A stretch of DNA of 64,000 nt. Origin: Candidatus Gastranaerophilales bacterium (lineage in GTDB: Bacteria > Cyanobacteriota > Vampirovibrionia > Gastranaerophilales > Gastranaerophilaceae). Positions 1 to 64,000 of the stretch are shown one piece after another. Both the position numbers and the translations under genes were made by a program. Each line of letters starts with the position of its first letter. Positions within the stretch are counted from its first letter, which is position 1. Below the pieces are notes generated by a model. That model had not been told where the DNA came from. It ran no database searches and saw only the letters and a list, made by a program, of their open reading frames with translations. Where the stretch lies: positions 1 to 64,000 of the forward strand of contig CANRHZ010000005.1 of assembly GCA_947630535.1 (NCBI GenBank), read 5' to 3'.

Positions 1-76
1 TGGCGGGACTTGAACCCGCAAGGATTTCTCCACACGCCCCTCAAACGTGCGCGTATACCGATTCCGCCACATCGAC
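1..76 (-). tRNA. tRNA-Leu(GAG), 3' end cut by window edge
   Basis: The minus strand begins with acceptor strand GTCGATG at position 76 and has a D-arm of the form GGCGGAATCGGTATAC. The anticodon stem CACGT/GCGTG encloses the loop TTGAGGG (anticodon GAG), and a long class II variable arm and the T-arm GCGGG-TTCAAGT-CCCGC follow. The 3' acceptor strand and discriminator lie beyond base 1. The 5' leader of this gene is tandemly repeated (next entry). Confidence 0.92.
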
Positions 77-369
77 AAATATTCGTTTAATATTCAGTTT
101 TCAAAGTATCATTGCTTTGTCTTTTGTGGCGGAGCAATCGCTTCGCTTTTGCCCTCTCCTCAAACGATTATCAATCGTTTTCGTCGGCAGAGTGCCACAT
201 CGACAAATATTCGTTTAATTATTCAGTTTTCAAAGTATCATTGCTTTGTCTTTTGTGGCGGAGCAATCGCTTCGCTTTTGCCCTCTCCTCAAACGATTAT
301 CAATCGTTTTCGTCGGCAGAGTGCCACATCGACAAATATTCGTTTAATTATTCAGTTTTCAAAGTATCA
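66..369. repeat. Tandem ~129-bp repeat in the tRNA-Leu leader
   Basis: Copies start at about 66, 194 and 323; the third is cut short at about 369. Spacing is 128 and 129 bases, and the copies differ by little more than one T. On the minus strand each unit starts with the first 11 bases of the tRNA (GTCGATGTGGC), so two 5' tRNA stubs lie upstream of the real gene. Each full unit also contains a strong hairpin (AAACGATT-GAT-AATCGTTT) followed by TTGAGGAGAGGG. No protein is supported: open frames here are by-products of the repeat. Confidence 0.9.
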
Positions 370-397
370 AATTATTTAAAACAGTATATGATAAACA

Positions 398-1657
398 CTA
401 TCCTTTATACTTTTTAAATATCAATGATGCGTTATGCCCCCCGAACCCGAAAGAGTTTGTAAGTGCGCATTCAACATTTGCTTTTATGGCCTTATGAGGC
501 ACATAATTAAGGTTTGCAACGTGCTCATCCTGATGGTCAAGATTGATGGTCGGAGGAATAATCCCTTCGTTTATAACCTTAAGGCAAACTATTGTTTCAG
601 CGGCACCCGTAGCACCAAGCATGTGCCCGTGCATAGATTTGGTTGAAGAAACCTTAAGGTCTTTGTTGGTGGAAAGGTCGCCAAACACTTGAGCTATTGC
701 CTTAGATTCAGCAGCGTCGCCGAGACCTGTTGATGTGCCATGAGAATTAATATAATTAATGTCGGATGGCTTCAAGCCGGCATCCTTAACGGCAAATTCC
801 ATTGCCTTTGCAGCGCCTGCACCCGTAGGATCCGGAGCAACGATATCGTATGCATCACCCGTTTGGCCGTAGCCCACAATCTCTGCATATATTTTTGCAC
901 CACGTTTTAGAGCATGCTCCAGTTCTTCCACTATAACAATTGCTGCCCCTTCGGACATAACAAAACCGTCTCTGTCGACATCATAAGGTCTTGAAGCCTT
1001 TTGGGGTTCGTCATTTCTCTTGGAAAGTGTTCTTGCGGAAGTAAATGCGCCTATACCAAGCCTTGTAATAACTGCTTCTGCACCGCCTGCAATAATAACG
1101 TCAGCTTCGCCATACTGTATGGTTCTGTATGAATCGCCTATGCAGTGTGCTGAAGTGGCGCAAGCGGTAACTATTGCTTTATTCACTCCTTTTGCACCGT
1201 ATTTCATTGAAATTCTTCCTGCTCCCATATCTGCAATAATCATAGGAACAGTGAAGGGAGAGCATTTTGAAGGCCCTCTTTCAATAATTGTAAGGTGTTG
1301 TTTTTCAAAAGTGCCGAAACCGCCTGCCGCAGAACCAACAATAACTCCAAACCTGTATGGGTCAAGTTTTTCAACTTCAAGAGCCGAATCCTTCATTGCT
1401 TCGTCTGCAGCCATCATTGCAAATTGGGTGTATCTGTCCATTCTTCTGGCTTCTTTAGGGTCAAGAGTGGAGAATTCATCAAAATTCTTTATTTCTCCTG
1501 CCACATGAACGGTGTGTCCTTCGGGTGAGATATTTTCAATGTTTGTAATTCCCGATTTGCCTTCTATAAGGCTATTCCAGAATTTATCAACACCCATGCC
1601 ATAAGGAGAGATAATCCCGATGCCGGTGATAACTGCTCTTTTGTTGTCTTTACTCAT
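398..1657 (-). CDS. fabF: 3-oxoacyl-ACP synthase II (FabF)
   Basis: This 419-residue protein elongates fatty acids by Claisen condensation of acyl groups with malonyl-ACP in the cytoplasm. The thiolase-fold catalytic triad is visible: Cys166 in VTACATSAH, His306 in NSHGTST and His343 in SMHGHMLGATGA, with Lys340 just before. The length is usual for FabF. AAGGAAACC lies ahead of the ATG. It sits 108 bases downstream of acpP, the classic acpP-fabF order, and is probably co-transcribed from the acpP promoter. No other fab genes are in the window. Confidence 0.97.
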   Translation of the reverse strand: MSKDNKRAVITGIGIISPYGMGVDKFWNSLIEGKSGITNIENISPEGHTVHVAGEIKNFDEFSTLDPKEARRMDRYTQFAMMAADEAMKDSALEVEKLDPYRFGVIVGSAAGGFGTFEKQHLTIIERGPSKCSPFTVPMIIADMGAGRISMKYGAKGVNKAIVTACATSAHCIGDSYRTIQYGEADVIIAGGAEAVITRLGIGAFTSARTLSKRNDEPQKASRPYDVDRDGFVMSEGAAIVIVEELEHALKRGAKIYAEIVGYGQTGDAYDIVAPDPTGAGAAKAMEFAVKDAGLKPSDINYINSHGTSTGLGDAAESKAIAQVFGDLSTNKDLKVSSTKSMHGHMLGATGAAETIVCLKVINEGIIPPTINLDHQDEHVANLNYVPHKAIKANVECALTNSFGFGGHNASLIFKKYKG

Positions 1658-1765
1658 TTATGGTTTCCTTAAATTCGGTTTTAATTACAAGTGCAAAAAC
1701 AGTGCAGTAAGTAATAAGTACAGTCTGCAAGAATTTATATTAAAACCGGAGTGATTTTATAAAAC

Positions 1766-1999
1766 TTATGAAAGATGTGCGTCAATGTATGATACAGCGT
1801 CTTGAACCGTAGCGATTTTTTCAGCTTCTTCATCAGGAATTTCGCATCCGAATTCTTCTTCAAAAGCCATAACCAATTCAACGGTATCTAAAGAATCAGC
1901 ACCAAGGTCATTTGTGAAACTTGCTTCAGGTGTAACTAAAGATTCTTCTACGCTTAACTGATCTACAACAACTTTTTTTACTCTTTCTAATGTGCTCAT
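1766..1999 (-). CDS. acpP: Acyl carrier protein
   Basis: This 77-residue acidic protein carries growing acyl chains on a phosphopantetheine arm. The attachment site is Ser36 in the canonical motif [12 protein letters not shown]. Length and acidity are typical for AcpP. It has its own good promoter (2038-2066) and a GAGGT ribosome site. The next gene on the strand is fabF, which uses it as substrate carrier. Confidence 0.97.
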
Positions 2000-2037
2000 T
2001 TTTACCTCATTAAATAATAAATAATACTAACAATTCG

Positions 2038-2066
2038 ATTATATAAAGCACATAAATATTTTGCAA
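2038..2066 (-). promoter_or_regulatory. Sigma70-type promoter of acpP-fabF
   Basis: On the minus strand, a -35 of TTGCAA (2061-2066), a 17-base spacer and a perfect -10 of TATAAT (2038-2043) lie about 40 bases ahead of the acpP start. Confidence 0.8.
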
Positions 2067-2152
2067 ATGTTAAGTTGTTAATTTAACAAATATTTACTTT
2101 AATTTATTTGTTCTTTGCTTCTTAATTGTGCGTTTTTGGGGTTTAAGTCCAT

Positions 2153-2186
2153 AAAAAAGAGGGCCTGTTATTGACCCTCTTTTTAT
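2153..2186 (-). terminator. Rho-independent terminator after the SLH gene
   Basis: The stem AAAAAGAGGG/CCCTCTTTTT has a loop of about 11 bases and a T-run on the minus strand, just past the stop of the SLH gene at 2200. Confidence 0.85.
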
Positions 2187-2199
2187 ATTTGTCTTAAAT

Positions 2200-3477
2200 T
2201 TATAGGCTTTCTTGAATTGATAAAGGTTGGTTTAATTTGATGTAAACTTCTTCGCCTTTATGCGCTTTGTAGTTAACACCTTTTGTTAACAGACCGCAAA
2301 CAAAACCGCCAACCGTACCAACAGGAATACCTATTGCATAAGCAGTGCCTACTTCATCCGTGGGGAAACCAACCCCGGAAGCTACACCGGTACCAACGGC
2401 AGCGCCACCCAAAGTGTATCCTAAGAGTTTACCTGCGGATTTATCTTTTAGATAGCCTTCAAGTTTGTTGTAAACGGTTGCGTCCATATCTGAAGTTGTT
2501 CCGTTAGGCAATTCAAGTTTGTTAAAGTTAAATTTAACTGCTGCGGCTTTGTTCATTTTTCTTGGTTTAACAAAGTTTTCGATTGTTGCATAGAATTTTG
2601 AACCTTTAGGAGCAACAAGTGTTCCTTCATCGGTTATAATGTCTTTATTATTTGTAAATACAACCGTATCGCCAATTTCTGCTTTTTTAGATTTAAAAGT
2701 TTCATCAAACGATACTTTTAAGATATTACCTTCAGCAACAATTTTTCTAAGGTTAGTAATTGTTACAATGTTTGAATCAGCCTTAGAATTTATTGATAAG
2801 TGTTCAACCGATAAAGTTTTTTCGGTGTTGTCCGCTTTGTATTCTTCTTTGACATTAGAAATTGCTTTTTTCAATTTTGCAAGTAACACTGCGGTTTCAG
2901 CCCTTGTAATGTTTCTTGTAGGCTCAAATGCATTAACTTCAGGATGGTTTACATATAAATTATATTTAACCGTTTTTGCGTATGAGGGTTTTGCCCAGTC
3001 AGGGATTAAATCTGCATCTGCAAATTGATTCAAAACCGACATATCATATTCGGCATCTTTTGTAATATGGCTCATTGTTGATGTAACTTCGGCCCTTATC
3101 ATATCTTGTTCGGGCTTGAATGTGCCATCAGGGTATCCGTATACAAGACCGATTTGTTCCGATCTCATGATATCGTCTTTGTACCTTGTTTCGTTGTTTA
3201 CATCGCTGAAAGGATTGTCTATATAAACATCCAGCTTTCCTTGACCCAAAACTTTAACAAGCATTGAAGTAAAATCCGCTCTTTTTACGGAAGCTTCGGG
3301 GGCGAAATTGCCTTCGGCATCAAGGGTCATAACCCCATCTTTTACCATTTCCGTAATTTCGGGGCTTGCCCAATAATCGGCTTTTACGTCAGATATTTCA
3401 TCCGCATAAGCTTTGGGTGCAATAACCATCATTAATGTAAGCATTGCGCCTAAAAATAAATTCATAAACTTTTTCAT
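2200..3477 (-). CDS. Secreted SLH-domain envelope protein
   Basis: This 425-residue exported protein starts at the ATG at 3477 (MKKFMNLFLGAM...), which has GGATAG ahead of it; upstream in-frame codons would only bury the signal peptide. After cleavage near AYA-DEI there are three S-layer homology repeats, at roughly residues 25-80, 90-145 and 150-205 (FSDV..RYKDD, GYPDGTFKPE, ITRAETAVLLAKL). A beta-rich domain follows. The C-terminus is Gly/Ala-rich (GYTLGGAAVGTGVASGVG), like a glycine zipper. SLH domains normally bind a cell-wall polymer, so a peptidoglycan-anchored outer-envelope role is inferred. The exact function is unknown. Confidence 0.85.
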   Translation of the reverse strand: MKKFMNLFLGAMLTLMMVIAPKAYADEISDVKADYWASPEITEMVKDGVMTLDAEGNFAPEASVKRADFTSMLVKVLGQGKLDVYIDNPFSDVNNETRYKDDIMRSEQIGLVYGYPDGTFKPEQDMIRAEVTSTMSHITKDAEYDMSVLNQFADADLIPDWAKPSYAKTVKYNLYVNHPEVNAFEPTRNITRAETAVLLAKLKKAISNVKEEYKADNTEKTLSVEHLSINSKADSNIVTITNLRKIVAEGNILKVSFDETFKSKKAEIGDTVVFTNNKDIITDEGTLVAPKGSKFYATIENFVKPRKMNKAAAVKFNFNKLELPNGTTSDMDATVYNKLEGYLKDKSAGKLLGYTLGGAAVGTGVASGVGFPTDEVGTAYAIGIPVGTVGGFVCGLLTKGVNYKAHKGEEVYIKLNQPLSIQESL

Positions 3478-3524
3478 AAATCTATCCTTTTTTCCTACCT
3501 GATTTCTATCATTAAACATTTGAT

Positions 3525-3554
3525 ATATTACAATAAAACATGCCACTTTGACAA
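3525..3554 (-). promoter_or_regulatory. Probable promoter of the SLH gene
   Basis: On the minus strand, a -35 of TTGTCA (3549-3554), an 18-base spacer and a -10 of TAATAT (3525-3530) lie about 48 bases ahead of the start at 3477. Confidence 0.55.
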
Positions 3555-3559
3555 GTGCT

Positions 3560-6500
3560 TTATTCGTCTATGTTAATTCGTTTCAGTTTAGATGATGCAA
3601 TTAATGATATAAGCTCTTTTTTGATTATTTCATTTAATTTTGTAAGGTCTAATTTTGAAGATAAATTAATTGCTTTTTCAAACATTTTTTTTGCCGCCAC
3701 GGCGCATTCGGCTTTTTTGTCCTCATTTATCGTATCTATTGATTCTCTCATAATAATTGCACGCATTCTGACAACAAGAACCATAAAGTAATTCAGTTCA
3801 TTCTGGTTAACATCCTGACTTGCAAGTTCAACATACATTTTTGCGCTTTCCAAATCATTTTTTATTATGTAACATTTAGCAAGCAGAAGTTGGAACAATA
3901 CTTTGAACCAGATAGTGTTAATTTTCGGGTTTTTAGCAATTTGAATTGATTTTTCGCAAATTTCAATTGCTTTTGGGGCGCCTGAAATTTTTAGGGTTGC
4001 CCTTGCGCTTATATACCAAGCAATTAAAGCTCCGAGTGCCACTTTTTCGTTTGAAAAATAGTTCATTTGCTCTTTGCATATTTCAAGCGCTTTTAGTGGA
4101 TCGTTTTCTTCTATAATTACGTATGCAAGAAGGGTTTTCAATATGTTTTTAACCAGAAAATCGCCTATATTGTTTGCATAGGTTACGGCCTCAAACAAGT
4201 CCTCTTTAATGTTTTCATTATCCATCCTCAGAATTTTATTAAAGAGGGTGATCATATTCCATTTTGAAATTAAAAAGCTATCTTCGCCTGTGTTTGTAAA
4301 TTCTTTTATAAGGTTGTGCAAAATCTCGTCAGACTGGTTTAATATGCCCTTCATTGTATAGCAAAGGGCGCATGCCAACTGCAATTTCATTGAGATATGT
4401 TTATTGATTTTTTTTGAGTCTTTATATATTTCTTTTTCAACGACTTCAACAAGCTCAAAAGCAACGGGGTTTCCCTGATATGCGTATGCTTCAACCAAAA
4501 TAATGTTGGAATCTATCCATGAGGTATAAAGATCATCTTTTGATATATAAGGAACCTTTTTTTTGTTTCTTATTGCATCCGATAGTACAGGATTTATTTC
4601 ATTGTTTACCGTATTTATAATTTCTTCGTAGTTGCCTGTATTCAAAAGTGCATTTAATTTCCTCGTTTTGATTAAGGCTCTTTGAAGCTCAAATTTTGCG
4701 CCTTTAAACAGAGAAAGTAAATTATCCACGGTTTCAATTACTGCGGTATACTTTTGAGATAATTTGCAACTTTCAACCAAATATCCCGATAGTTCAATAA
4801 CTTTTGGAATGTTATCCTCATTTTTAGCTTCTATGACTGAATTTGAAAGGTATTCAACAGCCTGTGGCGGATTTTTTTTGTATGTCAGTTTCCCAAGCCG
4901 CTCATAAATATTGTTTTTAATATATTCTTTATTATCAATATCCAAATCTTCAAGATTGATAAGGCTTTGTTTTTGGCTCATTATGTAAAGTGCGCAATCT
5001 CCAATGGCGGAAGCAATTTTAAGATTGTTTGTCCAAAGTTTAAAGGCATACTCTTTGTTCTTAATTGCCTGCGCCAAAAGTGCACAAATTGCGGGAGATG
5101 ATACTTTTCTTTTTTGAAGAACCTGAAGTGTGGCTTCAATGTAAGGTTTTAATTCGGGGTTATTTTTTGCGCAAATATATATGTTTGTCCAAAGCAGACT
5201 ATTTTTAAACAGATAGTTTTCATCGTCAATTTTTGTTATGTACCCGCCCTGAATTAAACCTGTAAAAATTGTTTCAAGTTCTTCATCATCCGTATCAATT
5301 ACATCTTGAATAACGGACTTTGTAAATTTTCCTCCCAAAAATGAAGCTAAATTTAAAATTACAAATGCACTTTTGGATTCTTTATAAAGGAATGAAAGCC
5401 TGCTTGCTACAATATCCGCCATGGTTTTTGGGACAAAGTATTCTTCTTCTTTTGGGTCATATACAAATTTGTCGTTTTCAAATTTTATTCTGCTTGTTTC
5501 GGTTAAATGGTATAAAACCTGCCCTGTGTATGCTAAATCGCCTTTTGAATTCATTATTATTTGATCGGAAATTTTTCTCGGAAGAATTGAAACGTCACCT
5601 AAGTATTTTTTTATAAATACCCTGACAGAGCCAATTTCACGCTTTTTTAAAGATATATCAAGACAATTTTCGGCAGGCAGAACTTCTTGAGGTATGTACA
5701 TATTAAGCGAATTTTGGTTTCTGTAGCATATTAAAAACCTTGAACCGTCACTAAAGAAGTTGTTTTCAATCAAGTATTTTAAAAATTCAAAAGACATCTC
5801 ATCAATTAAATCAAAGTCATCCACCGCAATCAAAAGCTTTGTATTAAGCCTTAGGGCTTCCAAGATATCTTTAATGTGGGAGAAAGTTTTATTTTGATTT
5901 TCTTGAAGTTTTTCATAAAAATCTTGATTTATAGGGTATATAAGGTTAATCAGGGTATCAATTTTTTCATTTTCAAAGTTTTTCGGAAGGTGCTTAATTA
6001 AAAGCTCTCTCAAATTGCTAACGGTTGAATTGTAATCAACCGGGGCAAACGGCAATGAAAATAAATTTAAAAAAGCATCCTGAAACAATCCCATAGGAGC
6101 TACCTGACTCATAGCCGAACACCTTGCCGCCAATACCGCAATATCATCATTTTCAAGCCTGTCATATATCTGATTTAAAAGGTGGCTTTTTCCGGTTCCT
6201 CTCGGAGCGTTTATTGAGATGCCTTTTATATTGTTTTCTGTGGTAACGGTTTTATAAATTAGCTCAATTGCGCTTGTTTCGTCCGTTTCTTTTATTGAAC
6301 CGCTTTGTTTTGTTTCTTTTTCAAGACTTGCCATTTTATATGAATCGGGCGAAATTTTTATAAGGGGTATTTCATCTGAAAGTATGTCATATGTAGATTT
6401 TGAGGTTATAACATCACCTTTTTGACCTATTGCAAGCTGCATAACAGGTTTATCGGGTTCAATTTCTCCCGCCGTTAAAATTACTGTTTTAAATGTAATT

Positions 6501-7111
6501 TCAGCACCCAATGTTTCTTTTAAAACGTTATTAAACTTGGAAATCTCATTGTTAAATTTATTTAATTTTTCGCATATTCCGTTATTTTTGTTGTAGTTAA
6601 CTTTAAACCTTGCCACATTTTCTTTATAAAATTCCGCCGTTGCGCCGAATGCAACCTTAATTGAGGTTGTAATATTTAACAGTACTTTATTTTTAAAATC
6701 ATCGTTTTTGTACTTTTTGAATAATTCCTGAAGATTTATAAAATCAACTAAAAATTCAAGCCTGCCATCCCCATTAAATAAACCCTTTGCTCTTGTATCA
6801 AGATTTTTAGGCGGGGTTTTATTTTCTTGTTTTAACAGTATTTGTTCGCTATTTTTGGTTTCTTTTTTATCTTCTTCTTTAATGTCCTCAAAAACATAAA
6901 AACATTTTCTGCAAGTCGGGCTTGAAACATAATTTGCACTATTACATTTGGGGCAGAATTTGACAAAAACGTAACCGCAGGATTTGCATGAAGCTGAACC
7001 CAGCCTTACTTTACTTTTGCATTTAGGACACTCTATAATAAGTCTTAAATTGCAACCCGGACAAAAAGTATCTTTTGCCGTAACTTCTGTTTTACATTTA
7101 GGGCATTTCAC
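3560..7111 (-). CDS. Zinc-ribbon / cyclase-like / AAA ATPase / TPR giant protein
   Basis: This protein of 1183 residues has three consecutive CxxC...CxxC zinc ribbons at residues 3-20, 28-46 and 53-70. Residues ~110-265 resemble a class III nucleotidyl-cyclase fold that has lost its catalytic motifs: the segment GDVITSKSTYDIL near 232-244 matches the usual 'GEV..S..TY..L' end of such domains. A large P-loop NTPase follows, with Walker A APRGTGKS at 302-309 and Walker B LLIAVDDFD at 426-434. The remainder (~640-1183) is helical, TPR-like repeats. This is the architecture of signal-transduction ATPases (cyclase-AAA-TPR, MalT/LuxR-like), but with no DNA-binding or kinase domain seen. A regulatory or scaffold role is inferred. 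It is monocistronic and ends 13 bases from the SLH promoter region. Confidence 0.8.
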   Translation of the reverse strand: MKCPKCKTEVTAKDTFCPGCNLRLIIECPKCKSKVRLGSASCKSCGYVFVKFCPKCNSANYVSSPTCRKCFYVFEDIKEEDKKETKNSEQILLKQENKTPPKNLDTRAKGLFNGDGRLEFLVDFINLQELFKKYKNDDFKNKVLLNITTSIKVAFGATAEFYKENVARFKVNYNKNNGICEKLNKFNNEISKFNNVLKETLGAEITFKTVILTAGEIEPDKPVMQLAIGQKGDVITSKSTYDILSDEIPLIKISPDSYKMASLEKETKQSGSIKETDETSAIELIYKTVTTENNIKGISINAPRGTGKSHLLNQIYDRLENDDIAVLAARCSAMSQVAPMGLFQDAFLNLFSLPFAPVDYNSTVSNLRELLIKHLPKNFENEKIDTLINLIYPINQDFYEKLQENQNKTFSHIKDILEALRLNTKLLIAVDDFDLIDEMSFEFLKYLIENNFFSDGSRFLICYRNQNSLNMYIPQEVLPAENCLDISLKKREIGSVRVFIKKYLGDVSILPRKISDQIIMNSKGDLAYTGQVLYHLTETSRIKFENDKFVYDPKEEEYFVPKTMADIVASRLSFLYKESKSAFVILNLASFLGGKFTKSVIQDVIDTDDEELETIFTGLIQGGYITKIDDENYLFKNSLLWTNIYICAKNNPELKPYIEATLQVLQKRKVSSPAICALLAQAIKNKEYAFKLWTNNLKIASAIGDCALYIMSQKQSLINLEDLDIDNKEYIKNNIYERLGKLTYKKNPPQAVEYLSNSVIEAKNEDNIPKVIELSGYLVESCKLSQKYTAVIETVDNLLSLFKGAKFELQRALIKTRKLNALLNTGNYEEIINTVNNEINPVLSDAIRNKKKVPYISKDDLYTSWIDSNIILVEAYAYQGNPVAFELVEVVEKEIYKDSKKINKHISMKLQLACALCYTMKGILNQSDEILHNLIKEFTNTGEDSFLISKWNMITLFNKILRMDNENIKEDLFEAVTYANNIGDFLVKNILKTLLAYVIIEENDPLKALEICKEQMNYFSNEKVALGALIAWYISARATLKISGAPKAIEICEKSIQIAKNPKINTIWFKVLFQLLLAKCYIIKNDLESAKMYVELASQDVNQNELNYFMVLVVRMRAIIMRESIDTINEDKKAECAVAAKKMFEKAINLSSKLDLTKLNEIIKKELISLIASSKLKRINIDE

Positions 7112-7220
7112 TTTATAAAGTCTTTAAAAAATGTTAACAAATTTATTTTATTATAAAAAAAACAAATGTTCAAATAAGATTAGGATTAAATCAACTCTTT
7201 GCTCTACAAAATTTTGTTTG

Positions 7221-7229
7221 TGATAGAAT
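7221..7229 (+). promoter_or_regulatory. Extended -10 promoter of pdxJ, possibly leaderless
   Basis: TGATAGAAT (TGn plus TAGAAT) ends seven bases before the pdxJ ATG at 7236. Transcription would therefore begin at or beside the start codon. No Shine-Dalgarno sequence is visible ahead of the ATG. Confidence 0.55.
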
Positions 7230-7235
7230 ATTGTT

Positions 7236-7943
7236 ATGGACTTAGGAGTAAATATTGATCATATAGCCACGCTCAGAAACGCAAGGGGAGGTATTGAGCC
7301 TTGCATATTGGATGCTGCTTTTGTTGCGCAAGATGCTGGCGCTAAACAAATAACGGCGCACCTTAGAGAGGACAGACGTCACATGAAAGATGAAGATGTT
7401 TTTCTCTTAAAAGAAAAATTAAATATTCCCCTAAACCTTGAGATGGCAGCAACAGAGGAAATGGAAAAAATTGCGCTTAAGCTTGTTCCCGCATCATGCT
7501 GCATAGTTCCCGAAAAGCGCCTTGAAATTACTACAGAAGGCGGTCTTGATGTTGTTAAATTTCAAGACAAGATTAAAAAGCTGACAGAGTCGCTGCATGA
7601 AAAAAATATAAAAGTAAGCCTTTTTATTGATGCCGATATGAAACAAATTGAAGCTTCAAAAAGATGCTATGCCGATTATATTGAATTGCACACGGGCTTT
7701 TTTTCAAATGCATATTTAAAAAACGACTTTGAATTTGAACTTGAAAAATTAAAAAATGCCGCAAAGTACGCTCAATCACTGGGTATAAAGGTTAATGCAG
7801 GTCATGGGCTTAATTATGAAAATGTTAAATATATGCATGAAATTGAAGGACTAATTGAGCTAAATATCGGTCACAGTATCATTTCAAGAGCAATTTTTAC
7901 AGGGCTGCATAAAGCCGTAAAAGATATGATAGATTTAATTTAG
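7236..7943 (+). CDS. pdxJ: Pyridoxine 5'-phosphate synthase
   Basis: This 235-residue TIM-barrel enzyme condenses 1-deoxyxylulose 5-phosphate with 3-amino-2-oxopropyl phosphate to give pyridoxine 5'-phosphate (the DXP-dependent vitamin B6 route). The N-terminus LGVNIDHIATLRNARGG and later blocks (LNLEMAATEEM, NAGHGLNYENV, ELNIGHSIIS) are family hallmarks, and the length is normal. There is no ribosome binding site; the -10 element suggests a leaderless message. The next gene on the strand, yggS, also handles PLP but has its own promoter. Confidence 0.97.
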   Translation: MDLGVNIDHIATLRNARGGIEPCILDAAFVAQDAGAKQITAHLREDRRHMKDEDVFLLKEKLNIPLNLEMAATEEMEKIALKLVPASCCIVPEKRLEITTEGGLDVVKFQDKIKKLTESLHEKNIKVSLFIDADMKQIEASKRCYADYIELHTGFFSNAYLKNDFEFELEKLKNAAKYAQSLGIKVNAGHGLNYENVKYMHEIEGLIELNIGHSIISRAIFTGLHKAVKDMIDLI

Positions 7944-8007
7944 CTTTTGCCTTACACCCCTAATATAAAGAAATGTAACCGATTGTAAAGTATCGCTTAA
8001 CATGCTG

Positions 8008-8031
8008 AAATCATGCCATGGTGCATGATTT
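8008..8031. promoter_or_regulatory. Perfect 9-bp inverted repeat before yggS
   Basis: AAATCATGC, a six-base spacer and GCATGATTT form a perfect dyad without a T-run, so it looks more like an operator or mRNA hairpin than a terminator. A TGTTATAAAAT extended -10 (8054-8064) follows, about 90 bases ahead of yggS. Confidence 0.45.
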
Positions 8032-8149
8032 GCCCCAATGATTGATTTTGCTTTGTTATAAAATTGCCACATTCTATAAGCTTCATTATAATGATTAAAG
8101 TGCTGAAAACAGAGCCGAAAACCGAAATAAAATCTAAAGGTAAGTTTTT

Positions 8150-8800
8150 ATGTACGATGCAAACAGAGTATTAAAAAATCTTTCGAACATTCAAAACCTT
8201 ACAAAGCAGTATCATTTCAAGATAGTCGCCGTTTCCAAATATTATTCAACCGATAGAATGATAGAAGCATATAATGCAGGGTTAAGGGACTTTGGAGAAA
8301 GCAGACTGCCTGAGGCGATTGAAAAAATCAACAGTTTGGATGATGTTATACGTTCTGATTGCAGTTATCATTTAATTGGTCATTTGCAAACCAATAAGGT
8401 TAAACGGGCGGTAGGTTTTTTTAAGTTAATACACTCGGTTGATTCTGAAAAGCTTGTGGATGAAATTTCAAAAGAGGCTCAAAAACTCGGGATTAAGCAG
8501 AAAATCTTAATACAGGTTAATAACTCGGGCGAAGAACAGAAATTCGGAATTGCACCTTCTCAGTTGGAAAATATGATTGATTACGTTTCAAAATCTGAAA
8601 ACATTGAATTGGAAGGCCTGATGAATGTGGCGCCATATACAGACGATAGTGCCCTTCTAAAGAAATTGTTTGATGAAATGTACAATCTCAAAGAAACGTA
8701 TAAATTAAAAGAACTTTCAATGGGAATGAGCAATGATTACAAAATAGCTCTTGATTCGGGCGCAACAATAGTAAGACTAGGTAGGACATTATTTGAATAA
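8150..8800 (+). CDS. PLP homeostasis protein (YggS/PipY family)
   Basis: This 216-residue single-domain protein has a fold-type III alanine-racemase-like barrel that binds PLP and buffers vitamin B6 and amino-acid metabolism; no catalytic activity is established for the family. Lys30 in VAVSKYYS is the expected Schiff-base lysine. Other family blocks are GESRLPEA, HLIGHLQTNK, SMGMSNDY and VRLGRTLFE. It is 17 bases upstream of sepF, the pipY-sepF linkage known in Cyanobacteria, which supports the lineage call. Confidence 0.95.
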   Translation: MYDANRVLKNLSNIQNLTKQYHFKIVAVSKYYSTDRMIEAYNAGLRDFGESRLPEAIEKINSLDDVIRSDCSYHLIGHLQTNKVKRAVGFFKLIHSVDSEKLVDEISKEAQKLGIKQKILIQVNNSGEEQKFGIAPSQLENMIDYVSKSENIELEGLMNVAPYTDDSALLKKLFDEMYNLKETYKLKELSMGMSNDYKIALDSGATIVRLGRTLFE

Positions 8801-8817
8801 CAGGAGGAAAAGGCAAC

Positions 8818-9336
8818 ATGGCCAGCGTTTCAGACAAAATTAAATCCATTGTAGGATTTTTAACTTCGCCATTTGAAAGTGGCAAGGATGAGGACTTTTT
8901 TGACGGTCTTAATGAAGAATTTGAAACAGGGTATGAAACTGACAGAAATGCAGCATTGGAACCCGCTTTCAAACAAACTTCTCCGATAAGATCCGAAAGA
9001 AAAGTTATTTCAATGCCTCAAAGAGGATTTGATGCCAGAGGATACGAAGTTATTGTTTTTGAACCCAGAGCGTACAATGAATCAATCCAAATTGCTCAAG
9101 CTCTAAAAGAAAGAAAAACAGTTATTTTAAATTTACAACTGTTAGACAGAGAAGAATCTCAAAGAATCGTTGATTTCTTATGCGGTTGCACCCATGCACT
9201 TGACGGCAATCAAAGAAAAATCGGCGATTTTGTTTTTATATTCACACCTAACAATATTAATCTTACCCAAGAAATGGTAAGTTCCAAATTATCACGAGAC
9301 GCACTATGGAACGCACCTCTTCCTCAGAACAACTAA
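8818..9336 (+). CDS. sepF: Cell division protein SepF
   Basis: This protein of 172 residues has a short amphipathic N-terminus (membrane anchor), an acidic linker (residues ~20-60) and the SepF core (about 75-160, KVISMPQRGFDARGYEV...NLQLLDREESQRIVDFLCG). SepF tethers FtsZ filaments to the membrane at the division site. A strong AGGAGG ribosome site precedes the ATG. It is the distal gene of the yggS-sepF pair and is followed by a terminator. Confidence 0.96.
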   Translation: MASVSDKIKSIVGFLTSPFESGKDEDFFDGLNEEFETGYETDRNAALEPAFKQTSPIRSERKVISMPQRGFDARGYEVIVFEPRAYNESIQIAQALKERKTVILNLQLLDREESQRIVDFLCGCTHALDGNQRKIGDFVFIFTPNNINLTQEMVSSKLSRDALWNAPLPQNN

Positions 9337-9378
9337 GGGTATAAATTGGAGTTATAGAGAGTTTATATCTTTAAATAT

Positions 9379-9410
9379 AAAAGCCTTGAATTTATTCAAG
9401 GCTTTTTTTT
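9379..9410. terminator. Terminator between sepF and the YtxH cluster
   Basis: The stem AAAAGCCTTGAA / TTCAAGGCTTTT has a four-base loop and a run of eight Ts on the plus strand. The stem's A-run gives Ts on the minus strand too, so it may serve both converging units. Confidence 0.9.
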
Positions 9411-9426
9411 ATTAATTATTCAATTT

Positions 9427-9693
9427 TTATTGTTGTTCGGATTCTTTTTTATTGATTAAATCCTGAATTTTGGCGATAATTTCTTCACCCTTTTTTTGCA
9501 TTTCGCCAACTACATCATCTGCTTTTGCTTGAATTTCTTTAACGGCACCTTGAGCTTTTTCGTAAGCATCTTTTGCGCCTTGACCAATTTTTTCACGTGT
9601 TTCTTCGCCGGATTGAGGTGCAAGCAAAACTCCGATAACGGCTCCGACTACACCACCTACAATGAAACCTGCAATAAATTTTCCTGCTGACAT
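9427..9693 (-). CDS. YtxH-like small membrane protein
   Basis: This 88-residue protein begins with a glycine-rich membrane segment (FIAGFIVGGVVGAVIGVLLAP), followed by SGEETREKI and a charged, Ala/Lys-rich amphipathic helix. This is the layout of the YtxH/gas-vesicle-like family, which is linked to envelope stress in Bacilli; the biochemical role is unknown. It is the last of three genes (YtxH-DUF948-YtxH), 19 bases after the DUF948 gene. Confidence 0.8.
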   Translation of the reverse strand: MSAGKFIAGFIVGGVVGAVIGVLLAPQSGEETREKIGQGAKDAYEKAQGAVKEIQAKADDVVGEMQKKGEEIIAKIQDLINKKESEQQ

Positions 9694-9712
9694 TTTTATT
9701 TCCTTTCTATAT

Positions 9713-10066
9713 TTATTTCTTAAACATATTAATGCCTGCCTTGAAGCCTTCTATGACTCCCGACATAACACCTTTCAGTTTCCCGCCCAAAACACCTGTA
9801 GCGCCAATAATTCCGTTTAGTGTGCAATTTATTAGCTTTACTCTGTTGTCTGCGGTTTTTACAAGTGAATTAACACCCGATATTGTTTCTTTTAAATCAT
9901 TCACAACCGGCTTTAACTCTCCGTTTACGGTATCCATTGTTTGGTTAACATTGTTTATAAGCTTGTTTGCGCTAAATAACACTTTTGCAAGATACACGGT
10001 TAGAACAATTAAGCAGATTATGCTCACAATTACCAAAACCAAAAGGCTTATTTGCATTGTATCCAT
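9713..10066 (-). CDS. DUF948-type membrane protein
   Basis: This 117-residue protein has one N-terminal transmembrane helix (ISLLVLVIVSIICLIVLTVYL). A long amphipathic region follows, with the repeating pattern V..TM..VN..L..V..L. seen in DUF948 proteins, which often accompany YtxH proteins. It sits between two YtxH-like genes, 12 bases downstream of the first. A joint envelope-associated role is inferred from the conserved neighbourhood. Confidence 0.78.
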   Translation of the reverse strand: MDTMQISLLVLVIVSIICLIVLTVYLAKVLFSANKLINNVNQTMDTVNGELKPVVNDLKETISGVNSLVKTADNRVKLINCTLNGIIGATGVLGGKLKGVMSGVIEGFKAGINMFKK

Positions 10067-10078
10067 TATTGTTTTCTC

Positions 10079-10387
10079 CTACATGTCATAGACATTTGTT
10101 TCTATTTTCTTTGCGTTAGCGAGCTTTTCGGCTTTGATGTTGTCCATAATCTTTTTACATTCAAGTTCCAGCTTGCATTTTGTAGTTTTAATTACGTCCA
10201 TAGCTTGAACTTTAACACGATTGATTTCCGGATGACATTTGCTGACAACTGTCTTGAATGCACAGGCAACATCTTTTCTTGATTCTTCACCCGATTTTGG
10301 GGCAAATAAAACTCCTGCAAGTACTCCGCCTGCTACACCCGCCAAAATACCTATCGCAAAGGCAATTGAACCGGTTTTGTTTGTCAT
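10079..10387 (-). CDS. YtxH-like protein, second paralogue
   Basis: This 102-residue first gene of the cluster shares with the 9427-9693 protein the block GVLAGVLFAPKSGEESRKDV after a Gly/Ala-rich membrane segment. The tail instead carries several Cys and Lys residues (CAFKTVVSKCHPE, KTTKCKLELECKK). GGAGA precedes the ATG. Having two different YtxH paralogues around one DUF948 gene suggests a hetero-oligomeric envelope complex, which is not shown. Confidence 0.75.
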   Translation of the reverse strand: MTNKTGSIAFAIGILAGVAGGVLAGVLFAPKSGEESRKDVACAFKTVVSKCHPEINRVKVQAMDVIKTTKCKLELECKKIMDNIKAEKLANAKKIETNVYDM

Positions 10388-10595
10388 TATCTTCTCCTTA
10401 TTTTAAAGACTTTTTCAGTATATCATTTTTTTTCCCTACTTTAAACCCCCTTATTATACAGGTTTCATTTTTTCTTATAAACCATAATTATTATCCAAAT
10501 TGATATTTAAATAGATTAATTTTTTATGTAGGGGATTTTGTTCAAATTAAAAATACTTTAAAAGGTTTAGTTTAATTATCCTTAAAAACTTTTGC

Positions 10596-10623
10596 TTGTA
10601 AAAAAATATTTTGTTGATATAAT
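10596..10623 (+). promoter_or_regulatory. Promoter of tRNA-Asn
   Basis: A -35 of TTGTAA (10596-10601), a 16-base spacer and TGATATAAT (extended -10, TATAAT at 10618-10623) lie 11 bases ahead of the tRNA. Confidence 0.7.
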
Positions 10624-10634
10624 TATCTTGTTAA

Positions 10635-10706
<72 letters not shown>

Positions 10707-10713
10707 ATTTTTT

Positions 10714-11022
10714 ATTGCTTGTATTTTGTAGTTAATTGAGTAGTTTGATATTTATTATTTTTCCGGTAGTTTCGGAATTGCAGACAGTTTTGGAATTATC
10801 GTCAAAAGTCAGTTATATCAAGCATTTTAACTTGGAAAAATTCACAAGAATTAAAATTCCGGAACTTGTGCAAAATACCACTTTTGCAGACAGTTTTGGA
10901 ATTTTTTGTATTTTCAAACTGTATAAGGGTTTCAGGCATATTTAAAATTTTGCAGACAGTTCAAGAATTTCGGGCAAAATTGATTTATTCTAAAAAGTTG
11001 GTAGTTTAAAATTTTTATTAAA
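10714..11022. repeat. Long direct repeat, copy A
   Basis: About 309 bases that recur at 20606-20929 with scattered substitutions. The repeat starts eight bases after tRNA-Asn. Inside, the motif TTGCAGACAGTTTTGGAATT occurs at 10778 and 10884, with a variant at 10950. Because these fall in different frames, selection is more likely on nucleic acid than on protein. A TTG-started frame of about 69 codons spans it but has no ribosome site. The stretch 10707-11143 otherwise holds only the promoter of the next gene. Confidence 0.9.
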
Positions 11023-11089
11023 CTTTTTTCAAAAATTTTTAAATAATAAAATAGTGTTGTAAAAGTTAAAATTGTTACAAAATTGGACT

Positions 11090-11119
11090 TTGTGAGCAGA
11101 TAATGCTATTGTTTATAAA
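11090..11119 (+). promoter_or_regulatory. Probable promoter of the one-chain RM gene
   Basis: A -35 of TTGTGA (11090-11095), an 18-base spacer and TATAAA (11114-11119) are followed by AAAGGAAGT directly ahead of the ATG at 11144. Confidence 0.55.
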
Positions 11120-11143
11120 TTAGGTTTGTGATACAAAGGAAGT

Positions 11144-14100
11144 ATGAAAGAAGATTACAAGTTACTATTAAAAGTGCTTGGATTTAGTCCGAAAGACGGT
11201 GCTGTTGAGGTATATAGAAAAGAATACAAACAGTATAGTTATACTATTGAAATTGATTTTTCAAAAGAGAAGATTTGTTATGGGAATTTAATCGGTGCTG
11301 ATTGTAGGACTACTCAAAACTTTTCACAAGCTGAAAATTGGGTTGTTTTAGAATGCGTTGATAGACTACTTGAAAAAGGCTATAAACCACAAAATATAAT
11401 ATTAGAAAAGACATGGGCTGCTGGTCATGGTACATCAGGCAGGCTTGATATTTGTGTTACTCGTGATGATGGTTCTGAATACTTGCTTATTGAATGTAAA
11501 ACTTACGGCAAAGAATTTGATAAAGCCGTTGCAAAATTGAATAAAGACGGTGGTCAATTATTCACATACTTTAAATTTAGCAATAAAGCTGATGTTATTA
11601 TGCTTTATACGTCAGAATTGCAAGGAAAAGAATTTGTATATAAAAATGAAATTGTAAAAATCGAAGATGATTATAGAAGCGGCGATGTTAAAGATTTCTA
11701 CGATAAATGGAATAAATTAACAAAAGACAATGGTATTTTTGAAACTTGGGTTGAACCTTATTGTTTTGAAAGCAAAGCATTAGTTAAAAGCCAATTAAAA
11801 CCTATTAACCAAGAGGACTCAAGTTTTATTTTTAACCGTTTTCTTGAAATTTTAAGACATAATGTTGTTTCAGATAAGGGCAATGCTTTTAATAAAATTT
11901 TTACTTTATTTTTATGTAAAGTTTATGACGAAACCTCAAAACAAGATGATGAAGAACTTGATTTTCAGTGGAAAGAAGGCATTGATGACAATATTTCGTT
12001 TCAATTAAGATTGACAGATTTGTATAAAAATGGTATGGAAGTATTTTTATCAAGAAAAGTCAGCGATTTTAACGAAAATGAATTTGAAAATAAATATAAA
12101 AATTTATCTAAAGAAGTAAAAGACGAATTATTAAAAGAAATCAATACATTAAGACTTGAGAAAAATAACGAATTTGCTATTAAAGAGGTTTATGACCACG
12201 ATTCATTTGTTGAAAATGCCAAAATAGTAAAAGAAGTTGTTGAACTTATACAAGGCTATCGTATCAGATATAATAAAAGACAACAGTATTTGTCAGACTT
12301 CTTTGAATTATTATTAACAACAGGTTTAAAGCAAGAAGCAGGGCAGTTTTTTACACCTGTTCCGGTTGCTCAATTTATAATTAAGAGTTTACCGTTAGAA
12401 AAAATTGTTGATGAGAAATTAAAACAAAAAAATGGTGAATTGTTGCCATATATGATAGATTATGCAGCAGGTTCAGGACACTTCATAACAGAATATATGC
12501 ATGAAGTACAAGCGATGATAGATAAAAAATTGCCAAACAAATACATTGAAACGACATCAAAGAAAATCAAAAATTGGCAAAGCGACCCTTATGAATGGGC
12601 AACAGATTATGTTTACGGCATAGAAAAGGATTACAGACTTGTTAAAGTTGGTAAAGTCGGTTGTTATTTACATGGCGACGGTTTAGCAAATGTAATTTTG
12701 AGTGATGGACTTGGAAATTTCGTAAATACAAAGGATTATAAAGACAAGTTACACAAACAAAATGATGATAATTCAAAGGATAATCAACAGTTCGATATAA
12801 TTTTGAGCAATCCGCCGTATTCTGTATTAGCGTTTAGACAAACAACAAGAGATTACTATACAGAAAAAGATTTTGATTTATATGATAAATTAACAGATAA
12901 TTCATCTGAAATTGAATGTTTGTTTGTTGAAAGAACAAAACAACTTCTCAAAGACGGTGGCATCGCAGGTATAATTTTACCGAGTTCAATACTTACAAAC
13001 ACAGGTATATATACAAAAACAAGGGAACTATTGCTTAAATATTTTGAAATAGTCGGAATAACAGAACTTGGTTCAAATACGTTCATGGCGACAGGAACAA
13101 ACACGGTTGTACTGTTTTTACGCAGAAGAAACAATTATGAATGTACTAATCTTGAAAAATGCGTTGATAAGTTTTTTTCCAATCATACAGATGTTACAAT
13201 CAATAGTATTGAAATGCCAATTGCAAAATATATAAATTATGTATGGGAAGGGCTGTCATTTGAAGATTATTTGACTTTGCTAGACAAAAAACCAAATGAT
13301 AAAGTCAAAAATCATGATTTGTTCAAAGAATATTCAAACAAAATAAAATCAGATAAAGATTTTTGGAACAAAATTATAGAACTTGAAAAAGAAAAAATTT
13401 ATTATTTCATTCTTTGTTACGCACAAAAACTTGTAATAGTTAAAACTGGCGAAAAAGAAGCAGAAAAACAATTCTTAGGCTATGAATTTTCTAATCGCAG
13501 AGGTAATGAAGGAATCCATGCTATCCAAAGAAGTAAAACGATAGATGAATGTACAAAATTGTTTGACATAAATTCATTTGATAATCCGCAGAAAGCAAGC
13601 ACTTATATTCATAAAGCATTTGAAAATGATTTTGATTTTGAGATTGATGAAATATTAAAAAATAACATTTCAAGGGTTAATCTACTTGATATGATGACTT
13701 TTGATAGAGTTGATTTTGAAAAAATAATAAATATCAAAATTAAAAAAAAAATTGAAATAGAAAGTAAATATCCGTTAGTTTCATTAAAAAAATTAGAAAA
13801 TGATGGTTTTATAACTTTTTTGAGAGGACAAGGACTATCTAAAGAAAACATTGTTGACAACGGAAAATATAAATGCATTTTGTATGGAGAATTATACACT
13901 AAATATAAAAAAGCAATTATAGATAATATTATAAGTTATACCAATGTAAAAACGAACATATTATCTAAAACAGGAGATGTACTTGTTCCTGCGACCACAA
14001 CTGCAGATGCATTTGGTATTGCTATTGGTCGTGCAGTTTCAGAAGATAATATTCAAATTGGTGCTGATATTAATATAATACGTACAGAAAATAAAATAGT

Positions 14101-14935
14101 GAATGCAAAATATTTAGCAGAATTGTTGTGTAATACATTAAAAGAAACACTTGCCCAATATGCTACAGGTACAAACATTTTACATCTATCTAATGAAAAT
14201 ATTAGAAATTTAAAAATTCCTCTGCCTTCTATGGTTATTCAACAAAAAATTGTTGATGAGATTGAAAAAATAGATAAACAGAATAATATTATTCAAAATA
14301 AAATATTAAAAATTGAAGAAGATAAACATAGTTTTATATATTCTACAATTTTATCAGCAAAGACAAATATAGTACAGTTAAATGACATTGTTGATTTTAA
14401 AAGAGGACCTTTTGGTGGCTCTTTAAAAAAGGAAATTTTTGTTGATGAAGGTTATAAGGTGTATGAACAAAAACACGCAATAAATAATGATTTTACAATT
14501 GGGAATTATTATATAACACCTAATAAGTTTGAAGAAATGAAAGGTTTTGAGTTACTTCCTAATGATATTATTATGAGTTGTTCCGGAACTATTGGGAGAT
14601 TTGCTATATTTCCAGAAAACGCAGAAAAAGGTATTATAAATCAAGCATTATTAAGATTAAGAAAATGTAGTGACAAAATTTCTGATAAATATTTACTATT
14701 GTGCTTGAAAGCAATTTCTGCAAAATTTGAAGAAAATAGTCATGGTGCTGGACTTAAGAATGTTGCTTCTGTTACAATATTAAAAGAAATAAAAGTATAT
14801 TGCCCATCTTTATCAGAGCAACAAAAAATTGTTGTCAAGATAGAAGAACTTGAAAAACAAATTGCAGAGGCACAGAGTATAATTGACAACTCAAAACAAC
14901 AAAAACAAGCAATTTTAGATAAATATTTAAAGTAA
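11144..14935 (+). CDS. Single-chain restriction-modification-specificity enzyme (type IIG/type I-like)
   Basis: This 1263-residue fusion starts with a PD-(D/E)xK nuclease domain (residues ~40-160) showing Asp102 in GTSGRLDI and Glu117/Lys119 in LLIECKTYG. A helical linker (~220-380) leads to an N6-adenine methyltransferase of HsdM type: QEAGQFFTPVPVAQF at 397-411, AdoMet motif DYAAGSGHF at 439-447 and catalytic NPPY at 556-559. Two HsdS-type target recognition units end the chain (about 885-1075 and 1110-1263). Each is followed by a coiled helix (KIVDEIEKIDKQNN, KIVVKIEELEKQIAEAQ), so the site should be bipartite. No helicase motor is seen, so it is not a classical type I HsdR. It would protect the host from foreign DNA by itself. 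Strong RBS; monocistronic. Confidence 0.9.
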   Translation: MKEDYKLLLKVLGFSPKDGAVEVYRKEYKQYSYTIEIDFSKEKICYGNLIGADCRTTQNFSQAENWVVLECVDRLLEKGYKPQNIILEKTWAAGHGTSGRLDICVTRDDGSEYLLIECKTYGKEFDKAVAKLNKDGGQLFTYFKFSNKADVIMLYTSELQGKEFVYKNEIVKIEDDYRSGDVKDFYDKWNKLTKDNGIFETWVEPYCFESKALVKSQLKPINQEDSSFIFNRFLEILRHNVVSDKGNAFNKIFTLFLCKVYDETSKQDDEELDFQWKEGIDDNISFQLRLTDLYKNGMEVFLSRKVSDFNENEFENKYKNLSKEVKDELLKEINTLRLEKNNEFAIKEVYDHDSFVENAKIVKEVVELIQGYRIRYNKRQQYLSDFFELLLTTGLKQEAGQFFTPVPVAQFIIKSLPLEKIVDEKLKQKNGELLPYMIDYAAGSGHFITEYMHEVQAMIDKKLPNKYIETTSKKIKNWQSDPYEWATDYVYGIEKDYRLVKVGKVGCYLHGDGLANVILSDGLGNFVNTKDYKDKLHKQNDDNSKDNQQFDIILSNPPYSVLAFRQTTRDYYTEKDFDLYDKLTDNSSEIECLFVERTKQLLKDGGIAGIILPSSILTNTGIYTKTRELLLKYFEIVGITELGSNTFMATGTNTVVLFLRRRNNYECTNLEKCVDKFFSNHTDVTINSIEMPIAKYINYVWEGLSFEDYLTLLDKKPNDKVKNHDLFKEYSNKIKSDKDFWNKIIELEKEKIYYFILCYAQKLVIVKTGEKEAEKQFLGYEFSNRRGNEGIHAIQRSKTIDECTKLFDINSFDNPQKASTYIHKAFENDFDFEIDEILKNNISRVNLLDMMTFDRVDFEKIINIKIKKKIEIESKYPLVSLKKLENDGFITFLRGQGLSKENIVDNGKYKCILYGELYTKYKKAIIDNIISYTNVKTNILSKTGDVLVPATTTADAFGIAIGRAVSEDNIQIGADINIIRTENKIVNAKYLAELLCNTLKETLAQYATGTNILHLSNENIRNLKIPLPSMVIQQKIVDEIEKIDKQNNIIQNKILKIEEDKHSFIYSTILSAKTNIVQLNDIVDFKRGPFGGSLKKEIFVDEGYKVYEQKHAINNDFTIGNYYITPNKFEEMKGFELLPNDIIMSCSGTIGRFAIFPENAEKGIINQALLRLRKCSDKISDKYLLLCLKAISAKFEENSHGAGLKNVASVTILKEIKVYCPSLSEQQKIVVKIEELEKQIAEAQSIIDNSKQQKQAILDKYLK

Positions 14936-14957
14936 ATTTCAAAATTTATTTTTTATC

Positions 14958-14975
14958 TTGTCTCATGTGAGACAA
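14958..14975. other. Short dyad after the RM gene
   Basis: TTGTCTCA-TG-TGAGACAA forms an 8-bp inverted repeat with almost no loop and no T-run. It may be an operator-like site or mark the end of the module. Nothing else gene-like is seen in 14936-15077. Confidence 0.3.
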
Positions 14976-15077
14976 ATAACATTGAGTTTCAGCGATTGGT
15001 AAAATCGAGATTCTTCATTCAGGGCTTAAATTAGAACCTGTTTTGAAAATTGTCCTGTTTTTATCGCTGAAAACGGG

Positions 15078-15106
15078 TTTACAAAAGGGTTTTAGCACGT
15101 TATAAT
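15078..15106 (+). promoter_or_regulatory. Strong promoter with no gene behind it
   Basis: A -35 of TTTACA (15078-15083), a 17-base spacer and a perfect TATAAT (15101-15106) read into repeat C. No plus-strand gene follows until 15894. The sequence just past the -10 resembles that at about 17294-17325 (…ATAATAAAAA.TAT.G…), so it may be a remnant of a lost gene's leader, or it may make a short RNA. Confidence 0.5.
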
Positions 15107-15127
15107 AAAAATATGACATAGGTAAAT

Positions 15128-15316
15128 TATTTTATAATTTACTGCTAAATATAAGGACTTTCGGTTATTATCTAAATTTCTGAAAGAGAGAGTTCGTTTG
15201 GAACACATATTATTGCACGACTAAAATGCAGTTATATTAAGAAAAAATATATTTTTCCGGTTCAAATCCTTCCTGCGGAGATTGATAAAAAATCCTAAAT
15301 TGACTGACAAAATATA
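15128..15316. repeat. Direct repeat, copy C
   Basis: About 189 bases, recurring at 26968-27156 with substitutions but equal length. It overlaps the 3' end of the recombinase relic. The right half contains a tRNA-Asn-like 3' end (15259-15283). Confidence 0.88.
15259..15283 (+). other. tRNA-Asn 3'-end-like sequence (putative old att site)
   Basis: Twenty-five bases align without gaps to the T-arm and acceptor end of tRNA-Asn (10685-10709) with five mismatches. It ends in the same GGAGATT but reads CTGCGGAG where the tRNA has CTGGGGAG. No other part of a tRNA is present. Integrases often leave such 3'-end copies at island junctions. Confidence 0.55.
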
Positions 15317-15597
15317 TTTTGACTTAAAATATACTGATTTTCAACTATAGTTTGGAATATTGGTTTTAGTTCAATATTTAATTTTTTATCTTTATAGGTT
15401 ATTTTATCTTTTATAATTTCAATAATTCTTCTTTTTTGTGGAGTATTTCCCTTTAAGTAATATTGATAAGCATTATCAGTAAAATCAAGCAGAGAATCGC
15501 TTTGATTATAAAATCTGTTATCCAGTTTATTAATTTCATCTAATTGTATATATAATTTATCTTTTTCAGCTTGCCATTTTGTATATTTAAAGTCCGT
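15295..15597 (-). pseudogene. Serine recombinase relic, C-terminal piece
   Basis: On the minus strand the frame reads YTKWQAEKDKLYIQLDEI...LLDFTDNAYQYYLKGNTPQKRRIIEIIKD..., typical of the coiled and C-terminal part of large serine recombinases. It begins at the point where the piece at 16576-17169 stops (…YNDKCTK). Together they are one gene split by about 1 kb of inserted DNA. The first ~20 codons of the open frame upstream of 15597 belong to the insert. Confidence 0.7.
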
Positions 15598-15768
15598 TTT
15601 GACAGGAAGTTTTGTAACATTAACTTGGCATATATGCCTAATAATACTAACACATAGCAAGTCGGAAGTTGGTTGGGTATGGCAATTTCAAAACGGTCAA
15701 AACGGTCTTTTAATTGTCTGACAAGGAACAAAATTTTATCAAAAGTCCAAGTTTATCCGTAAAATGTA

Positions 15769-15835
15769 AGTTGGGGTTTTTACCCCAACAAATTTTAATG
15801 TAAAATATTAATATGAGTTGGGCAGTAATACCCAA
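15769..15835. other. Two hairpins ahead of the LOG-family gene
   Basis: GTTGGGG-TTTTTA-CCCCAAC (15770-15789) and TTGGG-CAGTAATA-CCCAA (15818-15835) share the same stem sequence. They could be an attenuator-like leader or a structure within the inserted element. There is no T-run, so simple termination is unlikely. Confidence 0.4.
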
Positions 15836-15893
15836 TCTGCATGTTCATATCAAAAAAATTTATTTTCTTGTTTTATTCCAATAGAAAAACGGA

Positions 15894-16562
15894 ATGGTAA
15901 ACTATATGCAAATTTCATTCAGAGCAAATATACCAAAAACTATACCTGAAAAATATTATGCGTCTCAATCAAAGGCCAATACTGTTGCTATTCTTGGCAG
16001 TTCTAAATCAAGTGATGATATTTTAAAATATATGGATATGTGTTCTGATATTACAAAAGCAATTATTTTATCTGGAAAAAATATAGTACATGGATGTGGA
16101 AATTCCGGAATAATGGGTAGTGCATATAAAGCAGGTCAAAAGTATTCAAAAAGAGATGAGCAAAATAAACCTTTGCAGAATTTGGCAATTATAGCAAATC
16201 CCCTATGGGGAGATGAGGATTTGGAAAATTGCATACCCTTAACAACAACTAATAGCGAAGCTGAAAGAATTGAAAAATTTGCTGATGTTGCAAATACTAT
16301 TGTTGTTTTTCCGGGTAGTGTCTCTACCATTCAAGAAGCAGCAACACTAATTGCTAAAAATTATTATGGGAAACCCGAAAGTAAAAAACAGGTAATTTTG
16401 ATCGGAAAAGAATTTTTTAAAGGACTTACAACTCAATATGAAAAATTATATAAAGCCGGACTTATAAAATGTCCGCCTGAAAGTTTATATAGAATTGTTG
16501 ACAACGAGTCCGATTTATTAAATTTAATTGAAGAAAGCCAAGCTGCTGAATACTCAAACTAA
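15894..16562 (+). CDS. LOG/lysine-decarboxylase-like Rossmann protein
   Basis: This 222-residue protein of the LOG/YvdD/TIGR00730-like superfamily has members that act as nucleoside 5'-monophosphate phosphoribohydrolases or bind nucleotides. Residues ~29-75 begin a Rossmann fold (VAILGSSKSSDD...IVHGCGNSGIMGSA). The usual PGGxGTxxE motif is changed to PGSVSTIQEA, so catalysis is uncertain. The N-terminus MQISFRANIPK from an alternative ATG at 15906 looks like lineage-specific proteins; the start is ambiguous because neither ATG has a good ribosome site. The gene lies in DNA inserted into the recombinase relic. Confidence 0.7.
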   Translation: MVNYMQISFRANIPKTIPEKYYASQSKANTVAILGSSKSSDDILKYMDMCSDITKAIILSGKNIVHGCGNSGIMGSAYKAGQKYSKRDEQNKPLQNLAIIANPLWGDEDLENCIPLTTTNSEAERIEKFADVANTIVVFPGSVSTIQEAATLIAKNYYGKPESKKQVILIGKEFFKGLTTQYEKLYKAGLIKCPPESLYRIVDNESDLLNLIEESQAAEYSN

Positions 16563-16593
16563 GTAATTCAAATAATCAAACCAAGTGTCTTTT
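16563..16593. repeat. 31-bp border motif, copy 1
   Basis: GTAATTCAAAT.ATCAAACC and the following AAGTGTCTTTT recur at 31046-31076 with one mismatch. It marks the right edge of the DNA that split the recombinase: the recombinase frame runs into it and stops. TTTTGTATATTT at the left junction and TTTTGGTACATTT at the right junction look like a diverged target duplication. Confidence 0.6.
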
Positions 16594-17169
16594 GGTACAT
16601 TTATCATTATAGCTTTTGTATTGTTCTTGGTTTATATTACCATCAAGTTTTTCTTTAAAAAGATTTTCAATGCGTTTTTCTAAGATTGTTATTTGTTTTT
16701 GAATTTTAGACTTAACCTCTTTTGAATAACCGCTTTTTTTATAATGTAATTCTTTTAATTTATCCGTAATGTTTTTTCTAATTTCTAAAGGTATTATAAT
16801 GAGTTTTAAAACACTTGATACAGCTTTATCGATATCGGTTTCATTTATATAATCTCTTTTACAATCTCCGCCTTTGTTGCCGGTACAATGGTAATAAATA
16901 TACTTACCTTTCTTTAATTCCGTTGTTAAAAGATAGCCGCATCGTTCACATCTGATTAAACCAGTATATGTAAAATCAATATTATGTTTTTTTGTTTTAT
17001 TTGGGTCAATTAGTCTGTCTTGAACTCTATAAAACAATTCCTTACTTATAATTGGTGTATGTTTGGCATTTTCATACACTTTGCCTTCAAATTTAAAGGC
17101 TCCTGTGTAAAAAATATTCTTTAACATGTATTCAATGCTTGGCTTTGGAATTTTTATTGTCGTTAAAGT
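16576..17169 (-). pseudogene. Serine recombinase relic, central piece
   Basis: The frame carries the recombinase-domain signature (KIPKPSIEYMLKNIFYTGAFKFEGKVYENAKHTPIISKELFYRVQDRL) and then a zinc ribbon (GLIRCERCGYLLTTEL...YYHCTGN...C). A coiled coil starts next and is cut off at YNDKCTK. The N-terminal catalytic resolvase domain is absent: in-frame stops lie upstream of 17169. This relic of a large serine integrase is the only integrase remnant seen in the island. It can no longer work. Confidence 0.8.
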
Positions 17170-17333
17170 TTAAATCTGCTCCTGAATTTTTATTTTACCA
17201 AATTTTCTAAAATACCCATATCAGGACATTATCGCTATTCTTAAAATTGTAAATTTTTGTTAAAATTTGCCTTCTTTTTACTTGAAATTTTATAGCGTAA
17301 TAATAAAAACTATAGGGTATAGGAAACATATGG

Positions 17334-18142
17334 ATGCTTAAAAATTTTAGAACAATAAACGAAATTTTGCCGGAGGTTATTGAAGAAATAGAGAATAGTT
17401 ATTATGGTAATTTTTCTCATTTTAATAAAACCTATTATGAAAATTTGGATAAAAAAATTGGTGGATTAGATAGTGGTGAATTAATAACTATTGCAGGAGA
17501 AAAAGACAATTATTCCGGTTTATTTATGTTTAATATTGCAAAAAATTGTATTTTGAAAGGTAAAAAATCAATACTACTTTTAGATTTTGGCGCTCCCGAT
17601 AAATATATTGAGCTATTAGAAATTATTGAAATTAGTAAAACTCTAAATACAATCAAATTTCTATAATTAATCCGGTTGAATCAATATACGAAAAAATACA
17701 AAATTTTATAAAAATACATCCTGACGGAATGGTTTTTGTTAATGGTTTAGATCAAATATTTAACGATTGCAGATTTAGATTTGAATTTAAAGATAAACTT
17801 GAACCATTGGCAATAAATTTAAAAAATCTTGCAAGAAAAAATGGTATTCCAATTATTATTGCATTAAATTTATCCAGATCTCGGGGATATTTTAGAGATG
17901 GGCACGTTGAACTTTATGATTTTAATATTTATGATGCTTTCGCCTGTTATTCCGATAAGGTATTAACAACAAAATTATTTGATTATGATTCACAAGATTT
18001 GCGTAGAGATTTTGATGTTCAAATTGCAAAAAACAATAAAGGAAAAAATCACACTTTGTATTATAGTTTATATCAAGAAACCCAAAACATTGTAGAACGC
18101 AAATATAGCACTAGTGCTAAAAGAGCAATCGTCACTTTTTAA
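17334..18142 (+). pseudogene. Frameshifted DnaB/RecA-like ATPase relic
   Basis: Two frames together resemble the C-terminal ATPase of DnaB helicases. The first (17334-17666) reads LDKKIGGLDSGELITIAGEKDNYSGLFMFNIAKN. The second continues from about 17657, two frames over (ISIINPVESIYEKI...MVFVNGLDQIF...LAINLKNLARKNGIPIIIALNLSR...VQIAKNNKGKNHTLYYSL). The shift lies near the AAATTT at 17655-17660. The Walker A GxxxxGK[ST] has decayed to AGEKDNYSG, so the copy was probably inactive before the shift. It may come from a phage or plasmid replication gene. Confidence 0.65.
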
Positions 18143-18422
18143 TATTATTTACGTATCAGCTCGTAAAACAAGTTTGGTCAATCTTCAAAGTAAAGGTTGA
18201 CTTTAAATATTATTTTTATTACCGTCTGCTATGTAGCATTTTATTTATATGTTATTTGATAGAGAACCTATTGAAGTGTCTTGAATAATTAAGCTTTATA
18301 AAATTATATTTTATTTTTCAGAACTACAAAATATTGAGTATTGTTTATAAAAAGTTACCTTATACACAAAAATCATAAAAATTGCTATAAAAGTGCAAAA
18401 ATTGAGAAATTTTCTCCAAATA
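18143..18422. other. Gene-free AT-rich stretch
   Basis: No open frame, RNA gene or convincing hairpin is seen here. It ends at the promoter of the RloA-like gene. Confidence 0.6.
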
Positions 18423-18451
18423 TTGACTTTTAGTAAAAAATATTGTAAAAT
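18423..18451 (+). promoter_or_regulatory. Strong promoter of the RloA/RloB-like pair
   Basis: A -35 of TTGACT, an exact 17-base spacer and TAAAAT lie 20 bases ahead of the ATG at 18472. GTGAGG serves as ribosome site. Confidence 0.82.
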
Positions 18452-18471
18452 AATTATAAAGTGAGGTTTCT

Positions 18472-19722
18472 ATGCTCGTAAAGTTTTCAGTACAAAATTT
18501 TTTATCATTTAAAGACTTGAACAGTCTTGAAATGGTTGCGGCTAATATTACTCAGCACGAAGAAAATACAACAAATACTAGTCAATACAAATTACTCAAA
18601 AGTTCTGCTATTTTTGGCGCTAATGCAAGTGGCAAAAGTAATTTATTTAAAGCAATGCAATTTGCAAGAGATTTTGTATTATTTTCATCTAAAGAAACAC
18701 AAGCCAATGAAAAAATCAATGTTACACCATTTTTACTATCTACAGAAACAGAAAATGAACCAAGTTTATTTGAATTTATTTTCTTGAAAGACAATATTAA
18801 ATATAGATATGGATTTAGATTAAACAATTCTGTTGTTGTTGATGAGTGGCTTTTTGTAGCTAGCAAGGTGAAAGAATCTTTATTATTTGAAAGACATGAA
18901 GACGATATTAAAGTTGGATCAAAATTTAAAGAAGGCTCTAAAATTGTTGAATTAACAAGAAAAAATGCTCTATTTTTATCTGTAGTTGCTCAATTTAACG
19001 GAAAAATCGCAGAATCAATTATTGAATGGTTTTATGGACTTAGAATAATTGCTGGTTTTCAAACATATAATCCTGTAACAATTGAATATTTAAAAGAGAT
19101 TGAGAATAAAAAAGAATTTATGGATATTTTAAATATTGCAGATTCTTCGATTCAAGATTTTCAGTTTAAAGAACGTGATCTTGAAAAAGCTCCTAAATAT
19201 ATAAAAGAAGAATTAGAAAAAATTAAAGCATTAGGTGCAAAATACGAGTTAATCCCTGAAATTAAAACTTATCATAATAAGTATAGTGATAAAAATAATG
19301 TTGCTGGAACAGTAGAGTTTGATTTTAATAAAAATGAATCAAAGGGAACTCAACATTTATTTTCATTAATTGGACCTATCCTAGATACTATTGAAAATGC
19401 CAATGTTCTTGTTATTGATGAATTGGAATGCAATTTGCATCCATTGATTTCACGTTTCATTATTAAATTATTTCATTTAAAAAACCAGAATGCTCAGTTT
19501 ATTTTTAATACTCACGATACAAACTTGTTGAGTAATAAATACTTTAGACGGGATCAAATCTATTTTGTAGATAAAGATAGGTATGGTTGTTCTAAATTAT
19601 ATTCTTTGTACGATTATAATATTAGATATGATAGAACTTTTAATAAAGACTATTTAGAAGGTAAGTATAAAGCAATTCCATTTATTGATGAATATGGGAT
19701 TTTAGGAAATGAAATAGAATAA
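18472..19722 (+). CDS. AAA15/ABC-type ATPase, RloA-like defence ATPase
   Basis: This 416-residue SMC/ABC-like ATPase belongs to the COG1106 type. The N-terminus MLVKFSVQNFLSFKDLNSLEM is the usual start. Walker A GANASGKS is at 49-56, the signature-like SKGTQHLFSLIG at 290-301, Walker B VLVIDELE at 312-319 and the switch NTHDTNLL at 346-353. It is paired, 15 bases apart, with an RloB-family gene. Such pairs occur in type I RM loci of Campylobacter and resemble the two-gene abortive-infection AbiL layout. A phage-sensing ATPase that licenses the partner's nuclease is inferred. Confidence 0.85.
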   Translation: MLVKFSVQNFLSFKDLNSLEMVAANITQHEENTTNTSQYKLLKSSAIFGANASGKSNLFKAMQFARDFVLFSSKETQANEKINVTPFLLSTETENEPSLFEFIFLKDNIKYRYGFRLNNSVVVDEWLFVASKVKESLLFERHEDDIKVGSKFKEGSKIVELTRKNALFLSVVAQFNGKIAESIIEWFYGLRIIAGFQTYNPVTIEYLKEIENKKEFMDILNIADSSIQDFQFKERDLEKAPKYIKEELEKIKALGAKYELIPEIKTYHNKYSDKNNVAGTVEFDFNKNESKGTQHLFSLIGPILDTIENANVLVIDELECNLHPLISRFIIKLFHLKNQNAQFIFNTHDTNLLSNKYFRRDQIYFVDKDRYGCSKLYSLYDYNIRYDRTFNKDYLEGKYKAIPFIDEYGILGNEIE

Positions 19723-19737
19723 AATTGGAGTTGCCGA

Positions 19738-20355
19738 ATGGGCACAGATGATTTATTTAAAAAAGCAAGAGAGAAAAGAGAAACAAGAAAAAGTCTAAAC
19801 AAGAATATTTTAGACAATATTCTCATATTATGCGAGGGCGAAAAAACTGAACCTAACTATTTCAATAGTATTAAACGCAAGTACAGGCTATTAAATGTTG
19901 ATATAAGAGGTTTAGGCTCAAATACCGATAAAATAACAGAAACTGCCATAAAAAATTACAAAGATTATTCTCAAGTATGGTGTGTATTTGATAGAGACTC
20001 TTTTGGTGCTCAGCATTTTAATAGAGCATTTCAAATGGTCAAAAAATATAAGAATATCAATATAGCATATTCAAATCAAGCATTTGAACTTTGGTATCTT
20101 CTGCATTTTAATTATTATAATACAGGGATTTCAAGAAAAAGATACTATGAGTTGCTTAGTAACTTATTAGGCAAAAAATACAAAAAAAATTCTACGGAAA
20201 TATATGAACTTATTTGCGAAAAAGAAGATACTGCCATAAAAAATGCAAAAAAACTTTTAAAATCATATTCTGAATGCAATCCGGAGAAAAACAACCCATC
20301 AACGACCGTTTTTAAATTAGTTGAAGAACTAAATAAGTATAAAGATGTATTTTAA
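19738..20355 (+). CDS. RloB-family protein with Toprim-like residues
   Basis: This protein of 205 residues begins with a basic segment (FKKAREKRETRKSLNK) and then ILILCEGEKTEPNYF, giving Glu33 in the position of a Toprim glutamate. VWCVFDRDSFG supplies Asp85-x-Asp87. C-terminal helices follow (ELWYLLHFNYYNTGISR, a family block). An ABC ATPase plus a Toprim nuclease is the logic of OLD/Gabija-like defences, so a nuclease effector controlled by the preceding ATPase is inferred. GGAG precedes the ATG. It ends the operon. Confidence 0.83.
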   Translation: MGTDDLFKKAREKRETRKSLNKNILDNILILCEGEKTEPNYFNSIKRKYRLLNVDIRGLGSNTDKITETAIKNYKDYSQVWCVFDRDSFGAQHFNRAFQMVKKYKNINIAYSNQAFELWYLLHFNYYNTGISRKRYYELLSNLLGKKYKKNSTEIYELICEKEDTAIKNAKKLLKSYSECNPEKNNPSTTVFKLVEELNKYKDVF

Positions 20356-20605
20356 TTCTCAGATATCCATATTCTATTGTATCTGCTTTAAATAGGATTT
20401 GCATAATCATAATATTAAAAATTTAATATTTTATAAATTTGCCATTAGTTTTAAATTTATAAACTATAAATATAATTTTTGTAACTATGCTATATTTTTG
20501 CAATTTTCAATAAGTGCAAAAGTTAAGAGGTTATTTGTATCTATAATTTTACTGTACAATTCATCAACAAAAAGTTCCAATGTCGTATAGTCTGGCGAGT
20601 TTTTC

Positions 20606-20929
20606 ATTGCTTGTATTTTTTAGTTAATTGAGTAGTTTGATATTTATTATTATTATTATTATTATTTTTCTGGTAGTTTCGGAATTGCAGACAGTTTTGG
20701 AATTATTATCAAAAGTCAGTCATATCAAGCATTTTAACTTGGAAAAGTTTACGAGAATTAAAATTCCGGAACTTGTGCAAAATACCACTTTTGCAGACAG
20801 TTTTGGAATTTTTTGTATTTTCAAACTGTATAAGGGTTTCAGGCATATTTAAAATTTTGCAGACAGTTCAAGAATTTCGGGCAAAATTGATTTATTCTGA
20901 AAAGTTGGTAGTTTGAAATTTTTATTAAA
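20606..20929. repeat. Long direct repeat, copy B
   Basis: This is the copy of 10714-11022. It is 15 bases longer because of five extra ATT/TTA units near 20647-20665 (a small microsatellite). The three TTGCAGACAGTT-type motifs are kept. The DNA between 20356 and 20605 and from 20930 to 21010 shows no gene. Confidence 0.9.
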
Positions 20930-21010
20930 TATTTTAAACAAATTTTGAAAAATTTTACTTACTTTTACTAAATTCAAACTTGGTAGAGTTTAAAAAAGTT
21001 GGTAATATTA

Positions 21011-22390
21011 TTAAAATAAATCTAATATGATTTTCTTAAGTTGCTCTTTTGTTTTCTGCTCATTATTTTCTTCAAAAATAAATGGCAATCTTACAAAATG
21101 TACATATGTATCACCTTTGTCGCTTTTGCTTATACCTGTTGGAAAAGATGGCTCTTTTTTTTCATATCTGTACATAGGGTATAGTAGAAATACATCTGTA
21201 ATATTTCGTTTTCTGGCATACTCACAAACTTGATAAATGTCTGTTTGTTTGGGTTCTTCACTTACTATTCGTTTAACTTCCTCTTTATTTCCCTGAAATC
21301 TTGAAACTTGTTTATATTTCGTATCAAGAATAAAAACTTTATCTTTGAATTCTACCAAAATATCATGTCGCATTGTGAACGCGGCCCCCAAAGAACAACC
21401 TTCAAAAATAATATCTTCAATCAAGTGCATTTGATTTTCTTGTAAATAAACTTTAGCTCCTTGTTCTGATAAGACTTCTTTAATAAACCCACCTATAAAA
21501 CCTTCAAACAGTAATTCTGTAGGAAACAAGAAACAAAAAGATTCATGAGAATCAAATGTATAATCAGACATCTTATTAAGTAAAAACATTTTACTCATAC
21601 TAATAATTATTTGATAATGTTTATGCATTTTACTTAATCGAATAGTATCGCAATCACTTGGCTTACAATTTATATCAGAGACCTCATCAAGCTTTGTTAG
21701 TATTCTTCTAATAATTTTTTGATTTTTTGTAGTTGTTTGATTTAGTAATTCCTTGCAAGTGTTTTTTATAATTCTGTTTACTTTATTATCAAATTCAAAA
21801 TTAGAATAAGAGCACCGAAATTTATTTAATTGACCACTTGATATTTTATTTATGAGATAATCTTTGGCATCAAATTTACCTTTAATACAATTTATATCAT
21901 TAGTTTCTTCAACATATTGAAAAAATAAACCGCGATTAAGAGCATTTTTAACATAGTTAATATACAATGTTATAAATAATTCTTTTAAATTTTCTGTATC
22001 GCTTAAAAAACTTGAAGTATTTATAAAAGGGTATTCTATTTTATTGCAATATTCTAACCATTTTACAAAATTGTTCATTAAATGATTTTGCGATAGATTA
22101 TCCGTACTTTGATCGTCCACATCTTCACGGAACATTTTAGGATAAATATTTAACTGCTCCCCTTTAAAGACAATAGTACCTATATAATTTTGTGTTTTAA
22201 TACCTTGTTGTCCTGTAAATGCCAAGAATTGTTGTTTACTATTAAGCTTTCCATCTTCATAGAAAACGGCTCTCTGCTCCCAATTTTGTTGCAGAAAATC
22301 TAGCAATTCATCCAATGATTGTTGAGAACGCCAAGAATCTGGTAATGCATTATTTTTTATTTGTGAATATTCATAATGATTCAGAATCAT
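21011..22390 (-). CDS. McrC-like restriction subunit (BsuMI YdjA / LlaJI R2-like)
   Basis: In this 459-residue protein the N-terminal part has the McrC-type block YIGTIVFKGEQLNIYPKMF. Near residues ~340-375 a PD-(D/E)xK nuclease centre is seen: MRHDILVEFKDKVFILDTKYK (Asp, then Asp-Thr-Lys). It overlaps the McrB-like gene by 20 bases, so the two are translated together. As last gene of an operon with two C5 methyltransferases, it is more likely the nuclease of a true RM system than a stand-alone methyl-dependent McrBC. Confidence 0.88.
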   Translation of the reverse strand: MILNHYEYSQIKNNALPDSWRSQQSLDELLDFLQQNWEQRAVFYEDGKLNSKQQFLAFTGQQGIKTQNYIGTIVFKGEQLNIYPKMFREDVDDQSTDNLSQNHLMNNFVKWLEYCNKIEYPFINTSSFLSDTENLKELFITLYINYVKNALNRGLFFQYVEETNDINCIKGKFDAKDYLINKISSGQLNKFRCSYSNFEFDNKVNRIIKNTCKELLNQTTTKNQKIIRRILTKLDEVSDINCKPSDCDTIRLSKMHKHYQIIISMSKMFLLNKMSDYTFDSHESFCFLFPTELLFEGFIGGFIKEVLSEQGAKVYLQENQMHLIEDIIFEGCSLGAAFTMRHDILVEFKDKVFILDTKYKQVSRFQGNKEEVKRIVSEEPKQTDIYQVCEYARKRNITDVFLLYPMYRYEKKEPSFPTGISKSDKGDTYVHFVRLPFIFEENNEQKTKEQLKKIILDLF

Positions 22391-23915
22391 TTTCAGCTTC
22401 CTTTACGTAAAGGCGAGAAATTTTATTATCACAAATTTTTATTGATAATCTTTCTAATACTTTGCTAAGAACATTTGCAACTTTTTTCTTATTATCATAG
22501 AAATATTCATATAGTAAAGGAATAATATTATTATTCAGTATTTCACACAAATCATTTTGTGTATGGTTGATAAAATAAGAATGTCCAATTAATAAATCTG
22601 TACTATCTAATTCTTCTGCTAAAATTTTATTTAATGATTCAAAAACATTTATAAGTGTAGCATCTGTAATCAAAGAAGAATCCGGGTGTTGCTCTATAAA
22701 TTTAAATCTTCTCCTTAAGGCAGCATCAATCAATGAGATAGATTTATCTGCAGAATTCATTGTACCTATAATATATAGATTATTTGGTATTGCAAATATA
22801 TCACCTGATGGCAATGTAACGCTCATTTCGTTAATTTCACCCCATCTTTTATCATCTTCAATAAGCGTTATGAGTTCACCAAAAACTTTTGAAATGTTTG
22901 CTCTGTTTATTTCATCAATTATAATTACATAAGGATTTTTATCATCAAACATTGCTCTATCTGAAATTTTTTTAAAGACGCCATCAATATGTTTTAAAGA
23001 AAATAAACCATTTTCAGACACAGGTCTCAAACCTTGCATAAAATCTTCGTAACTGTAGTTTTGATGGAATGTCGTAAATACAATACGCCCTTGCTTTATA
23101 TAATTGTTATAATTTTGCATTAATTGTTTTCTTGCTTCTGGTGTTTTGCGAGACAAGTCAACAGGTCGTTTTTCTAGAATTGATAATGCATATTCAGCAG
23201 TAGAATATGTTTTACCAGTTCCCGGGGCTCCATATAATATAAAATTAAGAGGATCTTTGCTCATTCTTGGTTGTCTTGTTGGTAACTCTTTTGCATATAT
23301 AACTTCTTGATCCATCTTTGTTGAAGACCCTATATTTTCATCTGCATCGTTATCGCTATATTTGTCAACACAAATTGAATAATCCTGTACACCATTATTA
23401 AAAGTGAAATCTAATAATGATTTCTTTATATATCCATCAGAAGCTCTTACTAAATGAATAGTTGTTCTTAGCACCCCAGGTCCATACCACTCTTTTACCG
23501 GATTGATTTTTGTCCAATTAACTTTTATATTTCTTCCATCATAAGAATTTTCAGTAACGATTCCAATTGCTTTTATGCTCATAGTTGAGACAACTTTACT
23601 ATTATTATCAAATGGAAGATTGTTTTTCTTTGTATAAGTTGCTTTTATTGCAATTTTATCACCAGGTTTTATTTTATTAACATCTTCTGTATAATATTCA
23701 GGAGCAGATAAATTTTCCCAACGACCTTCATTAATGTATTGCTCTGAAAAATCTTGCCAATTCCCTTCTGAATTGTTTCCTGTTGCACCAACGTACCAAG
23801 CATATTCAATATCTTGTATGTGGGAATCTGTTTCTGAATTGGCATTTCTACTTAAATTTAATAAATCTCCAATTTCATTATAACATTGTTCTATTTGATT
23901 TTGATTGTTTGTCAT
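22371..23915 (-). CDS. McrB-like AAA+ GTPase subunit
   Basis: This protein of 514 residues has an N-terminal half (about 38-185, YAWYVGATGN...INPGDKIAI-type blocks) that resembles a PUA/EVE-like DNA-reading domain. The motor follows: Walker A GAPGTGKT at 229-236, Walker B VIIIDEINRAN at 330-340 and the McrB GTPase mark MNSAD at 386-390, then DAALRRRF. In McrBC-type enzymes this ring powers translocation and activates the McrC nuclease. It overlaps McrC at the 3' end and lies one base from the 265-residue gene upstream, so the operon is tight. Confidence 0.9.
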   Translation of the reverse strand: MTNNQNQIEQCYNEIGDLLNLSRNANSETDSHIQDIEYAWYVGATGNNSEGNWQDFSEQYINEGRWENLSAPEYYTEDVNKIKPGDKIAIKATYTKKNNLPFDNNSKVVSTMSIKAIGIVTENSYDGRNIKVNWTKINPVKEWYGPGVLRTTIHLVRASDGYIKKSLLDFTFNNGVQDYSICVDKYSDNDADENIGSSTKMDQEVIYAKELPTRQPRMSKDPLNFILYGAPGTGKTYSTAEYALSILEKRPVDLSRKTPEARKQLMQNYNNYIKQGRIVFTTFHQNYSYEDFMQGLRPVSENGLFSLKHIDGVFKKISDRAMFDDKNPYVIIIDEINRANISKVFGELITLIEDDKRWGEINEMSVTLPSGDIFAIPNNLYIIGTMNSADKSISLIDAALRRRFKFIEQHPDSSLITDATLINVFESLNKILAEELDSTDLLIGHSYFINHTQNDLCEILNNNIIPLLYEYFYDNKKKVANVLSKVLERLSIKICDNKISRLYVKEAENDSESL

Positions 23916-23916
23916 A

Positions 23917-24714
23917 TTATTCCCCTATGAGTTTTTTTAATGAATCTCTTTTATTACTAACCATAGCATAATATTTATCTTGTTTTGCGATAAGTCCTGC
24001 TTGGGCCAATAAACTTACAAAATATCCATAAGAGGTTAGAAAGCTCAATCCTTCTTGTCTGTTTTTGCTACTTGTTCTTTGTTGAATTTCTATATCATTT
24101 CTAACTGTTACGGATGTTTCAATCTTTATTTCATTTGCTCTATATTTATGAATATTGTCTGCTATGGCATTTAAGCTCGTAAAAATGTCTGATCGTTGTT
24201 TTTCAAAAAGAAGATATGCATATTCTTCTTTACTAATCTTTTGAAATTTCAATAAAAATTGAATCATATCCTGAAATGGTTCAACATAATTTAAACCATT
24301 CGTATTAACAATATTTAAAAGTGCACCATAAACAATATTTTGTAAGAATTCATTTAATTTGTTTTCGGAAGCAATTACTTGATCTCTTGTATATTTGGGA
24401 TCTTGTTTTATAAGATTTAAGAATTCCAATGTTTTTACATATGCTAAGCCGGTATTTGTATAAAATTTATCTACTAAAATTTCTCCACCTTTTTCATATT
24501 GCACAAGTCTGCCATTTCTTAACAAAGGGAAGATATTTCTATTATTGTTATCGTTTATTTCTTTATCATTTTCTAAACGTTTACGAAATTCTTTAAATGA
24601 AATATTTAATCCCGGATGTTCCTTAATCCATTCATAAATCTTTAATAATACTGAATTTGTATTATCTGTAAAACTTGCGCCTGGCGACGAGGTATTAAAT
24701 ATTTTTATTTGCAT
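23917..24714 (-). CDS. Unknown restriction-operon protein (BsuMI YdiR position)
   Basis: This 265-residue protein has no catalytic motif that I recognise. The N-terminus is a helical, winged-helix-like segment (YEWIKEHPGLNISFKEFRKRLEN...). The middle is helical (FLQNIVYGALLNIVN, FLLKFQKISKEEYAYLLF). The end looks like another small winged helix (FLTSYGYFVSLLAQAGLIAKQDKYYAMV). Its place between two C5 methyltransferases and McrB/McrC matches ydiR in the BsuMI order ydiO-ydiP-ydiR-ydiS-ydjA. A DNA-recognition or adaptor role is inferred from position only. Confidence 0.6.
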   Translation of the reverse strand: MQIKIFNTSSPGASFTDNTNSVLLKIYEWIKEHPGLNISFKEFRKRLENDKEINDNNNRNIFPLLRNGRLVQYEKGGEILVDKFYTNTGLAYVKTLEFLNLIKQDPKYTRDQVIASENKLNEFLQNIVYGALLNIVNTNGLNYVEPFQDMIQFLLKFQKISKEEYAYLLFEKQRSDIFTSLNAIADNIHKYRANEIKIETSVTVRNDIEIQQRTSSKNRQEGLSFLTSYGYFVSLLAQAGLIAKQDKYYAMVSNKRDSLKKLIGE

Positions 24715-24717
24715 ACA

Positions 24718-25770
24718 TTAATCTCCTAGTTGTTTTTGGATTTCTTTTGCAATTTCATAAGCTAATTTAGGTGGTACAGCATTTCCAACTTGTTTATATT
24801 GGCTTGTTTTAGTTCCGAGGAATTCAAAATTATCAGGAAAAGATTGTAATCTAGCATTTTCACGAACAGTCGGTATTCGATTTTGTTTATAATGAAAATA
24901 GTTTCTGTGCCCTGTATCAACGGTATTTGATGGCAATCTACTGTTCATACGTTCAAAAGCTTTATTATATCGTCTAATATTCCAGTATTCAGGAGGTAAA
25001 TCTTTAATTTTTCCGCCATCCTTAATCATATTTATAATTTTAACAGTTTGTTCAGTATGAATTGTAAAATCATGATTATATAAGGTTTTTGAATCTCCTC
25101 GAATCTCTTTTTGATACGTAGTTTGAGGTTTATTACAATACTTTTGAATAGAAATATGTTCTTCCGTACCATCAAATTGTGGCAGATCAGATATTGCATC
25201 ACTGGAAGAAACAGGATGTTCAGATGTTTGTCCTATTGGAAATTCAAACTTATTATTTTTCATTCCTATAAATAGAACTCTGCACCTGTTTTGAGGAACG
25301 CCATAATCCGCAGCATTAACAATTTTATAATTAACTTTGTATCCAATATTGCCAAAACGATTTATTATATCATTTTTAAACATACCCTTATTTAAAGTAG
25401 TTAAACCTTTTACATTTTCTATTAAGAAAAAATCAGGTTGTATAGTTTCAACAACTCTACAGAATTCTAAATATAAATGGTTTCTTGGATCATTTATATC
25501 TCTAGTTCCAACTGTACTATAACCTTGGCATGGTGGTCCGCCAATAACACCCACAATATTTTGAGATTTTTTTAAATCCTTCAAAAAATCAGATGTTAAA
25601 TTCTTTATATCTTCACACTTACCAACTTTATTCTTATGATTATGATTGTACGTTGTTATAGCATCTTTCCAAAAATCTATAGCCAATGCAATATCAAACC
25701 CTGCTTGTTCAAAGCCAATGCTTAATCCACCACAACCACAAAACAAATCAATAATCTTATTTTTCTTCAT
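24718..25770 (-). CDS. DNA (cytosine-5-)-methyltransferase, second of pair
   Basis: This 350-residue C5 methyltransferase has motif I IDLFCGCGGLSIGFEQAGF, a motif IV nucleophile at Cys81 in GGPPCQGYS, motif VI FLIENVKG, and C-terminal motifs IX-X (RLPSNTVDTG, RENARLQSFPD, QVGNAVPPKLA). It methylates cytosine in the site cut by the linked restriction proteins. It is closely similar in layout to the upstream paralogue, overlaps it by 14 bases and lies 3 bases from the next gene. Two C5 enzymes suit an asymmetric site (as in LlaJI) or a two-component modification (BsuMI). Confidence 0.94.
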   Translation of the reverse strand: MKKNKIIDLFCGCGGLSIGFEQAGFDIALAIDFWKDAITTYNHNHKNKVGKCEDIKNLTSDFLKDLKKSQNIVGVIGGPPCQGYSTVGTRDINDPRNHLYLEFCRVVETIQPDFFLIENVKGLTTLNKGMFKNDIINRFGNIGYKVNYKIVNAADYGVPQNRCRVLFIGMKNNKFEFPIGQTSEHPVSSSDAISDLPQFDGTEEHISIQKYCNKPQTTYQKEIRGDSKTLYNHDFTIHTEQTVKIINMIKDGGKIKDLPPEYWNIRRYNKAFERMNSRLPSNTVDTGHRNYFHYKQNRIPTVRENARLQSFPDNFEFLGTKTSQYKQVGNAVPPKLAYEIAKEIQKQLGD

Positions 25771-26836
25771 CTATAGCCTCCAATATCGCCGTTGCTACTG
25801 CTTTCGCTAACAATGGAGGTACTGCATTTCCAACCTGACGATATTGGGCACTTCTTGTCCCTTGAAAAACAAAATTATCTTTAAAAGATTGTATTCTTGC
25901 AGCTTCTCTTACCGTAGGAATTCTATTATATATAGGGTGGAAATAATTACTATGGGCATTACCCGTATCTATGGTAACTGAAACATCATTTTCCTTTAAT
26001 CTTTTATATGCAGAAGAATGTCTATTATTTCTTTGATTCTTAAATAATTCTTTTGGAATACTTGTCCAATTTTCACCTTGTTTTACATAAGAAATTCTTT
26101 TCTGAACAATTTCGGCAGGATATTTAATTTCATGATTTTTAACAATATTGTCTTTATCCCTTAAATATCTTCTATAGGAAGTGATAGGGTTGCTCTTTAG
26201 AGTATAATTTGTATCTTTAATATTTTTATCAAAAATATAAAGTTCACCTATTGCATCTTCAACAGTTACAATATTTTTTTTGTGCATAATATCAAATGAA
26301 AAATTAAAGCCCTTTGTTATTACAAAAAAGTTTCTTAATCTTCTTTGAGGGACTCCATAATCAGAAGCATCTAAAATTTTATGCGTTACCTTATAGCCTT
26401 TAGATTCAAATATTTCATATATTTTATTTTTTGCATACCCATTATCACGAGTTACAATCCCCGGGACATTTTCAATTACAATAACTTTCGGTTGTGCTGC
26501 ATCAACAAATTTTACAAATTCATAAAATAACTTATTTCTTGGATCTTCACCACTTTGATACCTGTTAGCAGAAGAAAAACCTTGGCAGGGTGGTCCCCCT
26601 ATAATAACATCAACATCCGAGATTTTACCGAAGTAATTTTTTATTTTTTCAAAACCTATATCCAATAAATCACAACATATTCCTTTTGCATCTTTAAAAT
26701 TATAATTAAAAGTGTCTATTGCGGCTTGATTAAAATCAATTCCGCCAATGATTTGGTATCCTGCTTGCTCAAACCCTGAACTTAATCCCCCACATCCACA
26801 AAATAAATCTAATACTTTTAGCCTTTTCTTATTCAT
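25757..26836 (-). CDS. DNA (cytosine-5-)-methyltransferase, first of pair
   Basis: This 359-residue protein is the first gene of the five-gene RM operon. Motif I is VLDLFCGCGGLSSGFEQAGY, the catalytic Cys84 lies in GGPPCQGFSS, motif VI is IVIENVPG, and the target-recognition region (~215-285) differs most from its paralogue. The end carries REAARIQSFKD and YRQVGNAVPPLLA. GGAG lies ahead of the ATG. Being transcribed before the nuclease genes lets host DNA be protected first. Confidence 0.94.
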   Translation of the reverse strand: MNKKRLKVLDLFCGCGGLSSGFEQAGYQIIGGIDFNQAAIDTFNYNFKDAKGICCDLLDIGFEKIKNYFGKISDVDVIIGGPPCQGFSSANRYQSGEDPRNKLFYEFVKFVDAAQPKVIVIENVPGIVTRDNGYAKNKIYEIFESKGYKVTHKILDASDYGVPQRRLRNFFVITKGFNFSFDIMHKKNIVTVEDAIGELYIFDKNIKDTNYTLKSNPITSYRRYLRDKDNIVKNHEIKYPAEIVQKRISYVKQGENWTSIPKELFKNQRNNRHSSAYKRLKENDVSVTIDTGNAHSNYFHPIYNRIPTVREAARIQSFKDNFVFQGTRSAQYRQVGNAVPPLLAKAVATAILEAIDEEK

Positions 26837-26854
26837 TCCAAGTACTCCAACATA

Positions 26855-26863
26855 ATTATAACA
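26855..26863 (-). promoter_or_regulatory. Extended -10 promoter of the BsuMI-like operon
   Basis: On the minus strand, TGTTATAAT (TGn plus a perfect TATAAT, 26855-26860) lies about 20 bases upstream of the first methyltransferase ATG. No clear -35 is seen. Confidence 0.6.
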
Positions 26864-26967
26864 TACAAAAATTTTGTGTAGGTTTGTAAAAATAGCTTAA
26901 TTATTTGAATATTAATTGTTTTCACATTTTAGCAATTTTGTAATATATGTTCGGCAGATTTATATTT

Positions 26968-27156
26968 AATTTTATAATTTACTGCTAAATATAAGGATTT
27001 TTGGTTATTTTATCAAATATCTGAAAAGGCGAGGTTCGTTTGGATAACATATTATTATACGACTAAAATAAAGTTATATTAAAAAAATATGTTTTTCAGG
27101 TTCGAATCCTTCCTGCGGAGATTGATAAGAAATCCTAAACTGGCTGACAAAATATA
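26968..27156. repeat. Direct repeat, copy D
   Basis: About 189 bases matching 15128-15316 in the same orientation. It appears to mark the right end of the defence island. The gene-free stretch 26837-27330 otherwise holds the operon promoter, a small hairpin and the promoter region of the next gene. Confidence 0.88.
27099..27123 (+). other. tRNA-Asn 3'-end-like sequence (putative att site)
   Basis: This matches tRNA-Asn 10685-10709 at 21 of 25 positions by eye and matches the copy at 15259-15283 with one difference. It has GGTTCGAATCC, then CTGCGGAGATT. No full tRNA surrounds it. It is likely the far junction of DNA integrated at tRNA-Asn. Confidence 0.6.
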
Positions 27157-27205
27157 GAGTTGGCTTCCTGTTTGGATTTTAGCTGCCCATAAATAATCAA
27201 ACTAT

Positions 27206-27227
27206 CCGTTTACAAAACGGTCTTTTT
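27206..27227 (+). terminator. Small terminator-like hairpin at the island edge
   Basis: CCGTTT-ACA-AAACGG is followed by TCTTTTT. No plus-strand gene ends here, so it may terminate RNA from within repeat D or be accidental. The 14-mer CAAAACGGTCTTTT also occurs at 15698-15711. Confidence 0.4.
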
Positions 27228-27303
27228 GGACTTTTGGTGATAAAGCGTTTAGTTTGCGTATTGCGGAAAAGACTATTTTGAAAATTTCCTAAATTTACTT
27301 TAA

Positions 27304-27309
27304 TATAAT
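27304..27309 (+). promoter_or_regulatory. -10 element before the SDR gene
   Basis: A perfect TATAAT lies 21 bases ahead of the start, with AAAGGGG as ribosome site. The only -35 candidate (TTGAAA, 27278-27283) has an over-long 20-base spacer. Confidence 0.5.
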
Positions 27310-27330
27310 AGAATTGAAAGGGGAAAAATA

Positions 27331-28086
27331 ATGAAAGATTGTTTTAAAAATAAAGTTGTACTTATTACAGGTGCTGCGCAAGGTATCGGGCTTGCAACAG
27401 CTCAAGAATTTGCACGTGTCGGAGCTAACGTTGTTATGGCAGATGTTGTTGATATGAAAGAGCAAATTGAAGAATTAACAAAATCAGGTTATAGCTTAAC
27501 TCCTTATATTTGCGATGTAAGTGAAGAAAACCAAGTTCAAAAAATGGTTAAAGATATTGTTGAAAAATTTGGAAGTTTAGATTGTGCTTTTAATAATGCA
27601 GGGGTGCAAACACCTCAAAGACCAATGGCAGATATTACTTTTGAAGAATTCGATAAAACAGTTAATGTTGATTTTCGTGGTGTTTGGAACTGTATGAAAT
27701 ATGAAATCGAACAAATGTTAAAACAAAATGGCGGTGCGATTGTTAATACTTCTTCTCAAGGCGGAGTTACGGGATTCCCGGGGCAAGCTGCTTATATTGC
27801 TTGTAAACACGCAGTTATCGGTTTAACAAGAACTGCTGCGATTGATTATGCTTCAAAAGGAATAAGAATTAATGCGGTTTTACCGGGCGTTATTCTAACT
27901 CCTATGGCAAAAGATTTGGTAAAAAGAAATCCTGAAATTGAAAAAGAACTTTTAAGAGATATCCCGAAAGGAAGAATGGGCGAGCCCTATGAAATTGCTC
28001 ACGCTGTAATGTGGCTTTGTTCTCCTTATTCAACTTTTGTAGATGGTGCAAGTATATCAGTTGATGGCGGTTTTACAATACATTAA
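27331..28086 (+). CDS. SDR-family oxidoreductase
   Basis: This classical short-chain dehydrogenase of 251 residues has the NAD(P) motif TGAAQGIG at 13-20, NNAG at 88-91 and catalytic Ser142, Tyr155 and Lys159 (YIACK). It ends with the usual SISVDGGFTIH. Asp38 after the second strand (VVMADV) suggests NAD(H) preference. The substrate is not evident; glucose-dehydrogenase- and FabG-like enzymes share this outline. It leads a small operon with a hydrolase and an Fe-S flavodoxin-like protein, just outside the island. Confidence 0.88.
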   Translation: MKDCFKNKVVLITGAAQGIGLATAQEFARVGANVVMADVVDMKEQIEELTKSGYSLTPYICDVSEENQVQKMVKDIVEKFGSLDCAFNNAGVQTPQRPMADITFEEFDKTVNVDFRGVWNCMKYEIEQMLKQNGGAIVNTSSQGGVTGFPGQAAYIACKHAVIGLTRTAAIDYASKGIRINAVLPGVILTPMAKDLVKRNPEIEKELLRDIPKGRMGEPYEIAHAVMWLCSPYSTFVDGASISVDGGFTIH

Positions 28087-28126
28087 AAAACCACAATAAT
28101 ACTTTAAAGGGGGAAATGATTAAATT

Positions 28127-29002
28127 ATGAATATAATAAAAGTTATAACAAAAAGAGGTTTAGAGCTTCGGGGCGCAATATATGAAGCCGATAAAAAAGA
28201 TACTGTTTTAATTATGGTAACAGGGATTTGCTCTAATGTTTTTCAAAACGATCTTTTAGACTCAACGGGAAAATTATTAAGCAAAAAAGGAATTGCAACA
28301 ATAATTGCTCATACCCATGATTCGTTTTCCTGTTTTGCTTATAGCGACCACTCCATTAAAAAGCAGAGTCACAAAGGCACTTTTAATGGTGATTTTAATA
28401 TGGTTTATCAGGATGTTGAAGCGTATATAAAATATGCGCTTGACTTAGGATATAAAAATATAATTTTAGCAGGACATTCTCTCGGTTCAAATAAAATAAT
28501 TAATTATCTTGGAACAACAAATGATGATTATGTTAAATATTTTATAGTTTCTTGCCCGATTGATATAATGCACTGGTGGAGCGTTATGCCAAATATTAAT
28601 GAATGCTCTAATCTTGCTAAAAAGTTCATTAGCGAAAATAGAGAAAATGAAATTCTTCCTTTTTTGTTTGGCGGTTTTACTCCGATGACGGCAAAAAGTG
28701 TTTTAGGATTTTATAATGCTGATAATCTTAAAAATTGCCCTGTTTTATCGGGAATTGGTGAAACTAAATCTCTTTACAATATAAAACCCAAAGGTAGTTT
28801 TATTATCGGTTCAAAAGATTCGGTTACAGGTAAAAGCCCCAAAAAATTTATGGAACAATTAAACGCTTGGACAAATAAAAAAGATATAAACCAAGTAATT
28901 GAAGTTGAAGGGGCTTCTCATATATTTTATAATATGCACGAAACTTATGCTAAAACAATACTCGACTGTATTCAAAACCATTATATGGCAGATATTGCTT
29001 AA
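28127..29002 (+). CDS. Alpha/beta hydrolase
   Basis: This 291-residue protein has its nucleophile at Ser118 in AGHSLGS. The acid is probably in IIGSKDSVTG and the histidine in EGASHIF near the C-terminus. It resembles the DUF1749-like hydrolases. An esterase or acyl-transfer reaction is likely but the substrate is unknown. AAGGGGG is the ribosome site, and it follows the SDR gene by 40 bases. Confidence 0.8.
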   Translation: MNIIKVITKRGLELRGAIYEADKKDTVLIMVTGICSNVFQNDLLDSTGKLLSKKGIATIIAHTHDSFSCFAYSDHSIKKQSHKGTFNGDFNMVYQDVEAYIKYALDLGYKNIILAGHSLGSNKIINYLGTTNDDYVKYFIVSCPIDIMHWWSVMPNINECSNLAKKFISENRENEILPFLFGGFTPMTAKSVLGFYNADNLKNCPVLSGIGETKSLYNIKPKGSFIIGSKDSVTGKSPKKFMEQLNAWTNKKDINQVIEVEGASHIFYNMHETYAKTILDCIQNHYMADIA

Positions 29003-29027
29003 TTTAGCAGAGAGGAAAAAGAACAAA

Positions 29028-29558
29028 ATGAAAATATTAGTAATAACAGGAAGCAAAAGAAAAAACGGAAATTCAAATACCTTAGTTGATAATTTTATTA
29101 AAGGTGCAAAAGAAAACGGTCATAATGTTATTAGGTTTGATTCCGCTTTTAAAAACGTTCATCCTTGCGTTGCTTGCAATAAGTGCGGTATGAATGGCAA
29201 TTGTGTGTTTAATGACGATTTTAATTTCATAAAAGAAAATATAATTGATTCTGATATGGTAGTTTTTGCAACACCTATGTATTATTTTGGAATATCCGCT
29301 CAATTAAAGGCAGTTATTGATAGATTTTATTCAATTAACGGCAAAATCCACACCTATAAAAAATCAGCACTTATTTTAACTTATGCAGATAATTCTGCAA
29401 GTGAGGCTGAACCTATAAAGAACCACTATGAAGTGCTTTTAAATTACTTAGGCTGGCAGGATTGCGGGCAAATTATAGCAAAAGGTGTTTGGTTAGAGGG
29501 TTCAGTTAATAATACGGATTATCCAAAACGTGCATATGAACTTGGAAAAAGTTTATAG
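29028..29558 (+). CDS. NADPH-dependent FMN reductase / iron-sulfur flavoprotein-like
   Basis: The ATG at 29028 is chosen because AGAGAGG precedes it and MKILVITGSKRKNGNSNTL is the family N-terminus; this gives 176 residues. The flavodoxin-like fold binds FMN at GSKRKNGNSNT and ATPMYYFGIS. Four cysteines at 47, 50, 53 and 59 (HPCVACNKCG...C) form the compact motif of archaeal-type iron-sulfur flavoproteins, so a [4Fe-4S] cluster is possible. It is likely a redox partner in the three-gene operon, which closes with a terminator. Confidence 0.85.
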   Translation: MKILVITGSKRKNGNSNTLVDNFIKGAKENGHNVIRFDSAFKNVHPCVACNKCGMNGNCVFNDDFNFIKENIIDSDMVVFATPMYYFGISAQLKAVIDRFYSINGKIHTYKKSALILTYADNSASEAEPIKNHYEVLLNYLGWQDCGQIIAKGVWLEGSVNNTDYPKRAYELGKSL

Positions 29559-29585
29559 AAAATGAAATCTTAATTCCAAAATATA

Positions 29586-29615
29586 AGGCTGATAAATTAA
29601 TTATCAGCTTTTTAT
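29586..29615 (+). terminator. Terminator of the SDR-hydrolase-flavoprotein operon
   Basis: The stem GCTGATAA/TTATCAGC has a five-base loop and TTTTTATT after it. Confidence 0.85.
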
Positions 29616-29793
29616 TCTTTTTAAAACCATTTTTGGAACTTGGCTGTAATTTTTTAACAAAAAATTCATTAGGTAGTTTTGTAGATTTTATCTTTTTGAT
29701 TTTATTCTGTCTTTTTTATGTAAATTATAATAAAAAATTTAAAATTAACTGCAATTTTAATTGTTTTATATACTGTTAAGAACGGTTTTTTGA

Positions 29794-30480
29794 TTATTTA
29801 GCACCTATAATATGCAAAAATAAAGGAACTGTTATTGTTGTTAAAATTCCTACTATAACAAGAGCCACAGATGCCATTGCTATTTGTTTTTCGTGTTTTG
29901 TTTCAACGCATTTTGCGCTGCCTATAATGTGGCTTGCCGCACCTATTGACAATCCTATAGCAATATCACTTTTTACTTTTATCAATTTTAATATTTTATG
30001 TCCGAACATTGCTCCGAATACTCCTGTTAAAACAACTACGCAGGCAGTTAATTCGGGAATCCCGTCTGCCATTTTTGATATTTCTATTGCAATAGGGGCT
30101 GTTGTAGATTTAGGAAGCATAGATTCAATTATATTTAATTCGCTATGACAAAATTTTGCTATGATATAGGTAGCTGAAATTGCGGTAAATGTTGCTACAA
30201 AAAAGGCACTATATATTATTCTTTTATATTTTTTCAAAAGTTCTAAATTTTTATATATAGGATATCCAAGTGCAATTGTTGCGGGAATTAAGCAAAGTGT
30301 TAAGTAATAAGCACTTTCATTATATTTATCAAAATCAATTTTAAATATTTTTAAAGTAATTATTAATAAAATACCTGCAATAACAATGGGTGGGAATTTC
30401 CCTATGAATTTAATTCTCTTACAGAATTGACCAAGTTTAAAGTATAAAACAGTAATTATCAAGCCAAAAGGATTAATCAT
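29794..30480 (-). CDS. lrgB: LrgB/CidB-type membrane protein
   Basis: This 228-residue protein of about six membrane helices has family marks PKSTTAPIAIEIS (residues ~118-130) and HIIGSAKCVE. LrgB works with LrgA as an antiholin-like pair; in several bacteria they control murein hydrolase release or export of pyruvate/glycolate. It is transcribed after lrgA, which it overlaps by eight bases. Confidence 0.93.
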   Translation of the reverse strand: MINPFGLIITVLYFKLGQFCKRIKFIGKFPPIVIAGILLIITLKIFKIDFDKYNESAYYLTLCLIPATIALGYPIYKNLELLKKYKRIIYSAFFVATFTAISATYIIAKFCHSELNIIESMLPKSTTAPIAIEISKMADGIPELTACVVVLTGVFGAMFGHKILKLIKVKSDIAIGLSIGAASHIIGSAKCVETKHEKQIAMASVALVIVGILTTITVPLFLHIIGAK

Positions 30481-30898
30481 GATTTAACTCCTTATTTTTA
30501 TTAACTGTTTTTATTTTATTTAGTCTTAAAAATTTTATTCCCCATTCTGTAAACAACCCTGTAACTGCAATAATTGCAGCCGTTGAAATAAAAATTACCA
30601 CCAAAATAACAAGCCAATTTTTTATTAATAAAGATTTATAAACAATAAGACCGCCAATAAAAGGAACAAGAAACATTGCCATATTATTAATTAAAAACTC
30701 GCAAGCATCTTTTATCCAACTTTCTTTTATAATTCCTTCAATAAGAGCAAAAGAAAATAGAATTAAGCCTAAAATCGCAGGCGGAAATGCAATGTGCAAT
30801 AGTTTTAATATATAAAAACTTAAAAAATAAAATCCGATTAAAATTAAAAATCCAATGATAAAATTAAAAAATCGTTTTCCCAGTTTATTCATTTTCAT
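30473..30898 (-). CDS. lrgA: LrgA/CidA-type holin-like protein
   Basis: This 141-residue protein has four predicted membrane helices. The family blocks are PPAILGLILFSFALIEGIIK and FLINNMAMFLVPFIGGLIVY. It is the first gene of the lrgAB pair. No LytSR-type regulator is nearby. Confidence 0.9.
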   Translation of the reverse strand: MKMNKLGKRFFNFIIGFLILIGFYFLSFYILKLLHIAFPPAILGLILFSFALIEGIIKESWIKDACEFLINNMAMFLVPFIGGLIVYKSLLIKNWLVILVVIFISTAAIIAVTGLFTEWGIKFLRLNKIKTVNKNKELNHD

Positions 30899-30959
30899 AG
30901 TTTATAAATAACATAAAAATAACCTCATTGTTTGTTTTTTAATAAATATTAAAATTTTT

Positions 30960-31035
30960 AGAATTAACAGCACCGAAATACTTAGCTGACGCATACAGGC
31001 TCAGTCATCCTCACTTTGTTGCGGTGCTTCGCTTT
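30960..31035. other. Possible structured element beside lrgA
   Basis: AGCACCG and CGGTGCT lie about 50 bases apart and can pair around GC-richer sequence (GCTGACGCATACAGGCTCAG) unlike the AT-rich surroundings. Small copies of hairpin-like GC-rich sequence also occur in the tRNA-Leu leader repeat. It may be a short interspersed repeat or RNA; nothing else is seen here. Confidence 0.3.
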
Positions 31036-31045
31036 GTAAAACTAT

Positions 31046-31076
31046 GTAATTCAAATTATCAAACCAAGTGTCTTTT
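31046..31076. repeat. 31-bp border motif, copy 2
   Basis: Matches 16563-16593 with one mismatch, and again lies just after the 3' end of a truncated minus-strand gene (the DUF4143 relic). It may be the end of a small transposable element. Confidence 0.55.
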
Positions 31077-31089
31077 TGCAATTATTCTT

Positions 31090-31345
31090 TTACTTAAATT
31101 TATTTTCACATAGTTCTTTTAATTCAATCAATCCTGAAATATGTTTTTTATCAACATCTTTTGATAATATTACTTCAATAACTATAATCTTGTCATCCCT
31201 ATTTTCAAGCACAAAATCGGCTTCTTTACCTTTTTGAGTCCTAAAATGCGATAATTTTTATTATTTACCCGTAACACTTGTTGAGGAGCATTTTGCAACA
31301 GAGTTGCTTGATACAAATGCGTTTTTTATACTATTATGTGAACAA
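31090..31345 (-). pseudogene. DUF4143-type AAA ATPase relic, C-terminal remnant
   Basis: On the minus strand, 31090-31257 reads LSHFRTQKGKEADFVLENRD and then KIIVIEVILSKDVDKKHISGLIELKEL. This is the nuclease-like C-terminal domain of DUF4143 ATPases (usual form YHFRTKDGKEVDFVLE...IEVK). A stop interrupts it. A further decayed piece (NAFVSSNSVAKCSSTSV, like the family's ENFVASEL block) lies just upstream to about 31345. The ATPase half is missing. Confidence 0.65.
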
Positions 31346-31348
31346 AAA

Positions 31349-31375
31349 TTGCGGCTTAGTTTTTTTAAGCCGCAA
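31349..31375 (-). terminator. Terminator of the aquaporin gene
   Basis: The stem TTGCGGCTTA/TAAGCCGCAA is ten base pairs long, with a TTTTT run on the minus strand, 20 bases after the stop at 31395. Confidence 0.88.
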
Positions 31376-31394
31376 TGAAATATTAAATCTTTTT

Positions 31395-32042
31395 TTATTC
31401 TTTTTCCGTGTAGGTTAATTTGAATGCAACTGCTGCCATAATGCCGCCTAATAAGTTTGCAAGTGCCGTCCAAAGAACAAGAGTCCAAGGAAGCAACCCT
31501 ACAATGCCGACAGGAATAGCAACCGCAGGATTAAATGCGCCGGCACAAAGTGTTCCTCCGACTGCAAATGCGCCTGCTAAAACGGTAAAACCGATTGCCA
31601 GTCCATAATAAGAGTTGCCGTTTGTGTTTTTAGTTGTTGCGGTTTGTAATACAACATAGCAAAGTATAAAAGTAAATAAAAATTCCGCAATAATTAAACC
31701 CGTAAGCGGGAAATTGGAAGGTTCAATTACAATGATTGAGCCTTTTGCCATAAGGTAAAATACATAAACGGCAATTACACCGCCCAAAACTTGAAAAATC
31801 ATGTAGGGAATTAAATGTTTCCATTCAAGAGCGCCTCTCATTGCGCAAGCAAGCGATACTGCCGGGTTATAGTGACCGCCTGAAATGTGTCCGCCCGCAT
31901 ATACAATTGAAACCAAAACGGCTGCAATTGCTAAGGGTGCAATAACTCCGTTGTTTGTAATAAGCCCCGTGCATGCAATTGTGAGCATAAGGAAAAAAGT
32001 TCCTATCAATTCAACCAAGTACTTTTTCAAATTTTCTTTCAT
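31395..32042 (-). CDS. MIP-family channel (aquaporin-like)
   Basis: This 215-residue protein starts at the ATG at 32042 (MKENLKKYLVELIGTFF) because GGAG precedes it. It has six membrane helices and two half-helices with NPA boxes at 59-61 (GGHISGGHYNPAVS) and 171-173 (GAFNPAVAI). The arginine that normally follows the second NPA and forms the selectivity filter is Val174, so the pore may pass solutes other than water. It sits alone between two terminators. Confidence 0.9.
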   Translation of the reverse strand: MKENLKKYLVELIGTFFLMLTIACTGLITNNGVIAPLAIAAVLVSIVYAGGHISGGHYNPAVSLACAMRGALEWKHLIPYMIFQVLGGVIAVYVFYLMAKGSIIVIEPSNFPLTGLIIAEFLFTFILCYVVLQTATTKNTNGNSYYGLAIGFTVLAGAFAVGGTLCAGAFNPAVAIPVGIVGLLPWTLVLWTALANLLGGIMAAVAFKLTYTEKE

Positions 32043-32164
32043 ATAGTAATCTCCATATACTAAAACCACTTAAGTTTAACATTTTTGATTATGCTTGTAA
32101 AATTAAATTGCAAAAATTGTCCTTGTGTATTAATACTTTAGGTGCAATTTAAAGTTATATGTTT

Positions 32165-32198
32165 AAAATCCTGCATTAGATAACTGATGCAGGATTTT
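32165..32198. terminator. Strong terminator at the prepilin 3' end
   Basis: The stem AAAATCCTGCAT/ATGCAGGATTTT is 12 base pairs with a ten-base loop. Base pairs at the foot supply the T-run on either strand. Confidence 0.8.
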
Positions 32199-32220
32199 AA
32201 TTGATTGAATTATATAAAAA

Positions 32221-33177
32221 CTACCTTTTCACGCAGCGAACCTGGCCCAATATAAAGCGACTGTTCTGGAAGCTGAGCCCATCTGATATGTCCTGCATCA
32301 AGGCATAGCCGCCTGCTCCTGAAGTAACGACTGAGCTTGACCAGTAGCCGCCGGAACTTATACCAAGTAAAGAGCGATTAATAAATATTGATGCAAGTTC
32401 ATCAATATCGGGTATCCTTGCATCATCACTCAGTTTGGTGCAAGCAGATGAAGCATCATTTCCGCTTTCACTATAGGATGGAAGCATTGATGTTGAAGCA
32501 TTACTTGGGAATGGGTTAGGTGCAACCACAACACTATCTGTTCTATAAAGAACCGTAATAAACCCTACATCTTTTCCGACTTCATTTGGCCCTTTAAGTC
32601 CATTTAAGTCATATATCATATTAACGCAAGTTTTTGCTTGAACATGATAATTGCTCTCTACTTTAGAACCGCAATTTGGATTATAGAATAGTGCAACGGA
32701 TTCTCCGTTAACCGTTTCAAATGCAGCAGCATTAACATCAGATGATAGCCTATAATCATAATCACTATCATCAGGATATTCGGTAAAATATATATTTAGT
32801 TCTTTTAAGCTTTTTGGAAAAATTAAAGTAGTTCCATCCAATGCTATTATGCTTGATGGAATTCCGCAAGCAGATAAATTATTTGAATTACAGATATTTT
32901 GAACTCTGTAGACTTTGGATAAACCATCTATTATAAAGCTTTCCGCTGAATTTTCTATATCATCTGCACCATACCCTGATACACTATCCATCTCCCCTAT
33001 TGCTTGGCTCATTCTTGCATAAAGTGCCTTACGCTGAGCGTTCCAAGCTTTGTCATTGACATTAACTAATAATGAAGGTAGCGTAATCGCTGCTACGATA
33101 CCTATTATCGTTAGTGTTATCAATACTTCAGCTAAAGTAAACCCGCCTAATCCCTTGGGGGGGGGGGTAAGCTCCAA
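32221..33177 (-). CDS. Type IV prepilin-like protein with lectin-like C-terminus, phase-variable start
   Basis: This protein of about 318 residues has a prepilin leader ending in Gly, then FTLAEVLITLTIIGIVAAITLP, the class III signal and membrane helix cut by PilD-type peptidase. The C-terminus (about 255-318, IPDIDELASIFINRS...GYWSSSVVTSG...ILGQVRCVKR) resembles the Lcl/DUF1566 lectin-like domain, suggesting a surface adhesin or minor pilin. The open frame can start only at a TTG at 33177 without a ribosome site. The ATG at 33190 has a good GGGAG eight bases ahead but is out of frame across an 11-base C-run. With one C fewer the ATG frame would read MVKLFGAYPPPKGLGG and then FTLAE. The present allele looks phase-OFF. 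Confidence 0.8.
   Translation of the reverse strand: MELTPPPKGLGGFTLAEVLITLTIIGIVAAITLPSLLVNVNDKAWNAQRKALYARMSQAIGEMDSVSGYGADDIENSAESFIIDGLSKVYRVQNICNSNNLSACGIPSSIIALDGTTLIFPKSLKELNIYFTEYPDDSDYDYRLSSDVNAAAFETVNGESVALFYNPNCGSKVESNYHVQAKTCVNMIYDLNGLKGPNEVGKDVGFITVLYRTDSVVVAPNPFPSNASTSMLPSYSESGNDASSACTKLSDDARIPDIDELASIFINRSLLGISSGGYWSSSVVTSGAGGYALMQDISDGLSFQNSRFILGQVRCVKR
33157..33167. repeat. Poly-G/C tract of 11 in the prepilin leader
   Basis: Eleven consecutive Gs on the plus strand lie between the best start codon and the processing site of the prepilin. They stand out in AT-rich DNA and are long enough for slipped-strand mispairing. Confidence 0.9.
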
Positions 33178-33305
33178 ACAATTTAACCATAAATTAAACT
33201 CCCATCTATATTTTAGTACTATTTAATTATAACGAACCGTTTTTAATTTTTCAAGTCCTTTTGAACGAAGTTTTTCAAAAGTCTCTTTTTTGATATTTTT
33301 ATTTA

Positions 33306-33314
33306 TGGTAAAAT
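33306..33314 (+). promoter_or_regulatory. Extended -10 promoter of the polysaccharide operon
   Basis: TGGTAAAAT (TGn plus TAAAAT) lies about 40 bases upstream of glf; AAGGA precedes the ATG. Confidence 0.5.
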
Positions 33315-33353
33315 TTTTTAAAAAATTATAATTTTATTTAAATAAGGATTTTT

Positions 33354-34457
33354 ATGGCTCGAAGTTTGGTTGTGGGTGCCGGTATATCCGGAGCCGTACT
33401 TGCAAATTTAATAGCAAACAATCTTAATGAAAATGTGCTTGTAATAGACAAAAGAAACCATATTGCAGGGAATATTTACGATTATAAAGACCAAAAGACC
33501 CATATAACCGTTCATAAATACGGACCCCATATTTTCCATACAAACAACAAAAAAGTTTTTGATTTTTTGTCCGAATATACAAAATGGCATTACTTTTTTT
33601 TAAAGCCAAAAGCCATTATGGAAGGGAATTTTGCTTCAATTCCTTTTAATTTAACAACGCTTTATGATGTTTTTTCAGATCCAATGGCGCAAAAAATAGA
33701 AGAAAACCTTATAAACACTTTTGGATACGGGAAAAAAGTTCCTATATTAAGACTTAGAGAATATAAGGAATTTGAGTTTATTGCTGATTATATATACGAA
33801 CACATGTTTAAAAACTACACTATAAAGCAGTGGGGTCTTTTGCCCGAGGACATAGATTCTTCCGTTACGGAAAGAGTACCTGTCTATATAAGCCATGATA
33901 ACAGGTATTTTCAGGATAAATATCAGGGAATTCCTCTTGATGGCTACAGCCAAATGATTAAAAACATGCTTAGCCACAAAAATATCGAGGTCAGGCTCGG
34001 GGTGGAATATAAAAACCTAAATGAAAATTTTGACAGAATTTTTTATTGCGGCTCAATAGATGAATTTTTTGACTACAAATTCGGGTATCTGGAGTATAGA
34101 AGTTTAAATTTTGATATCAGGACAATCAATAAAGAATATTATCAGCCAAGTGCCATAGTTAACTACCCTAACAATTACGATTTTACAAGAATAACAGAAC
34201 ACAAATACTTTTTGGATGAAAAATCGGAAAAGACAATAATATCTGTTGAATACCCCGCCGCATTTGAGCCCGATAAAAATGAAAGGTTTTATCCGATATC
34301 AAATCAAAAAAATAATGCTTTGTATGAAAAATATTTAAACGAAGCAAAGAAAGCTAAAAACCTTTATTTTATAGGCAGATTGGGTGCATATAAATACTAC
34401 AATATGGATTTAGCGGTGGAAAAAATATTTGAGTTTTTTGAAAAGGAATTAAAATGA
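33354..34457 (+). CDS. glf: UDP-galactopyranose mutase
   Basis: This 367-residue FAD enzyme converts UDP-galactopyranose to UDP-galactofuranose for surface glycans. The FAD-binding motif VVGAGISGAVLANLIA is at the N-terminus, and the family blocks VHKYGPHIFHTNN, FIADYIYEHMFKNYTIKQWG and GRLGAYKYYNMD are all present. It is the first gene of a run of overlapping genes and overlaps galE by four bases. galE supplies its substrate. Confidence 0.97.
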   Translation: MARSLVVGAGISGAVLANLIANNLNENVLVIDKRNHIAGNIYDYKDQKTHITVHKYGPHIFHTNNKKVFDFLSEYTKWHYFFLKPKAIMEGNFASIPFNLTTLYDVFSDPMAQKIEENLINTFGYGKKVPILRLREYKEFEFIADYIYEHMFKNYTIKQWGLLPEDIDSSVTERVPVYISHDNRYFQDKYQGIPLDGYSQMIKNMLSHKNIEVRLGVEYKNLNENFDRIFYCGSIDEFFDYKFGYLEYRSLNFDIRTINKEYYQPSAIVNYPNNYDFTRITEHKYFLDEKSEKTIISVEYPAAFEPDKNERFYPISNQKNNALYEKYLNEAKKAKNLYFIGRLGAYKYYNMDLAVEKIFEFFEKELK

Positions 34458-35452
34458 TACTGATTACAGGTGGAGCAGGCTATATAGGTAGCCATTGTGC
34501 TATAAATTTAATTGAAAAAAATAAAGAGATTGTCATTTTTGATAATCTTGAACTTGGTCACATTGAAACTGTCGAGACTTTAAAAAAGCTTGGAAAAGTT
34601 GAATTTTATAAAGGTGATTTAAGGAATATAGAAGATATTGAAGGAGTATTTAACAAATATAAAATTGATGCGGTTATTCATTTTGCCGCATACGCCCTTG
34701 TCGGAGAATCGGTTATAAACCCTGCAAAATACTATCGTAACAATACTTTTGGAACTTTAAATCTCCTTGATACAATGGTTAAATTCAATGTTAAAAAAAT
34801 AGTTTTTTCATCAACCTGCGCAACTTATGGCGAACCAAAGTATACTCCAATTGATGAAAACCACCCCCAAAACCCGATAAACCCCTATGGCTCATCAAAA
34901 TTAGCCGTAGAAAAAATAATGAACGATTACGACAGGGCATACGGAATAAAATCAATTAAATTAAGGTATTTTAATGTTGCAGGCGCAGACTCCAAGTCAA
35001 GGATAGGAGAATGGCATAACATTGAAACTCATTTAATTCCAAATATTTTAAAATCCGTTATAAAAAAAGACCAAAAATTTAAAATTTTCGGGGATGATTA
35101 CAATACAAAAGACGGCACATGTATTAGAGATTACGTTAACGTAGAGGATTTGGCACAAGCGCATTTTCTTGCTTTATCTTATCTCGAAAAAGAAAATAAA
35201 TCGGACGTTTTTAACTTAGGTACGCAAGACGGGCAAAGCGTTAAAGAGATATTTGCAATATGTGAAGAAGTTTTAAATCAAAAAATAGAGGTTGAAATTA
35301 CAAAAAAAAGAGAAGGCGACCCTGCCATATTATATGCAGATAGCTCAAAAGCAAGAAACATTTTAAAATGGGTACCCGAAAAAACCATAAAAGACAGTAT
35401 AAAAAAAGCGTGGGAGTGGGAAAGAGTCTTAAAAACTTATGTTGAAAAATGA
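34454..35452 (+). CDS. galE: UDP-glucose 4-epimerase
   Basis: This 332-residue extended SDR interconverts UDP-glucose and UDP-galactose. The NAD motif GGAGYIGSHCA is at 5-15, the catalytic pair is in YGSSKLAVEK (Tyr-x-x-x-Lys), and the GalE marks KLRYFNVAGAD and GTCIRDYVNVEDLAQAH are seen. It overlaps glf by 4 bases and the GT8 gene by 14. With glf it gives the UDP-Gal to UDP-Galf route. Confidence 0.96.
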   Translation: MILITGGAGYIGSHCAINLIEKNKEIVIFDNLELGHIETVETLKKLGKVEFYKGDLRNIEDIEGVFNKYKIDAVIHFAAYALVGESVINPAKYYRNNTFGTLNLLDTMVKFNVKKIVFSSTCATYGEPKYTPIDENHPQNPINPYGSSKLAVEKIMNDYDRAYGIKSIKLRYFNVAGADSKSRIGEWHNIETHLIPNILKSVIKKDQKFKIFGDDYNTKDGTCIRDYVNVEDLAQAHFLALSYLEKENKSDVFNLGTQDGQSVKEIFAICEEVLNQKIEVEITKKREGDPAILYADSSKARNILKWVPEKTIKDSIKKAWEWERVLKTYVEK

Positions 35453-36536
35453 TACAGTCGTAATTTTCGGATGCGATAATAACTATGCAGCGTATTTGGG
35501 GGGGGGGGGAATCAGTTCTCTGATACAAAATTCAACCCCAAATAATAACTATTTAATATATATAATTGAAGATGGTATAAGTGAAAATAATAAGCACAAA
35601 ATTAAATTAATGGAAAAAGAAAATATAAAAATCAATTTTGTGCAAATAAATCAGATTTTAAAAACCGTGGATAAAAAATTGTTTCACTTAAGCGGCCATT
35701 TGACCCTTGCTTCATATTACAGATTTTTTATCCCCAAACTTTTTTTAAACTTTAAAAGAGTAATTTATGCGGATTCGGATATTGTTTTTCTTGATGATGT
35801 TTCAAAGTTATTTAACTGTGATTTAAGGGGAAACTATATAGGAGCAGTTTATGATTTTGAAGTTTTAAGGCAGATATATTTAAAAAAAAGAGAAGCTCTC
35901 TACTATAAACAAACACTAAAACTTATAAATCCAAAAAACTATTTTAATGCCGGACTTTTGGTTATGGATTTAGATTGTTTAAGGGATTTCAACTTTACCG
36001 ATAAATGTATACAAAAATTAAATGAAATAAAAAACCCAAAATTCCATGATCAATGCATTATAAATAGTGTTTTAGAAAATAAGGTTGAATATATTAATCC
36101 TACTTGGAATGTGCAAAACTATATGTTAAGGCACTACGATATTTTGGAAACTATTCCCGATTTTGTTTTTGAGGAGTGTAAAAATATGGTTTTGAATGCT
36201 GACTATAAGGCCATTCATTACACGGGCGGACTTAAACCATGGGATAATCCTTTTATACAAAATTCCAAGTTCTTTTTTGAATATTTAAAATATTCTCCTT
36301 TTTATGATGAAATTATAAATAAAGAGTGCATTAAAAATCCCAAAAAAACGAAAGACAGGTTTTATAAAAACTTTTTAGAGTTAGTATTTTCTGTTAAAAA
36401 ATTGAAAACCCCGCTAAAAACTTATAAAATTATAACATTGTTCGGAATTAAAATTAAAACAACGACCGAAAGGAGAAAATACCCTTGTTTAAAAACAACA
36501 AACTCTTTTATCTCGGACAAGATGTTTACCATGTAA
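35439..36536 (+). CDS. Glycosyltransferase family 8 protein, poly-G contingency gene
   Basis: This 365-residue GT-A enzyme of GT8 (LgtC/GspA-like) has VVIFGCDNNYAAYL at the start, the metal-binding DxD motif YADSDIVFLDD (~108-118), NAGLLVMDLD, and HYTGGLKPW near residue 265. Members add galactose or glucose to LPS or surface glycans. A 12-G tract codes for Gly residues at positions ~21-24, where relatives have a varied LxxSIxSL helix. In this sequence the frame is open (ON). The last ~24 codons overlap the next gene and may be a read-through tail. Confidence 0.9.
   Translation: MLKNDTVVIFGCDNNYAAYLGGGGISSLIQNSTPNNNYLIYIIEDGISENNKHKIKLMEKENIKINFVQINQILKTVDKKLFHLSGHLTLASYYRFFIPKLFLNFKRVIYADSDIVFLDDVSKLFNCDLRGNYIGAVYDFEVLRQIYLKKREALYYKQTLKLINPKNYFNAGLLVMDLDCLRDFNFTDKCIQKLNEIKNPKFHDQCIINSVLENKVEYINPTWNVQNYMLRHYDILETIPDFVFEECKNMVLNADYKAIHYTGGLKPWDNPFIQNSKFFFEYLKYSPFYDEIINKECIKNPKKTKDRFYKNFLELVFSVKKLKTPLKTYKIITLFGIKIKTTTERRKYPCLKTTNSFISDKMFTM
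35498..35509. repeat. Poly-G tract of 12 in the GT8 gene
   Basis: Twelve Gs encode part of LGGGG. Any change not divisible by three would truncate the enzyme after about 25-40 residues. Confidence 0.92.
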
Positions 36537-37537
36537 TATTTAAAATTTTTTTCGTTAAGATTGCCATTAGAAAGAATATCTTGGATTATTTTACAAACAA
36601 TATAAAGGCAATTAGGTCAAGCGGGGTAGAACTAACATTTATTTTATCTTTTGTTGACGAATTAAAGCATTTTGATTTAAAGGAAAAGTACTCTGCACTT
36701 ATAAAAAATCTTGACCCTGAGTCTGTTGATACCGTGAATAAAATAATATCGTTTTGTTTTAAGTTTTATAATAGCGACAAAACAAAATACGAACAAATAT
36801 ATGAAAAAACGGGATTAAAAAAAATAAAGCAAGAGTGTGCCGAATTTCACAGCAGGGTTTTTAAGATAAACAATGAATGCTATGTATATAATAAATACTT
36901 TCTGCCCAAAAAACACTTTGAAGCATGTGTATTTAAAGAAAAGTACGGACTTGAAGAACTTAAAAATAAAGAATACTTTAAAAACAAAGACATAATAGAT
37001 GCAGGCGCTTTTATAGGGGATAGCGCAATTGTTTTATCCGACTATACAAATAAAAAAGTATACTCATTTGAGCCCACAAGCCTAAATTATCAATACATGT
37101 TAAAAACAATAGAGCTAAACAAAAAAGAAAACATAATTCCCGTTAATTTGGGGTTAGGGGATAAAGAAGAAGAAATTGAAATGGGGGTATGCGGTTCAGG
37201 CAGCGGAATATTAACCGTAATAAAGGCTGAAAATACAGAAAAATGTAAAGTAACAACTTTGGATAAATATGTGCAAGAAAATAATCTTGAAGTAGGACTT
37301 ATTAAAACGGACTTAGAAGGCTTTGAACAAAATTTTATAAAAGGCGCAATTAATACAATTAAAAAGTTCTCTCCCACTCTTTTAATCAGTATCTACCATA
37401 CACCAAGCGATTTTTTTGATATAAAACCAATGATTGAATCTTTAAGTTTGGATTATAATTATAGAATAGTAAAACCAAAAGACGGTTTACTCATAGTTGA
37501 AACAATGCTTGTTTGCGAGCCAAAGGAGAATATTTAA
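36485..37537 (+). CDS. FkbM-family methyltransferase
   Basis: This protein of 350 residues starts at TTG (36485) with AGGAG ahead. The C-terminal half carries the FkbM-type AdoMet fold: DIIDAGAFIGDSAIVLSDY (~165-183), VYSFEPTSLNYQYM, and IKTDLEGFEQNFIKGA near 278-293. FkbM enzymes O-methylate sugars or other hydroxyls, so this one may methylate a surface glycan. The N-terminal 120 residues are helical and unassigned. It overlaps the GT8 gene by 52 bases. Confidence 0.85.
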   Translation: MFKNNKLFYLGQDVYHVIFKIFFVKIAIRKNILDYFTNNIKAIRSSGVELTFILSFVDELKHFDLKEKYSALIKNLDPESVDTVNKIISFCFKFYNSDKTKYEQIYEKTGLKKIKQECAEFHSRVFKINNECYVYNKYFLPKKHFEACVFKEKYGLEELKNKEYFKNKDIIDAGAFIGDSAIVLSDYTNKKVYSFEPTSLNYQYMLKTIELNKKENIIPVNLGLGDKEEEIEMGVCGSGSGILTVIKAENTEKCKVTTLDKYVQENNLEVGLIKTDLEGFEQNFIKGAINTIKKFSPTLLISIYHTPSDFFDIKPMIESLSLDYNYRIVKPKDGLLIVETMLVCEPKENI

Positions 37538-37539
37538 AA

Positions 37540-38502
37540 GTGCCGAAAAAAATTCTTGTAACCGGTGGGAGCGGATTTATAGGTTCAAACCTTGTAAGAG
37601 AGTTGTTAAAAGATAAAAACAATGAAATTATATGTATAGATAATAACTATACAGGCTCAATTGATAATATAAAAGAGCTTTTAGACAACAAAAGGTTTAA
37701 ATTTATAGAGCATGACATTATTAATCCCCTAAACATTGATGATAAGATTGATGAGATATATAATCTGGCATGTCCTGCATCTCCCCCTTTTTATCAGGGA
37801 AAAATGGCCATTAATACAACAAAAACATGTGTGTATGGCGCAATTAACATGCTTGAGCTTGCAAGAAAAAATAATGCAAAAATTCTTCAAACCTCTACAA
37901 GCGAGGTATACGGCGAGCCCCTTGTTCACCCCCAAATTGAAACATACAGGGGAAACGTTAATCCCACAGGAATAAGAGCATGCTATGATGAAGGCAAAAG
38001 GTGTGCCGAGAGCTTGTTTTTTGATTACAACCGAATTTACAATGTAAAAATTAAAGTGGTTAGAATTTTTAATACATACGGCCCTTTTATGAACCCAAAT
38101 GACGGCAGAGTGGTATCTAACTTTATATGTCAGGCACTAAGGGGCGAAAATTTAACCGTATATGGTGACGGGACTCAAACACGCTCTTTTTGCTATGTTG
38201 ATGATTTAATTGAAGTTATAATAAAAATGATGAGCTCAAATGATGATTTCATAGGACCCGTGAACATAGGAAACCCGAATGAGTTTACTATAAAGGAGCT
38301 TTCAGAGCTTGTTGTAAATAAAATCAATAAAAACCTGAAAATTATTTATAAACCCCTTCCTTTGGATGATCCAACCCAAAGGAGACCTGATATAGGGCTT
38401 GCAAAAGAAAAATTAAACTGGGAGCCAAAAATACAACTAAGGGAAGGGCTTGATAAAACAATTGATTACTTTGCTAACATAATAAAAAGGTATAAAAAAT
38501 GA
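37540..38502 (+). CDS. UDP-glucuronate decarboxylase (UDP-xylose synthase)
   Basis: The GTG at 37540 is taken as start, since AAAGGAGAA lies about ten bases ahead and VPKKILVTGGSGFIG is the natural N-terminus; this gives 320 residues. It is an extended SDR: Rossmann GGSGFIGSN, catalytic YDEGKR (Tyr-x-x-x-Lys), NTYGPFMNPNDGRVVSNF, and TRSFCYVDD, all typical for UXS. It makes UDP-xylose from UDP-glucuronate, which the next gene's enzyme produces. It overlaps ugd by four bases. Confidence 0.93.
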   Translation: MPKKILVTGGSGFIGSNLVRELLKDKNNEIICIDNNYTGSIDNIKELLDNKRFKFIEHDIINPLNIDDKIDEIYNLACPASPPFYQGKMAINTTKTCVYGAINMLELARKNNAKILQTSTSEVYGEPLVHPQIETYRGNVNPTGIRACYDEGKRCAESLFFDYNRIYNVKIKVVRIFNTYGPFMNPNDGRVVSNFICQALRGENLTVYGDGTQTRSFCYVDDLIEVIIKMMSSNDDFIGPVNIGNPNEFTIKELSELVVNKINKNLKIIYKPLPLDDPTQRRPDIGLAKEKLNWEPKIQLREGLDKTIDYFANIIKRYKK

Positions 38503-39806
38503 AAATTTGTGTTATAGGAACCGGATATGTCGGACTTGTTGTAGGCACATGTCTTGCTGAGATGGGAAATGATGTAATTTGTGTTGATAACAACAAAGAA
38601 AAGCTTGAACTTTTAAATAAAGGGATAATTCCCATATACGAGCCCGGATTAGAGGATTTAATAAAAATAAACGTCAAGGATGAAAGACTTTCTTTTACTT
38701 CTGACATTGATTATGCCGTTAAAAAATCTCTTGTTTGTTTTATAGCGGTTGGAACCCCCCAAAAAGAGGACGGCTCTGCCGATTTAAAATATGTATATGA
38801 GGTTGCAAAGCAAATCGGGCAATCAATTGATAAATATACGGTTATTGTTGATAAATCAACCGTTCCTGTCGGAACCGCCGAGAAAGTAAGTGATATAATA
38901 AAAAAATACGCAAAAAGCGAGTTTGATGTTGTTTCCAATCCTGAATTTTTAAAACAGGGGGCTGCGGTTGATGATTTTCTTAAACCGGATAGGGTAGTTA
39001 TCGGCTCTAATTCAACAAAAGCAACCGAAATTATGCAAGAGCTCTATGCTCCTTTTTTAAGAACGGGAAACCCCGTTATTATTATGGATGTTAAATCTGC
39101 CGAAATGACAAAATATGCGGCAAACTCTTTTCTTGCGGTAAAAATTTCATACGCAAACCAAATTGCAAATATATGCGAAAAAGTGGGGGCGGATGCCGAG
39201 ATGGTAAGAATCGGAATGACATCCGATAAAAGGATTGGCCCTCAGTTTTTATTTCCCGGGCTTGGGTATGGAGGAAGTTGTTTTCCAAAAGACGTTAAGG
39301 CTCTTACAAAAACGGCGCTTGATAACGGGTGCGATTGTTCCATACTGTATGCGGCGGATGAAATAAACAAAAAACAAAGAAAAATCTTTATTGATAAAAT
39401 CGTAACAAGATTTGGCGACAACATAAAGAACATGACTTTTGCCGTTTGGGGGCTTGCATTTAAACCAAAAACAAACGATATGAGAGAAGCCCCGTCCGTT
39501 AATATTATAAACGAGCTTTTAGATAAGGGCGCAAAAATAAATGCGTTTGACCCTAAAGCGTTTGGGGAAGCAAAAAAGTATTTTTCAGATAAAATTACCT
39601 ATTCAAAGTCGGCATACGAAGCGTGTGAGAATGCTGATTGTATGCTACTTTTGACCGAATGGAACGAATTTAGACGCCCTGATTTTGATAAAATAAAAGA
39701 GCTTATGAAATCTCCGATTATCTTTGACGGGAGAAATCAGTATAACCCGCAAAGGTTAAAAGAAAGAGGGTTTGAATACCACTGTATGGGAAAACGCTCT
39801 TTATAG
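38499..39806 (+). CDS. ugd: UDP-glucose 6-dehydrogenase
   Basis: This 435-residue enzyme oxidises UDP-glucose twice to UDP-glucuronate using NAD. The N-terminal Rossmann is GTGYVGLVVGTCLAEMG, the thioester-forming cysteine lies in GYGGSCFPKDV, and the C-terminal domain carries FAVWGLAFKPKTNDMREAPS. It supplies the UXS enzyme upstream. It is the last gene of the operon, and its end overlaps the converging TPR gene by six bases. Confidence 0.97.
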   Translation: MKICVIGTGYVGLVVGTCLAEMGNDVICVDNNKEKLELLNKGIIPIYEPGLEDLIKINVKDERLSFTSDIDYAVKKSLVCFIAVGTPQKEDGSADLKYVYEVAKQIGQSIDKYTVIVDKSTVPVGTAEKVSDIIKKYAKSEFDVVSNPEFLKQGAAVDDFLKPDRVVIGSNSTKATEIMQELYAPFLRTGNPVIIMDVKSAEMTKYAANSFLAVKISYANQIANICEKVGADAEMVRIGMTSDKRIGPQFLFPGLGYGGSCFPKDVKALTKTALDNGCDCSILYAADEINKKQRKIFIDKIVTRFGDNIKNMTFAVWGLAFKPKTNDMREAPSVNIINELLDKGAKINAFDPKAFGEAKKYFSDKITYSKSAYEACENADCMLLLTEWNEFRRPDFDKIKELMKSPIIFDGRNQYNPQRLKERGFEYHCMGKRSL

Positions 39807-40718
39807 GTTGTTTTTCAGTTTAATTGATTTTACAATCTTTACCCCTTCTTTTTGTTCATCTGTGGTAAGGTTTGCTTTTTTTATTCCGTAATGAACGTAA
39901 GTAAAGGAGTTTTCGGATTTAAAAATTCTTGTTATTTCGGATTCTTCTCTTTCTTTCATAGACCACATAAAAATTATTTCATTATTTGAAGAAGAAATTT
40001 TAGTTAATTTTACGCTTGTATTAAGGTTTTTTGCAATGTGGTTTAAAGATGAGATATATTCTTCATACTGCTTTTTTAAGTCGTATTTATAAGTAGGGTC
40101 TTTAAAATAATTTATTGAAATAAGTTTAGTCCACTCAGGATACAAAAAGATTTCTTTTTTTAAGTGATATTCAACAAGAAAGCTTCCGTTTTTTGTTACA
40201 CTGTCCAAAATTACCCACATATTTTCATCAGGTTTTTTTTCAAACAGGTCGCCCAAATTTTTTAGTTCCTGTTGTTTGTTCATTATTTCATTTATATTTT
40301 TTATGGTTTCTTTGTATTCTTTCTTTCTTATTTTTTGAATTTTTGGGCACTTTATAGCTTTTTTATAATATTCTATGGCGCTTTCTCCTTCTCCCTCGTT
40401 TTTTGCCACTATGCCCGATAAAGCATAAAAGTGCCAATCTTTTGGGTATTTTTCCATTCCTTCTTTTAAGATTGTTTTTGCTTCTTGCGTTTTATGTAAA
40501 TCTATATTGCATGTAGCAATTAAAGATAGAATATTGGGGTTATTCGGGTATAAATTTTTTGCAAGTTCAAGCTTCTCTATTGCAACTTCATAATTTTTAT
40601 TTTTATAAGCCTCTATTGCAGATATTATATATTCGGACCCTTCCATTTTATTTGGCTTGGCATAAGCTCCCGACACCAAAAACAACAAAAATAAAGCCAA
40701 AACAAATAACTTTTTCAT
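39801..40718 (-). CDS. Secreted or periplasmic TPR protein
   Basis: This 305-residue protein has a signal peptide (MKKLFVLALFLLFLVSGAYA), then three or so TPR repeats (YEVAIEKLELAKNLYPNN, AKTILKEGMEKYPKD, AIEYYKKAIKCPK) at ~30-140. A C-terminal domain of unknown fold (~175-305, SVTKNGSFLVEYHLKKEIFLYPEWTKLISINYFKD) includes a FTYVHYGIKKANLTTDE segment. It could act in envelope assembly. It is transcribed after the PadR gene but 17 bases apart, so probably in one unit. Confidence 0.72.
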   Translation of the reverse strand: MKKLFVLALFLLFLVSGAYAKPNKMEGSEYIISAIEAYKNKNYEVAIEKLELAKNLYPNNPNILSLIATCNIDLHKTQEAKTILKEGMEKYPKDWHFYALSGIVAKNEGEGESAIEYYKKAIKCPKIQKIRKKEYKETIKNINEIMNKQQELKNLGDLFEKKPDENMWVILDSVTKNGSFLVEYHLKKEIFLYPEWTKLISINYFKDPTYKYDLKKQYEEYISSLNHIAKNLNTSVKLTKISSSNNEIIFMWSMKEREESEITRIFKSENSFTYVHYGIKKANLTTDEQKEGVKIVKSIKLKNNL

Positions 40719-40735
40719 TAAAAATCCTTATCTTT

Positions 40736-41230
40736 TTATTCTACAACCATAATTAAGTTGTCTATATCTTTAATTGCAGACAAAAACACTTCTTTTTGAA
40801 TATTTGTATAAATAATATACGGGTTATTTAACTTGTTTTCAATATCCTTTTTTAATATTTTAAGTTTGCTTGTAGCGGATAAAACAAATTTTTCTCTGTC
40901 TTTTTCATCCAATATATCAGAAATTGAAATACAAACTTTTGCGTTATTAATCATGTGTGCCTGATTTTTAAAATCAAAATTAGAAACTGTTTCTTTTAGG
41001 TATTTAAGCCCAAAAGGGGTTAATTTATATGTTTTTGAAAGCTTTCCGCCGTCTGAAACAGTGCTTTCAAATTCAACACAACCTAAACTCTCAAGCCTTT
41101 TTAAGGCGGGATTGATTGCTCCTAAAGAGGGACAAGAAAATATAAAAAACATTTCTTCTATAAGCTTTTGAATTTTATATATGGTGCAATCGTATTTATT
41201 TAAAATGTATAAAATTAAAAGTTCTAGCAT
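40736..41230 (-). CDS. PadR-family transcriptional regulator
   Basis: The ATG at 41230 fits, since AAGGATT precedes it and MLELLILYILNKYDCTIYKI is the PadR N-terminus; this gives 164 residues. A winged helix spans about 1-85 (LGAINPALKRLESLGCVEFEST...KTYKLTPFGLKYL), and a C-terminal dimerising helix domain follows. It may control the TPR gene downstream or the divergent uppS, whose start is 59 bases away. Confidence 0.82.
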   Translation of the reverse strand: MLELLILYILNKYDCTIYKIQKLIEEMFFIFSCPSLGAINPALKRLESLGCVEFESTVSDGGKLSKTYKLTPFGLKYLKETVSNFDFKNQAHMINNAKVCISISDILDEKDREKFVLSATSKLKILKKDIENKLNNPYIIYTNIQKEVFLSAIKDIDNLIMVVE

Positions 41231-41288
41231 TTTTAATCCTTTTGTTTTTATTCTATAATTAATTTGCTTCAAATGGCAAGGATTTTTT

Positions 41289-42011
41289 ATGATTAATTTA
41301 AAAACGGAAGATGAGATAAAAAAGATAGTAAAATCTGTCAATTTAAACCATGTTGCAATTATTATGGACGGAAACAGAAGATGGGCAAAAGAAAGGGGTT
41401 TGCCATCCGCCATGGGGCACAAAAAGGGGGTTGATTCCCTTAAAACAATTACAAAGGCCTCTCATAAATTTGGAATTAAATATCTCACCTTGTACGCTTT
41501 TTCAACGGAAAACTGGAACAGAAAGCAAGAGGAAGTTGATTTTTTAATGGGGCTTTTAGCAACCACAATTAAAAACGAATTAAAAGAGCTTCATTCAAAC
41601 GATGTTAAATTGAACTTTATAGGAAATTTATCCGCTCTGAGCGATAATTTACAGAAAATATTAAATGATGCCAAGCAAACAACAAAAAACAATAAAGGAG
41701 TAAACCTTCAAATTGCAATAAATTACGGCGCAAGAGATGAAATCTGCCATGCGGTAAATGAAATTATAAATGCAGGGATAAAAAAGGTGGATGAGGAAAT
41801 TTTTGAAAAATTTTTATACACCTCAAATATTCCAAACCCCGACCTTTTAATTAGAACGGGCGGGGAATTAAGGGTAAGCAATTATCTTTTGTGGCAGATA
41901 GCATACAGTGAAATATATATAACAAAAAAATACTGGCCCGAATTTGACGAGGACGCTTTTATTGAGGCAATATATGCGTTCAAAGAAAGACAGAGAAGAT
42001 ATGGAAAATAA
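41289..42011 (+). CDS. uppS: Undecaprenyl diphosphate synthase (isoprenyl transferase)
   Basis: This 240-residue cis-prenyltransferase builds the C55 carrier for peptidoglycan and surface glycans. Conserved blocks are AIIMDGNRRWAKERGLP (catalytic Asp), GHKKGVDSL, YLTLYAFSTENWNR, and PDLLIRTGGELRVSNYLLWQIAYSE. It overlaps the next gene by 11 bases. Confidence 0.97.
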   Translation: MINLKTEDEIKKIVKSVNLNHVAIIMDGNRRWAKERGLPSAMGHKKGVDSLKTITKASHKFGIKYLTLYAFSTENWNRKQEEVDFLMGLLATTIKNELKELHSNDVKLNFIGNLSALSDNLQKILNDAKQTTKNNKGVNLQIAINYGARDEICHAVNEIINAGIKKVDEEIFEKFLYTSNIPNPDLLIRTGGELRVSNYLLWQIAYSEIYITKKYWPEFDEDAFIEAIYAFKERQRRYGK

Positions 42012-42597
42012 GATTACTATAGTTCTTGGGACAAAAAATCAAAATAAAGTTTTTGAAATGAATGAAATCACAAAAGGACAAAATATTGAATTTGTCCTTC
42101 CCGATGGGGATTTTAACCCGAAAGAGGACGGTGAAACATTTGAGCAAAATGCAAAAATAAAAGCACTTGAAGCATCCAAAAATTCAAGAGGGGAATATTT
42201 TTTGGCGGACGATTCGGGGTTATGTGTTGATTATCTTAACGGTGCGCCCGGGATATATTCTGCAAGATATGAAAGCAGTCCCGAAAAAAGAATACAAAAA
42301 CTTTTATCGGAAATCAAAGAAGATAAAAAAAGGGATGCGCATTTTACATGTGCTTTATGTTTAACTGATAAAAAAGGAAATGTTTTGCACACTGAAGTTG
42401 GCCATGTGTATGGTAAAATTGCTTATGAGAAAAAAGGGAAAAACGGGTTTGGATATGACCCGGTTTTTATTGTTAACAACTTAGATAAAACCATGGCAGA
42501 GCTAACAAGTGAAGAAAAAAATACTCTATCTCATAGAGGAAAAGCAATGAATAAAATGATAGAATGGCTTAATGTTAACTTAAAAAATAAAGGGTAA
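42001..42597 (+). CDS. rdgB: Non-canonical purine NTP pyrophosphatase
   Basis: This 198-residue Ham1/RdgB enzyme hydrolyses ITP, dITP and XTP to clean the nucleotide pool. Blocks include VLGTKNQNKVFEM, FEQNAKIKALEASK, LADDSGLCVDYLNGAPGIYSARY, GFGYDPVFI and LSHRGKAM. The start is the ATG at 42001 inside the uppS end. Confidence 0.95.
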   Translation: MENKITIVLGTKNQNKVFEMNEITKGQNIEFVLPDGDFNPKEDGETFEQNAKIKALEASKNSRGEYFLADDSGLCVDYLNGAPGIYSARYESSPEKRIQKLLSEIKEDKKRDAHFTCALCLTDKKGNVLHTEVGHVYGKIAYEKKGKNGFGYDPVFIVNNLDKTMAELTSEEKNTLSHRGKAMNKMIEWLNVNLKNKG

Positions 42598-42602
42598 TTT
42601 TT

Positions 42603-42950
42603 ATGGAAGATAACTTTGAAGAAGAAAACACAAATCAAAAAGGACACCAGAGATGGTACGATAAAGACCCTTTGTTGAAAGAGGCGCTTGAACTTTTAAG
42701 GCTTTCTGCTCCAAGCGAAAGAAAAGAAGCTCAGGATTATATATTAAAGCTTCAAGAAGAAGTTGCGGCAGATGTAATTGAAAGAATTTACGAGATGGTA
42801 ACTCAATATCAGGGAAAAGGGAACCGCTGGTACGATAATGACCCTGTTATGCTTAGAGCAATAGAAATTTTAAGAAACGCTGACCCTAAAACACAGAGAA
42901 TTGCCGCACTTAAAATTTTGCAGTCCCTTGAACAGAAAAAAGAAATATAA
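42603..42950 (+). CDS. Small protein with an internal duplication
   Basis: This 115-residue acidic, helical protein contains the pattern RWYDxDPxxxxAxExLR twice, at about 17-53 and 76-112. It is an internal tandem duplication with no motif that I know, so function cannot be assigned. It lies 5 bases after rdgB and 1 base before folE2, so it is a true operon member. It may be a lineage-specific regulator or binding protein. Confidence 0.75.
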   Translation: MEDNFEEENTNQKGHQRWYDKDPLLKEALELLRLSAPSERKEAQDYILKLQEEVAADVIERIYEMVTQYQGKGNRWYDNDPVMLRAIEILRNADPKTQRIAALKILQSLEQKKEI

Positions 42951-42951
42951 A

Positions 42952-43743
42952 ATGAACGATGTTCAAAACCAAAAAGATGTAAGAAATATAGATATTCAAA
43001 AGGTTGGCGTTAAAGACGTCGAAGTTCCGCTTATTATTCAAAGGAAGCTTGATGAAAAAAACTTTGAAACCCAGACTGTCTATGCGAAGGCTAAAATGAG
43101 CGTTTCGCTTCCGAAGGAATTTAAAGGAACCCACATGTCAAGATTCATAGAGGTTTTAGAGGAAGAAAGAAAGAAAAACCTTCTGGGCACAGATATTAAA
43201 AAGATGCTTGAAAAAATCCGCAAAAAACTGGATGCCAACTCTGCTTATGCCAAATTTGATTTCAAATACTTTATAGAAAAACAGGCGCCAAAAAGCTCTC
43301 TAAAATCATTAATGTGCTACGATTGTTATTTTGAAGGGGTTTATAATAACGATAAGTACAAATTTTACCTCGGGGCAAAAGTTCCCGTTACAACCCTTTG
43401 TCCCTGTTCAAAAGAAATTTCAAAATACGGTGCGCACAATCAAAGGGCAATGGTAAAAGTAAAAGTTTCGTATGATGAAAATCAGCATATTTGGCTTGAA
43501 GATTTAATTAAAACAATTGAGAAGGCAGGTTCATGCGAACTATATTCTCTTTTAAAAAGAGAGGATGAAAAATGTGTGACAGAAAGTGCGTATGAAAATC
43601 CCAAATTTGTTGAAGATGTTTTAAGGGATGTTGTGCTCGGGCTTAAAGTAAATGAAATTATAAACTTTTTTGAAGTTGAAATTGAGGCTATGGAATCCAT
43701 ACATAATCATAGCGCATGGGCATATCAGACATTTACCCGTTGA
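42952..43743 (+). CDS. folE2: GTP cyclohydrolase FolE2 (type IB)
   Basis: This 263-residue enzyme starts from the ATG at 42952. It converts GTP to 7,8-dihydroneopterin triphosphate for folate (and queuosine-type) synthesis. FolE2 enzymes can use metals other than zinc. The conserved metal-site cysteine is Cys150 in TTLCPCSKEIS, followed by GAHNQRAMV and a C-terminal EIEAMESIHNHSAWA. The end overlaps the converging xer gene by 11 bases. Confidence 0.95.
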   Translation: MNDVQNQKDVRNIDIQKVGVKDVEVPLIIQRKLDEKNFETQTVYAKAKMSVSLPKEFKGTHMSRFIEVLEEERKKNLLGTDIKKMLEKIRKKLDANSAYAKFDFKYFIEKQAPKSSLKSLMCYDCYFEGVYNNDKYKFYLGAKVPVTTLCPCSKEISKYGAHNQRAMVKVKVSYDENQHIWLEDLIKTIEKAGSCELYSLLKREDEKCVTESAYENPKFVEDVLRDVVLGLKVNEIINFFEVEIEAMESIHNHSAWAYQTFTR

Positions 43744-44602
43744 TTTTAAAGTAAACTTCTTTAAGGTGTTTTGTGCTTATATGGGTATAAAGCTGAGTTG
43801 TAACAACGCTTGAGTGCCCCAATAATTCCTGTACCACCCTTAAATCGGCTCCGTTTTCAAGCAAATGTGTTGCAAAAGAATGTCTTATTGTGTGCGGTGA
43901 GATGGATTTATCAATTTTTTCTCCCTGTTTTTTTATAAAAGAATAGACCCACTGTCTTGAGATTTTATCCAACTTGTCGTTCAAAAAGACATAGTCTATT
44001 TTTTCCCTGCTCCCGAGTTTTGTTGAAATATTAAGCTCTCTTTCTTTAAGATATTCTGTTAGTGCAATTTTTGCTTTTTTTCCTATGGGTACCATTCTGT
44101 CTTTTGAGCCTTTTCCGGTTGTTTTAATAAATCCGCTTTTTAAATCCAAACTTTTTATTGTTAAATTAACAAGCTCTGAAACCCTTAATCCTGTTGCATA
44201 TAAAAGCTCAAAAATTGCTCTTTCTTTTTTTGTAAAATCGTTTTTTAAAATTTGTTCAATTTCAAAGTAGCTTAATACCTTGGGTAATTTTTTCGGAATT
44301 TTTGGAGAAGAAATCGAAAGCGAGGGGTTTGATTGTATCTGTCTTGTTGCACACAAAAACCTGAAAAAGCCTTTAATTGAAGCGACTTTCCTTGTTACCG
44401 TGGAACTTAAAACTTCATTTTTTGATAAATACATTGTGTATTTTAAAAAATGGCTTCTTTTAATTTCTTTAACGTCGCTTATCTCGCAAAAGTAATTAAA
44501 AAAACCCATAATATCATTTTCATAGGCTAAAATGGTGTTTTTGCTTAAACCTCTTTCAACCTCAAGATAAGACAAATATTCGCTTATTAATTGAACAACC
44601 AT
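43733..44602 (-). CDS. Xer-type tyrosine recombinase
   Basis: This 289-residue XerC/XerD protein resolves chromosome dimers at dif. The SAM-like N-terminal domain spans ~1-85. The catalytic set is complete: Arg140, Lys164, His237, Arg240, His263 and Tyr272. No dif-like site could be identified by eye. It is a core gene and not tied to the island. Confidence 0.93.
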   Translation of the reverse strand: MVVQLISEYLSYLEVERGLSKNTILAYENDIMGFFNYFCEISDVKEIKRSHFLKYTMYLSKNEVLSSTVTRKVASIKGFFRFLCATRQIQSNPSLSISSPKIPKKLPKVLSYFEIEQILKNDFTKKERAIFELLYATGLRVSELVNLTIKSLDLKSGFIKTTGKGSKDRMVPIGKKAKIALTEYLKERELNISTKLGSREKIDYVFLNDKLDKISRQWVYSFIKKQGEKIDKSISPHTIRHSFATHLLENGADLRVVQELLGHSSVVTTQLYTHISTKHLKEVYFKING

Positions 44603-44674
44603 AATCGTAATTATGAATACTATTTAAAGTTTATTCATCTTGTAAAAAGATGATTTTTTATCTATAAATTAAGT

Positions 44675-45136
44675 ATGTATAAATATAGCTTTCAAAGTGA
44701 TTTTGGGATTATTTATTTAACGGGTGAAAAAGATTATTTATACACCCTTGGTTTTTTTCCTTTAGTTTGTTTTTATGAAACAAAAAAGACCCCCTTGTTT
44801 AAAGAAATTGAAGGCCAAATAAAAAGTTATTTAAAAGGAAATTTAAAAAAGTTTGATATACCTTATAAATTAAATTCTTCCCCTTTTCAAAAAGCCGTAC
44901 TTTTTGAAACGATGAAAATTGAATACGGGAAAACATTAACCTATATAGAAATTGCCCGAAAAATAGGAAATAAAAATGCCTCAAGAGCGGTCGGCGGTGC
45001 GCTTAATAAAAACCCTATTCCTATTATTATTCCCTGCCACAGGGTAATATCAAAAAACGGCGAATTAAGGGGCTATAAAGAGGGAGTAGAGCTAAAACAA
45101 AAACTCCTTAATCTTGAGAATATAAATAAGGGTTAA
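44675..45136 (+). CDS. ogt: Methylated-DNA-protein-cysteine methyltransferase
   Basis: This 153-residue repair protein removes alkyl groups from O6-alkylguanine. The acceptor is Cys121 in IPCHRVI; the winged helix has NKNASRAVGGALNKNP and the tail has GYKEGVELKQKLLNLE. The short form lacks the Ada regulatory half. Confidence 0.95.
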   Translation: MYKYSFQSDFGIIYLTGEKDYLYTLGFFPLVCFYETKKTPLFKEIEGQIKSYLKGNLKKFDIPYKLNSSPFQKAVLFETMKIEYGKTLTYIEIARKIGNKNASRAVGGALNKNPIPIIIPCHRVISKNGELRGYKEGVELKQKLLNLENINKG

Positions 45137-45155
45137 TTTATGAACCAAATAAAAA

Positions 45156-45226
45156 AGGCGACACCCGGATTCGAACCGGGGGTAAAAGCTTTGCAGGCTT
45201 CTGCCTTACCACTTGGCCATGTCGCC
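45156..45226 (-). tRNA. tRNA-Cys(GCA)
   Basis: On the minus strand the acceptor GGCGACA pairs with TGTCGCC and the discriminator is U. The anticodon loop CTGCAAA carries GCA. The T-arm is CCCGG-TTCGAAT-CCGGG. Confidence 0.97.
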
Positions 45227-45287
45227 TTGAATCTTTTATTAATATAAAAAAGACATATTCTAAAGTCAAGATAATAAAAGGTGCCAT

Positions 45288-45578
45288 CTTGAAATAAATT
45301 ATTTACCCAATATAATTGTGCTTACAGATACTAAAAAATAAGGATAAATTAATTATGAAAGAAGGAATACATCCTAATTATAAAAAAACAACAATAAAAT
45401 GTGTATGCGGAAATGAAATAGAAACAGGTTCAATCGAAGAAAACATAACAGTTGAAATCTGCAACGCATGTCATCCTTTCTTTACGGGAAATCAAAAAAT
45501 ATTAGACTCCGAAGGCAGAGTTGAAAGATTTAAAAAACGCTACGAAACAAAATAGCGTTTTATTAATTAAGGGCGGGT
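45288..45578. repeat. 291-bp identical direct repeat, copy 1 (with rpmE)
   Basis: This is base-for-base the same as 46760-47050 by eye, covering leader, the rpmE gene and the left arm of its terminator. The two copies bracket serC. Confidence 0.93.
45355..45555 (+). CDS. rpmE: 50S ribosomal protein L31, copy 1
   Basis: This 66-residue protein starts [21 protein letters not shown] lies ahead of the ATG. Cysteines in IKCVCGN and [16 protein letters not shown] form the zinc-binding CxC...CxxC pattern of the zinc form of L31. It is identical in sequence to the copy at 46827. Both look expressible. Confidence 0.95.
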
Positions 45579-45597
45579 TAATTATCCGCCTTTTAAA
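45571..45597 (+). terminator. Terminator after rpmE copy 1
   Basis: GGCGG-(loop GTTAATTAT)-CCGCC is followed by TTTT. The long repeat ends within this loop, so the two rpmE copies have terminators with different loops. Confidence 0.8.
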
Positions 45598-45631
45598 ATA
45601 GTAAATTTAAGATAATAGGGGAATAAAAAGT

Positions 45632-46711
45632 ATGACAAGAGTTTATAATTTTTCGGCAGGGCCGGCGGTTTTACCCGAAGAAGTTTTAAGACAAGCTTCA
45701 GATGAGATGTTGGATTATCAAAATTCAGGCATGAGCGTAATGGAGATGTCACACAGGTCTAAAACTTATGACAACATCATAAAAACGGCAGAAGCCGACT
45801 TAAGAGAGCTTGCAAATATTCCCGATAACTATAAAGTATTGTTTTTACAAGGGGGCGCACACCTTCAATTTTCCATGGTTCCTATTAACCTTATGAAAAA
45901 CGGTGTTGCCGATTATATTGTAACGGGTCAATGGGCAAAAAAAGCATACATTGAAGCCCAAAAGTACGGCACAATAAACAAAATAGCATCAAGCGAAGAT
46001 AAATGTTTTTCATATATTCCCGATTGTTCCGATTTAAACATCTCTAAAGACGCAGATTACGTTTATATCTGCGAAAATAATACAATTTACGGCACAAAAT
46101 TCCACACCCTTCCAAATACAAAAGGAAAGGATTTGGTTTCCGATATGTCATCCTGTTTTCTATCCGAGCCTTTTGATATTAATAAATACGGGCTTGTTTT
46201 TGCGGGGGTTCAAAAAAATGTGGGACCGGCAGGTGTTCAAATTGTTATAATAAGAGAGGATTTAATAAGAGAGGACCTTCCTAAATGGTGTCCTGAAATG
46301 CTCAAATATAAAATCCATGCGGACAATTCATCTTTATATAATACTCCTCCCACATACGGTATTTATATTTGTTCTTTAGTCTTTAAATGGTTAAAGAACT
46401 TGGGCGGTTTGAATAAAATGAAAGAAATAAACGAGAAAAAGGCAAAAATCTTATACGATTTTCTTGACAGTTCAAAACTCTTTAAGGGTACCGTTGAAAA
46501 ATCTTCCCGTTCATTAATGAATGTGCCTTTTATAACGGGTGATGAAAATTTGGATAAAAAATTCATAGAACAGGCAAAAGATGCGGGTTTTGTTCAATTA
46601 AAAGGCCATAGAACAGTTGGCGGCATGAGGGCTTCAATATATAATGCAATGCCAATTGAAGGGGTTATTAAACTCGTAGAATTTATGGATAAATTTGAAA
46701 AAGCAAACTGA
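45632..46711 (+). CDS. serC: Phosphoserine aminotransferase
   Basis: This 359-residue PLP enzyme makes 3-phosphoserine from 3-phosphohydroxypyruvate for serine synthesis (and acts in pyridoxine routes that use DXP; pdxJ is in this window). The N-terminus is VYNFSAGPAVLPEEVL, the PLP-binding lysine is Lys195 in AGVQKNVGPAG, and GGMRASIYNAMP marks the C-terminus. The gene is single-copy but lies between the two identical rpmE repeats. Confidence 0.96.
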   Translation: MTRVYNFSAGPAVLPEEVLRQASDEMLDYQNSGMSVMEMSHRSKTYDNIIKTAEADLRELANIPDNYKVLFLQGGAHLQFSMVPINLMKNGVADYIVTGQWAKKAYIEAQKYGTINKIASSEDKCFSYIPDCSDLNISKDADYVYICENNTIYGTKFHTLPNTKGKDLVSDMSSCFLSEPFDINKYGLVFAGVQKNVGPAGVQIVIIREDLIREDLPKWCPEMLKYKIHADNSSLYNTPPTYGIYICSLVFKWLKNLGGLNKMKEINEKKAKILYDFLDSSKLFKGTVEKSSRSLMNVPFITGDENLDKKFIEQAKDAGFVQLKGHRTVGGMRASIYNAMPIEGVIKLVEFMDKFEKAN

Positions 46712-46759
46712 ATTTTTTATAAAATTTAATTAACAAAAAAGGTAAATAATTTATTTTAA

Positions 46760-47050
46760 CTTGAAATAAATTATTTACCCAATATAATTGTGCTTACAGA
46801 TACTAAAAAATAAGGATAAATTAATTATGAAAGAAGGAATACATCCTAATTATAAAAAAACAACAATAAAATGTGTATGCGGAAATGAAATAGAAACAGG
46901 TTCAATCGAAGAAAACATAACAGTTGAAATCTGCAACGCATGTCATCCTTTCTTTACGGGAAATCAAAAAATATTAGACTCCGAAGGCAGAGTTGAAAGA
47001 TTTAAAAAACGCTACGAAACAAAATAGCGTTTTATTAATTAAGGGCGGGT
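46760..47050. repeat. 291-bp identical direct repeat, copy 2 (with rpmE)
   Basis: Same as 45288-45578; the repeat distance is 1472 bases. Recombination between copies would excise serC together with one rpmE. Confidence 0.93.
46827..47027 (+). CDS. rpmE: 50S ribosomal protein L31, copy 2
   Basis: It has the same 66 codons as the copy at 45355, without even a silent change. This copy lies upstream of thyX and prfA; rpmE next to prfA is a common bacterial order, so it may be the ancestral one. Confidence 0.95.
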
Positions 47051-47076
47051 GTATATTTATATATCCGCCTTTTTTC
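47043..47076 (+). terminator. Terminator after rpmE copy 2
   Basis: GGCGG...TATAT-loop-ATATA-like arm...CCGCC is followed by TTTTTTC. The stem foot is the same as after copy 1 but the loop is longer. Confidence 0.75.
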
Positions 47077-47095
47077 ATGAATTAAGGAGGGAAAA

Positions 47096-47809
47096 ATGGC
47101 AAAAGTTGAGCTGAGTGTTGAAATTATATCAATTCCTGGGGATTTGATAAAAACAATTTATACTGCTTGCAAAACCTGCTACAGTGCCAAACTCCCTTAT
47201 GAAAATTATCTTAGTGCACCCGATAATGAAACAATGCTCTCTTTAATAAGAAAGGTTATAGGTTCCGGGCACTATTCAACGATTGAACATATACAACTTA
47301 CCTTTGCAATTCAAAATGTTTCCCGTGCTTGCACTCATCAACTTGTAAGGCACCGTCATATGAGCTTTTCTCAAAAAAGCCAAAGGTATGTAAAAGAAAA
47401 GGGCGAATTTGATTACATAACTCCGAAAACAATTGAATCTAATCCTGAATTAAATAAAAAATTTGATGACTTTATGAAAAACTGTTCCGATTTCTATCAG
47501 GAGCTTATTGAAAACGGAGTTTTGGCGGAAGATGCAAGGGCAATTCTTCCAAATGCCACGGCAAGCTCAATTGTTGCAAGTTTAAATTTAAGAGAATTAA
47601 TCCACCTTGCAAATTTAAGGTTATGCACAAGGGCGCAACTTGAAATAAGAACTCTTGTTAAAGCCATGGCAGATGAAGTAATCAAAAAAGAGCCCTGGCT
47701 CAAAGAATATCTCGTTCCAAAGTGTGTAAAAATCGGGTATTGTGACGAAGATAAAACGTGCGGAAGAATGAAAACAAAAAGTGAGCTTCTTACAAAATCC
47801 GACCTTTAG
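47096..47809 (+). CDS. thyX: FAD-dependent thymidylate synthase
   Basis: This 237-residue flavoenzyme makes dTMP from dUMP with methylenetetrahydrofolate and NADPH. The ThyX signature RHRx7S runs from Arg85 to Ser95 (RHRHMSFSQKS), followed by QRY. AAGGAGGG is the ribosome site. With thyX, folE2 and folC the window holds much of folate-linked metabolism. No thyA is seen. prfA follows 15 bases later. Confidence 0.97.
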   Translation: MAKVELSVEIISIPGDLIKTIYTACKTCYSAKLPYENYLSAPDNETMLSLIRKVIGSGHYSTIEHIQLTFAIQNVSRACTHQLVRHRHMSFSQKSQRYVKEKGEFDYITPKTIESNPELNKKFDDFMKNCSDFYQELIENGVLAEDARAILPNATASSIVASLNLRELIHLANLRLCTRAQLEIRTLVKAMADEVIKKEPWLKEYLVPKCVKIGYCDEDKTCGRMKTKSELLTKSDL

Positions 47810-47824
47810 AGGGAAAAACAAAAA

Positions 47825-48907
47825 ATGAATGACATGTTAGATAAAATCAAGCAAATTGAAGAAAAATATATTGAACTCGGGCTGAAATTGTCTGACCCGA
47901 GCACGGTTAGTGACTATGAAAAATTTAGGGAGTTATCCAAGCAAAGAAAGGCAATGGAAGAAACCGTCAACACCTATAATGCATACAAACAGGCTCAAGA
48001 TGCCATAAAAGAAGCAAAAGAGATGCTTCACGGGGAAAAAGACCCGTCTATGAGAGAGTATCTTAATAATGAGATTGCTAACAATGAAGCAAAAATACCC
48101 GTTTATGAAGAAAAGATGAAAGTTCTTCTTTTGCCAAAAGACCCCATGGACGATAAGGACATTATGCTTGAAATCAGAGGGGGTGCCGGAGGAGATGAAG
48201 CCAATATTTTTGCAGGCGACCTTATGAGAATGTATATGAAATTTGCAAACATAAAAGGGTGGCAAACAAAAATCTTATCCATAAACGAATGCGAAGCGGG
48301 CGGGGTATCCGAGGTTGTAATTTCGGTTAAGGGGGAAAATGTATATTCTCAACTAAAATACGAATCAGGTGTTCACAGGGTTCAAAGGGTTCCTCAAACC
48401 GAATCTCAAGGAAGGGTTCATACATCAACCGCAACGGTTGCCGTTATGCCCGAAGTTGACGATGTCGAAATTGAACTTAATATGAATGATATTGAAATAA
48501 CAACCGCACGCTCCGGAGGTGCAGGCGGCCAAAACGTCAATAAGGTTGAAACCGCTGCAAGAGTTTTCCATAAACCGACAGGAATTATGATATTTTGTAC
48601 GGAAGAACGCTCCCAGCTTCAAAACAAAGAAAGAGCGCTTCAAATATTAAAAGCAAAACTCTATGATATGGAAGTTCAAAAACAAATGCAGGAAGTAACC
48701 GACCTCAGGCGTTCACAAGTCGGAACCGGTGACAGGTCGGAACGTATAAGAACTTATAACTTCCCTCAAGGAAGGCTTACTGACCACAGAATAAATCAAA
48801 ACCTTAACGTCTGGACGGTAATTGAAGGCGAGTTGGATGAGCTTATCAAGCTTTTAATTGAATATGACCAGAAATTAAAACTTGAAAAACTTGCCGAAAC
48901 CATATAA
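47825..48907 (+). CDS. prfA: Peptide chain release factor 1
   Basis: This 360-residue RF1 ends translation at UAA and UAG. The GGQ peptidyl-tRNA hydrolysis motif is at 234-236 in [11 protein letters not shown]. The PxT stop-codon selectivity motif is at 190-192 ([10 protein letters not shown]), typical for RF1 rather than RF2. The usual prmC methylase gene is not next to it. Confidence 0.97.
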
Positions 48908-49024
48908 ATAAGAAACCTTGCAAAAAAAAACTGTTTATTTTAAAATTCAATTACTCTACTCGTAAAAAAATCCTCTGTGCGGATAAAAGTTAATTTTATC
49001 AAACACAAGCAAAAGGAGAGAAAA

Positions 49025-49294
49025 ATGGCAAATATTAAATCTGCAAAGAAAAGAGTTCTTGTTGCAAAAAGAAACGAAGAAAGAAATGTTGCGTTTAAAT
49101 CTTCAATCAAAACCGCAATAAAAAAAGCTTTGTCTCTTGCATCTTCTGAAGATAAAGATGCCTTAAAAAATGCAATGTCAAAAGTTTACCAACTTTGCGA
49201 TAAAGCGGTTTCAAAAGGCATTCTTCATAAAAATACCGCAGCAAGAAAAAAATCCAGATTAACCGTTGCAATCAATAAATTGCAAGCAAAATAA
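49025..49294 (+). CDS. rpsT: 30S ribosomal protein S20
   Basis: This 89-residue basic protein starts at the ATG at 49025 with AAAGGAG ahead. It begins with MANIKSAKKRVLVAKRNEERN and ends with RKKSRLTVAINKLQAK, as S20 does. It binds 16S rRNA and is followed by a strong terminator. Confidence 0.96.
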   Translation: MANIKSAKKRVLVAKRNEERNVAFKSSIKTAIKKALSLASSEDKDALKNAMSKVYQLCDKAVSKGILHKNTAARKKSRLTVAINKLQAK

Positions 49295-49318
49295 GTTAAA
49301 TCGGATTGCTATTTTTTA

Positions 49319-49364
49319 AAAAAACCCTTAAATTGAGTCATTAACAATTTTTAAGGGTTTTTTA
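49319..49364 (+). terminator. Terminator of rpsT
   Basis: AAAACCCTTAAA...TTTTTAAGGGTTTTTT forms a long stem with a T-run. Confidence 0.9.
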
Positions 49365-49485
49365 ACGTAAAAAATTAATAAGGGAGATTCCTTTTTTTTT
49401 AAAATGGATATTAAATTTTTCAAAAAAAATTCAATAAAAAAGCATATTTACCTTTTTTAATTGAATTTTAAATCTTTTTAAACAC

Positions 49486-49518
49486 AACAAAAAAGGGCAT
49501 ATTTGCCCTTTTTTTATT
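49486..49518 (-). terminator. Terminator of the rpsF-ssb-rpsR operon
   Basis: AAAAAGGGCA-tat-TTGCCCTTTTT is a hairpin with T-runs on both strands; on the minus strand it follows rpsR by about 15 bases. Confidence 0.85.
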
Positions 49519-49532
49519 AAACGGTAAATTTT

Positions 49533-49766
49533 TTAATTTTCAAAAACGTATGAAATTAAAGAAGCTTCTCTTGCCTTTTTAACGGCAGAGGAAAGTTTTC
49601 TTTGATGAAGCGCACAAGTTCCCGTTATTCTTCTTGGAAGAATTTTTCCCGCTTCGGATAAAAATCTTTTTAATTTAGATGTATCTTTGTAATCAATAGC
49701 CTCTACCTTATCAGCACAGAAGCTGCATGTTTTTTTCTTTTTAGTGTCTTTTAAATCTTTTGCCAT
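49533..49766 (-). CDS. rpsR: 30S ribosomal protein S18 (zinc-type)
   Basis: This 77-residue protein has CSFCADK near the N-terminus and CALHQRKL later, which gives the CxxC...CxxH pattern of the zinc-binding C+ form. [32 protein letters not shown] is the family core. It is the last gene of rpsF-ssb-rpsR. Confidence 0.96.
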
Positions 49767-49796
49767 TTTATTTTCCTTATCTATTGTAATTATTTT

Positions 49797-50210
49797 TTAA
49801 AACGGAATTTCATCAGGATCAATCAAATCTTCCGCTATTTCTTCCGTTGAAAATTGAACAACGGTTTTATCTTCTTTGGAAGGCATATTAGCGTTTGAAT
49901 CTGAAGATGGAAGTCCGTTTGATATTTTTTCTATTGCATTAGCATTTATGGTTGCAACTTTTCTTTCTTTTCCACTCGTTGTTTTTACGGTTTCCATTTG
50001 CAATCTGCCGTCTATTATAACCGTATCATTAATTTTAACGGTTTCTGCAACACGGTCTGCAAGGGAGCCTACCGCACTAACCCTTACAATGGTTTCATCC
50101 TGCGGGTAAATATCCACAATCAAATTAACAATTGCAAGGTTGCTTTGCGTAAACCTTTTTTCAGGATTTTTAACAACTTTTCCCGTTACAACGATTTTTG
50201 CCAGTGTCAT
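49797..50210 (-). CDS. ssb: Single-stranded DNA-binding protein
   Basis: This 137-residue protein has an OB fold in the first ~105 residues (VVTGKVVKNPEKRFTQSNLAIVNLIVD, DTVIIDGRLQMET), a short linker and the acidic tip DPDEIPF that recruits repair proteins. It lies between rpsF and rpsR, the common order. Confidence 0.95.
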   Translation of the reverse strand: MTLAKIVVTGKVVKNPEKRFTQSNLAIVNLIVDIYPQDETIVRVSAVGSLADRVAETVKINDTVIIDGRLQMETVKTTSGKERKVATINANAIEKISNGLPSSDSNANMPSKEDKTVVQFSTEEIAEDLIDPDEIPF

Positions 50211-50215
50211 TTGTT

Positions 50216-50506
50216 TTATGCCTTTTTAATTTTTGTGAAAATAGTTCTTATAATGTTTTCGTTTAATCTTAACTGTCTTTTAAAGTCTATAACTTTATCT
50301 TCGGGTAAGTTCATTCTTTGAACCACAAAGTAGCTGTCTCTGTAACCTTGAATATCGTATGCGGATTTTTTTCTTCCTAACTTTTCGGTATCCGTAACAG
50401 AACCGCCAAAACCCTGAATAGATTCTTCGATTTTAGCAACAACTTTATCTGCTTCATCATTATCAAGGTTAGGTTTAATTGCTGATAATAATTCGTATTT
50501 TCCCAT
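50216..50506 (-). CDS. rpsF: 30S ribosomal protein S6
   Basis: This 96-residue protein starts at the ATG at 50506 (MGKYELLSAIKPNLDNDEADK), with AAGGAAAT ahead. GRKKSAYDIQGYRDSYFVVQRM is the S6 core. It pairs with S18 in the 30S platform and is the first gene of the operon. Confidence 0.95.
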   Translation of the reverse strand: MGKYELLSAIKPNLDNDEADKVVAKIEESIQGFGGSVTDTEKLGRKKSAYDIQGYRDSYFVVQRMNLPEDKVIDFKRQLRLNENIIRTIFTKIKKA

Positions 50507-50598
50507 TTTTATTTCCTTAAATCTGTTAGTGTTCACGTATGATTTACACTAACATAAACAATATTTTGATGCAAACTAAGATTAATTTTTGTATACAA

Positions 50599-51393
50599 TT
50601 AAATTATATACACCCCTTCAAAAACCTTTTTTGCATCTCCCGTCATATAAACATTTTTTCCTTCTTCGTACTCTATATTTAAGCTCCCGCCTTTAAGAAT
50701 GACTTCAACTTTATTATCAAGAAGCCCCTTTTTTATTCCGGCCACACAGGATGCACAGGCTCCCGTTCCGCAAGCAAGAGTTATTCCGCACCCTCTTTCC
50801 CACACATTCATTTTTATTTTGTTTCTTGAAATAATGTTTATAAATTCAACATTTGTTTTTTGGGGGAAAAGTTTTGAGTTTTCAATTTTGCTTCCGATTG
50901 TTTTTGCAAGAGTTTCTCCGTCTTTATCCGTAAAAATAACGCAATGCGGGTTTCCCATACTAACGGCAGAGGCTTTGTATCCTTCGATTTCAAAATCAAG
51001 CGGAAAATTTGTATTACATGGTATTTTATTTGCCTCTAATACGGGCAAACCCATATCAACCCTAACTAATCCGTTTTCTTTTATTTCGGGGATTATAATT
51101 CCCTTCAAAGTAAGAATGGAAAAGCTTTTTTTATTTACAAGCTTTTTATTGTAAGCATACTTAGCAAAGCACCTTATGCCGTTTCCGCACATCTGGGCAA
51201 TTGAACCGTCAGAATTAAAAAAATCCCAAGCAATGTCCGCTTCATCTGTTTTTTTGGGGCTGAATATCCCGTCTGCGCCGATTCCAAAATTCCTGTCACA
51301 CATTTTTTTTGCAAGTTCACTTGTAGCTTTTGTATTTTCAAGAATTATAAAATCATTTCCAAGCCCCTGCCACTTTTCAAATTTTATTTCCAT
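50599..51393 (-). CDS. dapF: Diaminopimelate epimerase
   Basis: This 264-residue enzyme turns LL- into meso-diaminopimelate for lysine and peptidoglycan. The two catalytic cysteines are Cys69 (QMCGNGIRC) and Cys208 (ITLACGTGAC). KWQGLGNDFI starts the family block. It overlaps the upstream DUF4127 gene by 17 bases. Confidence 0.96.
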   Translation of the reverse strand: MEIKFEKWQGLGNDFIILENTKATSELAKKMCDRNFGIGADGIFSPKKTDEADIAWDFFNSDGSIAQMCGNGIRCFAKYAYNKKLVNKKSFSILTLKGIIIPEIKENGLVRVDMGLPVLEANKIPCNTNFPLDFEIEGYKASAVSMGNPHCVIFTDKDGETLAKTIGSKIENSKLFPQKTNVEFINIISRNKIKMNVWERGCGITLACGTGACASCVAGIKKGLLDNKVEVILKGGSLNIEYEEGKNVYMTGDAKKVFEGVYII

Positions 51394-52795
51394 TTTTATT
51401 TTCCTTTACTTTAATTTCAACTTCAAAACTTCTTTTCCATGGGAGATTGTATTTAAAATCGTAATTTGTATATAAAAACTCATTAACTCTTTTTTCGTAG
51501 GGTAAAAATAACTTTTTATAATTAAAATTACCGCTGATATAATTTCTTATGTCGGATTGATATGCCCAATCGTCAAGCAATCTTATCGAAAGAAGTTTTT
51601 TAAAATTTTTTTCATCAAACCTGTTTTCCTTTTTTGCAATATAACTTATAAGCCCGATTGCAAGGGAAGAACCTATTGTGTTTGCGGATGTGTTGTACCC
51701 TGAATATCCTAAAAAGTTTTTGTTGTAACCTTCTTTTAAAATATTTTCAATTAAGCCTCTGTCTGCGCCGTTTGCGTTATTAATATCCGCAATTATATAG
51801 GGCAGGTCAAATTTTTTAAACTCATTACTTGAATTTATGAGGTCCCTAAAGACTAAATCCCCCTGTTTATCCGTAAAATTATTTACATATAAAATAATAT
51901 CAGGGTTAACATCCTCTATAATTGAATTTTTTGCCCCTATTTTAATTTGGGATAAAACGCAATTTTCAACGGAAATATCTTCATACCTTGAAATTAAATT
52001 TGTACTTTTTTTATTTAAATATTCAACTTTTATTTTTATCGGATAATCCTCTATTACCCCTCTTAATAAAAGTCCGAGAGGAATTTCATCCGCCCCCGTT
52101 TTTACGATTGCATTCAGTTTTCTTTTTTTTATTTCGCCTTCAAGAAACTCTGCTTCTAAAACATTAAGACCGTATTCGCCCGTGTCATCTTTAGAAAATA
52201 TAAAAAAATCAAAAACCTTATTTTCAACAAAATCAAGATAAATTTTATTTACCTCAAAGTTTCTTTTTCTTGTATCAAGGTAATCGTTTAAAATTTCTTT
52301 TGGGATATTGTGGGGTTTTTCTTTTTTTAATTTTTTAACTTTTGCTTTATGAAAATCATAAGAGAATGAATAAATCTCTTTACCCCACTTATTCCAGTAT
52401 TCTTTTTCTTCTTCGTTTATATTATTGTTTGAAATTCTCATTATGCTTGATGTTGCATAAACTTTCAAATTTTTATTATTTCTCTTTTTTTCTTTAAGTA
52501 TTTTATTTAATTCAAAAAGCCTAACTTTGATTTCATCAATGGTTTCATTTGACCTTCTTGATGAAACTAAGCCGCCGTATATTAAAGTGTCAAGAGATAA
52601 AACAATAAGGTCGGTTTTTTCTATATTTTTAAGCCACTCAAAAATAGAATTTCTGTCCGATATTTTATATAAACCCCCCATCAGCGATTTTTTTGGAAGC
52701 CTCACATCTAAACTTTTGTGAAGTTTAGAGATTTCTTTTGTAAGGCTATATGTTATAGGACGGTTATCAATAGGAAGGAAGTGAATTTTTTTCAT
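51377..52795 (-). CDS. DUF4127 family protein
   Basis: This 472-residue cytoplasmic protein starts MKKIHFLPIDNRPITYSLTKEI, the usual opening of DUF4127. Further blocks are DLIVLSLDTLIYGGLVSSRR, SKDDTGEYGLNVLEAEFL, GADEIPLGLLLRG, and GYSGYNTSANTIGSSLA near 340. The biochemical role is unknown. It shares a transcript with dapF, which hints at a link to cell-wall precursors but does not prove one. Confidence 0.82.
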   Translation of the reverse strand: MKKIHFLPIDNRPITYSLTKEISKLHKSLDVRLPKKSLMGGLYKISDRNSIFEWLKNIEKTDLIVLSLDTLIYGGLVSSRRSNETIDEIKVRLFELNKILKEKKRNNKNLKVYATSSIMRISNNNINEEEKEYWNKWGKEIYSFSYDFHKAKVKKLKKEKPHNIPKEILNDYLDTRKRNFEVNKIYLDFVENKVFDFFIFSKDDTGEYGLNVLEAEFLEGEIKKRKLNAIVKTGADEIPLGLLLRGVIEDYPIKIKVEYLNKKSTNLISRYEDISVENCVLSQIKIGAKNSIIEDVNPDIILYVNNFTDKQGDLVFRDLINSSNEFKKFDLPYIIADINNANGADRGLIENILKEGYNKNFLGYSGYNTSANTIGSSLAIGLISYIAKKENRFDEKNFKKLLSIRLLDDWAYQSDIRNYISGNFNYKKLFLPYEKRVNEFLYTNYDFKYNLPWKRSFEVEIKVKENKNGNKI

Positions 52796-52875
52796 AAAAT
52801 TATTTTACATCAAGCGGTGTTTGATTTACAATAAGCCTGTAGAAAGTTTATATTTTGGATTAAAACGGGGAGTAA

Positions 52876-54213
52876 ATGCAATTTGGCATTAAAGAAGTAT
52901 TAAAAAATACGCAAGGAACCCTAATTCAAGGGGATATTGAGGATGACATAAGTTTATTTAATATATCATCTGATACAAGAAAAATAGAAAAAGGCGATTT
53001 TTATCTTCCGTTGAGAGGCGAAAATTATGACGGGCATTCTTTCATAGACAGTGCCGTTCAAAAGGGTGCAATAGGGTATTTTACTCAGGATAAAACAAAA
53101 GTAATAAAAGATGCCAAATTTATAATCTATGTTAAAAACACTCTTGTTGCATACCTTAAACTTGCAAAATACATAAGGGATAAAATTAACCCCACGGTTA
53201 TCGCAATTACGGGTTCATCAGGCAAAACAACAGTTAAAGAAATGTTATATAGCGTATTAAATACGACATATAAAACCCATAAGACCATCTTAAATCATAA
53301 CAACGAAATAGGTCTTTGTCAGACAATGTTTCAAATGCCTTGTGACACACAATTTCTTGTGCTTGAGATGGGAATGAGAAATTTGGGAGAGATTGAACTT
53401 TTGTGTAAGTATTCAACCCCTGATATCGGGATAATTACCAATATAGGTACGGCTCATGTTGAACTTTTGGGAAATATTGAAAACATTGCAAGAGCAAAAT
53501 GCGAAATTGCAAGCCATTTGAATAAAAAAGGCCTTTTTGTCGCTCCCGATTGCGATAAAATTAAAAAATTCCTTTCTTATGAAGGAGAAAAAAAATACGT
53601 TTCGATTGATATGTCGGATGATATACAAATTAAAAAGGGTGTTTCATCTTTCAGATATGAAAATGTCGAATATAAACTCTCAATTGAAGGAGAACACAAC
53701 ATCCAAAACGCACTTCTTGTAATTGAGGCTTCAAAAAGGGCAGGGGTCAGCATTGAAAATATTAAAAAAGGGCTTTTTGAATTTAAGCCCATAGAAAAAA
53801 GATGGGAAATATCAAATATTTCAGGAATTGATTTTATAAACGACAGTTATAATGCAAACCCCGAATCAATGAAAGCTGCCATAAAAACCTTTTTATCCGT
53901 TTATAGGCCCCCTCTTGTCCTTGTTCTTGGTGATATGGGAGAACTTGGAAAAGATTCCATAAAATACCACAAAGAAATAGGAGAATTTATTTCTTCATAC
54001 AATAAAAAAGATAGCGGCATAGAACTTTTAACGGTGGGCGAGCTTGCAAGGTTTATCTTAAAAGCTTCAACTTTTGAAGGAAAAAGCTTTAAGACAAATT
54101 TAGATTGTGCAAAGTATATTAAAGAAAACATAAAAGAAGGTACAACCGTTCTTTTAAAAGCATCGAGATTTATGAAATTTGAAGAATTGATTGAGGCGAT
54201 AAAACAACTATGA
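52876..54213 (+). CDS. murF: UDP-N-acetylmuramoyl-tripeptide-D-Ala-D-Ala ligase
   Basis: This 445-residue Mur ligase adds D-Ala-D-Ala to the muramyl tripeptide. The ATP loop is AITGSSGKTTVKEML, the Mur motif NEIGLCQTMFQM is seen, and NDSYNANPESMKAAI marks the C-terminal domain. It is the first of a murF-mraY-murD-ftsW-murG run in which genes overlap by 4-29 bases. Confidence 0.97.
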   Translation: MQFGIKEVLKNTQGTLIQGDIEDDISLFNISSDTRKIEKGDFYLPLRGENYDGHSFIDSAVQKGAIGYFTQDKTKVIKDAKFIIYVKNTLVAYLKLAKYIRDKINPTVIAITGSSGKTTVKEMLYSVLNTTYKTHKTILNHNNEIGLCQTMFQMPCDTQFLVLEMGMRNLGEIELLCKYSTPDIGIITNIGTAHVELLGNIENIARAKCEIASHLNKKGLFVAPDCDKIKKFLSYEGEKKYVSIDMSDDIQIKKGVSSFRYENVEYKLSIEGEHNIQNALLVIEASKRAGVSIENIKKGLFEFKPIEKRWEISNISGIDFINDSYNANPESMKAAIKTFLSVYRPPLVLVLGDMGELGKDSIKYHKEIGEFISSYNKKDSGIELLTVGELARFILKASTFEGKSFKTNLDCAKYIKENIKEGTTVLLKASRFMKFEELIEAIKQL

Positions 54214-55187
54214 TAATGATGGCAGTGTCAGCTTTGATAACAATTACCCTGTGTCTTTTGTTCGGGGTTCCTTACCTTGAATTTATGAAAAAAAAGACAT
54301 ACGAACAGTATATAAGAGAAGAAGTTCAAATGCTTCATGCAAAGAAAAATAAAACTCCTACCACAGGCGGTGTTTTTATTGTTCTTTCAATAATTTTTGG
54401 TTCTTTAATTGCGCTATTTATGGCGCAGGAACTTTCCACAAGGGCAATTATTGTTCTTATGACCCTGATTTTTTATATGTTTACGGGCTTTGAAGATGAT
54501 ATAAAAAAGATTAAAGGGAAACAAAACGAAGGTTTAAGCCCGAGGGCTAAACTTGCGCTCCAAATTGCAGTTTCCATGCTTCCTTCTTTCTATTTGATTT
54601 TTCAAAATCAGGCTCAATTAACCCTTTTTGGGCTCCATATAGAGCTTGGATATCTTTATCCTCTTTTTGCGGTTTTTATGATTGTAGGTTCATCCAATGC
54701 GCTTAATTTGACTGACGGGCTTGACGGGCTTGCATCGGGAACTTCATTTTTTGCATTTTTAGCATGTGCAATTATATGTCATATCGGGGGATATAACGAT
54801 ATTGCAATAATTTCAATCTCAGCCTCATTTGCCTGTCTTGGATTTTTATACTTTAACAAATACCCCGCTAAAATATTTATGGGCGATACAGGCTCTCTTG
54901 CGCTCGGCGGAATGCTTGCTACAATTGCAATTATGGGCAAGTTTGAACTCTGGCTCATCCCTATTGCCTTTATTTTTATATCGGAAACTCTATCCGTTAT
55001 GTTACAGGTTGCAAGTTTTAAATTAACCGGAAAGAGGATATTTAAAATGAGCCCTATTCACCACCACTTCGAATTATCGGGGTGGAGCGAAAAAAAGATA
55101 GTGGCAGTTTTTTGTATGTTAGCTTTAATTACGGGTGCTGCCGCTATTTGGGGGTATATAGTTCAAAAAACACTGTATGGCGGTTAA
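54210..55187 (+). CDS. mraY: Phospho-N-acetylmuramoyl-pentapeptide transferase
   Basis: This 325-residue membrane enzyme of about ten helices forms lipid I on undecaprenyl phosphate. Family marks are KKNKTPTTGGVF, FEDDIKKIKGKQNEGLSPRAKL, ALNLTDGLDGLASG, FMGDTGSLALGG and the histidine loop MSPIHHHFELSGWSE. It overlaps murF by four bases and murD by 11. Confidence 0.97.
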   Translation: MIMMAVSALITITLCLLFGVPYLEFMKKKTYEQYIREEVQMLHAKKNKTPTTGGVFIVLSIIFGSLIALFMAQELSTRAIIVLMTLIFYMFTGFEDDIKKIKGKQNEGLSPRAKLALQIAVSMLPSFYLIFQNQAQLTLFGLHIELGYLYPLFAVFMIVGSSNALNLTDGLDGLASGTSFFAFLACAIICHIGGYNDIAIISISASFACLGFLYFNKYPAKIFMGDTGSLALGGMLATIAIMGKFELWLIPIAFIFISETLSVMLQVASFKLTGKRIFKMSPIHHHFELSGWSEKKIVAVFCMLALITGAAAIWGYIVQKTLYGG

Positions 55188-56535
55188 AAAAATGGATTTA
55201 AAGAATAAAAAAGTTTTATTATTGGGTTATTCCCTCACGGCAAGAAAAAGTGCACCGTACTTTATTAAGCGGGGTGCAAACGTTTATATTTCAGAATATA
55301 ATAGTGAGCCAAACGATAAAAAAGAATTAAATGAACTTTTGGCTCTTGGCTTGAAGGTTGAATTTAACGGACATAGCGACGAATTTATAAAAGATGCCGA
55401 TTTGTGTATAATATCCCCCTCTATAAAGGATAGTTCGCCCGTTTTATCCAAAATAAAGTGTCCTATTTATTCTGATATTGAATTTGTCGGATGCAGCTTA
55501 AATTACCACGATAGAATGGTTCTTGTAACGGGGACAAACGGTAAAACCACAACCACGATGCTGACTTCTCATGTTTTATCGAAAAAATTCAATGCCCCTT
55601 ATACGGGAAATGTCGGCGTTCCGCCTTTATATGTACTAAAAGATGAAACTCCCGATTATCTTGTCGTTGAGGCAAGTTCATATCAATTGCATTATTCAAA
55701 AAATTTGAAATGCAAAATATCAATCTTATGCAACATTACTCCCGACCATATTTCATGGCACAATGGCATGGAAGGGTATATAAAAGATAAAACGGACATT
55801 TTAAAAAGAGCAAATAAAGATTCATACGTTGTTTTAAATTATGATGACCCTTACACCAAAACATTTAAAGACGACATAAAAGCAAACATATTCTACTTTT
55901 CTCTAAATAAAATAAATGAAAAAAATGTCTGCTATCTGCATCACAACTCAATTTATTTCGGTGAAGAAAAAATTATTGATACAAACGAGATAAATATGGC
56001 GGGAAACCATAACTATCAAAATGTTATGTGTGCAATTATCGCATCTAAAATACTCAATATGGATAATGATACCGTAAAAAACGCAATAAAGGAATTTAAA
56101 AGCCCCTCTCACAGGCTTGAATTTATAACAAAAATAAATAACACAAGCTATTATAACGATTCAAAAGCAACAAACCCCGAAGCCTCAAACGTGGCAATAA
56201 ATTCTTTTCCGAACAAAAAAGTTAATTTAATTGCCGGCGGAAGGGATAAAAACACTCCCTTGGATGAATTTGTCGGGTATATTAAAAACAGGATAAATAA
56301 AGTCGTTTTAATAGGTGAAGCCAAAGAAAGATTTAAAATTGCCTTGAATAATGTCGGATTTAACAATGTGGTTTATAAAGACACACTGAATGATGCAATT
56401 GATGAGGCTTCTAATGATGGCCCCGATATTGTTTTGTTTTCACCGGCATGTGCAAGTTTTGATATGTTTGAAAATTTTGAAGTAAGAGGAGAAAAATTCA
56501 GAGAATATGTCCTACAGAAAAGAATTGCCGAATAA
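55177..56535 (+). CDS. murD: UDP-N-acetylmuramoylalanine-D-glutamate ligase
   Basis: This 452-residue cytoplasmic Mur ligase adds D-Glu. The ATP loop is VTGTNGKTTTTML, SSYQLHYSKNLK and NITPDHISWHNGMEGYIKDK are MurD blocks, and FSPACASFDMFENFEVRGEKF ends it. The ATG at 55192 is an alternative start. Confidence 0.96.
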   Translation: MAVKKMDLKNKKVLLLGYSLTARKSAPYFIKRGANVYISEYNSEPNDKKELNELLALGLKVEFNGHSDEFIKDADLCIISPSIKDSSPVLSKIKCPIYSDIEFVGCSLNYHDRMVLVTGTNGKTTTTMLTSHVLSKKFNAPYTGNVGVPPLYVLKDETPDYLVVEASSYQLHYSKNLKCKISILCNITPDHISWHNGMEGYIKDKTDILKRANKDSYVVLNYDDPYTKTFKDDIKANIFYFSLNKINEKNVCYLHHNSIYFGEEKIIDTNEINMAGNHNYQNVMCAIIASKILNMDNDTVKNAIKEFKSPSHRLEFITKINNTSYYNDSKATNPEASNVAINSFPNKKVNLIAGGRDKNTPLDEFVGYIKNRINKVVLIGEAKERFKIALNNVGFNNVVYKDTLNDAIDEASNDGPDIVLFSPACASFDMFENFEVRGEKFREYVLQKRIAE

Positions 56536-57676
56536 TTTCACGGAGGAGGACGGTTATATAATATCTCCTCCGGACAGAACGCTTGTAATTATTACGATTT
56601 TTCTTGTAATAATAGGTATTATGGCAATTTTTTCGGCGGGCTCATCCAAAGCAATAGCAGAAAACCTTTCCCCCCTTCATTTTACGATAAGGCAGTTAAT
56701 CTGGCTTGTGGGCGGAATTATCGGTGCGGGTTTTTTAACAAGGTATGATTATAAAAAACTAAAAAAATACTCTCTAACCCTTCCGATTATTGTGATTGTT
56801 TTGCTTGCGCTTGTTCAATTTACCCAATTCGGGCTCACTGTAAACGGAGCAAAAAGGTGGTTTGTTTGCGGGCCCTTGCAATTTCAGCCTTCAGAGTTTG
56901 CAAAACCCGCCGTAATATTAATGTTTGCAACCATATTTTCAAAAAATATATCGCTTTTTGACCCCAAAAAATTTCCACACTACATTCTGTTTGGAATAAT
57001 GCTTCTTTTTATATATAAACAACCCAACTTATCAATGATAATCCTTCTTTTGATGACAACCATTTCCATAATGTATATGTCGGGCGGCGCATCCTTAAAA
57101 CAGATACTATTCTCCGTTGCGGGATTTTCTTTTTTAGCAAGTATGTTCATAAAAGACTACCAAAAACAAAGGATTTTAGTCTGGCTTGACCCCAATAAAG
57201 ACCCCTTAAATGCGGGTTACAACATAATTCAATCTTTAATTGCCTTTGCTTCGGGCGGATTTTTCGGGGTCGGATACGGAAATTCAAAGCAGAAACTTTC
57301 ATGGCTTCCCGAGGGGCATACGGACTTTATATTTGCCGTTATAGCTGAGGAGGTTGGCTTTTTGGGGTGTTTTTTCATAATTTGCCTTTTTGCAATGTTT
57401 GTTCAAAGGGGGTTTGTTATAGCAACAAGAAGTCCCGATTTATTCGGTAAATTGGTTAGTATGGGTATAACATTTTCAATAGGATTTCAGGCATTAATGA
57501 ATATGTCAGTTGCAAGTTCGGCAGTTCCCGCAACGGGTATTCCGCTTCCCTTTATAAGTTACGGCGGAAGCTCACTTTTTATTTCTTTATGTATGCTTGG
57601 GGTTCTTTTAAATATATCTAAAAAAAGAGTACAAAGGATAAGACCATACAATGAACAAAGATATTACAACAACTAA
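56507..57676 (+). CDS. ftsW: Cell-division lipid II polymerase FtsW (SEDS)
   Basis: This 389-residue SEDS protein of about ten membrane helices polymerises glycan strands at the septum. Marks are the early GIMAIFSAGSSKAI, GAKRWFVCGPLQFQPSEFAKPA, LPEGHTDFIFAVIAEEVGFLG and STAVPATGIPLPFISYGGSSLF-like blocks. Its place between murD and murG favours FtsW over RodA. It overlaps murD by 29 bases. Confidence 0.93.
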   Translation: MSYRKELPNNFTEEDGYIISPPDRTLVIITIFLVIIGIMAIFSAGSSKAIAENLSPLHFTIRQLIWLVGGIIGAGFLTRYDYKKLKKYSLTLPIIVIVLLALVQFTQFGLTVNGAKRWFVCGPLQFQPSEFAKPAVILMFATIFSKNISLFDPKKFPHYILFGIMLLFIYKQPNLSMIILLLMTTISIMYMSGGASLKQILFSVAGFSFLASMFIKDYQKQRILVWLDPNKDPLNAGYNIIQSLIAFASGGFFGVGYGNSKQKLSWLPEGHTDFIFAVIAEEVGFLGCFFIICLFAMFVQRGFVIATRSPDLFGKLVSMGITFSIGFQALMNMSVASSAVPATGIPLPFISYGGSSLFISLCMLGVLLNISKKRVQRIRPYNEQRYYNN

Positions 57677-58760
57677 ATTTTTTATAACCGGCGGAGGAAC
57701 GGGCGGGCACATTTATCCTGCCATTTCCGTTATAGAGGAACTTATAAAAAGGGGTGCAAAACGTGAAAATATATTTTATATAGGAAACAAAAATAACCCC
57801 GAATATAAAATTTCAAAAGATAAAAATTACAACTTTTTATCGGTTGAGATTTTCGGAATGCCGAGAAAATTGACCTTAAGATTTATAAAATGGGTGTTTT
57901 ACCTTTTGATATCTTCAATTAAATCCTGTCTTTACCTTTTAAAATATAAACCGGATGTTGTCTTTGCAACGGGGGGATATGTTTGTGCGCCCACACTTTT
58001 TGTTTCTAAACTGTTTAAGGTCCCCTATGTTTTACATGATTCAGACTGTTTCCCCGGTATTGTGACAAGAAGTTTTTCATCCTGTGCAAAAGGGGTTAAC
58101 CTTGCGTTTTATGATGCAAAAAAATATATAAAATCAAAAAATATCCATAACTACAATAACCCCGTTCGGGCAGATTTCTTTGAAACCTCAAAAGAGGATG
58201 CAAGAAAAATTCTAAATATCAATGATGAATTTTTGATACTTATAATGGGGGGTTCTCAGGGGGCAAAATCCATAAACGAGGCTGCCATTGATTTTATAAA
58301 CGAATATAAAGAAAGGTCTGATATAAAAATTATTCTTCAAACGGGAAGAAAAAATTATGAAGATGTTATAAAAAATATTAAAATTCCCTCCAATACAAGA
58401 ATTGAGCCTTACTTTGATAAAATGGCGCTTCCTATACTGGCAGCGGATTTAATAGTGTCAAGGGCAGGCTCTATCAGTATTTCAGAAATTTTATCGGCAA
58501 AAACTCCTTCCATTCTTGTTCCGTACCCCTATGCCGCAGCAGACCACCAGCGAATAAACGCAAAGTCAATCAAAGATAAAAATGCAGCTCTTTATTTAGA
58601 AGATGAAGATTTAAAAAAGGGTGCTCTTAAAAATTTAATTAAAGAACTTATGGAAAATAAAGAAGAATACGAACAAATCAAAAAAAACGCATCCGATTTG
58701 GGTAAAGATTTCCACCTTGCAACGGAAAAAATCACGGATTTATTATTGAGCGCCCTATAG
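57651..58760 (+). CDS. murG: Undecaprenyl-PP-MurNAc-pentapeptide GlcNAc transferase
   Basis: This 369-residue GT28 enzyme makes lipid II. The N-terminal GGGTGGHIYPAI motif, ATGGYVCAPTLF, IMGGSQGAKSINEA and RAGSISISEI are family hallmarks. It overlaps ftsW by 26 bases. murC and murB, often next, are not here; folC follows instead. Confidence 0.97.
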   Translation: MNKDITTTKFFITGGGTGGHIYPAISVIEELIKRGAKRENIFYIGNKNNPEYKISKDKNYNFLSVEIFGMPRKLTLRFIKWVFYLLISSIKSCLYLLKYKPDVVFATGGYVCAPTLFVSKLFKVPYVLHDSDCFPGIVTRSFSSCAKGVNLAFYDAKKYIKSKNIHNYNNPVRADFFETSKEDARKILNINDEFLILIMGGSQGAKSINEAAIDFINEYKERSDIKIILQTGRKNYEDVIKNIKIPSNTRIEPYFDKMALPILAADLIVSRAGSISISEILSAKTPSILVPYPYAAADHQRINAKSIKDKNAALYLEDEDLKKGALKNLIKELMENKEEYEQIKKNASDLGKDFHLATEKITDLLLSAL

Positions 58761-58771
58761 GAAATATTACT

Positions 58772-59962
58772 ATGGTTCAATTAAGGAGCAAGGACAAGTT
58801 TAAAATTGACTTAGGGCTTGACAGAGTAAAAAAAGTTTTAGCCCTGTTTGATAACCCGCAAGATAAAGTTAAATATATTCATATAGCGGGAACAAACGGC
58901 AAAGGTTCCGTTTGTGCCATACTGGAAGCGATTTTAATTCAGGATAAAAGAAAAAAAATAGGAAAGTATACAAGCCCCCACCTTTTTAATTATACGGAAA
59001 GATTTTCAATAGACGGAGTTAACATTAAAGAGGATGAATTTAATTCTTTAGTTGAAAGGGTGGATAGTGTTGCCAATTCTAACGGTATAAATTTGACCGA
59101 ATTTGAAATTTTAACCGTCGTTTGCTTTATATATTTTGCCAAAAACAATGTCGATATAGGGATTTTAGAAACGGGGCTTGGCGGAAGATTGGATGCAACA
59201 AACGTAGTCGTTCCTATTTGTTCTGTAATTACTTCAATTTCATACGACCATAAAGAAATTTTAGGAGATACAATTGAAAAAATTTCTTATGAAAAGGCGG
59301 GCATATTAAAAAAAGGTGTGAAGTGCGTATTTTTAAAAGAAAACAGGGGGTATGAAACTTTATTAAAGGAAGCTCAAAAAAAAGGTGCCATTTTAATTAA
59401 TGATAATATAGAGCTTAGTGTTGAAAATGGTTTTGCAACAATAAACAATAAAAAAATTCCTTTTAATTTAAGAGGGGACTTTCAAAAAGAAAACCTGAAA
59501 CTTGCACTTTTAGCACTCGATGCGCTTGAGTATAAAATACCTTTCAAAACAATAGAAGATGCCCTAAAAAAAGTCAGGTGGAAATTCAGGATGGAAGAAT
59601 TAAATAAAGATAATCAAAAAGTTCTGGTTGATAGCTGCCATAATCCTGATGGTGCAAGGGTTTTAGATGAATACATAAATAAATACCACAAAAGAGAAAA
59701 AATAAAATTTATATATGGAACACTTTCAAATAAAGACTATAAAAGCGTTTTAGATATTTTATATAAAAAAGAGTATGACTTTTGTTTTTATGAATTTGAT
59801 TATCCAAACTCTCTAAAGTATGAAGGATTGGGAGAATACAAAAATAAGTTAAGAAAAATTACTAATCCTGTTTCAGAAATAAAAAAGGGTGGCTTTGATT
59901 TAGTTATATTGTGCGGTTCAATTTATATGCTCGGGGAAATATTTTCTAATACCTGCAAATAG
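58772..59962 (+). CDS. folC: Folylpolyglutamate / dihydrofolate synthase
   Basis: This 396-residue Mur-ligase-like enzyme adds glutamate to dihydropteroate or folates. The ATP loop is IAGTNGKGSVCAIL, and KYTSPHLFNYTERF, GLGGRLDATNVV and LVDSCHNPDGARVL follow. It comes 11 bases after murG, probably in the same unit. Confidence 0.94.
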   Translation: MVQLRSKDKFKIDLGLDRVKKVLALFDNPQDKVKYIHIAGTNGKGSVCAILEAILIQDKRKKIGKYTSPHLFNYTERFSIDGVNIKEDEFNSLVERVDSVANSNGINLTEFEILTVVCFIYFAKNNVDIGILETGLGGRLDATNVVVPICSVITSISYDHKEILGDTIEKISYEKAGILKKGVKCVFLKENRGYETLLKEAQKKGAILINDNIELSVENGFATINNKKIPFNLRGDFQKENLKLALLALDALEYKIPFKTIEDALKKVRWKFRMEELNKDNQKVLVDSCHNPDGARVLDEYINKYHKREKIKFIYGTLSNKDYKSVLDILYKKEYDFCFYEFDYPNSLKYEGLGEYKNKLRKITNPVSEIKKGGFDLVILCGSIYMLGEIFSNTCK

Positions 59963-60013
59963 GCAAAAAAAAATATTCAAGGGTTTTAAAAAAATAAAAA
60001 AGGTATAAAAACT

Positions 60014-61702
60014 ATGAAAATTTCTCCTATTAGATACAATCCATATTCCAATTTCATAAACTATAAAAAGCAAAATAAATTGCACAATAGCCCTCTTATA
60101 AACCAAAATAAAGAACTTCCCGTAAAAAACGATTTAATGCTTGCTTTTTGCGGAGGACAAAGCCTTAATCTTGCCCAAACTAAAAAACAAATTGATAAAT
60201 TCGGCAAATATCCTGACGGCATTAAAGAATTAATAGAAAAAGAACTTGAAAATTCTAACCCCGAAAATAAAACCTTAATTGATATACATAAAGAAAAATA
60301 TAAAAAACTTTTAGAGTTTGAAACCTTAGATGATATTAAAAAGGCATATCCTGAATTTAGGGATGTTTTATCTGACAGTGAAATTGAGTATCAGGAAAAT
60401 TCTTTTATAGGGGATGTTAAAAGAGGAGAAATTGAATACTTTGATCCCGATATTGATTTATCCGTTCAGTTAATTCAACTGTATTATGGCGAAGGGTTTT
60501 CCCTTACAGACCTTAAAAATCAATTTGCGGGAAAAAATATATATCGGGCATTTGAAAAATTAAACATACCAAGGCTCAATAGACTGTATGGAAATTACCT
60601 CAAACTTTCGGATAAAAACTATAACGAAAGATTTACCAAAAGCCTGTCTGAAAAATTAAAGGAAGTAAAAGCTTCAAAAATTGAAAGACAAGAAGGGGTA
60701 TACATTCCAAAAGGGCCTTTAAGCGAGGAACATAAAGCAAAAATTTCAAACGGTCTAAAGAAATTTTATACGGAACACCCCGACAGACTGTCCGATATGT
60801 CTAAAAGACAAATTGAATATTTTATGAACAACCCCGAAGAAAGGGAAAAATTTTCTCAGGTTCTTTTGAGAGCATGGGATTACAAAGAAGCCGATTCTGT
60901 TAAAAGGGCACTTAGTAAATTTATGGGGGCAAAAAATCTTAATAATGATGAGCTTGCCAGAATATGTGTCGGCGAAAATAAGAAATTGAAAGATTTTTGG
61001 AATAAAAATCCATGGGCAAAAGATAAATTTTCACACTGTATGAAAAAATCATGGCAAAGGCAAAGTGAACTGGGTGAAATGGACGCTATATATGAACCTG
61101 TTTATTATTTGCAATGGCTTCCCGATGAAATAAAACATAAAGTTGCAGAGCAACATAAAAATGTAATTAGTGCATCAAATTTAAACAGAACTATGACAAC
61201 CGCCATGCTTGACCCAAGAGATATTGAAAGAACCGGAGCGCTCACCAGACAGACAAATACAATGAAACAAGCAGTACGGTGTGCGGTAGACTATTTGAAT
61301 GCTAACGAAAATGTTGCTTCAAGTGTTATAGACGCTACGCTGCTTGCATTTTTTATGGGATTTGAAGAATTTGAAAAAATTGCAACCGAAAGAAATTCAA
61401 AAGAGGATTTGGAAGCGTATAAATTATATACGACATACTTTTTGCACAAGCTAAAAGACGAAATTAACGCCGGTGACGGGGTATTGTACGGAGCAAGCGC
61501 TCAAAAACTTTATTTTGATATGTCAAAACAAATGATGAGTTTGGGAGATTTAGAATGCTTACATTGTATTGATAAATCAATGAATAGGGCATATAAAATT
61601 TTGAAGAAATCGGATAATAAGACAAAAAGTAATATTATAAACGGGCATGTAAGAAATTTGCTAAATAAGGTGAATAAGAATGCAACAAAGGCGGAAGAAT
61701 AA
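60014..61702 (+). CDS. Large lineage-restricted protein with NUMOD3-like motif
   Basis: This protein of 562 residues starts MKISPIRYNPYSNFINYKKQ, a short hydrophilic N-terminus of the type seen in many orphan proteins of this lineage (compare MQISFRANIPK at 15906). No signal peptide or membrane helix is seen. Around 245-300, GPLSEEHKAKISNGLKKFY looks like a NUMOD3 DNA-binding box, and similar K-x-W-type units recur (LRAWDYKEADSVKRALSKFMG, KKSWQRQSE). The C-terminal ~200 residues are helical without a known motif. Function is unknown; a DNA-binding role is only suggested. Confidence 0.7.
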   Translation: MKISPIRYNPYSNFINYKKQNKLHNSPLINQNKELPVKNDLMLAFCGGQSLNLAQTKKQIDKFGKYPDGIKELIEKELENSNPENKTLIDIHKEKYKKLLEFETLDDIKKAYPEFRDVLSDSEIEYQENSFIGDVKRGEIEYFDPDIDLSVQLIQLYYGEGFSLTDLKNQFAGKNIYRAFEKLNIPRLNRLYGNYLKLSDKNYNERFTKSLSEKLKEVKASKIERQEGVYIPKGPLSEEHKAKISNGLKKFYTEHPDRLSDMSKRQIEYFMNNPEEREKFSQVLLRAWDYKEADSVKRALSKFMGAKNLNNDELARICVGENKKLKDFWNKNPWAKDKFSHCMKKSWQRQSELGEMDAIYEPVYYLQWLPDEIKHKVAEQHKNVISASNLNRTMTTAMLDPRDIERTGALTRQTNTMKQAVRCAVDYLNANENVASSVIDATLLAFFMGFEEFEKIATERNSKEDLEAYKLYTTYFLHKLKDEINAGDGVLYGASAQKLYFDMSKQMMSLGDLECLHCIDKSMNRAYKILKKSDNKTKSNIINGHVRNLLNKVNKNATKAEE

Positions 61703-61717
61703 TTTCTCCCGCCTTTT
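61687..61717 (+). terminator. Terminator overlapping the stop of the 562-residue gene
   Basis: AAAGGCGG ... CCCGCCTTTTT pairs around AAGAATAATTTCT. The last codons and stop lie in the stem-loop. Confidence 0.85.
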
Positions 61718-61733
61718 TATATTTTAAAATTAA

Positions 61734-62207
61734 TTAGTATTTAACGGTATTTTTTAACTGTGTAAAATCGTCCGCTGCGTTTTTCTTTATCGTGTTTAAG
61801 TCCTCTTTTGCTTGTCTTTGAATAACTTGAACACCTTCTTTTGAAGATTTAATATTTTCTTTTATTTGTTGCTTTTTCGCTTCGTTTTGTTTTTGTAATT
61901 CTAATTTTTTTTGATTGTAGTTTTCCTGTTGTTTTTTGTACTGTGACTGTTGTTCGTTTATTTTGTTTTGAATTTGTTCTCTTTTTTGTTGAAGCGCTTC
62001 TTTGTTTTGTGCTTTTGCATTTTCATAAGCCCGTTGTCTTTCTTGTCTTGCTTGTTGATATGCATTTTGGCCTGCCTGACTTTCAAGTTTGGCTTTGTCA
62101 ATCATTTGGGTGAACGGAACCATTTGTTTTGTTTGAACCTGAGTTTCTGCTGCTATTGCAGGGGCAACAACTAATGTAAGTGCAATTAAAAATAAAGCTT
62201 TTTTCAT
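61734..62207 (-). CDS. Secreted Gln/Lys-rich coiled-coil protein
   Basis: This 157-residue protein has a clear signal peptide (MKKALFLIALTLVVAPAIAA), after which nearly all is one Gln/Lys/Glu-rich helix (QQARQERQRAYENAKAQNKE, NEQQSQYKKQQENYNQKK), a predicted coiled coil. Its periplasmic role could be structural. GGAG precedes the ATG. No partner gene is adjacent. Confidence 0.75.
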   Translation of the reverse strand: MKKALFLIALTLVVAPAIAAETQVQTKQMVPFTQMIDKAKLESQAGQNAYQQARQERQRAYENAKAQNKEALQQKREQIQNKINEQQSQYKKQQENYNQKKLELQKQNEAKKQQIKENIKSSKEGVQVIQRQAKEDLNTIKKNAADDFTQLKNTVKY

Positions 62208-62480
62208 TTTTTAACTCCTTTTTTGGATTTTAATCTTAATTATATAACTTTTTAGTAACTGTTATTTATCCCGTTGTTTATTATCCTTTAGGATTAAAAG
62301 TTTTTTGAATTTTTAATTTTGTTGATGCAATTTTAAAAAGATTGGATATGGTTTTGCATGAAGTTTTAACGCATGGTTTTGGAAATTACGCTTAGAAAAA
62401 CTTTAGTGTGGCTTTTTTTATTCCACCTCTTTTTCGTTTTTGCCTGCTTTGTTGAAGTATGGGCTCAAACTTTGAAAGTT

Positions 62481-62553
62481 TGGGCTTGGTGGGACTCGAA
62501 CCCACGACCAAAAGATTAAGAGTCTCCTGCGCTACCAACTGCGCCACAAGCCC
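62481..62553 (-). tRNA. tRNA-Lys(CTT)
   Basis: On the minus strand the acceptor GGGCTTG pairs with CAAGCCC and the discriminator is A. The anticodon loop CTCTTAA carries CTT, and the T-arm is GTGGG-TTCGAGT-CCCAC. The upstream part 62208-62480 shows no gene. Confidence 0.96.
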
Positions 62554-62577
62554 AAATATTTAATCCAATGTGCGAAA

Positions 62578-62648
62578 CTCCCGGAGATGGATTCGAACCA
62601 CCGTAAATAGATCCAGAGTCTATTGTCCTGCCGCTAGACGATCCGGGA
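62578..62648 (-). tRNA. tRNA-Gln(CTG)
   Basis: On the minus strand the acceptor TCCCGGA pairs perfectly with TCCGGGA and the discriminator is G. The anticodon stem ATAGA/TCTAT has the loop CTCTGGA (CTG). It is 24 bases upstream of tRNA-Lys, so probably one transcript. Confidence 0.95.
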
Positions 62649-62688
62649 CTATATCTAAATTCTACTATTAAAAAATTTAATTGTAAAA

Positions 62689-63285
62689 CTATTTTTTATA
62701 AAGGTATTTCATAATAATCAAAGATTGTAATTCAGACTTTTTTGAAAGCTCATTATTGTTTTTTTCTTTTAAAATGCGGTTCAATTCTTTAAAAGCTAAC
62801 CTGTTCATCTGTCTTATAAAGGCTCTTTTTTGTATGTATACATCAAGAGAAACATTAGAATTTCTGTAGGAGTATCTTTGTATTTTGCCGTTTTTTATCT
62901 GTTGATTTAACTCTTTTGTATCCGTTATACAAAATCTTATAAAATTCTTTTTCAAAGGTTCAATATAAATGTTTGTTTCATAATCTATGCAATATAAATC
63001 TAAAATTAAGGGTTCTGTTGTATCCGTGCTAAGTTCAAGTAATCTTATAAAATCGTATATTGTGTCATTATTTTTCCTAAATATAAATTCAACTTTATGC
63101 CCGAGAGAATAAAATGACATACAAAAAGTTTCATTTTCATAGTCATAATCCAAGGTTGCTTTTTCTATGCATTCAACCCTTTTTGGCAAGGAATTTGAAA
63201 GCACAAAAGCAATCTCCTTTTCCCAAATAAAATTTCGAAATAAAAAGTCTGAATCTTTTCTTTTGTATTTTATACCGGTTAACAT
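62689..63285 (-). CDS. Hypothetical protein, 198 residues
   Basis: There is no known motif. The first ~140 residues alternate short strands (CMSFYSLGHKVEFIFRK, LILDLYCIDYETNIYIEPL), like a beta sandwich or PilZ-like barrel. The end is a basic helix (MNRLAFKELNRILKEKNNNE). No signal peptide. It is divergent from the DUF362 gene with 112 bases between starts. Cytoplasmic location is inferred. Confidence 0.6.
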   Translation of the reverse strand: MLTGIKYKRKDSDFLFRNFIWEKEIAFVLSNSLPKRVECIEKATLDYDYENETFCMSFYSLGHKVEFIFRKNNDTIYDFIRLLELSTDTTEPLILDLYCIDYETNIYIEPLKKNFIRFCITDTKELNQQIKNGKIQRYSYRNSNVSLDVYIQKRAFIRQMNRLAFKELNRILKEKNNNELSKKSELQSLIIMKYLYKK

Positions 63286-63397
63286 ATTTTAATTCCGTTA
63301 ATTAAAATTTATCATAAACAATAAAAATCTTTAAAAATTTTGCAAAAAACCTCTCTTATAATGTAAAATCTTATTGAAAATATGGGGAGTATTATAA

Positions 63398-64000
63398 GTG
63401 GAAAAATCAAAAGTTTATTTTACAAAAGAAATTACACCAAATAGTCTTATTAAAATCTATCAGGCAATAAACAGAAACCTTAAAGGAAAGGTTGCTATTA
63501 AAATTTCAACAGGAGAGCCCGGCGGGCATAATTTTTTGCAGCCTTCATTGATTAAAGATTTTGTAAACAGTTTAAACGGCACAATTGTTGAATGCTGCAC
63601 TGCTTATGAAGGAAAAAGAATGGACCCCAAGCTTCACTGGCAGGCAATTAAAGACCACGGGTTTTTAGATATTGCGCCCGTTGATATTATGGACGAGTTT
63701 GGTGAAATCCCTCTTAAGGTTAATGGCGGTTTTCACTTAAAAGAAAACATAGTGGGTGCCCATATTGAAAATTACGATTCGTTTGTAATTTTATCCCACT
63801 TCAAAGGGCATTTGATGGCAGGTTTTGGCGGTGCGCTTAAAAATATAAGTATTGGAATTGCATCTACGGCGGGCAAAACCAATATCCATACCGCAGGTTT
63901 TACAAAAGACCCCTCGATTTTATTTGACCACCTTCCCCCTCAGGATTATTTTCTTGAATCCATGGCGGATGCATGTGAGTCTGTGATAAGTTATCTCGGC
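63398..64000 (+). CDS. DUF362 domain protein, cut by window end
   Basis: The start is GTG at 63398 with GGGGAG about ten bases ahead; 201 codons are visible. The frame VYFTKEITPNSLIKIYQAIN, VAIKISTGEPGGHNFLQPSLI, DSFVILSHFKGHLMAGFGGALKNISIG is typical for DUF362 proteins. Many of these carry C-terminal 4Fe-4S ferredoxin motifs, which would lie outside the window. The redox role is unknown. Confidence 0.85.
   Translation, partial: MEKSKVYFTKEITPNSLIKIYQAINRNLKGKVAIKISTGEPGGHNFLQPSLIKDFVNSLNGTIVECCTAYEGKRMDPKLHWQAIKDHGFLDIAPVDIMDEFGEIPLKVNGGFHLKENIVGAHIENYDSFVILSHFKGHLMAGFGGALKNISIGIASTAGKTNIHTAGFTKDPSILFDHLPPQDYFLESMADACESVISYLG

What the first reader, a model, noticed from the sequence alone, without database searches (positions are those of the whole stretch)
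21011..26836. BsuMI/LlaJI-like operon rather than stand-alone McrBC
Two C5 methyltransferases, an unknown protein, then McrB- and McrC-like proteins in one overlapping operon repeat the order of BsuMI (ydiO-ydiP-ydiR-ydiS-ydjA) and resemble LlaJI. A normal McrBC would attack the host's own 5mC; here the McrBC-like motor probably cuts unmodified sites. Naming these genes 'McrBC' would mislead. The 265-residue protein is the least understood part.
Basis: partly seen in the sequence, partly recalled or inferred. Interest (0 to 1): 0.6.

Follow-up and report, generated by a model that had tools for sequence, protein, structure and literature searches.

The report
Restriction system with an extra sensor
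A gut bacterium carries a five-gene DNA-defence system that probably marks its own DNA with two methylating enzymes, finds unmarked DNA with a separate recognition protein, and cuts it with a motor-driven nuclease that also carries a domain of the kind used to sense chemically modified DNA, a mixture that known systems normally keep apart.

Summary
The operon is real: two C5 methyltransferases, a 265-aa protein (X), McrB-like and McrC-like proteins on the minus strand, 26836-21011. (1) X has homologues in four other cassettes, always beside related methyltransferases but with different motors (McrBC-type or LlaJI-type). Its predicted fold best matches recognition domains of the site-specific enzymes BpuJI and Nt.BspD6I. 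X is most likely the sequence-recognition subunit, supplied in trans. (2) The McrB is not the bare motor of BsuMI: it carries an EVE/YTH-type domain, the modified-base reader fold of Type IV enzymes, which the closest cassettes (L096, L091) lack. A second cassette pair (L134 with, L128 without) shows the same difference. The two methyltransferase-linked EVE domains share WYGxGxLR where 23 of 25 readable relatives have WYF or WFF; no C5 methyltransferase was detected beside 25 of 25 other loci searched. Most likely X directs cleavage of unmodified sites and the EVE domain is an accessory sensor. Cleavage polarity and the EVE role are inferred, not shown. New variant of a known kind.

The parts
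25757..26836 (-). M1: C5-cytosine DNA methyltransferase, 359 aa
   Evidence: PF00145 1.5e-71; 62-64% identical to M1 of L096, L091, L173
24718..25770 (-). M2: C5-cytosine DNA methyltransferase, 350 aa; its target-recognition region has diverged more than the rest of the protein
   Evidence: PF00145 1.2e-80; recognition region 44-46% against 66-70% for motifs I-VIII relative to L096/L091/L173
23917..24714 (-). X: 265-aa protein, predicted tandem winged-helix recognition subunit acting in trans
   Evidence: homologues in L096, L091, L173 and L221; AlphaFold2 pLDDT 75.8, pTM 0.71; best fold matches BpuJI recognition domain (VIA Z 9.0-9.2, 197-198 residues) and Nt.BspD6I (Z 7.8-8.4)
22371..23915 (-). 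McrB-like protein, 514 aa: EVE/YTH domain plus AAA+ motor
   Evidence: AAA_5 2.2e-18; Walker A GAPGTGKT, Walker B IIIDEIN, signature MNSAD
23388..23807 (-). EVE/YTH-type domain, McrB residues about 37-176
   Evidence: AlphaFold2 pLDDT 83.0, pTM 0.76; Foldseek 1wmm E 6.3e-4 prob 1.00; top VIA rows EVE and YTH entries, 2p5d Z 9.2, VcaM4I 6yex Z 8.6
23448..23489 (-). Variant motif WYGPGVLRTTIHLV (McrB residues 143-156); WYF or WFF followed by TxR and T(I/V)W in most relatives
22446..23264 (-). AAA+ motor domain, McrB residues about 218-490
   Evidence: 65-66% identical to the AAA of L096 and L091
21011..22390 (-). McrC-like nuclease subunit, long form, 459 aa; RHD...DTK residues of the PD-(D/E)xK centre present
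   Evidence: PF10117 1.7e-57; 71% to L096 and 65% to L091; alignment

Best explanation
A restriction-modification system with a McrBC-type engine and two recognition parts. M1 and M2 methylate cytosines, probably one strand each of an asymmetric site. X, a tandem winged-helix protein of the BpuJI/Nt.BspD6I recognition-domain kind, binds the same site when it is unmethylated and loads the McrB AAA+ ring with the McrC nuclease, which translocates and cuts. X therefore does in trans what the N-terminal half of R1.LlaJI does in cis. The McrB also has an EVE/YTH-type domain that is not needed for the basic scheme, because sister cassettes lack it; it most likely acts as an accessory reader of modified bases. 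Shown here: gene content, conservation, association of X with the methyltransferases across different motors, the predicted folds, and presence or absence of the EVE domain in sister cassettes. Inferred: site binding by X, cleavage of unmodified DNA, and the EVE function.
For: X homologues lie between M2 and the motor in L096 and L091 (long McrC motor) and in L173, whose AAA and nuclease match PADLOC REase_II models (585-aa model PDLC03547 at 1.3e-121, best stretch from model position 260 on; PDLC03549 at 1.2e-140) and PF09563 RE_LlaJI at 4.7e-32; L221 has a fifth X beside a 56% M2-like enzyme and a weak AAA_5 match. So X (261 aa in L173) stands where the N-terminal half of R1.LlaJI (585 aa) would be, and R1.LlaJI is the experimentally assigned specificity subunit (PMC1459862). 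Conversely L090, L092, L093, L094 and L095 keep the same motor (AAA 59-67%, McrC 53-66%) with other methyltransferases, no detectable X, and McrB fusions of 608-935 aa. Fold of X. M2 recognition region and X are both unusually diverged in the window (X 23-29% against 38-55% within the sister group). EVE fold. EVE presence and absence in two cassette pairs: window against L096/L091 and L134 against L128.
Against: No activity data. The X model rests on five sequences; Foldseek E is 9.0e-3 at best with query TM about 0.35 and rmsd near 16 over the whole chain; Z 9 is modest and winged helices are common. X is not universal with these methyltransferases: L129 and L174, with 55-58% identical M1/M2, have no X match and AAA proteins with N-terminal parts of their own. 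M1's recognition region shows no excess divergence (57-62% against 61-64%), so co-divergence of X with methyltransferase specificity is only half supported. The EVE-type profile against Pfam-EVE sequences gave only a weak profile match (probability 4.5-11.8%), and no Pfam family was reported for the domain.
Confidence: 0.62

Rival explanations
1. Plain BsuMI/LlaJI-like R-M system in which the EVE-type domain is degenerate: it no longer reads any base and only supports assembly or non-specific DNA binding.
For: The loop before the last strand, which in most relatives is WYF/WFF-TxR, is WYGPGVLR here; sister cassettes exist without the domain.
Against: The rest of the domain is strongly conserved (57% to L134; many family-invariant residues kept), crude dN/dS for McrB residues 1-136 is 0.059 (only 5 differences), and the same variant recurs in the second methyltransferase-linked cassette.
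Confidence: 0.22
2. A modification-dependent (Type IV) enzyme: the EVE domain selects modified DNA, the methyltransferases belong to a separate protective or epigenetic function, and X is a regulator.
For: EVE-type McrBs are found as stand-alone McrBC, 0 of 25 searched loci with a C5 methyltransferase hit in the fetched flank; X has winged-helix elements seen in transcription regulators.
Against: M1, M2, X, motor and McrC stay together in L096 and L091, which lack the EVE domain; X aligns over 198 residues with restriction-enzyme recognition domains, against about 65-86 residues for most single winged-helix rows.
Confidence: 0.1
3. The cassette is not functional in this genome (a decaying import in a defence island).
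For: L059, 97% identical in X, has a frameshifted McrB; a recombinase remnant and short DnaB-like ORFs lie nearby.
Against: All five frames are open in the window with intact catalytic motifs and low dN/dS; the L059 break is in one short metagenome contig and may be an assembly error.
Confidence: 0.06

Closest known systems
BsuMI (Bacillus subtilis; two methyltransferases plus a three-ORF restriction cassette) and LlaI
   Same: A separate third restriction protein beside McrB- and McrC-like proteins; PMC1459862 describes three-ORF restriction cassettes for both. The gene order of BsuMI is from the finding and recall.
   Different: BsuMIB and LlaIB are 343 and 337 aa; here McrB is 514 aa with an EVE-type domain. 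YdiR could not be compared.
LlaJI (Lactococcus pNP40), R1/R2
   Same: Two 5mC methyltransferases and a McrB-like plus nuclease pair; restricts unmethylated DNA (PMC1459862); L173 pairs an X homologue with a LlaJI-type motor that lacks the R1 N-terminal half.
   Different: LlaJI has specificity fused in R1 (a B3 domain in the H. pylori relative, as told in PMC12707154 and PMC7680126 passages); here it is predicted to be a separate winged-helix protein, the nuclease is McrC-like (PF10117), and an EVE-type domain is present.
PcaI (PMC8989522, passages read)
   Same: McrBC-like REase with a Dcm-like methyltransferase, restricting unmethylated DNA.
   Different: One methyltransferase; no X and no EVE domain described in the passages read.
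EVE-McrB Type IV systems (PMC7641849, PMC11090510, passages read) and TgMcrB (YTH)
   Same: EVE/YTH-type domain in front of a McrB AAA+ domain.
   Different: The related loci examined here had no detected C5 methyltransferase and mostly a short McrC. PMC11090510 does mention McrBC associated with DNA methyltransferases and defers them to a later paper.
BpuJI and Nt.BspD6I recognition domains
   Same: Predicted fold of X.
   Different: There the domain is fused to the nuclease (recalled); here it is free-standing. About 13% identity.

Membership tests
BsuMI/LlaI-type three-ORF R-M cassette | Two C5 methyltransferases (BsuMI) with three restriction ORFs in one operon | tested here: met
   also L096 and L091
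BsuMI/LlaI-type three-ORF R-M cassette | McrB-like subunit without an N-terminal domain (337-343 aa) | tested here: not met
   514 aa with EVE/YTH-type domain
BsuMI/LlaI-type three-ORF R-M cassette | Third protein homologous to YdiR | not testable with these tools
   no way found to fetch B. subtilis YdiR; the one scan of genome contigs returned only L059
LlaJI family | RE_LlaJI nuclease (PF09563) | tested here: not met
   nuclease is PF10117 McrBC; the LlaJI-type nuclease is in L173 and L174
LlaJI family | Restriction of unmethylated DNA at the site methylated by both methyltransferases | not testable with these tools
   needs wet-lab work
Type IV McrBC | No cognate methyltransferase | tested here: not met
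   two C5 methyltransferases in the same operon
Type IV McrBC | Modified-base reader domain on McrB | tested here: met
   by fold only: EVE/YTH rows; base binding not tested
EVE/YTH domain superfamily | EVE/YTH fold | tested here: met
   Foldseek 1wmm E 6.3e-4; VIA Z 9.2-8.6 for EVE entries
EVE/YTH domain superfamily | Sequence match to Pfam EVE | tested here: inconclusive
   no Pfam match reported; weak profile-profile match
Type IIS recognition-domain fold (BpuJI/Nt.BspD6I) | Tandem winged-helix recognition fold | tested here: inconclusive
   best matches, Z 9.2, 198 residues, rmsd 4.7, above the next unrelated rows at 7.5 and below, but Foldseek E only 9.0e-3

The most novel reading that the evidence does not exclude
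One motor-nuclease with two independent triggers: X detects unmethylated copies of the host site, and the EVE-type domain, retuned in the loop WYGxGxLR so that the host's own 5mC is ignored, detects other modified bases (for example 5hmC of phages that hide their DNA from X). The system would be Type II and Type IV at once, closing the escape route that DNA modification gives to phages. The alternative within this reading is that the EVE domain reads the host mark and vetoes cleavage.
Probability: 0.3. Interest if true: 0.78.

Novelty: new variant of a known kind. Interest (0 to 1): 0.6.

Why it matters
How three-gene McrBC-like restriction cassettes choose their targets is unclear in the text read: LlaJI has specificity in R1, but the role of the extra ORF of BsuMI and LlaI is not assigned there. 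Here natural exchanges (X kept while the motor changes; motor kept while methyltransferases and N-terminal module change) point to a separate, swappable recognition protein. If right, the motor is a modular platform whose specificity could be read from one small gene. The co-occurrence of self-marking 5mC methyltransferases with a modified-base reader fold on the same motor raises a sharp, testable question: what stops it attacking its host, or is reading the host mark its purpose.

Tried and rejected
Stand-alone McrBC: rejected, the methyltransferases are in the same operon and the arrangement recurs. Bare BsuMI copy: rejected for McrB (EVE domain). X as a HNH or TFIIE-beta protein: only sub-threshold matches (E 0.0068 and 0.0061). 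Searches that gave no X homologue: plasmids, phages, viral contigs with X alone, 287 other genomes of a 288-genome family sample and 385 other genomes of a 386-genome phylum sample, PHROGs and PADLOC for the X proteins tested. Sequence profiles of X and of the EVE domain against PDB sequences: no relevant match. LlaJI itself was not recognised among the plasmid hits listed. Promoter scan: 58 sites against 47.1 (sd 7.8) expected, not informative. That the role of YdiR is not in print was not established: the searches 'BsuMI restriction' and YdiR/YdiS/YdjA only show little in the open library. The variant loop was suspected to lie at the base pocket (VcaM4I Y130/Q128, PMC7897488 passages) but no residue-level structural alignment was available; this remains inference. 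My first impression (no EVE-McrB with C5 methyltransferases) had to be revised when L134 turned up.
Full report
OBSERVATION. The five genes are present as described, on the minus strand, in one tightly packed operon: M1 and M2 overlap by 14 bases, M2 and X are 3 bases apart, X and McrB 1 base apart, and McrB and McrC overlap by 20 bases. Pfam and NCBIfam support two C5 methyltransferases, an AAA+ McrB-like motor and a PF10117 McrC-like protein; X had only sub-threshold matches. The G+C content of the operon is 0.29 against 0.33 for the flanks. The genome has 1.85 Mb in 72 contigs. A nearly identical cassette (M2 94%, X 97%, McrC 97% in protein; M1 is beyond the contig end) lies on a contig labelled Candidatus Gastranaerophilales (L059), so the host is probably of that gut lineage; no name was given for the window's own genome.

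RELATIVES OF X. X is rare: only the own genome matched among 288 genomes of the family sample and 386 of the phylum sample, and plasmids and phages gave none. The way in was the motor. A scan of viral contigs with a McrB AAA alignment kept 80 of 100 confirmed stretches. Among them L096 and L091 have M1, M2, X, McrB and McrC in the same order as the window. Identities to the window are 62-65% for M1 and M2, 65-66% for the AAA, 65-71% for McrC, but only 23-28% for X. L173, found with M2, has M1 and M2 at 62-63%, X at 29%, but a different motor: an AAA protein whose best match to a 585-aa REase_II model starts at model position 260, and a PF09563 LlaJI nuclease. A last scan with an M1 alignment (80 of 557 confirmed stretches kept) gave 25 of 80 loci with some motor, X or EVE match and one further X (L221, profile E 2e-13), beside a 56% M2-like enzyme and a weakly matching AAA protein. 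Thus X is kept across at least two clearly different motors.

THE CONVERSE. L090, L092, L093, L094 and L095 have the window's motor (AAA 59-67%, long McrC 53-66%), other C5 methyltransferases (mostly 26-34% in the matches listed, up to 46% in short pieces), no X by tblastn or profile, and McrB proteins of 608-935 aa, that is with large N-terminal fusions. L097 is cut short and gave no methyltransferase match. The simplest reading is that target recognition is either fused to the motor or supplied by X. Against a strict rule, L129 and L174 have M1/M2 at 55-58% to the window without X; their AAA proteins have N-terminal parts of their own.

FOLD OF X. AlphaFold2 on five sequences gave pLDDT 75.8 and pTM 0.71, with winged-helix-like elements at both ends. 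The four best Foldseek rows and the four best VIA rows are the BpuJI recognition domain (E 9.0e-3 to 4.2e-2; Z 9.0-9.2, 197-198 residues, rmsd 4.7-4.8); next come Nt.BspD6I entries (Z 7.8-8.4); then mostly single winged-helix proteins over about 65-86 residues (Z 7.5 and lower). That BpuJI recognises an asymmetric site is recalled. The match is moderate: E is above 0.001 and query TM about 0.35.

THE McrB N-TERMINAL DOMAIN. McrB residues about 37-176 match McrBs on 14 plasmid records, 14 viral loci and three other genomes of 386 in the phylum. AlphaFold2 on 16 sequences gave pLDDT 83.0 and pTM 0.76. The only Foldseek match under 0.001 is PH1033 (1wmm, E 6.3e-4, probability 1.00). The VIA rows are led by 2p5d (Z 9.2), 1wmm (8.7), 2hd9 (8.6) and the 5mC/5hmC-dependent enzyme VcaM4I (6yex, 8.6, 108 residues, 3.0 A), followed by YTH domains at 6.6-7.5 and other EVE-type entries (that the untitled structural-genomics entries are EVE proteins is in part recalled). 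So the fold is that of modified-base readers. A profile comparison with 20 Pfam-EVE sequences was collinear but weak.

WHERE THE EVE DOMAIN OCCURS. In 25 loci with this domain, searched with M1 and M2 at E 1e-3 or better, none had a C5 methyltransferase in the fetched flanks, which are a few kb and shorter where contigs end. L134, found later, is the exception: two PF00145 enzymes, a 635-aa McrB with the EVE domain closest to the window's (57%), and a short McrC. L128 has related methyltransferases (45.5 and 44.5%), a related N-terminal module (25%, 3.6e-9) and an AAA, but no EVE domain between them. So two cassette types exist each with and without the domain; it behaves as an insertable module. 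Of 27 loci examined, L072 and L121 are the same contig and L063 does not cover the motif, leaving 25 readable: 23 read WYF or WFF, L071 is aberrant, and L134 reads WYGDGILR, like the window's WYGPGVLR. Because L134 and the window are close relatives in this domain, this may be one ancestral change, not two. A further scan for this subtype found only L134's contig again.

SPECIFICITY HINTS. In M2 the recognition region is 44-46% identical to the sister group while motifs I-VIII are 66-70%; within the sister group both are 75-80%. X is 23-29% against 38-55% within the group. M1 shows no such excess. This fits a changed target in the window lineage, read by X and M2, but only in part.

RECENT HISTORY. 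Between window and L059, crude synonymous differences per site are about 0.31 in M2, 0.06 in X, 0.05 in McrB 1-136, 0.24 in McrB 150-514 and 0.08 in McrC (from counts), a mosaic that suggests recombination inside the cassette.

LITERATURE. PMC1459862 (abstract, Results part 1, Discussion read): LlaJI restricts unmethylated DNA, R1 alone binds the site, BsuMI and LlaI have three restriction ORFs. PMC11779793 (passages): deletion of two LlaJI-like restriction genes in C. cellulovorans raised conjugation of plasmid without host methylation tenfold. PMC8989522 (passages): PcaI. [quoted passage not shown] this is the published precedent for the dual reading. PMC11090510 (passages): McrBC associated with DNA methyltransferases, deferred to later work. 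PMC7897488 (passages): the VcaM4I pocket. PMC12707154, PMC7680126, PMC3990576 (passages). Ohshima 2002 and Hosford 2018 were not held.

VERDICT. A McrBC-motor restriction-modification system with a trans-acting recognition protein and an added EVE/YTH-type domain; a new variant of the BsuMI/LlaJI kind. The recognition role of X is well supported by context and moderately by fold. The role of the EVE domain is open, and is the most interesting question.

Noticed in passing
L042:3394-8511 and L106:728-5843: Cassette of a roughly 250-aa LAGLIDADG_3-like protein, McrB without N-terminal domain, McrC, an N6/N4-type methyltransferase and a C5 methyltransferase; looks like another trans-recognition cassette using a homing-endonuclease-like fold.
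   Followed up: partly
L090:8297-10231, L091:8282-10171, L134:5652-7544: A protein of about 630-644 aa follows McrC in three cassettes; two have HTH-type matches and weak M78-like matches. Absent from the window.
   Followed up: partly
window 18472-20355: AAA_21 ATPase plus RloB pair (AbiL-like by PADLOC) directly beside the operon; an ATP-binding protein plus RloB pair also lies next to a McrBC pair on a Spirosoma plasmid (L057:9511-11621).
   Followed up: no
window 16576-18142: Serine-recombinase remnant and two consecutive short ORFs, the first with a weak DnaB_C match; perhaps remains of a mobile element beside the defence genes.
   Followed up: no
L059:1855-3397: McrB frame broken by a 2-base difference relative to the window; natural or an assembly error.
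   Followed up: partly
G000:C30:11128-12312 (L003): A third C5 methyltransferase elsewhere in the genome.
   Followed up: no
L036 and L065: Some EVE-type McrBs carry a further N-terminal module, MrcB_N or Mrr_N.
   Followed up: no

Follow-up and report, generated by a model that had tools for sequence, protein, structure and literature searches.

RESULTS

A poly-G tract within a GT8 gene of a glycan operon

The DNA analyzed here (the window; 64,000 nucleotides) corresponds to positions 1 to 64,000 of the + strand of contig CANRHZ010000005.1 in assembly GCA_947630535.1 (referred to here as genome G000). The genome belongs to the Gastranaerophilales, which are nonphotosynthetic relatives of cyanobacteria. 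An operon on the + strand begins with a UDP-galactopyranose mutase gene (glf; 33354 to 34457; PF03275, E 3.3e-73), followed by a UDP-glucose 4-epimerase-like gene (galE; 34454 to 35452; PF01370/PF16363) whose stop codon overlaps the start of a gene for a 365-aa, LgtC/WbbM-like glycosyltransferase of family GT8 (35439 to 36536). Directly after the GT8 gene come genes for an FkbM-type methyltransferase (36485 to 37537; PF05050, E 1.7e-12), an NAD-dependent sugar epimerase/dehydratase (UDP-xylose synthase-like; 37513 to 38502; PF16363/PF01370), and a UDP-glucose/GDP-mannose dehydrogenase (ugd-like; 38499 to 39806; PF03721/00984/03720). On the − strand, adjacent to this operon, is a type IV prepilin-like gene (32221 to 33190; PF07963 N_methyl, E 4.6e-5). 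Elsewhere in the window, positions 66 to 369 at the contig start form a tandem repeat (129-bp unit, 2.4 copies, 99% identical), and an open reading frame (ORF) resembling DNA cytosine-5 methyltransferases, without an obvious long repeat, is present at 25757 to 26836 (−).

The GT8 gene contains a run of 12 G (35498 to 35509, +), and a run of 11 G (33157 to 33167; 11 C on the coding strand, −) is located 2.3 kb away in the leader of the prepilin gene. No other G/C run in the window exceeds 6 nt. A preliminary description of this DNA had reported just such a pair, i.e., one tract in a glycosyltransferase gene, one in a pilin gene, and no comparable G run in the remainder of the 64 kb. Its statement that the first tract encodes glycines within an open frame also held, with a correction. 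The tract codons (TTG GGG GGG GGG GGA; L-G-G-G-G, residues 20 to 24) include the third base of a leucine codon, and the last glycine codon is GGA.

We varied the tract length in silico. From the main start, the GT8 frame was open (ON) at 9, 12, and 15 G and closed (OFF) at 10, 11, 13, and 14 G, with peptides of 27 aa at 11 G and 35 aa at 13 G. The tract is located early in the gene (codons 20 to 24 of 365), a change of one base in either direction flips translation between ON and OFF, and all of the OFF frames stop upstream of the DxD residues (D112 and D114). An internal ATG (35485 to 35487, +), four codons 5′ of the tract, shares the reading frame of the enzyme body only when the tract has 10 or 13 G (349/350 aa). 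It has no obvious Shine-Dalgarno (SD) sequence, and its product, which would lack the first strand of the fold, could be a weak, N-terminally truncated alternative at these lengths.

The enzyme has the features expected of GT8 members, namely, a PF01501 domain (E 9.7e-44), a GT-A fold, a UDP-binding first strand, and a DxD motif in which D112 and D114 are invariant. Phmmer matched it to WbbM (6u4b; 6e-27) and LgtC (1g9r; 3.7e-19), and a Foldseek search with the AlphaFold model (whole-model pLDDT, 81) returned the same two proteins as the nearest solved folds (LgtC, 2e-20). These matches point to a probable galactosyltransferase. In the model, Gly21 to Gly24 are located in helix 1, just past the nucleotide-sugar-binding strand and upstream of DxD, within a block with a pLDDT of 97, with good folding predicted for the ON form at this site.

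Opposite the four glycines, which are present both here and in a paralog, the GT8 homologues of related genomes carry three ordinary residues (e.g., AVT), suggesting that the tract represents an insertion that this variable position tolerates. The paralog (C43:11035-12051 of G000; locus L286; 42% identity) retains the four glycines encoded as GGGGGAGGGGGA. It is apparently a frozen switch, in which synonymous A's have broken the homopolymer and the peptide has been kept. A 13-G tract is located just upstream of this paralog, where a GT2 gene ends. A search of the genome contigs with the GT8 protein as the query confirmed no relatives.

A prepilin family with poly-C tracts in the leader

The prepilin gene of the window is one of approximately 37 to 40 dispersed paralogs in the genome. 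Upstream of its ATG (33190 to 33188) are an SD sequence (GGGAG; 33188 to 33203 with the start codon, −) and a putative sigma-70 promoter (TTGAAA - 17 bp - TATAAT; 33226 to 33254, −). The ATG is followed by the leader, the poly-C tract, and KGLGGFTLAEVLITLTIIG, with the body frame remaining open for 311 codons past the tract. Given that 10 or 13 C are needed to connect the ATG to this frame and that the tract has 11 C, the gene is OFF from its ATG.

The family shares a plan consisting of SD (GGGAG), ATG, approximately eight codons, poly-C, KGLGGFTLAEVLITLTIIGIVAAITLP, and approximately 300 residues with a variable C-terminal half. The leader tract and KGLGGFTLAEVLITLTIIGIVAAITLP or a close variant of it were detected in 37 copies. 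The proteins have the class III signal peptide, G/FTLAE cleavage motif, and hydrophobic helix (PF07963) of type IV prepilins. Upstream alignment of 31 copies revealed conserved TTGAAA and TAaAAT hexamers approximately 17 bp apart, and the promoter, SD, and ATG were kept across these copies.

Of the 19 prepilin genes assembled across the tract, 18 were OFF (i.e., the ATG frame missed the pilin body), and the sole ON gene was C7:60448, with 13 C. Approximately 19 bp of the otherwise conserved 5′ untranslated region has been lost from this copy. Another copy, C18:34681 (10 C), would be ON by analogy; this assignment was rejected, because its leader contains an additional A that puts the frame OFF. 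Copies on C11, C29, C35, C38, C57, and C61 had no tract or an interrupted one. Near-identical leaders of paralogs carried 10 to 13 C and differed by 1 to 3 C (e.g., 12 C in C10:2258 and 11 C in C10:3347).

Genome-wide census of homopolymeric runs

The census covered nearly the whole genome (1.85 Mb; 72 contigs) and identified 62 G/C runs of 9 nt or more. Their lengths were bimodally distributed, with few runs at 8 (3 runs), 9 (4 runs), and 10 nt (4 runs) and 54 at 11 nt or more (18 at 11, 29 at 12, 6 at 13, and 1 at 16 nt; peak, 12 nt). Simulated 2nd- and 5th-order Markov genomes were expected to contain 0.5 to 4 runs of 11 nt or more, which bears out the earlier argument that long G runs are unlikely to arise by chance here. 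The GT8 tract is well above the chance length under these models and within the unstable length range (8 G or more). Runs of A/T, in a genome with 66% AT, numbered 579 at 8 nt, 31 at 9 nt, 5 at 10 nt, 0 at 11 nt, and 1 at 12 nt. The rebound of G runs at 11 to 13 nt together with the lack of A/T expansion suggests that long G runs are kept, and kept at 11 to 13 nt.

Two modules accounted for the tracts, namely, the 37 prepilin leaders (over half of the approximately 60 runs) and about 22 single loci, mostly glycan genes. The tracts are concentrated in surface-structure genes, as the preliminary description had anticipated, rather than scattered irrespective of gene function.

Contigs ended exactly at the run for three nonrepeated tracts (p 0.0016). 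These ends fit mixed tract lengths among reads and also fit sequencing drop-out. We therefore rejected contig ends as proof of read heterogeneity, since repeated flanks confound the prepilin tracts and only the three unique tracts are informative.

Tracts outside the prepilin family

According to Pfam, the nonpilin tracts were mostly associated with glycosyltransferases and other polysaccharide genes. The glycan-type targets included GT8, GT2 (several), GT6, GT9, GT10, GT11, and polysialyltransferase-like proteins. Further targets were a CDP-glycerol glycerophosphotransferase with an epimerase, acyltransferase-3, polysaccharide deacetylase, GDSL hydrolase, methyltransferase, and radical-SAM proteins. 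There were also FtsH-like AAA/M41, ABC1-kinase-like, PPDK_N, and ornithine-cyclodeaminase-like proteins and two targets without families. Six of 21 tract sites touched one of the 21 GT2 genes of the genome (p ~8e-6, assuming 1,750 genes). Ten of the 12 unique tracts located inside one gene were ON, compared with 1 of 19 prepilins (Fisher, 1.5e-5); C24:2614 was left out of this count because its start was ambiguous.

Four tracts were located at gene junctions, i.e., C16:9374 (epimerase and GT2), C16:1223 (GT9 and GT2), C16:14091 (GT10 FucT and GT2), and C50:3525 (IspD-like and epimerase-glycerophosphotransferase). At C16:9374, C16:14091, and C50:3525, certain tract lengths join both proteins in frame, and at other lengths the first protein stops just 5′ or 3′ of the next start. 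The tract length at C16:1223 changes only the C terminus of the upstream protein. Several tracts are located 2 to 5 nt 5′ of an ATG (G11-TAATATG and G11-TAATG); at these sites, the G run may also act as a Shine-Dalgarno sequence.

Of 25 unique G tracts, 12 are immediately followed by the triplet TAA, compared with 4% of 5- to 7-nt G runs (p 2.6e-10), with 45 matches in the genome overall. It is also common after tracts in four relatives (G063, G022, G012, and G092). Because it is near zero in most relatives, we rejected it as a universal motif and regard it as lineage specific. Candidate causes are a built-in stop, a shared origin of tract and flank, and an insertion preference.

Poly-G tracts and mismatch repair among relatives

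The median number of runs of 10 nt or more in 117 genomes of the family was 5 (maximum, 124), and 30 genomes had 20 or more. Another draw of relatives included a genome with 176 (G180), so the counts among relatives ranged from 0 to 176. Genomes of the phylum outside the family had a median of one such run; two of these had more than 20, with many G runs within approximately 100 bp of each other, and these counts look at least partly artefactual. Genomes G166, G176, and G007 also contained long G runs clustered within approximately 100 bp, some of them opposed, resembling poly-G sequencing artefacts. Such clusters look like a reason for caution regarding tract counts in metagenome-assembled genomes (MAGs).

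Pilin relatives in BRZ_GD_bin71 (approximately 53% identity; over 30 copies) have a plain MKK leader with no tract, and those of Zag_221 and others have G11-12 at different points of the leader. It thus seems that tracts arose on more than one occasion. Two Zag_221 scaffolds (L227 and L263) have NN gaps inside the leader G runs (G11-NN-G12 and G15-NN-C-G11), which suggests assembly trouble at tracts. A MAG labelled "Fusobacterium sp. NALB_7963_5" (L225, L233, L235, L237, L262, and L268) carries Gastranaerophilales pilins, some with G11-12 leaders, and is probably mislabelled.

The MutL domain (PF01119) was undetected in nine of nine sampled genomes of the genus of G000 (g1; G000 to G008). It was present in all but two of the other 29 relatives searched; G010 and G012 were also without it. 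The MutS1 of the genus is unusually divergent, with all five domains present. Across the family, we rejected a tie between tract number and MutS/MutL loss, as there was no positive correlation. The largest tract sets were found in MutL-bearing genera, and most MutL-less sister species carried few tracts. MutL loss is accordingly context rather than cause. MutL loss in meningococcus increased slippage of G5-G8 and did not increase switching of G10-G13 (PMC4085013), and it may thus not matter at tract lengths such as those described here.

DISCUSSION

The GT8 tract is very probably a translational phase-variation switch of the slipped-strand type and part of a genome-wide set of poly-G tracts. 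Slipped-strand replication in vivo would add or remove one G in the 12-G run. With 12 G, as in this assembly (or with 9 or 15), the cell would make the full enzyme of 365 aa. One base away, a peptide of 27 to 35 aa ending before DxD would be produced, enzyme activity would be lost, and the sugar added by GT8 would be missing from the surface glycan until the tract slipped back. Phage or host immunity may select among the resulting variants. The same logic would extend to two modules, i.e., approximately 37 to 40 prepilins, each with its own promoter, SD, ATG, and poly-C leader gate and almost all OFF, and about 22 single loci, mostly glycosyltransferase or polysaccharide genes and mostly ON.

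The preliminary description had gone further and proposed combinatorial switching of pilus and glycan. Control of a pilin and a glycan enzyme by hypermutable G tracts is strongly supported by the genome-wide enrichment, the frame logic, the gene functions, the frozen paralog, and the length differences among pilin leaders. The pair itself is two of about 60 tracts and its closeness is incidental, with the adjacent pilin OFF at 11 C while GT8 is ON. The support covers control by each tract and does not extend to a functional link between GT8 and pili.

Several other explanations were weighed. The G runs could be artefacts of sequencing or assembly (e.g., poly-G tails of two-color Illumina chemistry) or have miscalled lengths, as suggested by the many tracts at contig ends and the suspicious opposed clusters in G007, G166, and G176. 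We consider this extremely improbable, given that most unique tracts are internal, with defined sequence and coding frames kept on both sides, and that tracts are found on both strands with a sharp peak at 12 nt. Moreover, the C43 paralog encodes the same four glycines with other codons, and independently assembled Gastranaerophilales MAGs also have G11-12 in pilin leaders. The tract might instead be stable glycine-rich coding without a switching role, a by-product of codon use (GGG makes up 20% of Gly codons, so short GGG series can arise) or of absent MutL, which could let homopolymers grow. However, the far commoner A/T runs did not expand, runs of 8 to 10 nt are rare and those of 11 to 13 nt common as if length were held, and tracts concentrate in pilin and glycan genes. 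MutL-less sister species have 0 to 20 tracts, whereas MutL-bearing relatives have over 100, and this explanation is very unlikely.

Rather than switching the enzyme off, the tract could tune it, with 9, 12, or 15 G placing three, four, or five glycines in helix 1, or it could select between two starts. All three lengths are indeed open, and translation from the internal ATG would enter the body at 10/13 G. Nevertheless, the commonest event, single-base slippage, falls in OFF frames, and that ATG lacks an SD and would yield a product missing the first strand of the fold, which makes this role improbable. For the prepilins, the copies could be silent cassettes that recombine into one expressed pilin (pilE/pilS style), with incidental tracts. 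Many dispersed copies with a conserved N terminus and a variable C terminus, only one of the tract-bearing copies being ON, would fit such a system. Silent pilS cassettes, however, lack a promoter and start region, whereas the copies here are full length, with promoter, SD, and ATG in all 31 that were aligned, and several tract-free copies are openly ON. We regard silent cassettes as rather unlikely; unlinked paralogs that each have a promoter and a leader repeat correspond to an opa-like repertoire.

Returning to the phase-variation reading, we lean toward the broader view that the poly-G contingency systems of the Gastranaerophilaceae, with tens to approximately 176 tracts per genome, are among the largest known. 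In a MutL-less genus, they would include dozens of mostly OFF pilin genes, each with its own promoter and a poly-C gate, as an opa-like repertoire, with lineage-specific flanks hinting that tracts were copied or installed together with their flanks. The device is of a known kind, i.e., slipped-strand poly-G phase variation; the set described here is apparently undescribed, and the poly-C-gated pilin repertoire apparently unusual. We found no paper joining Gastranaerophilales or Vampirovibrionia with phase variation in a literature library whose incompleteness means that a missing match is no proof of novelty; the lone Melainabacteria match was a flagellin survey.

Most of what is known about poly-G phase variation comes from Neisseria, Campylobacter, Helicobacter, and similar host-adapted bacteria. 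Its larger-scale occurrence in a gut lineage that is uncultured and related to cyanobacteria points to an independent origin. The family also offers a natural comparison, as its species have anywhere from 0 to about 176 tracts and either have or lack MutL. In these common gut bacteria, pili and surface sugars are predicted to vary from cell to cell, which would bear on phage attack and IgA recognition. The reading of metagenomes is affected as well, because assemblies break at tracts and consensus genes resemble pseudogenes.

The prepilin family resembles the opa family of Neisseria, which consists of about 11 loci, each phase variable via CTTCT repeats in the leader. Both have many dispersed paralogs with their own promoters and a repeat in the signal or leader region, and the independent, stochastic ON/OFF switching of opa loci is predicted for the prepilins as well. 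Unlike Opa, prepilins are not outer membrane proteins, the repeat is poly-C rather than a pentamer, and there are about 37 to 40 loci rather than about 11.

The GT8 gene is most similar to lgtC of Neisseria, which encodes a GT8 alpha-1,4-galactosyltransferase and contains a poly-G tract. The two share the family and a long poly-G within the coding region of a glycosyltransferase that builds glycans. They differ in that the present gene belongs to an unrelated lineage and to an operon with glf, galE, an FkbM methyltransferase, and ugd, with its tract at codons 20 to 24 in helix 1. The GT8 tract probably originated independently of that in lgtC. The gonococcal lgtC tract is (G)8-16, and that of pgtA has been frozen by interruption as GGGAGCGGG (PMC5320596), similar to the apparently frozen tract of the C43 paralog. 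The best solved-structure match was the GT8 domain of Klebsiella WbbM, the D-galactan O-antigen polymerase, and glf is upstream here too. Unlike WbbM, the present GT8 is a single-domain enzyme, and the likeness covers the fold, not the acceptor or linkage. As a whole, the tracts resemble the phasomes of Neisseria and Campylobacter, i.e., collections of poly-G tracts distributed over the genome in surface-structure genes. The scale differs, as Neisseria has a mean of 15 to 19 poly-G tracts per genome (PMC5953494), whereas 62 of at least 9 nt were counted in the genome described here and up to 176 of at least 10 nt in its relatives.
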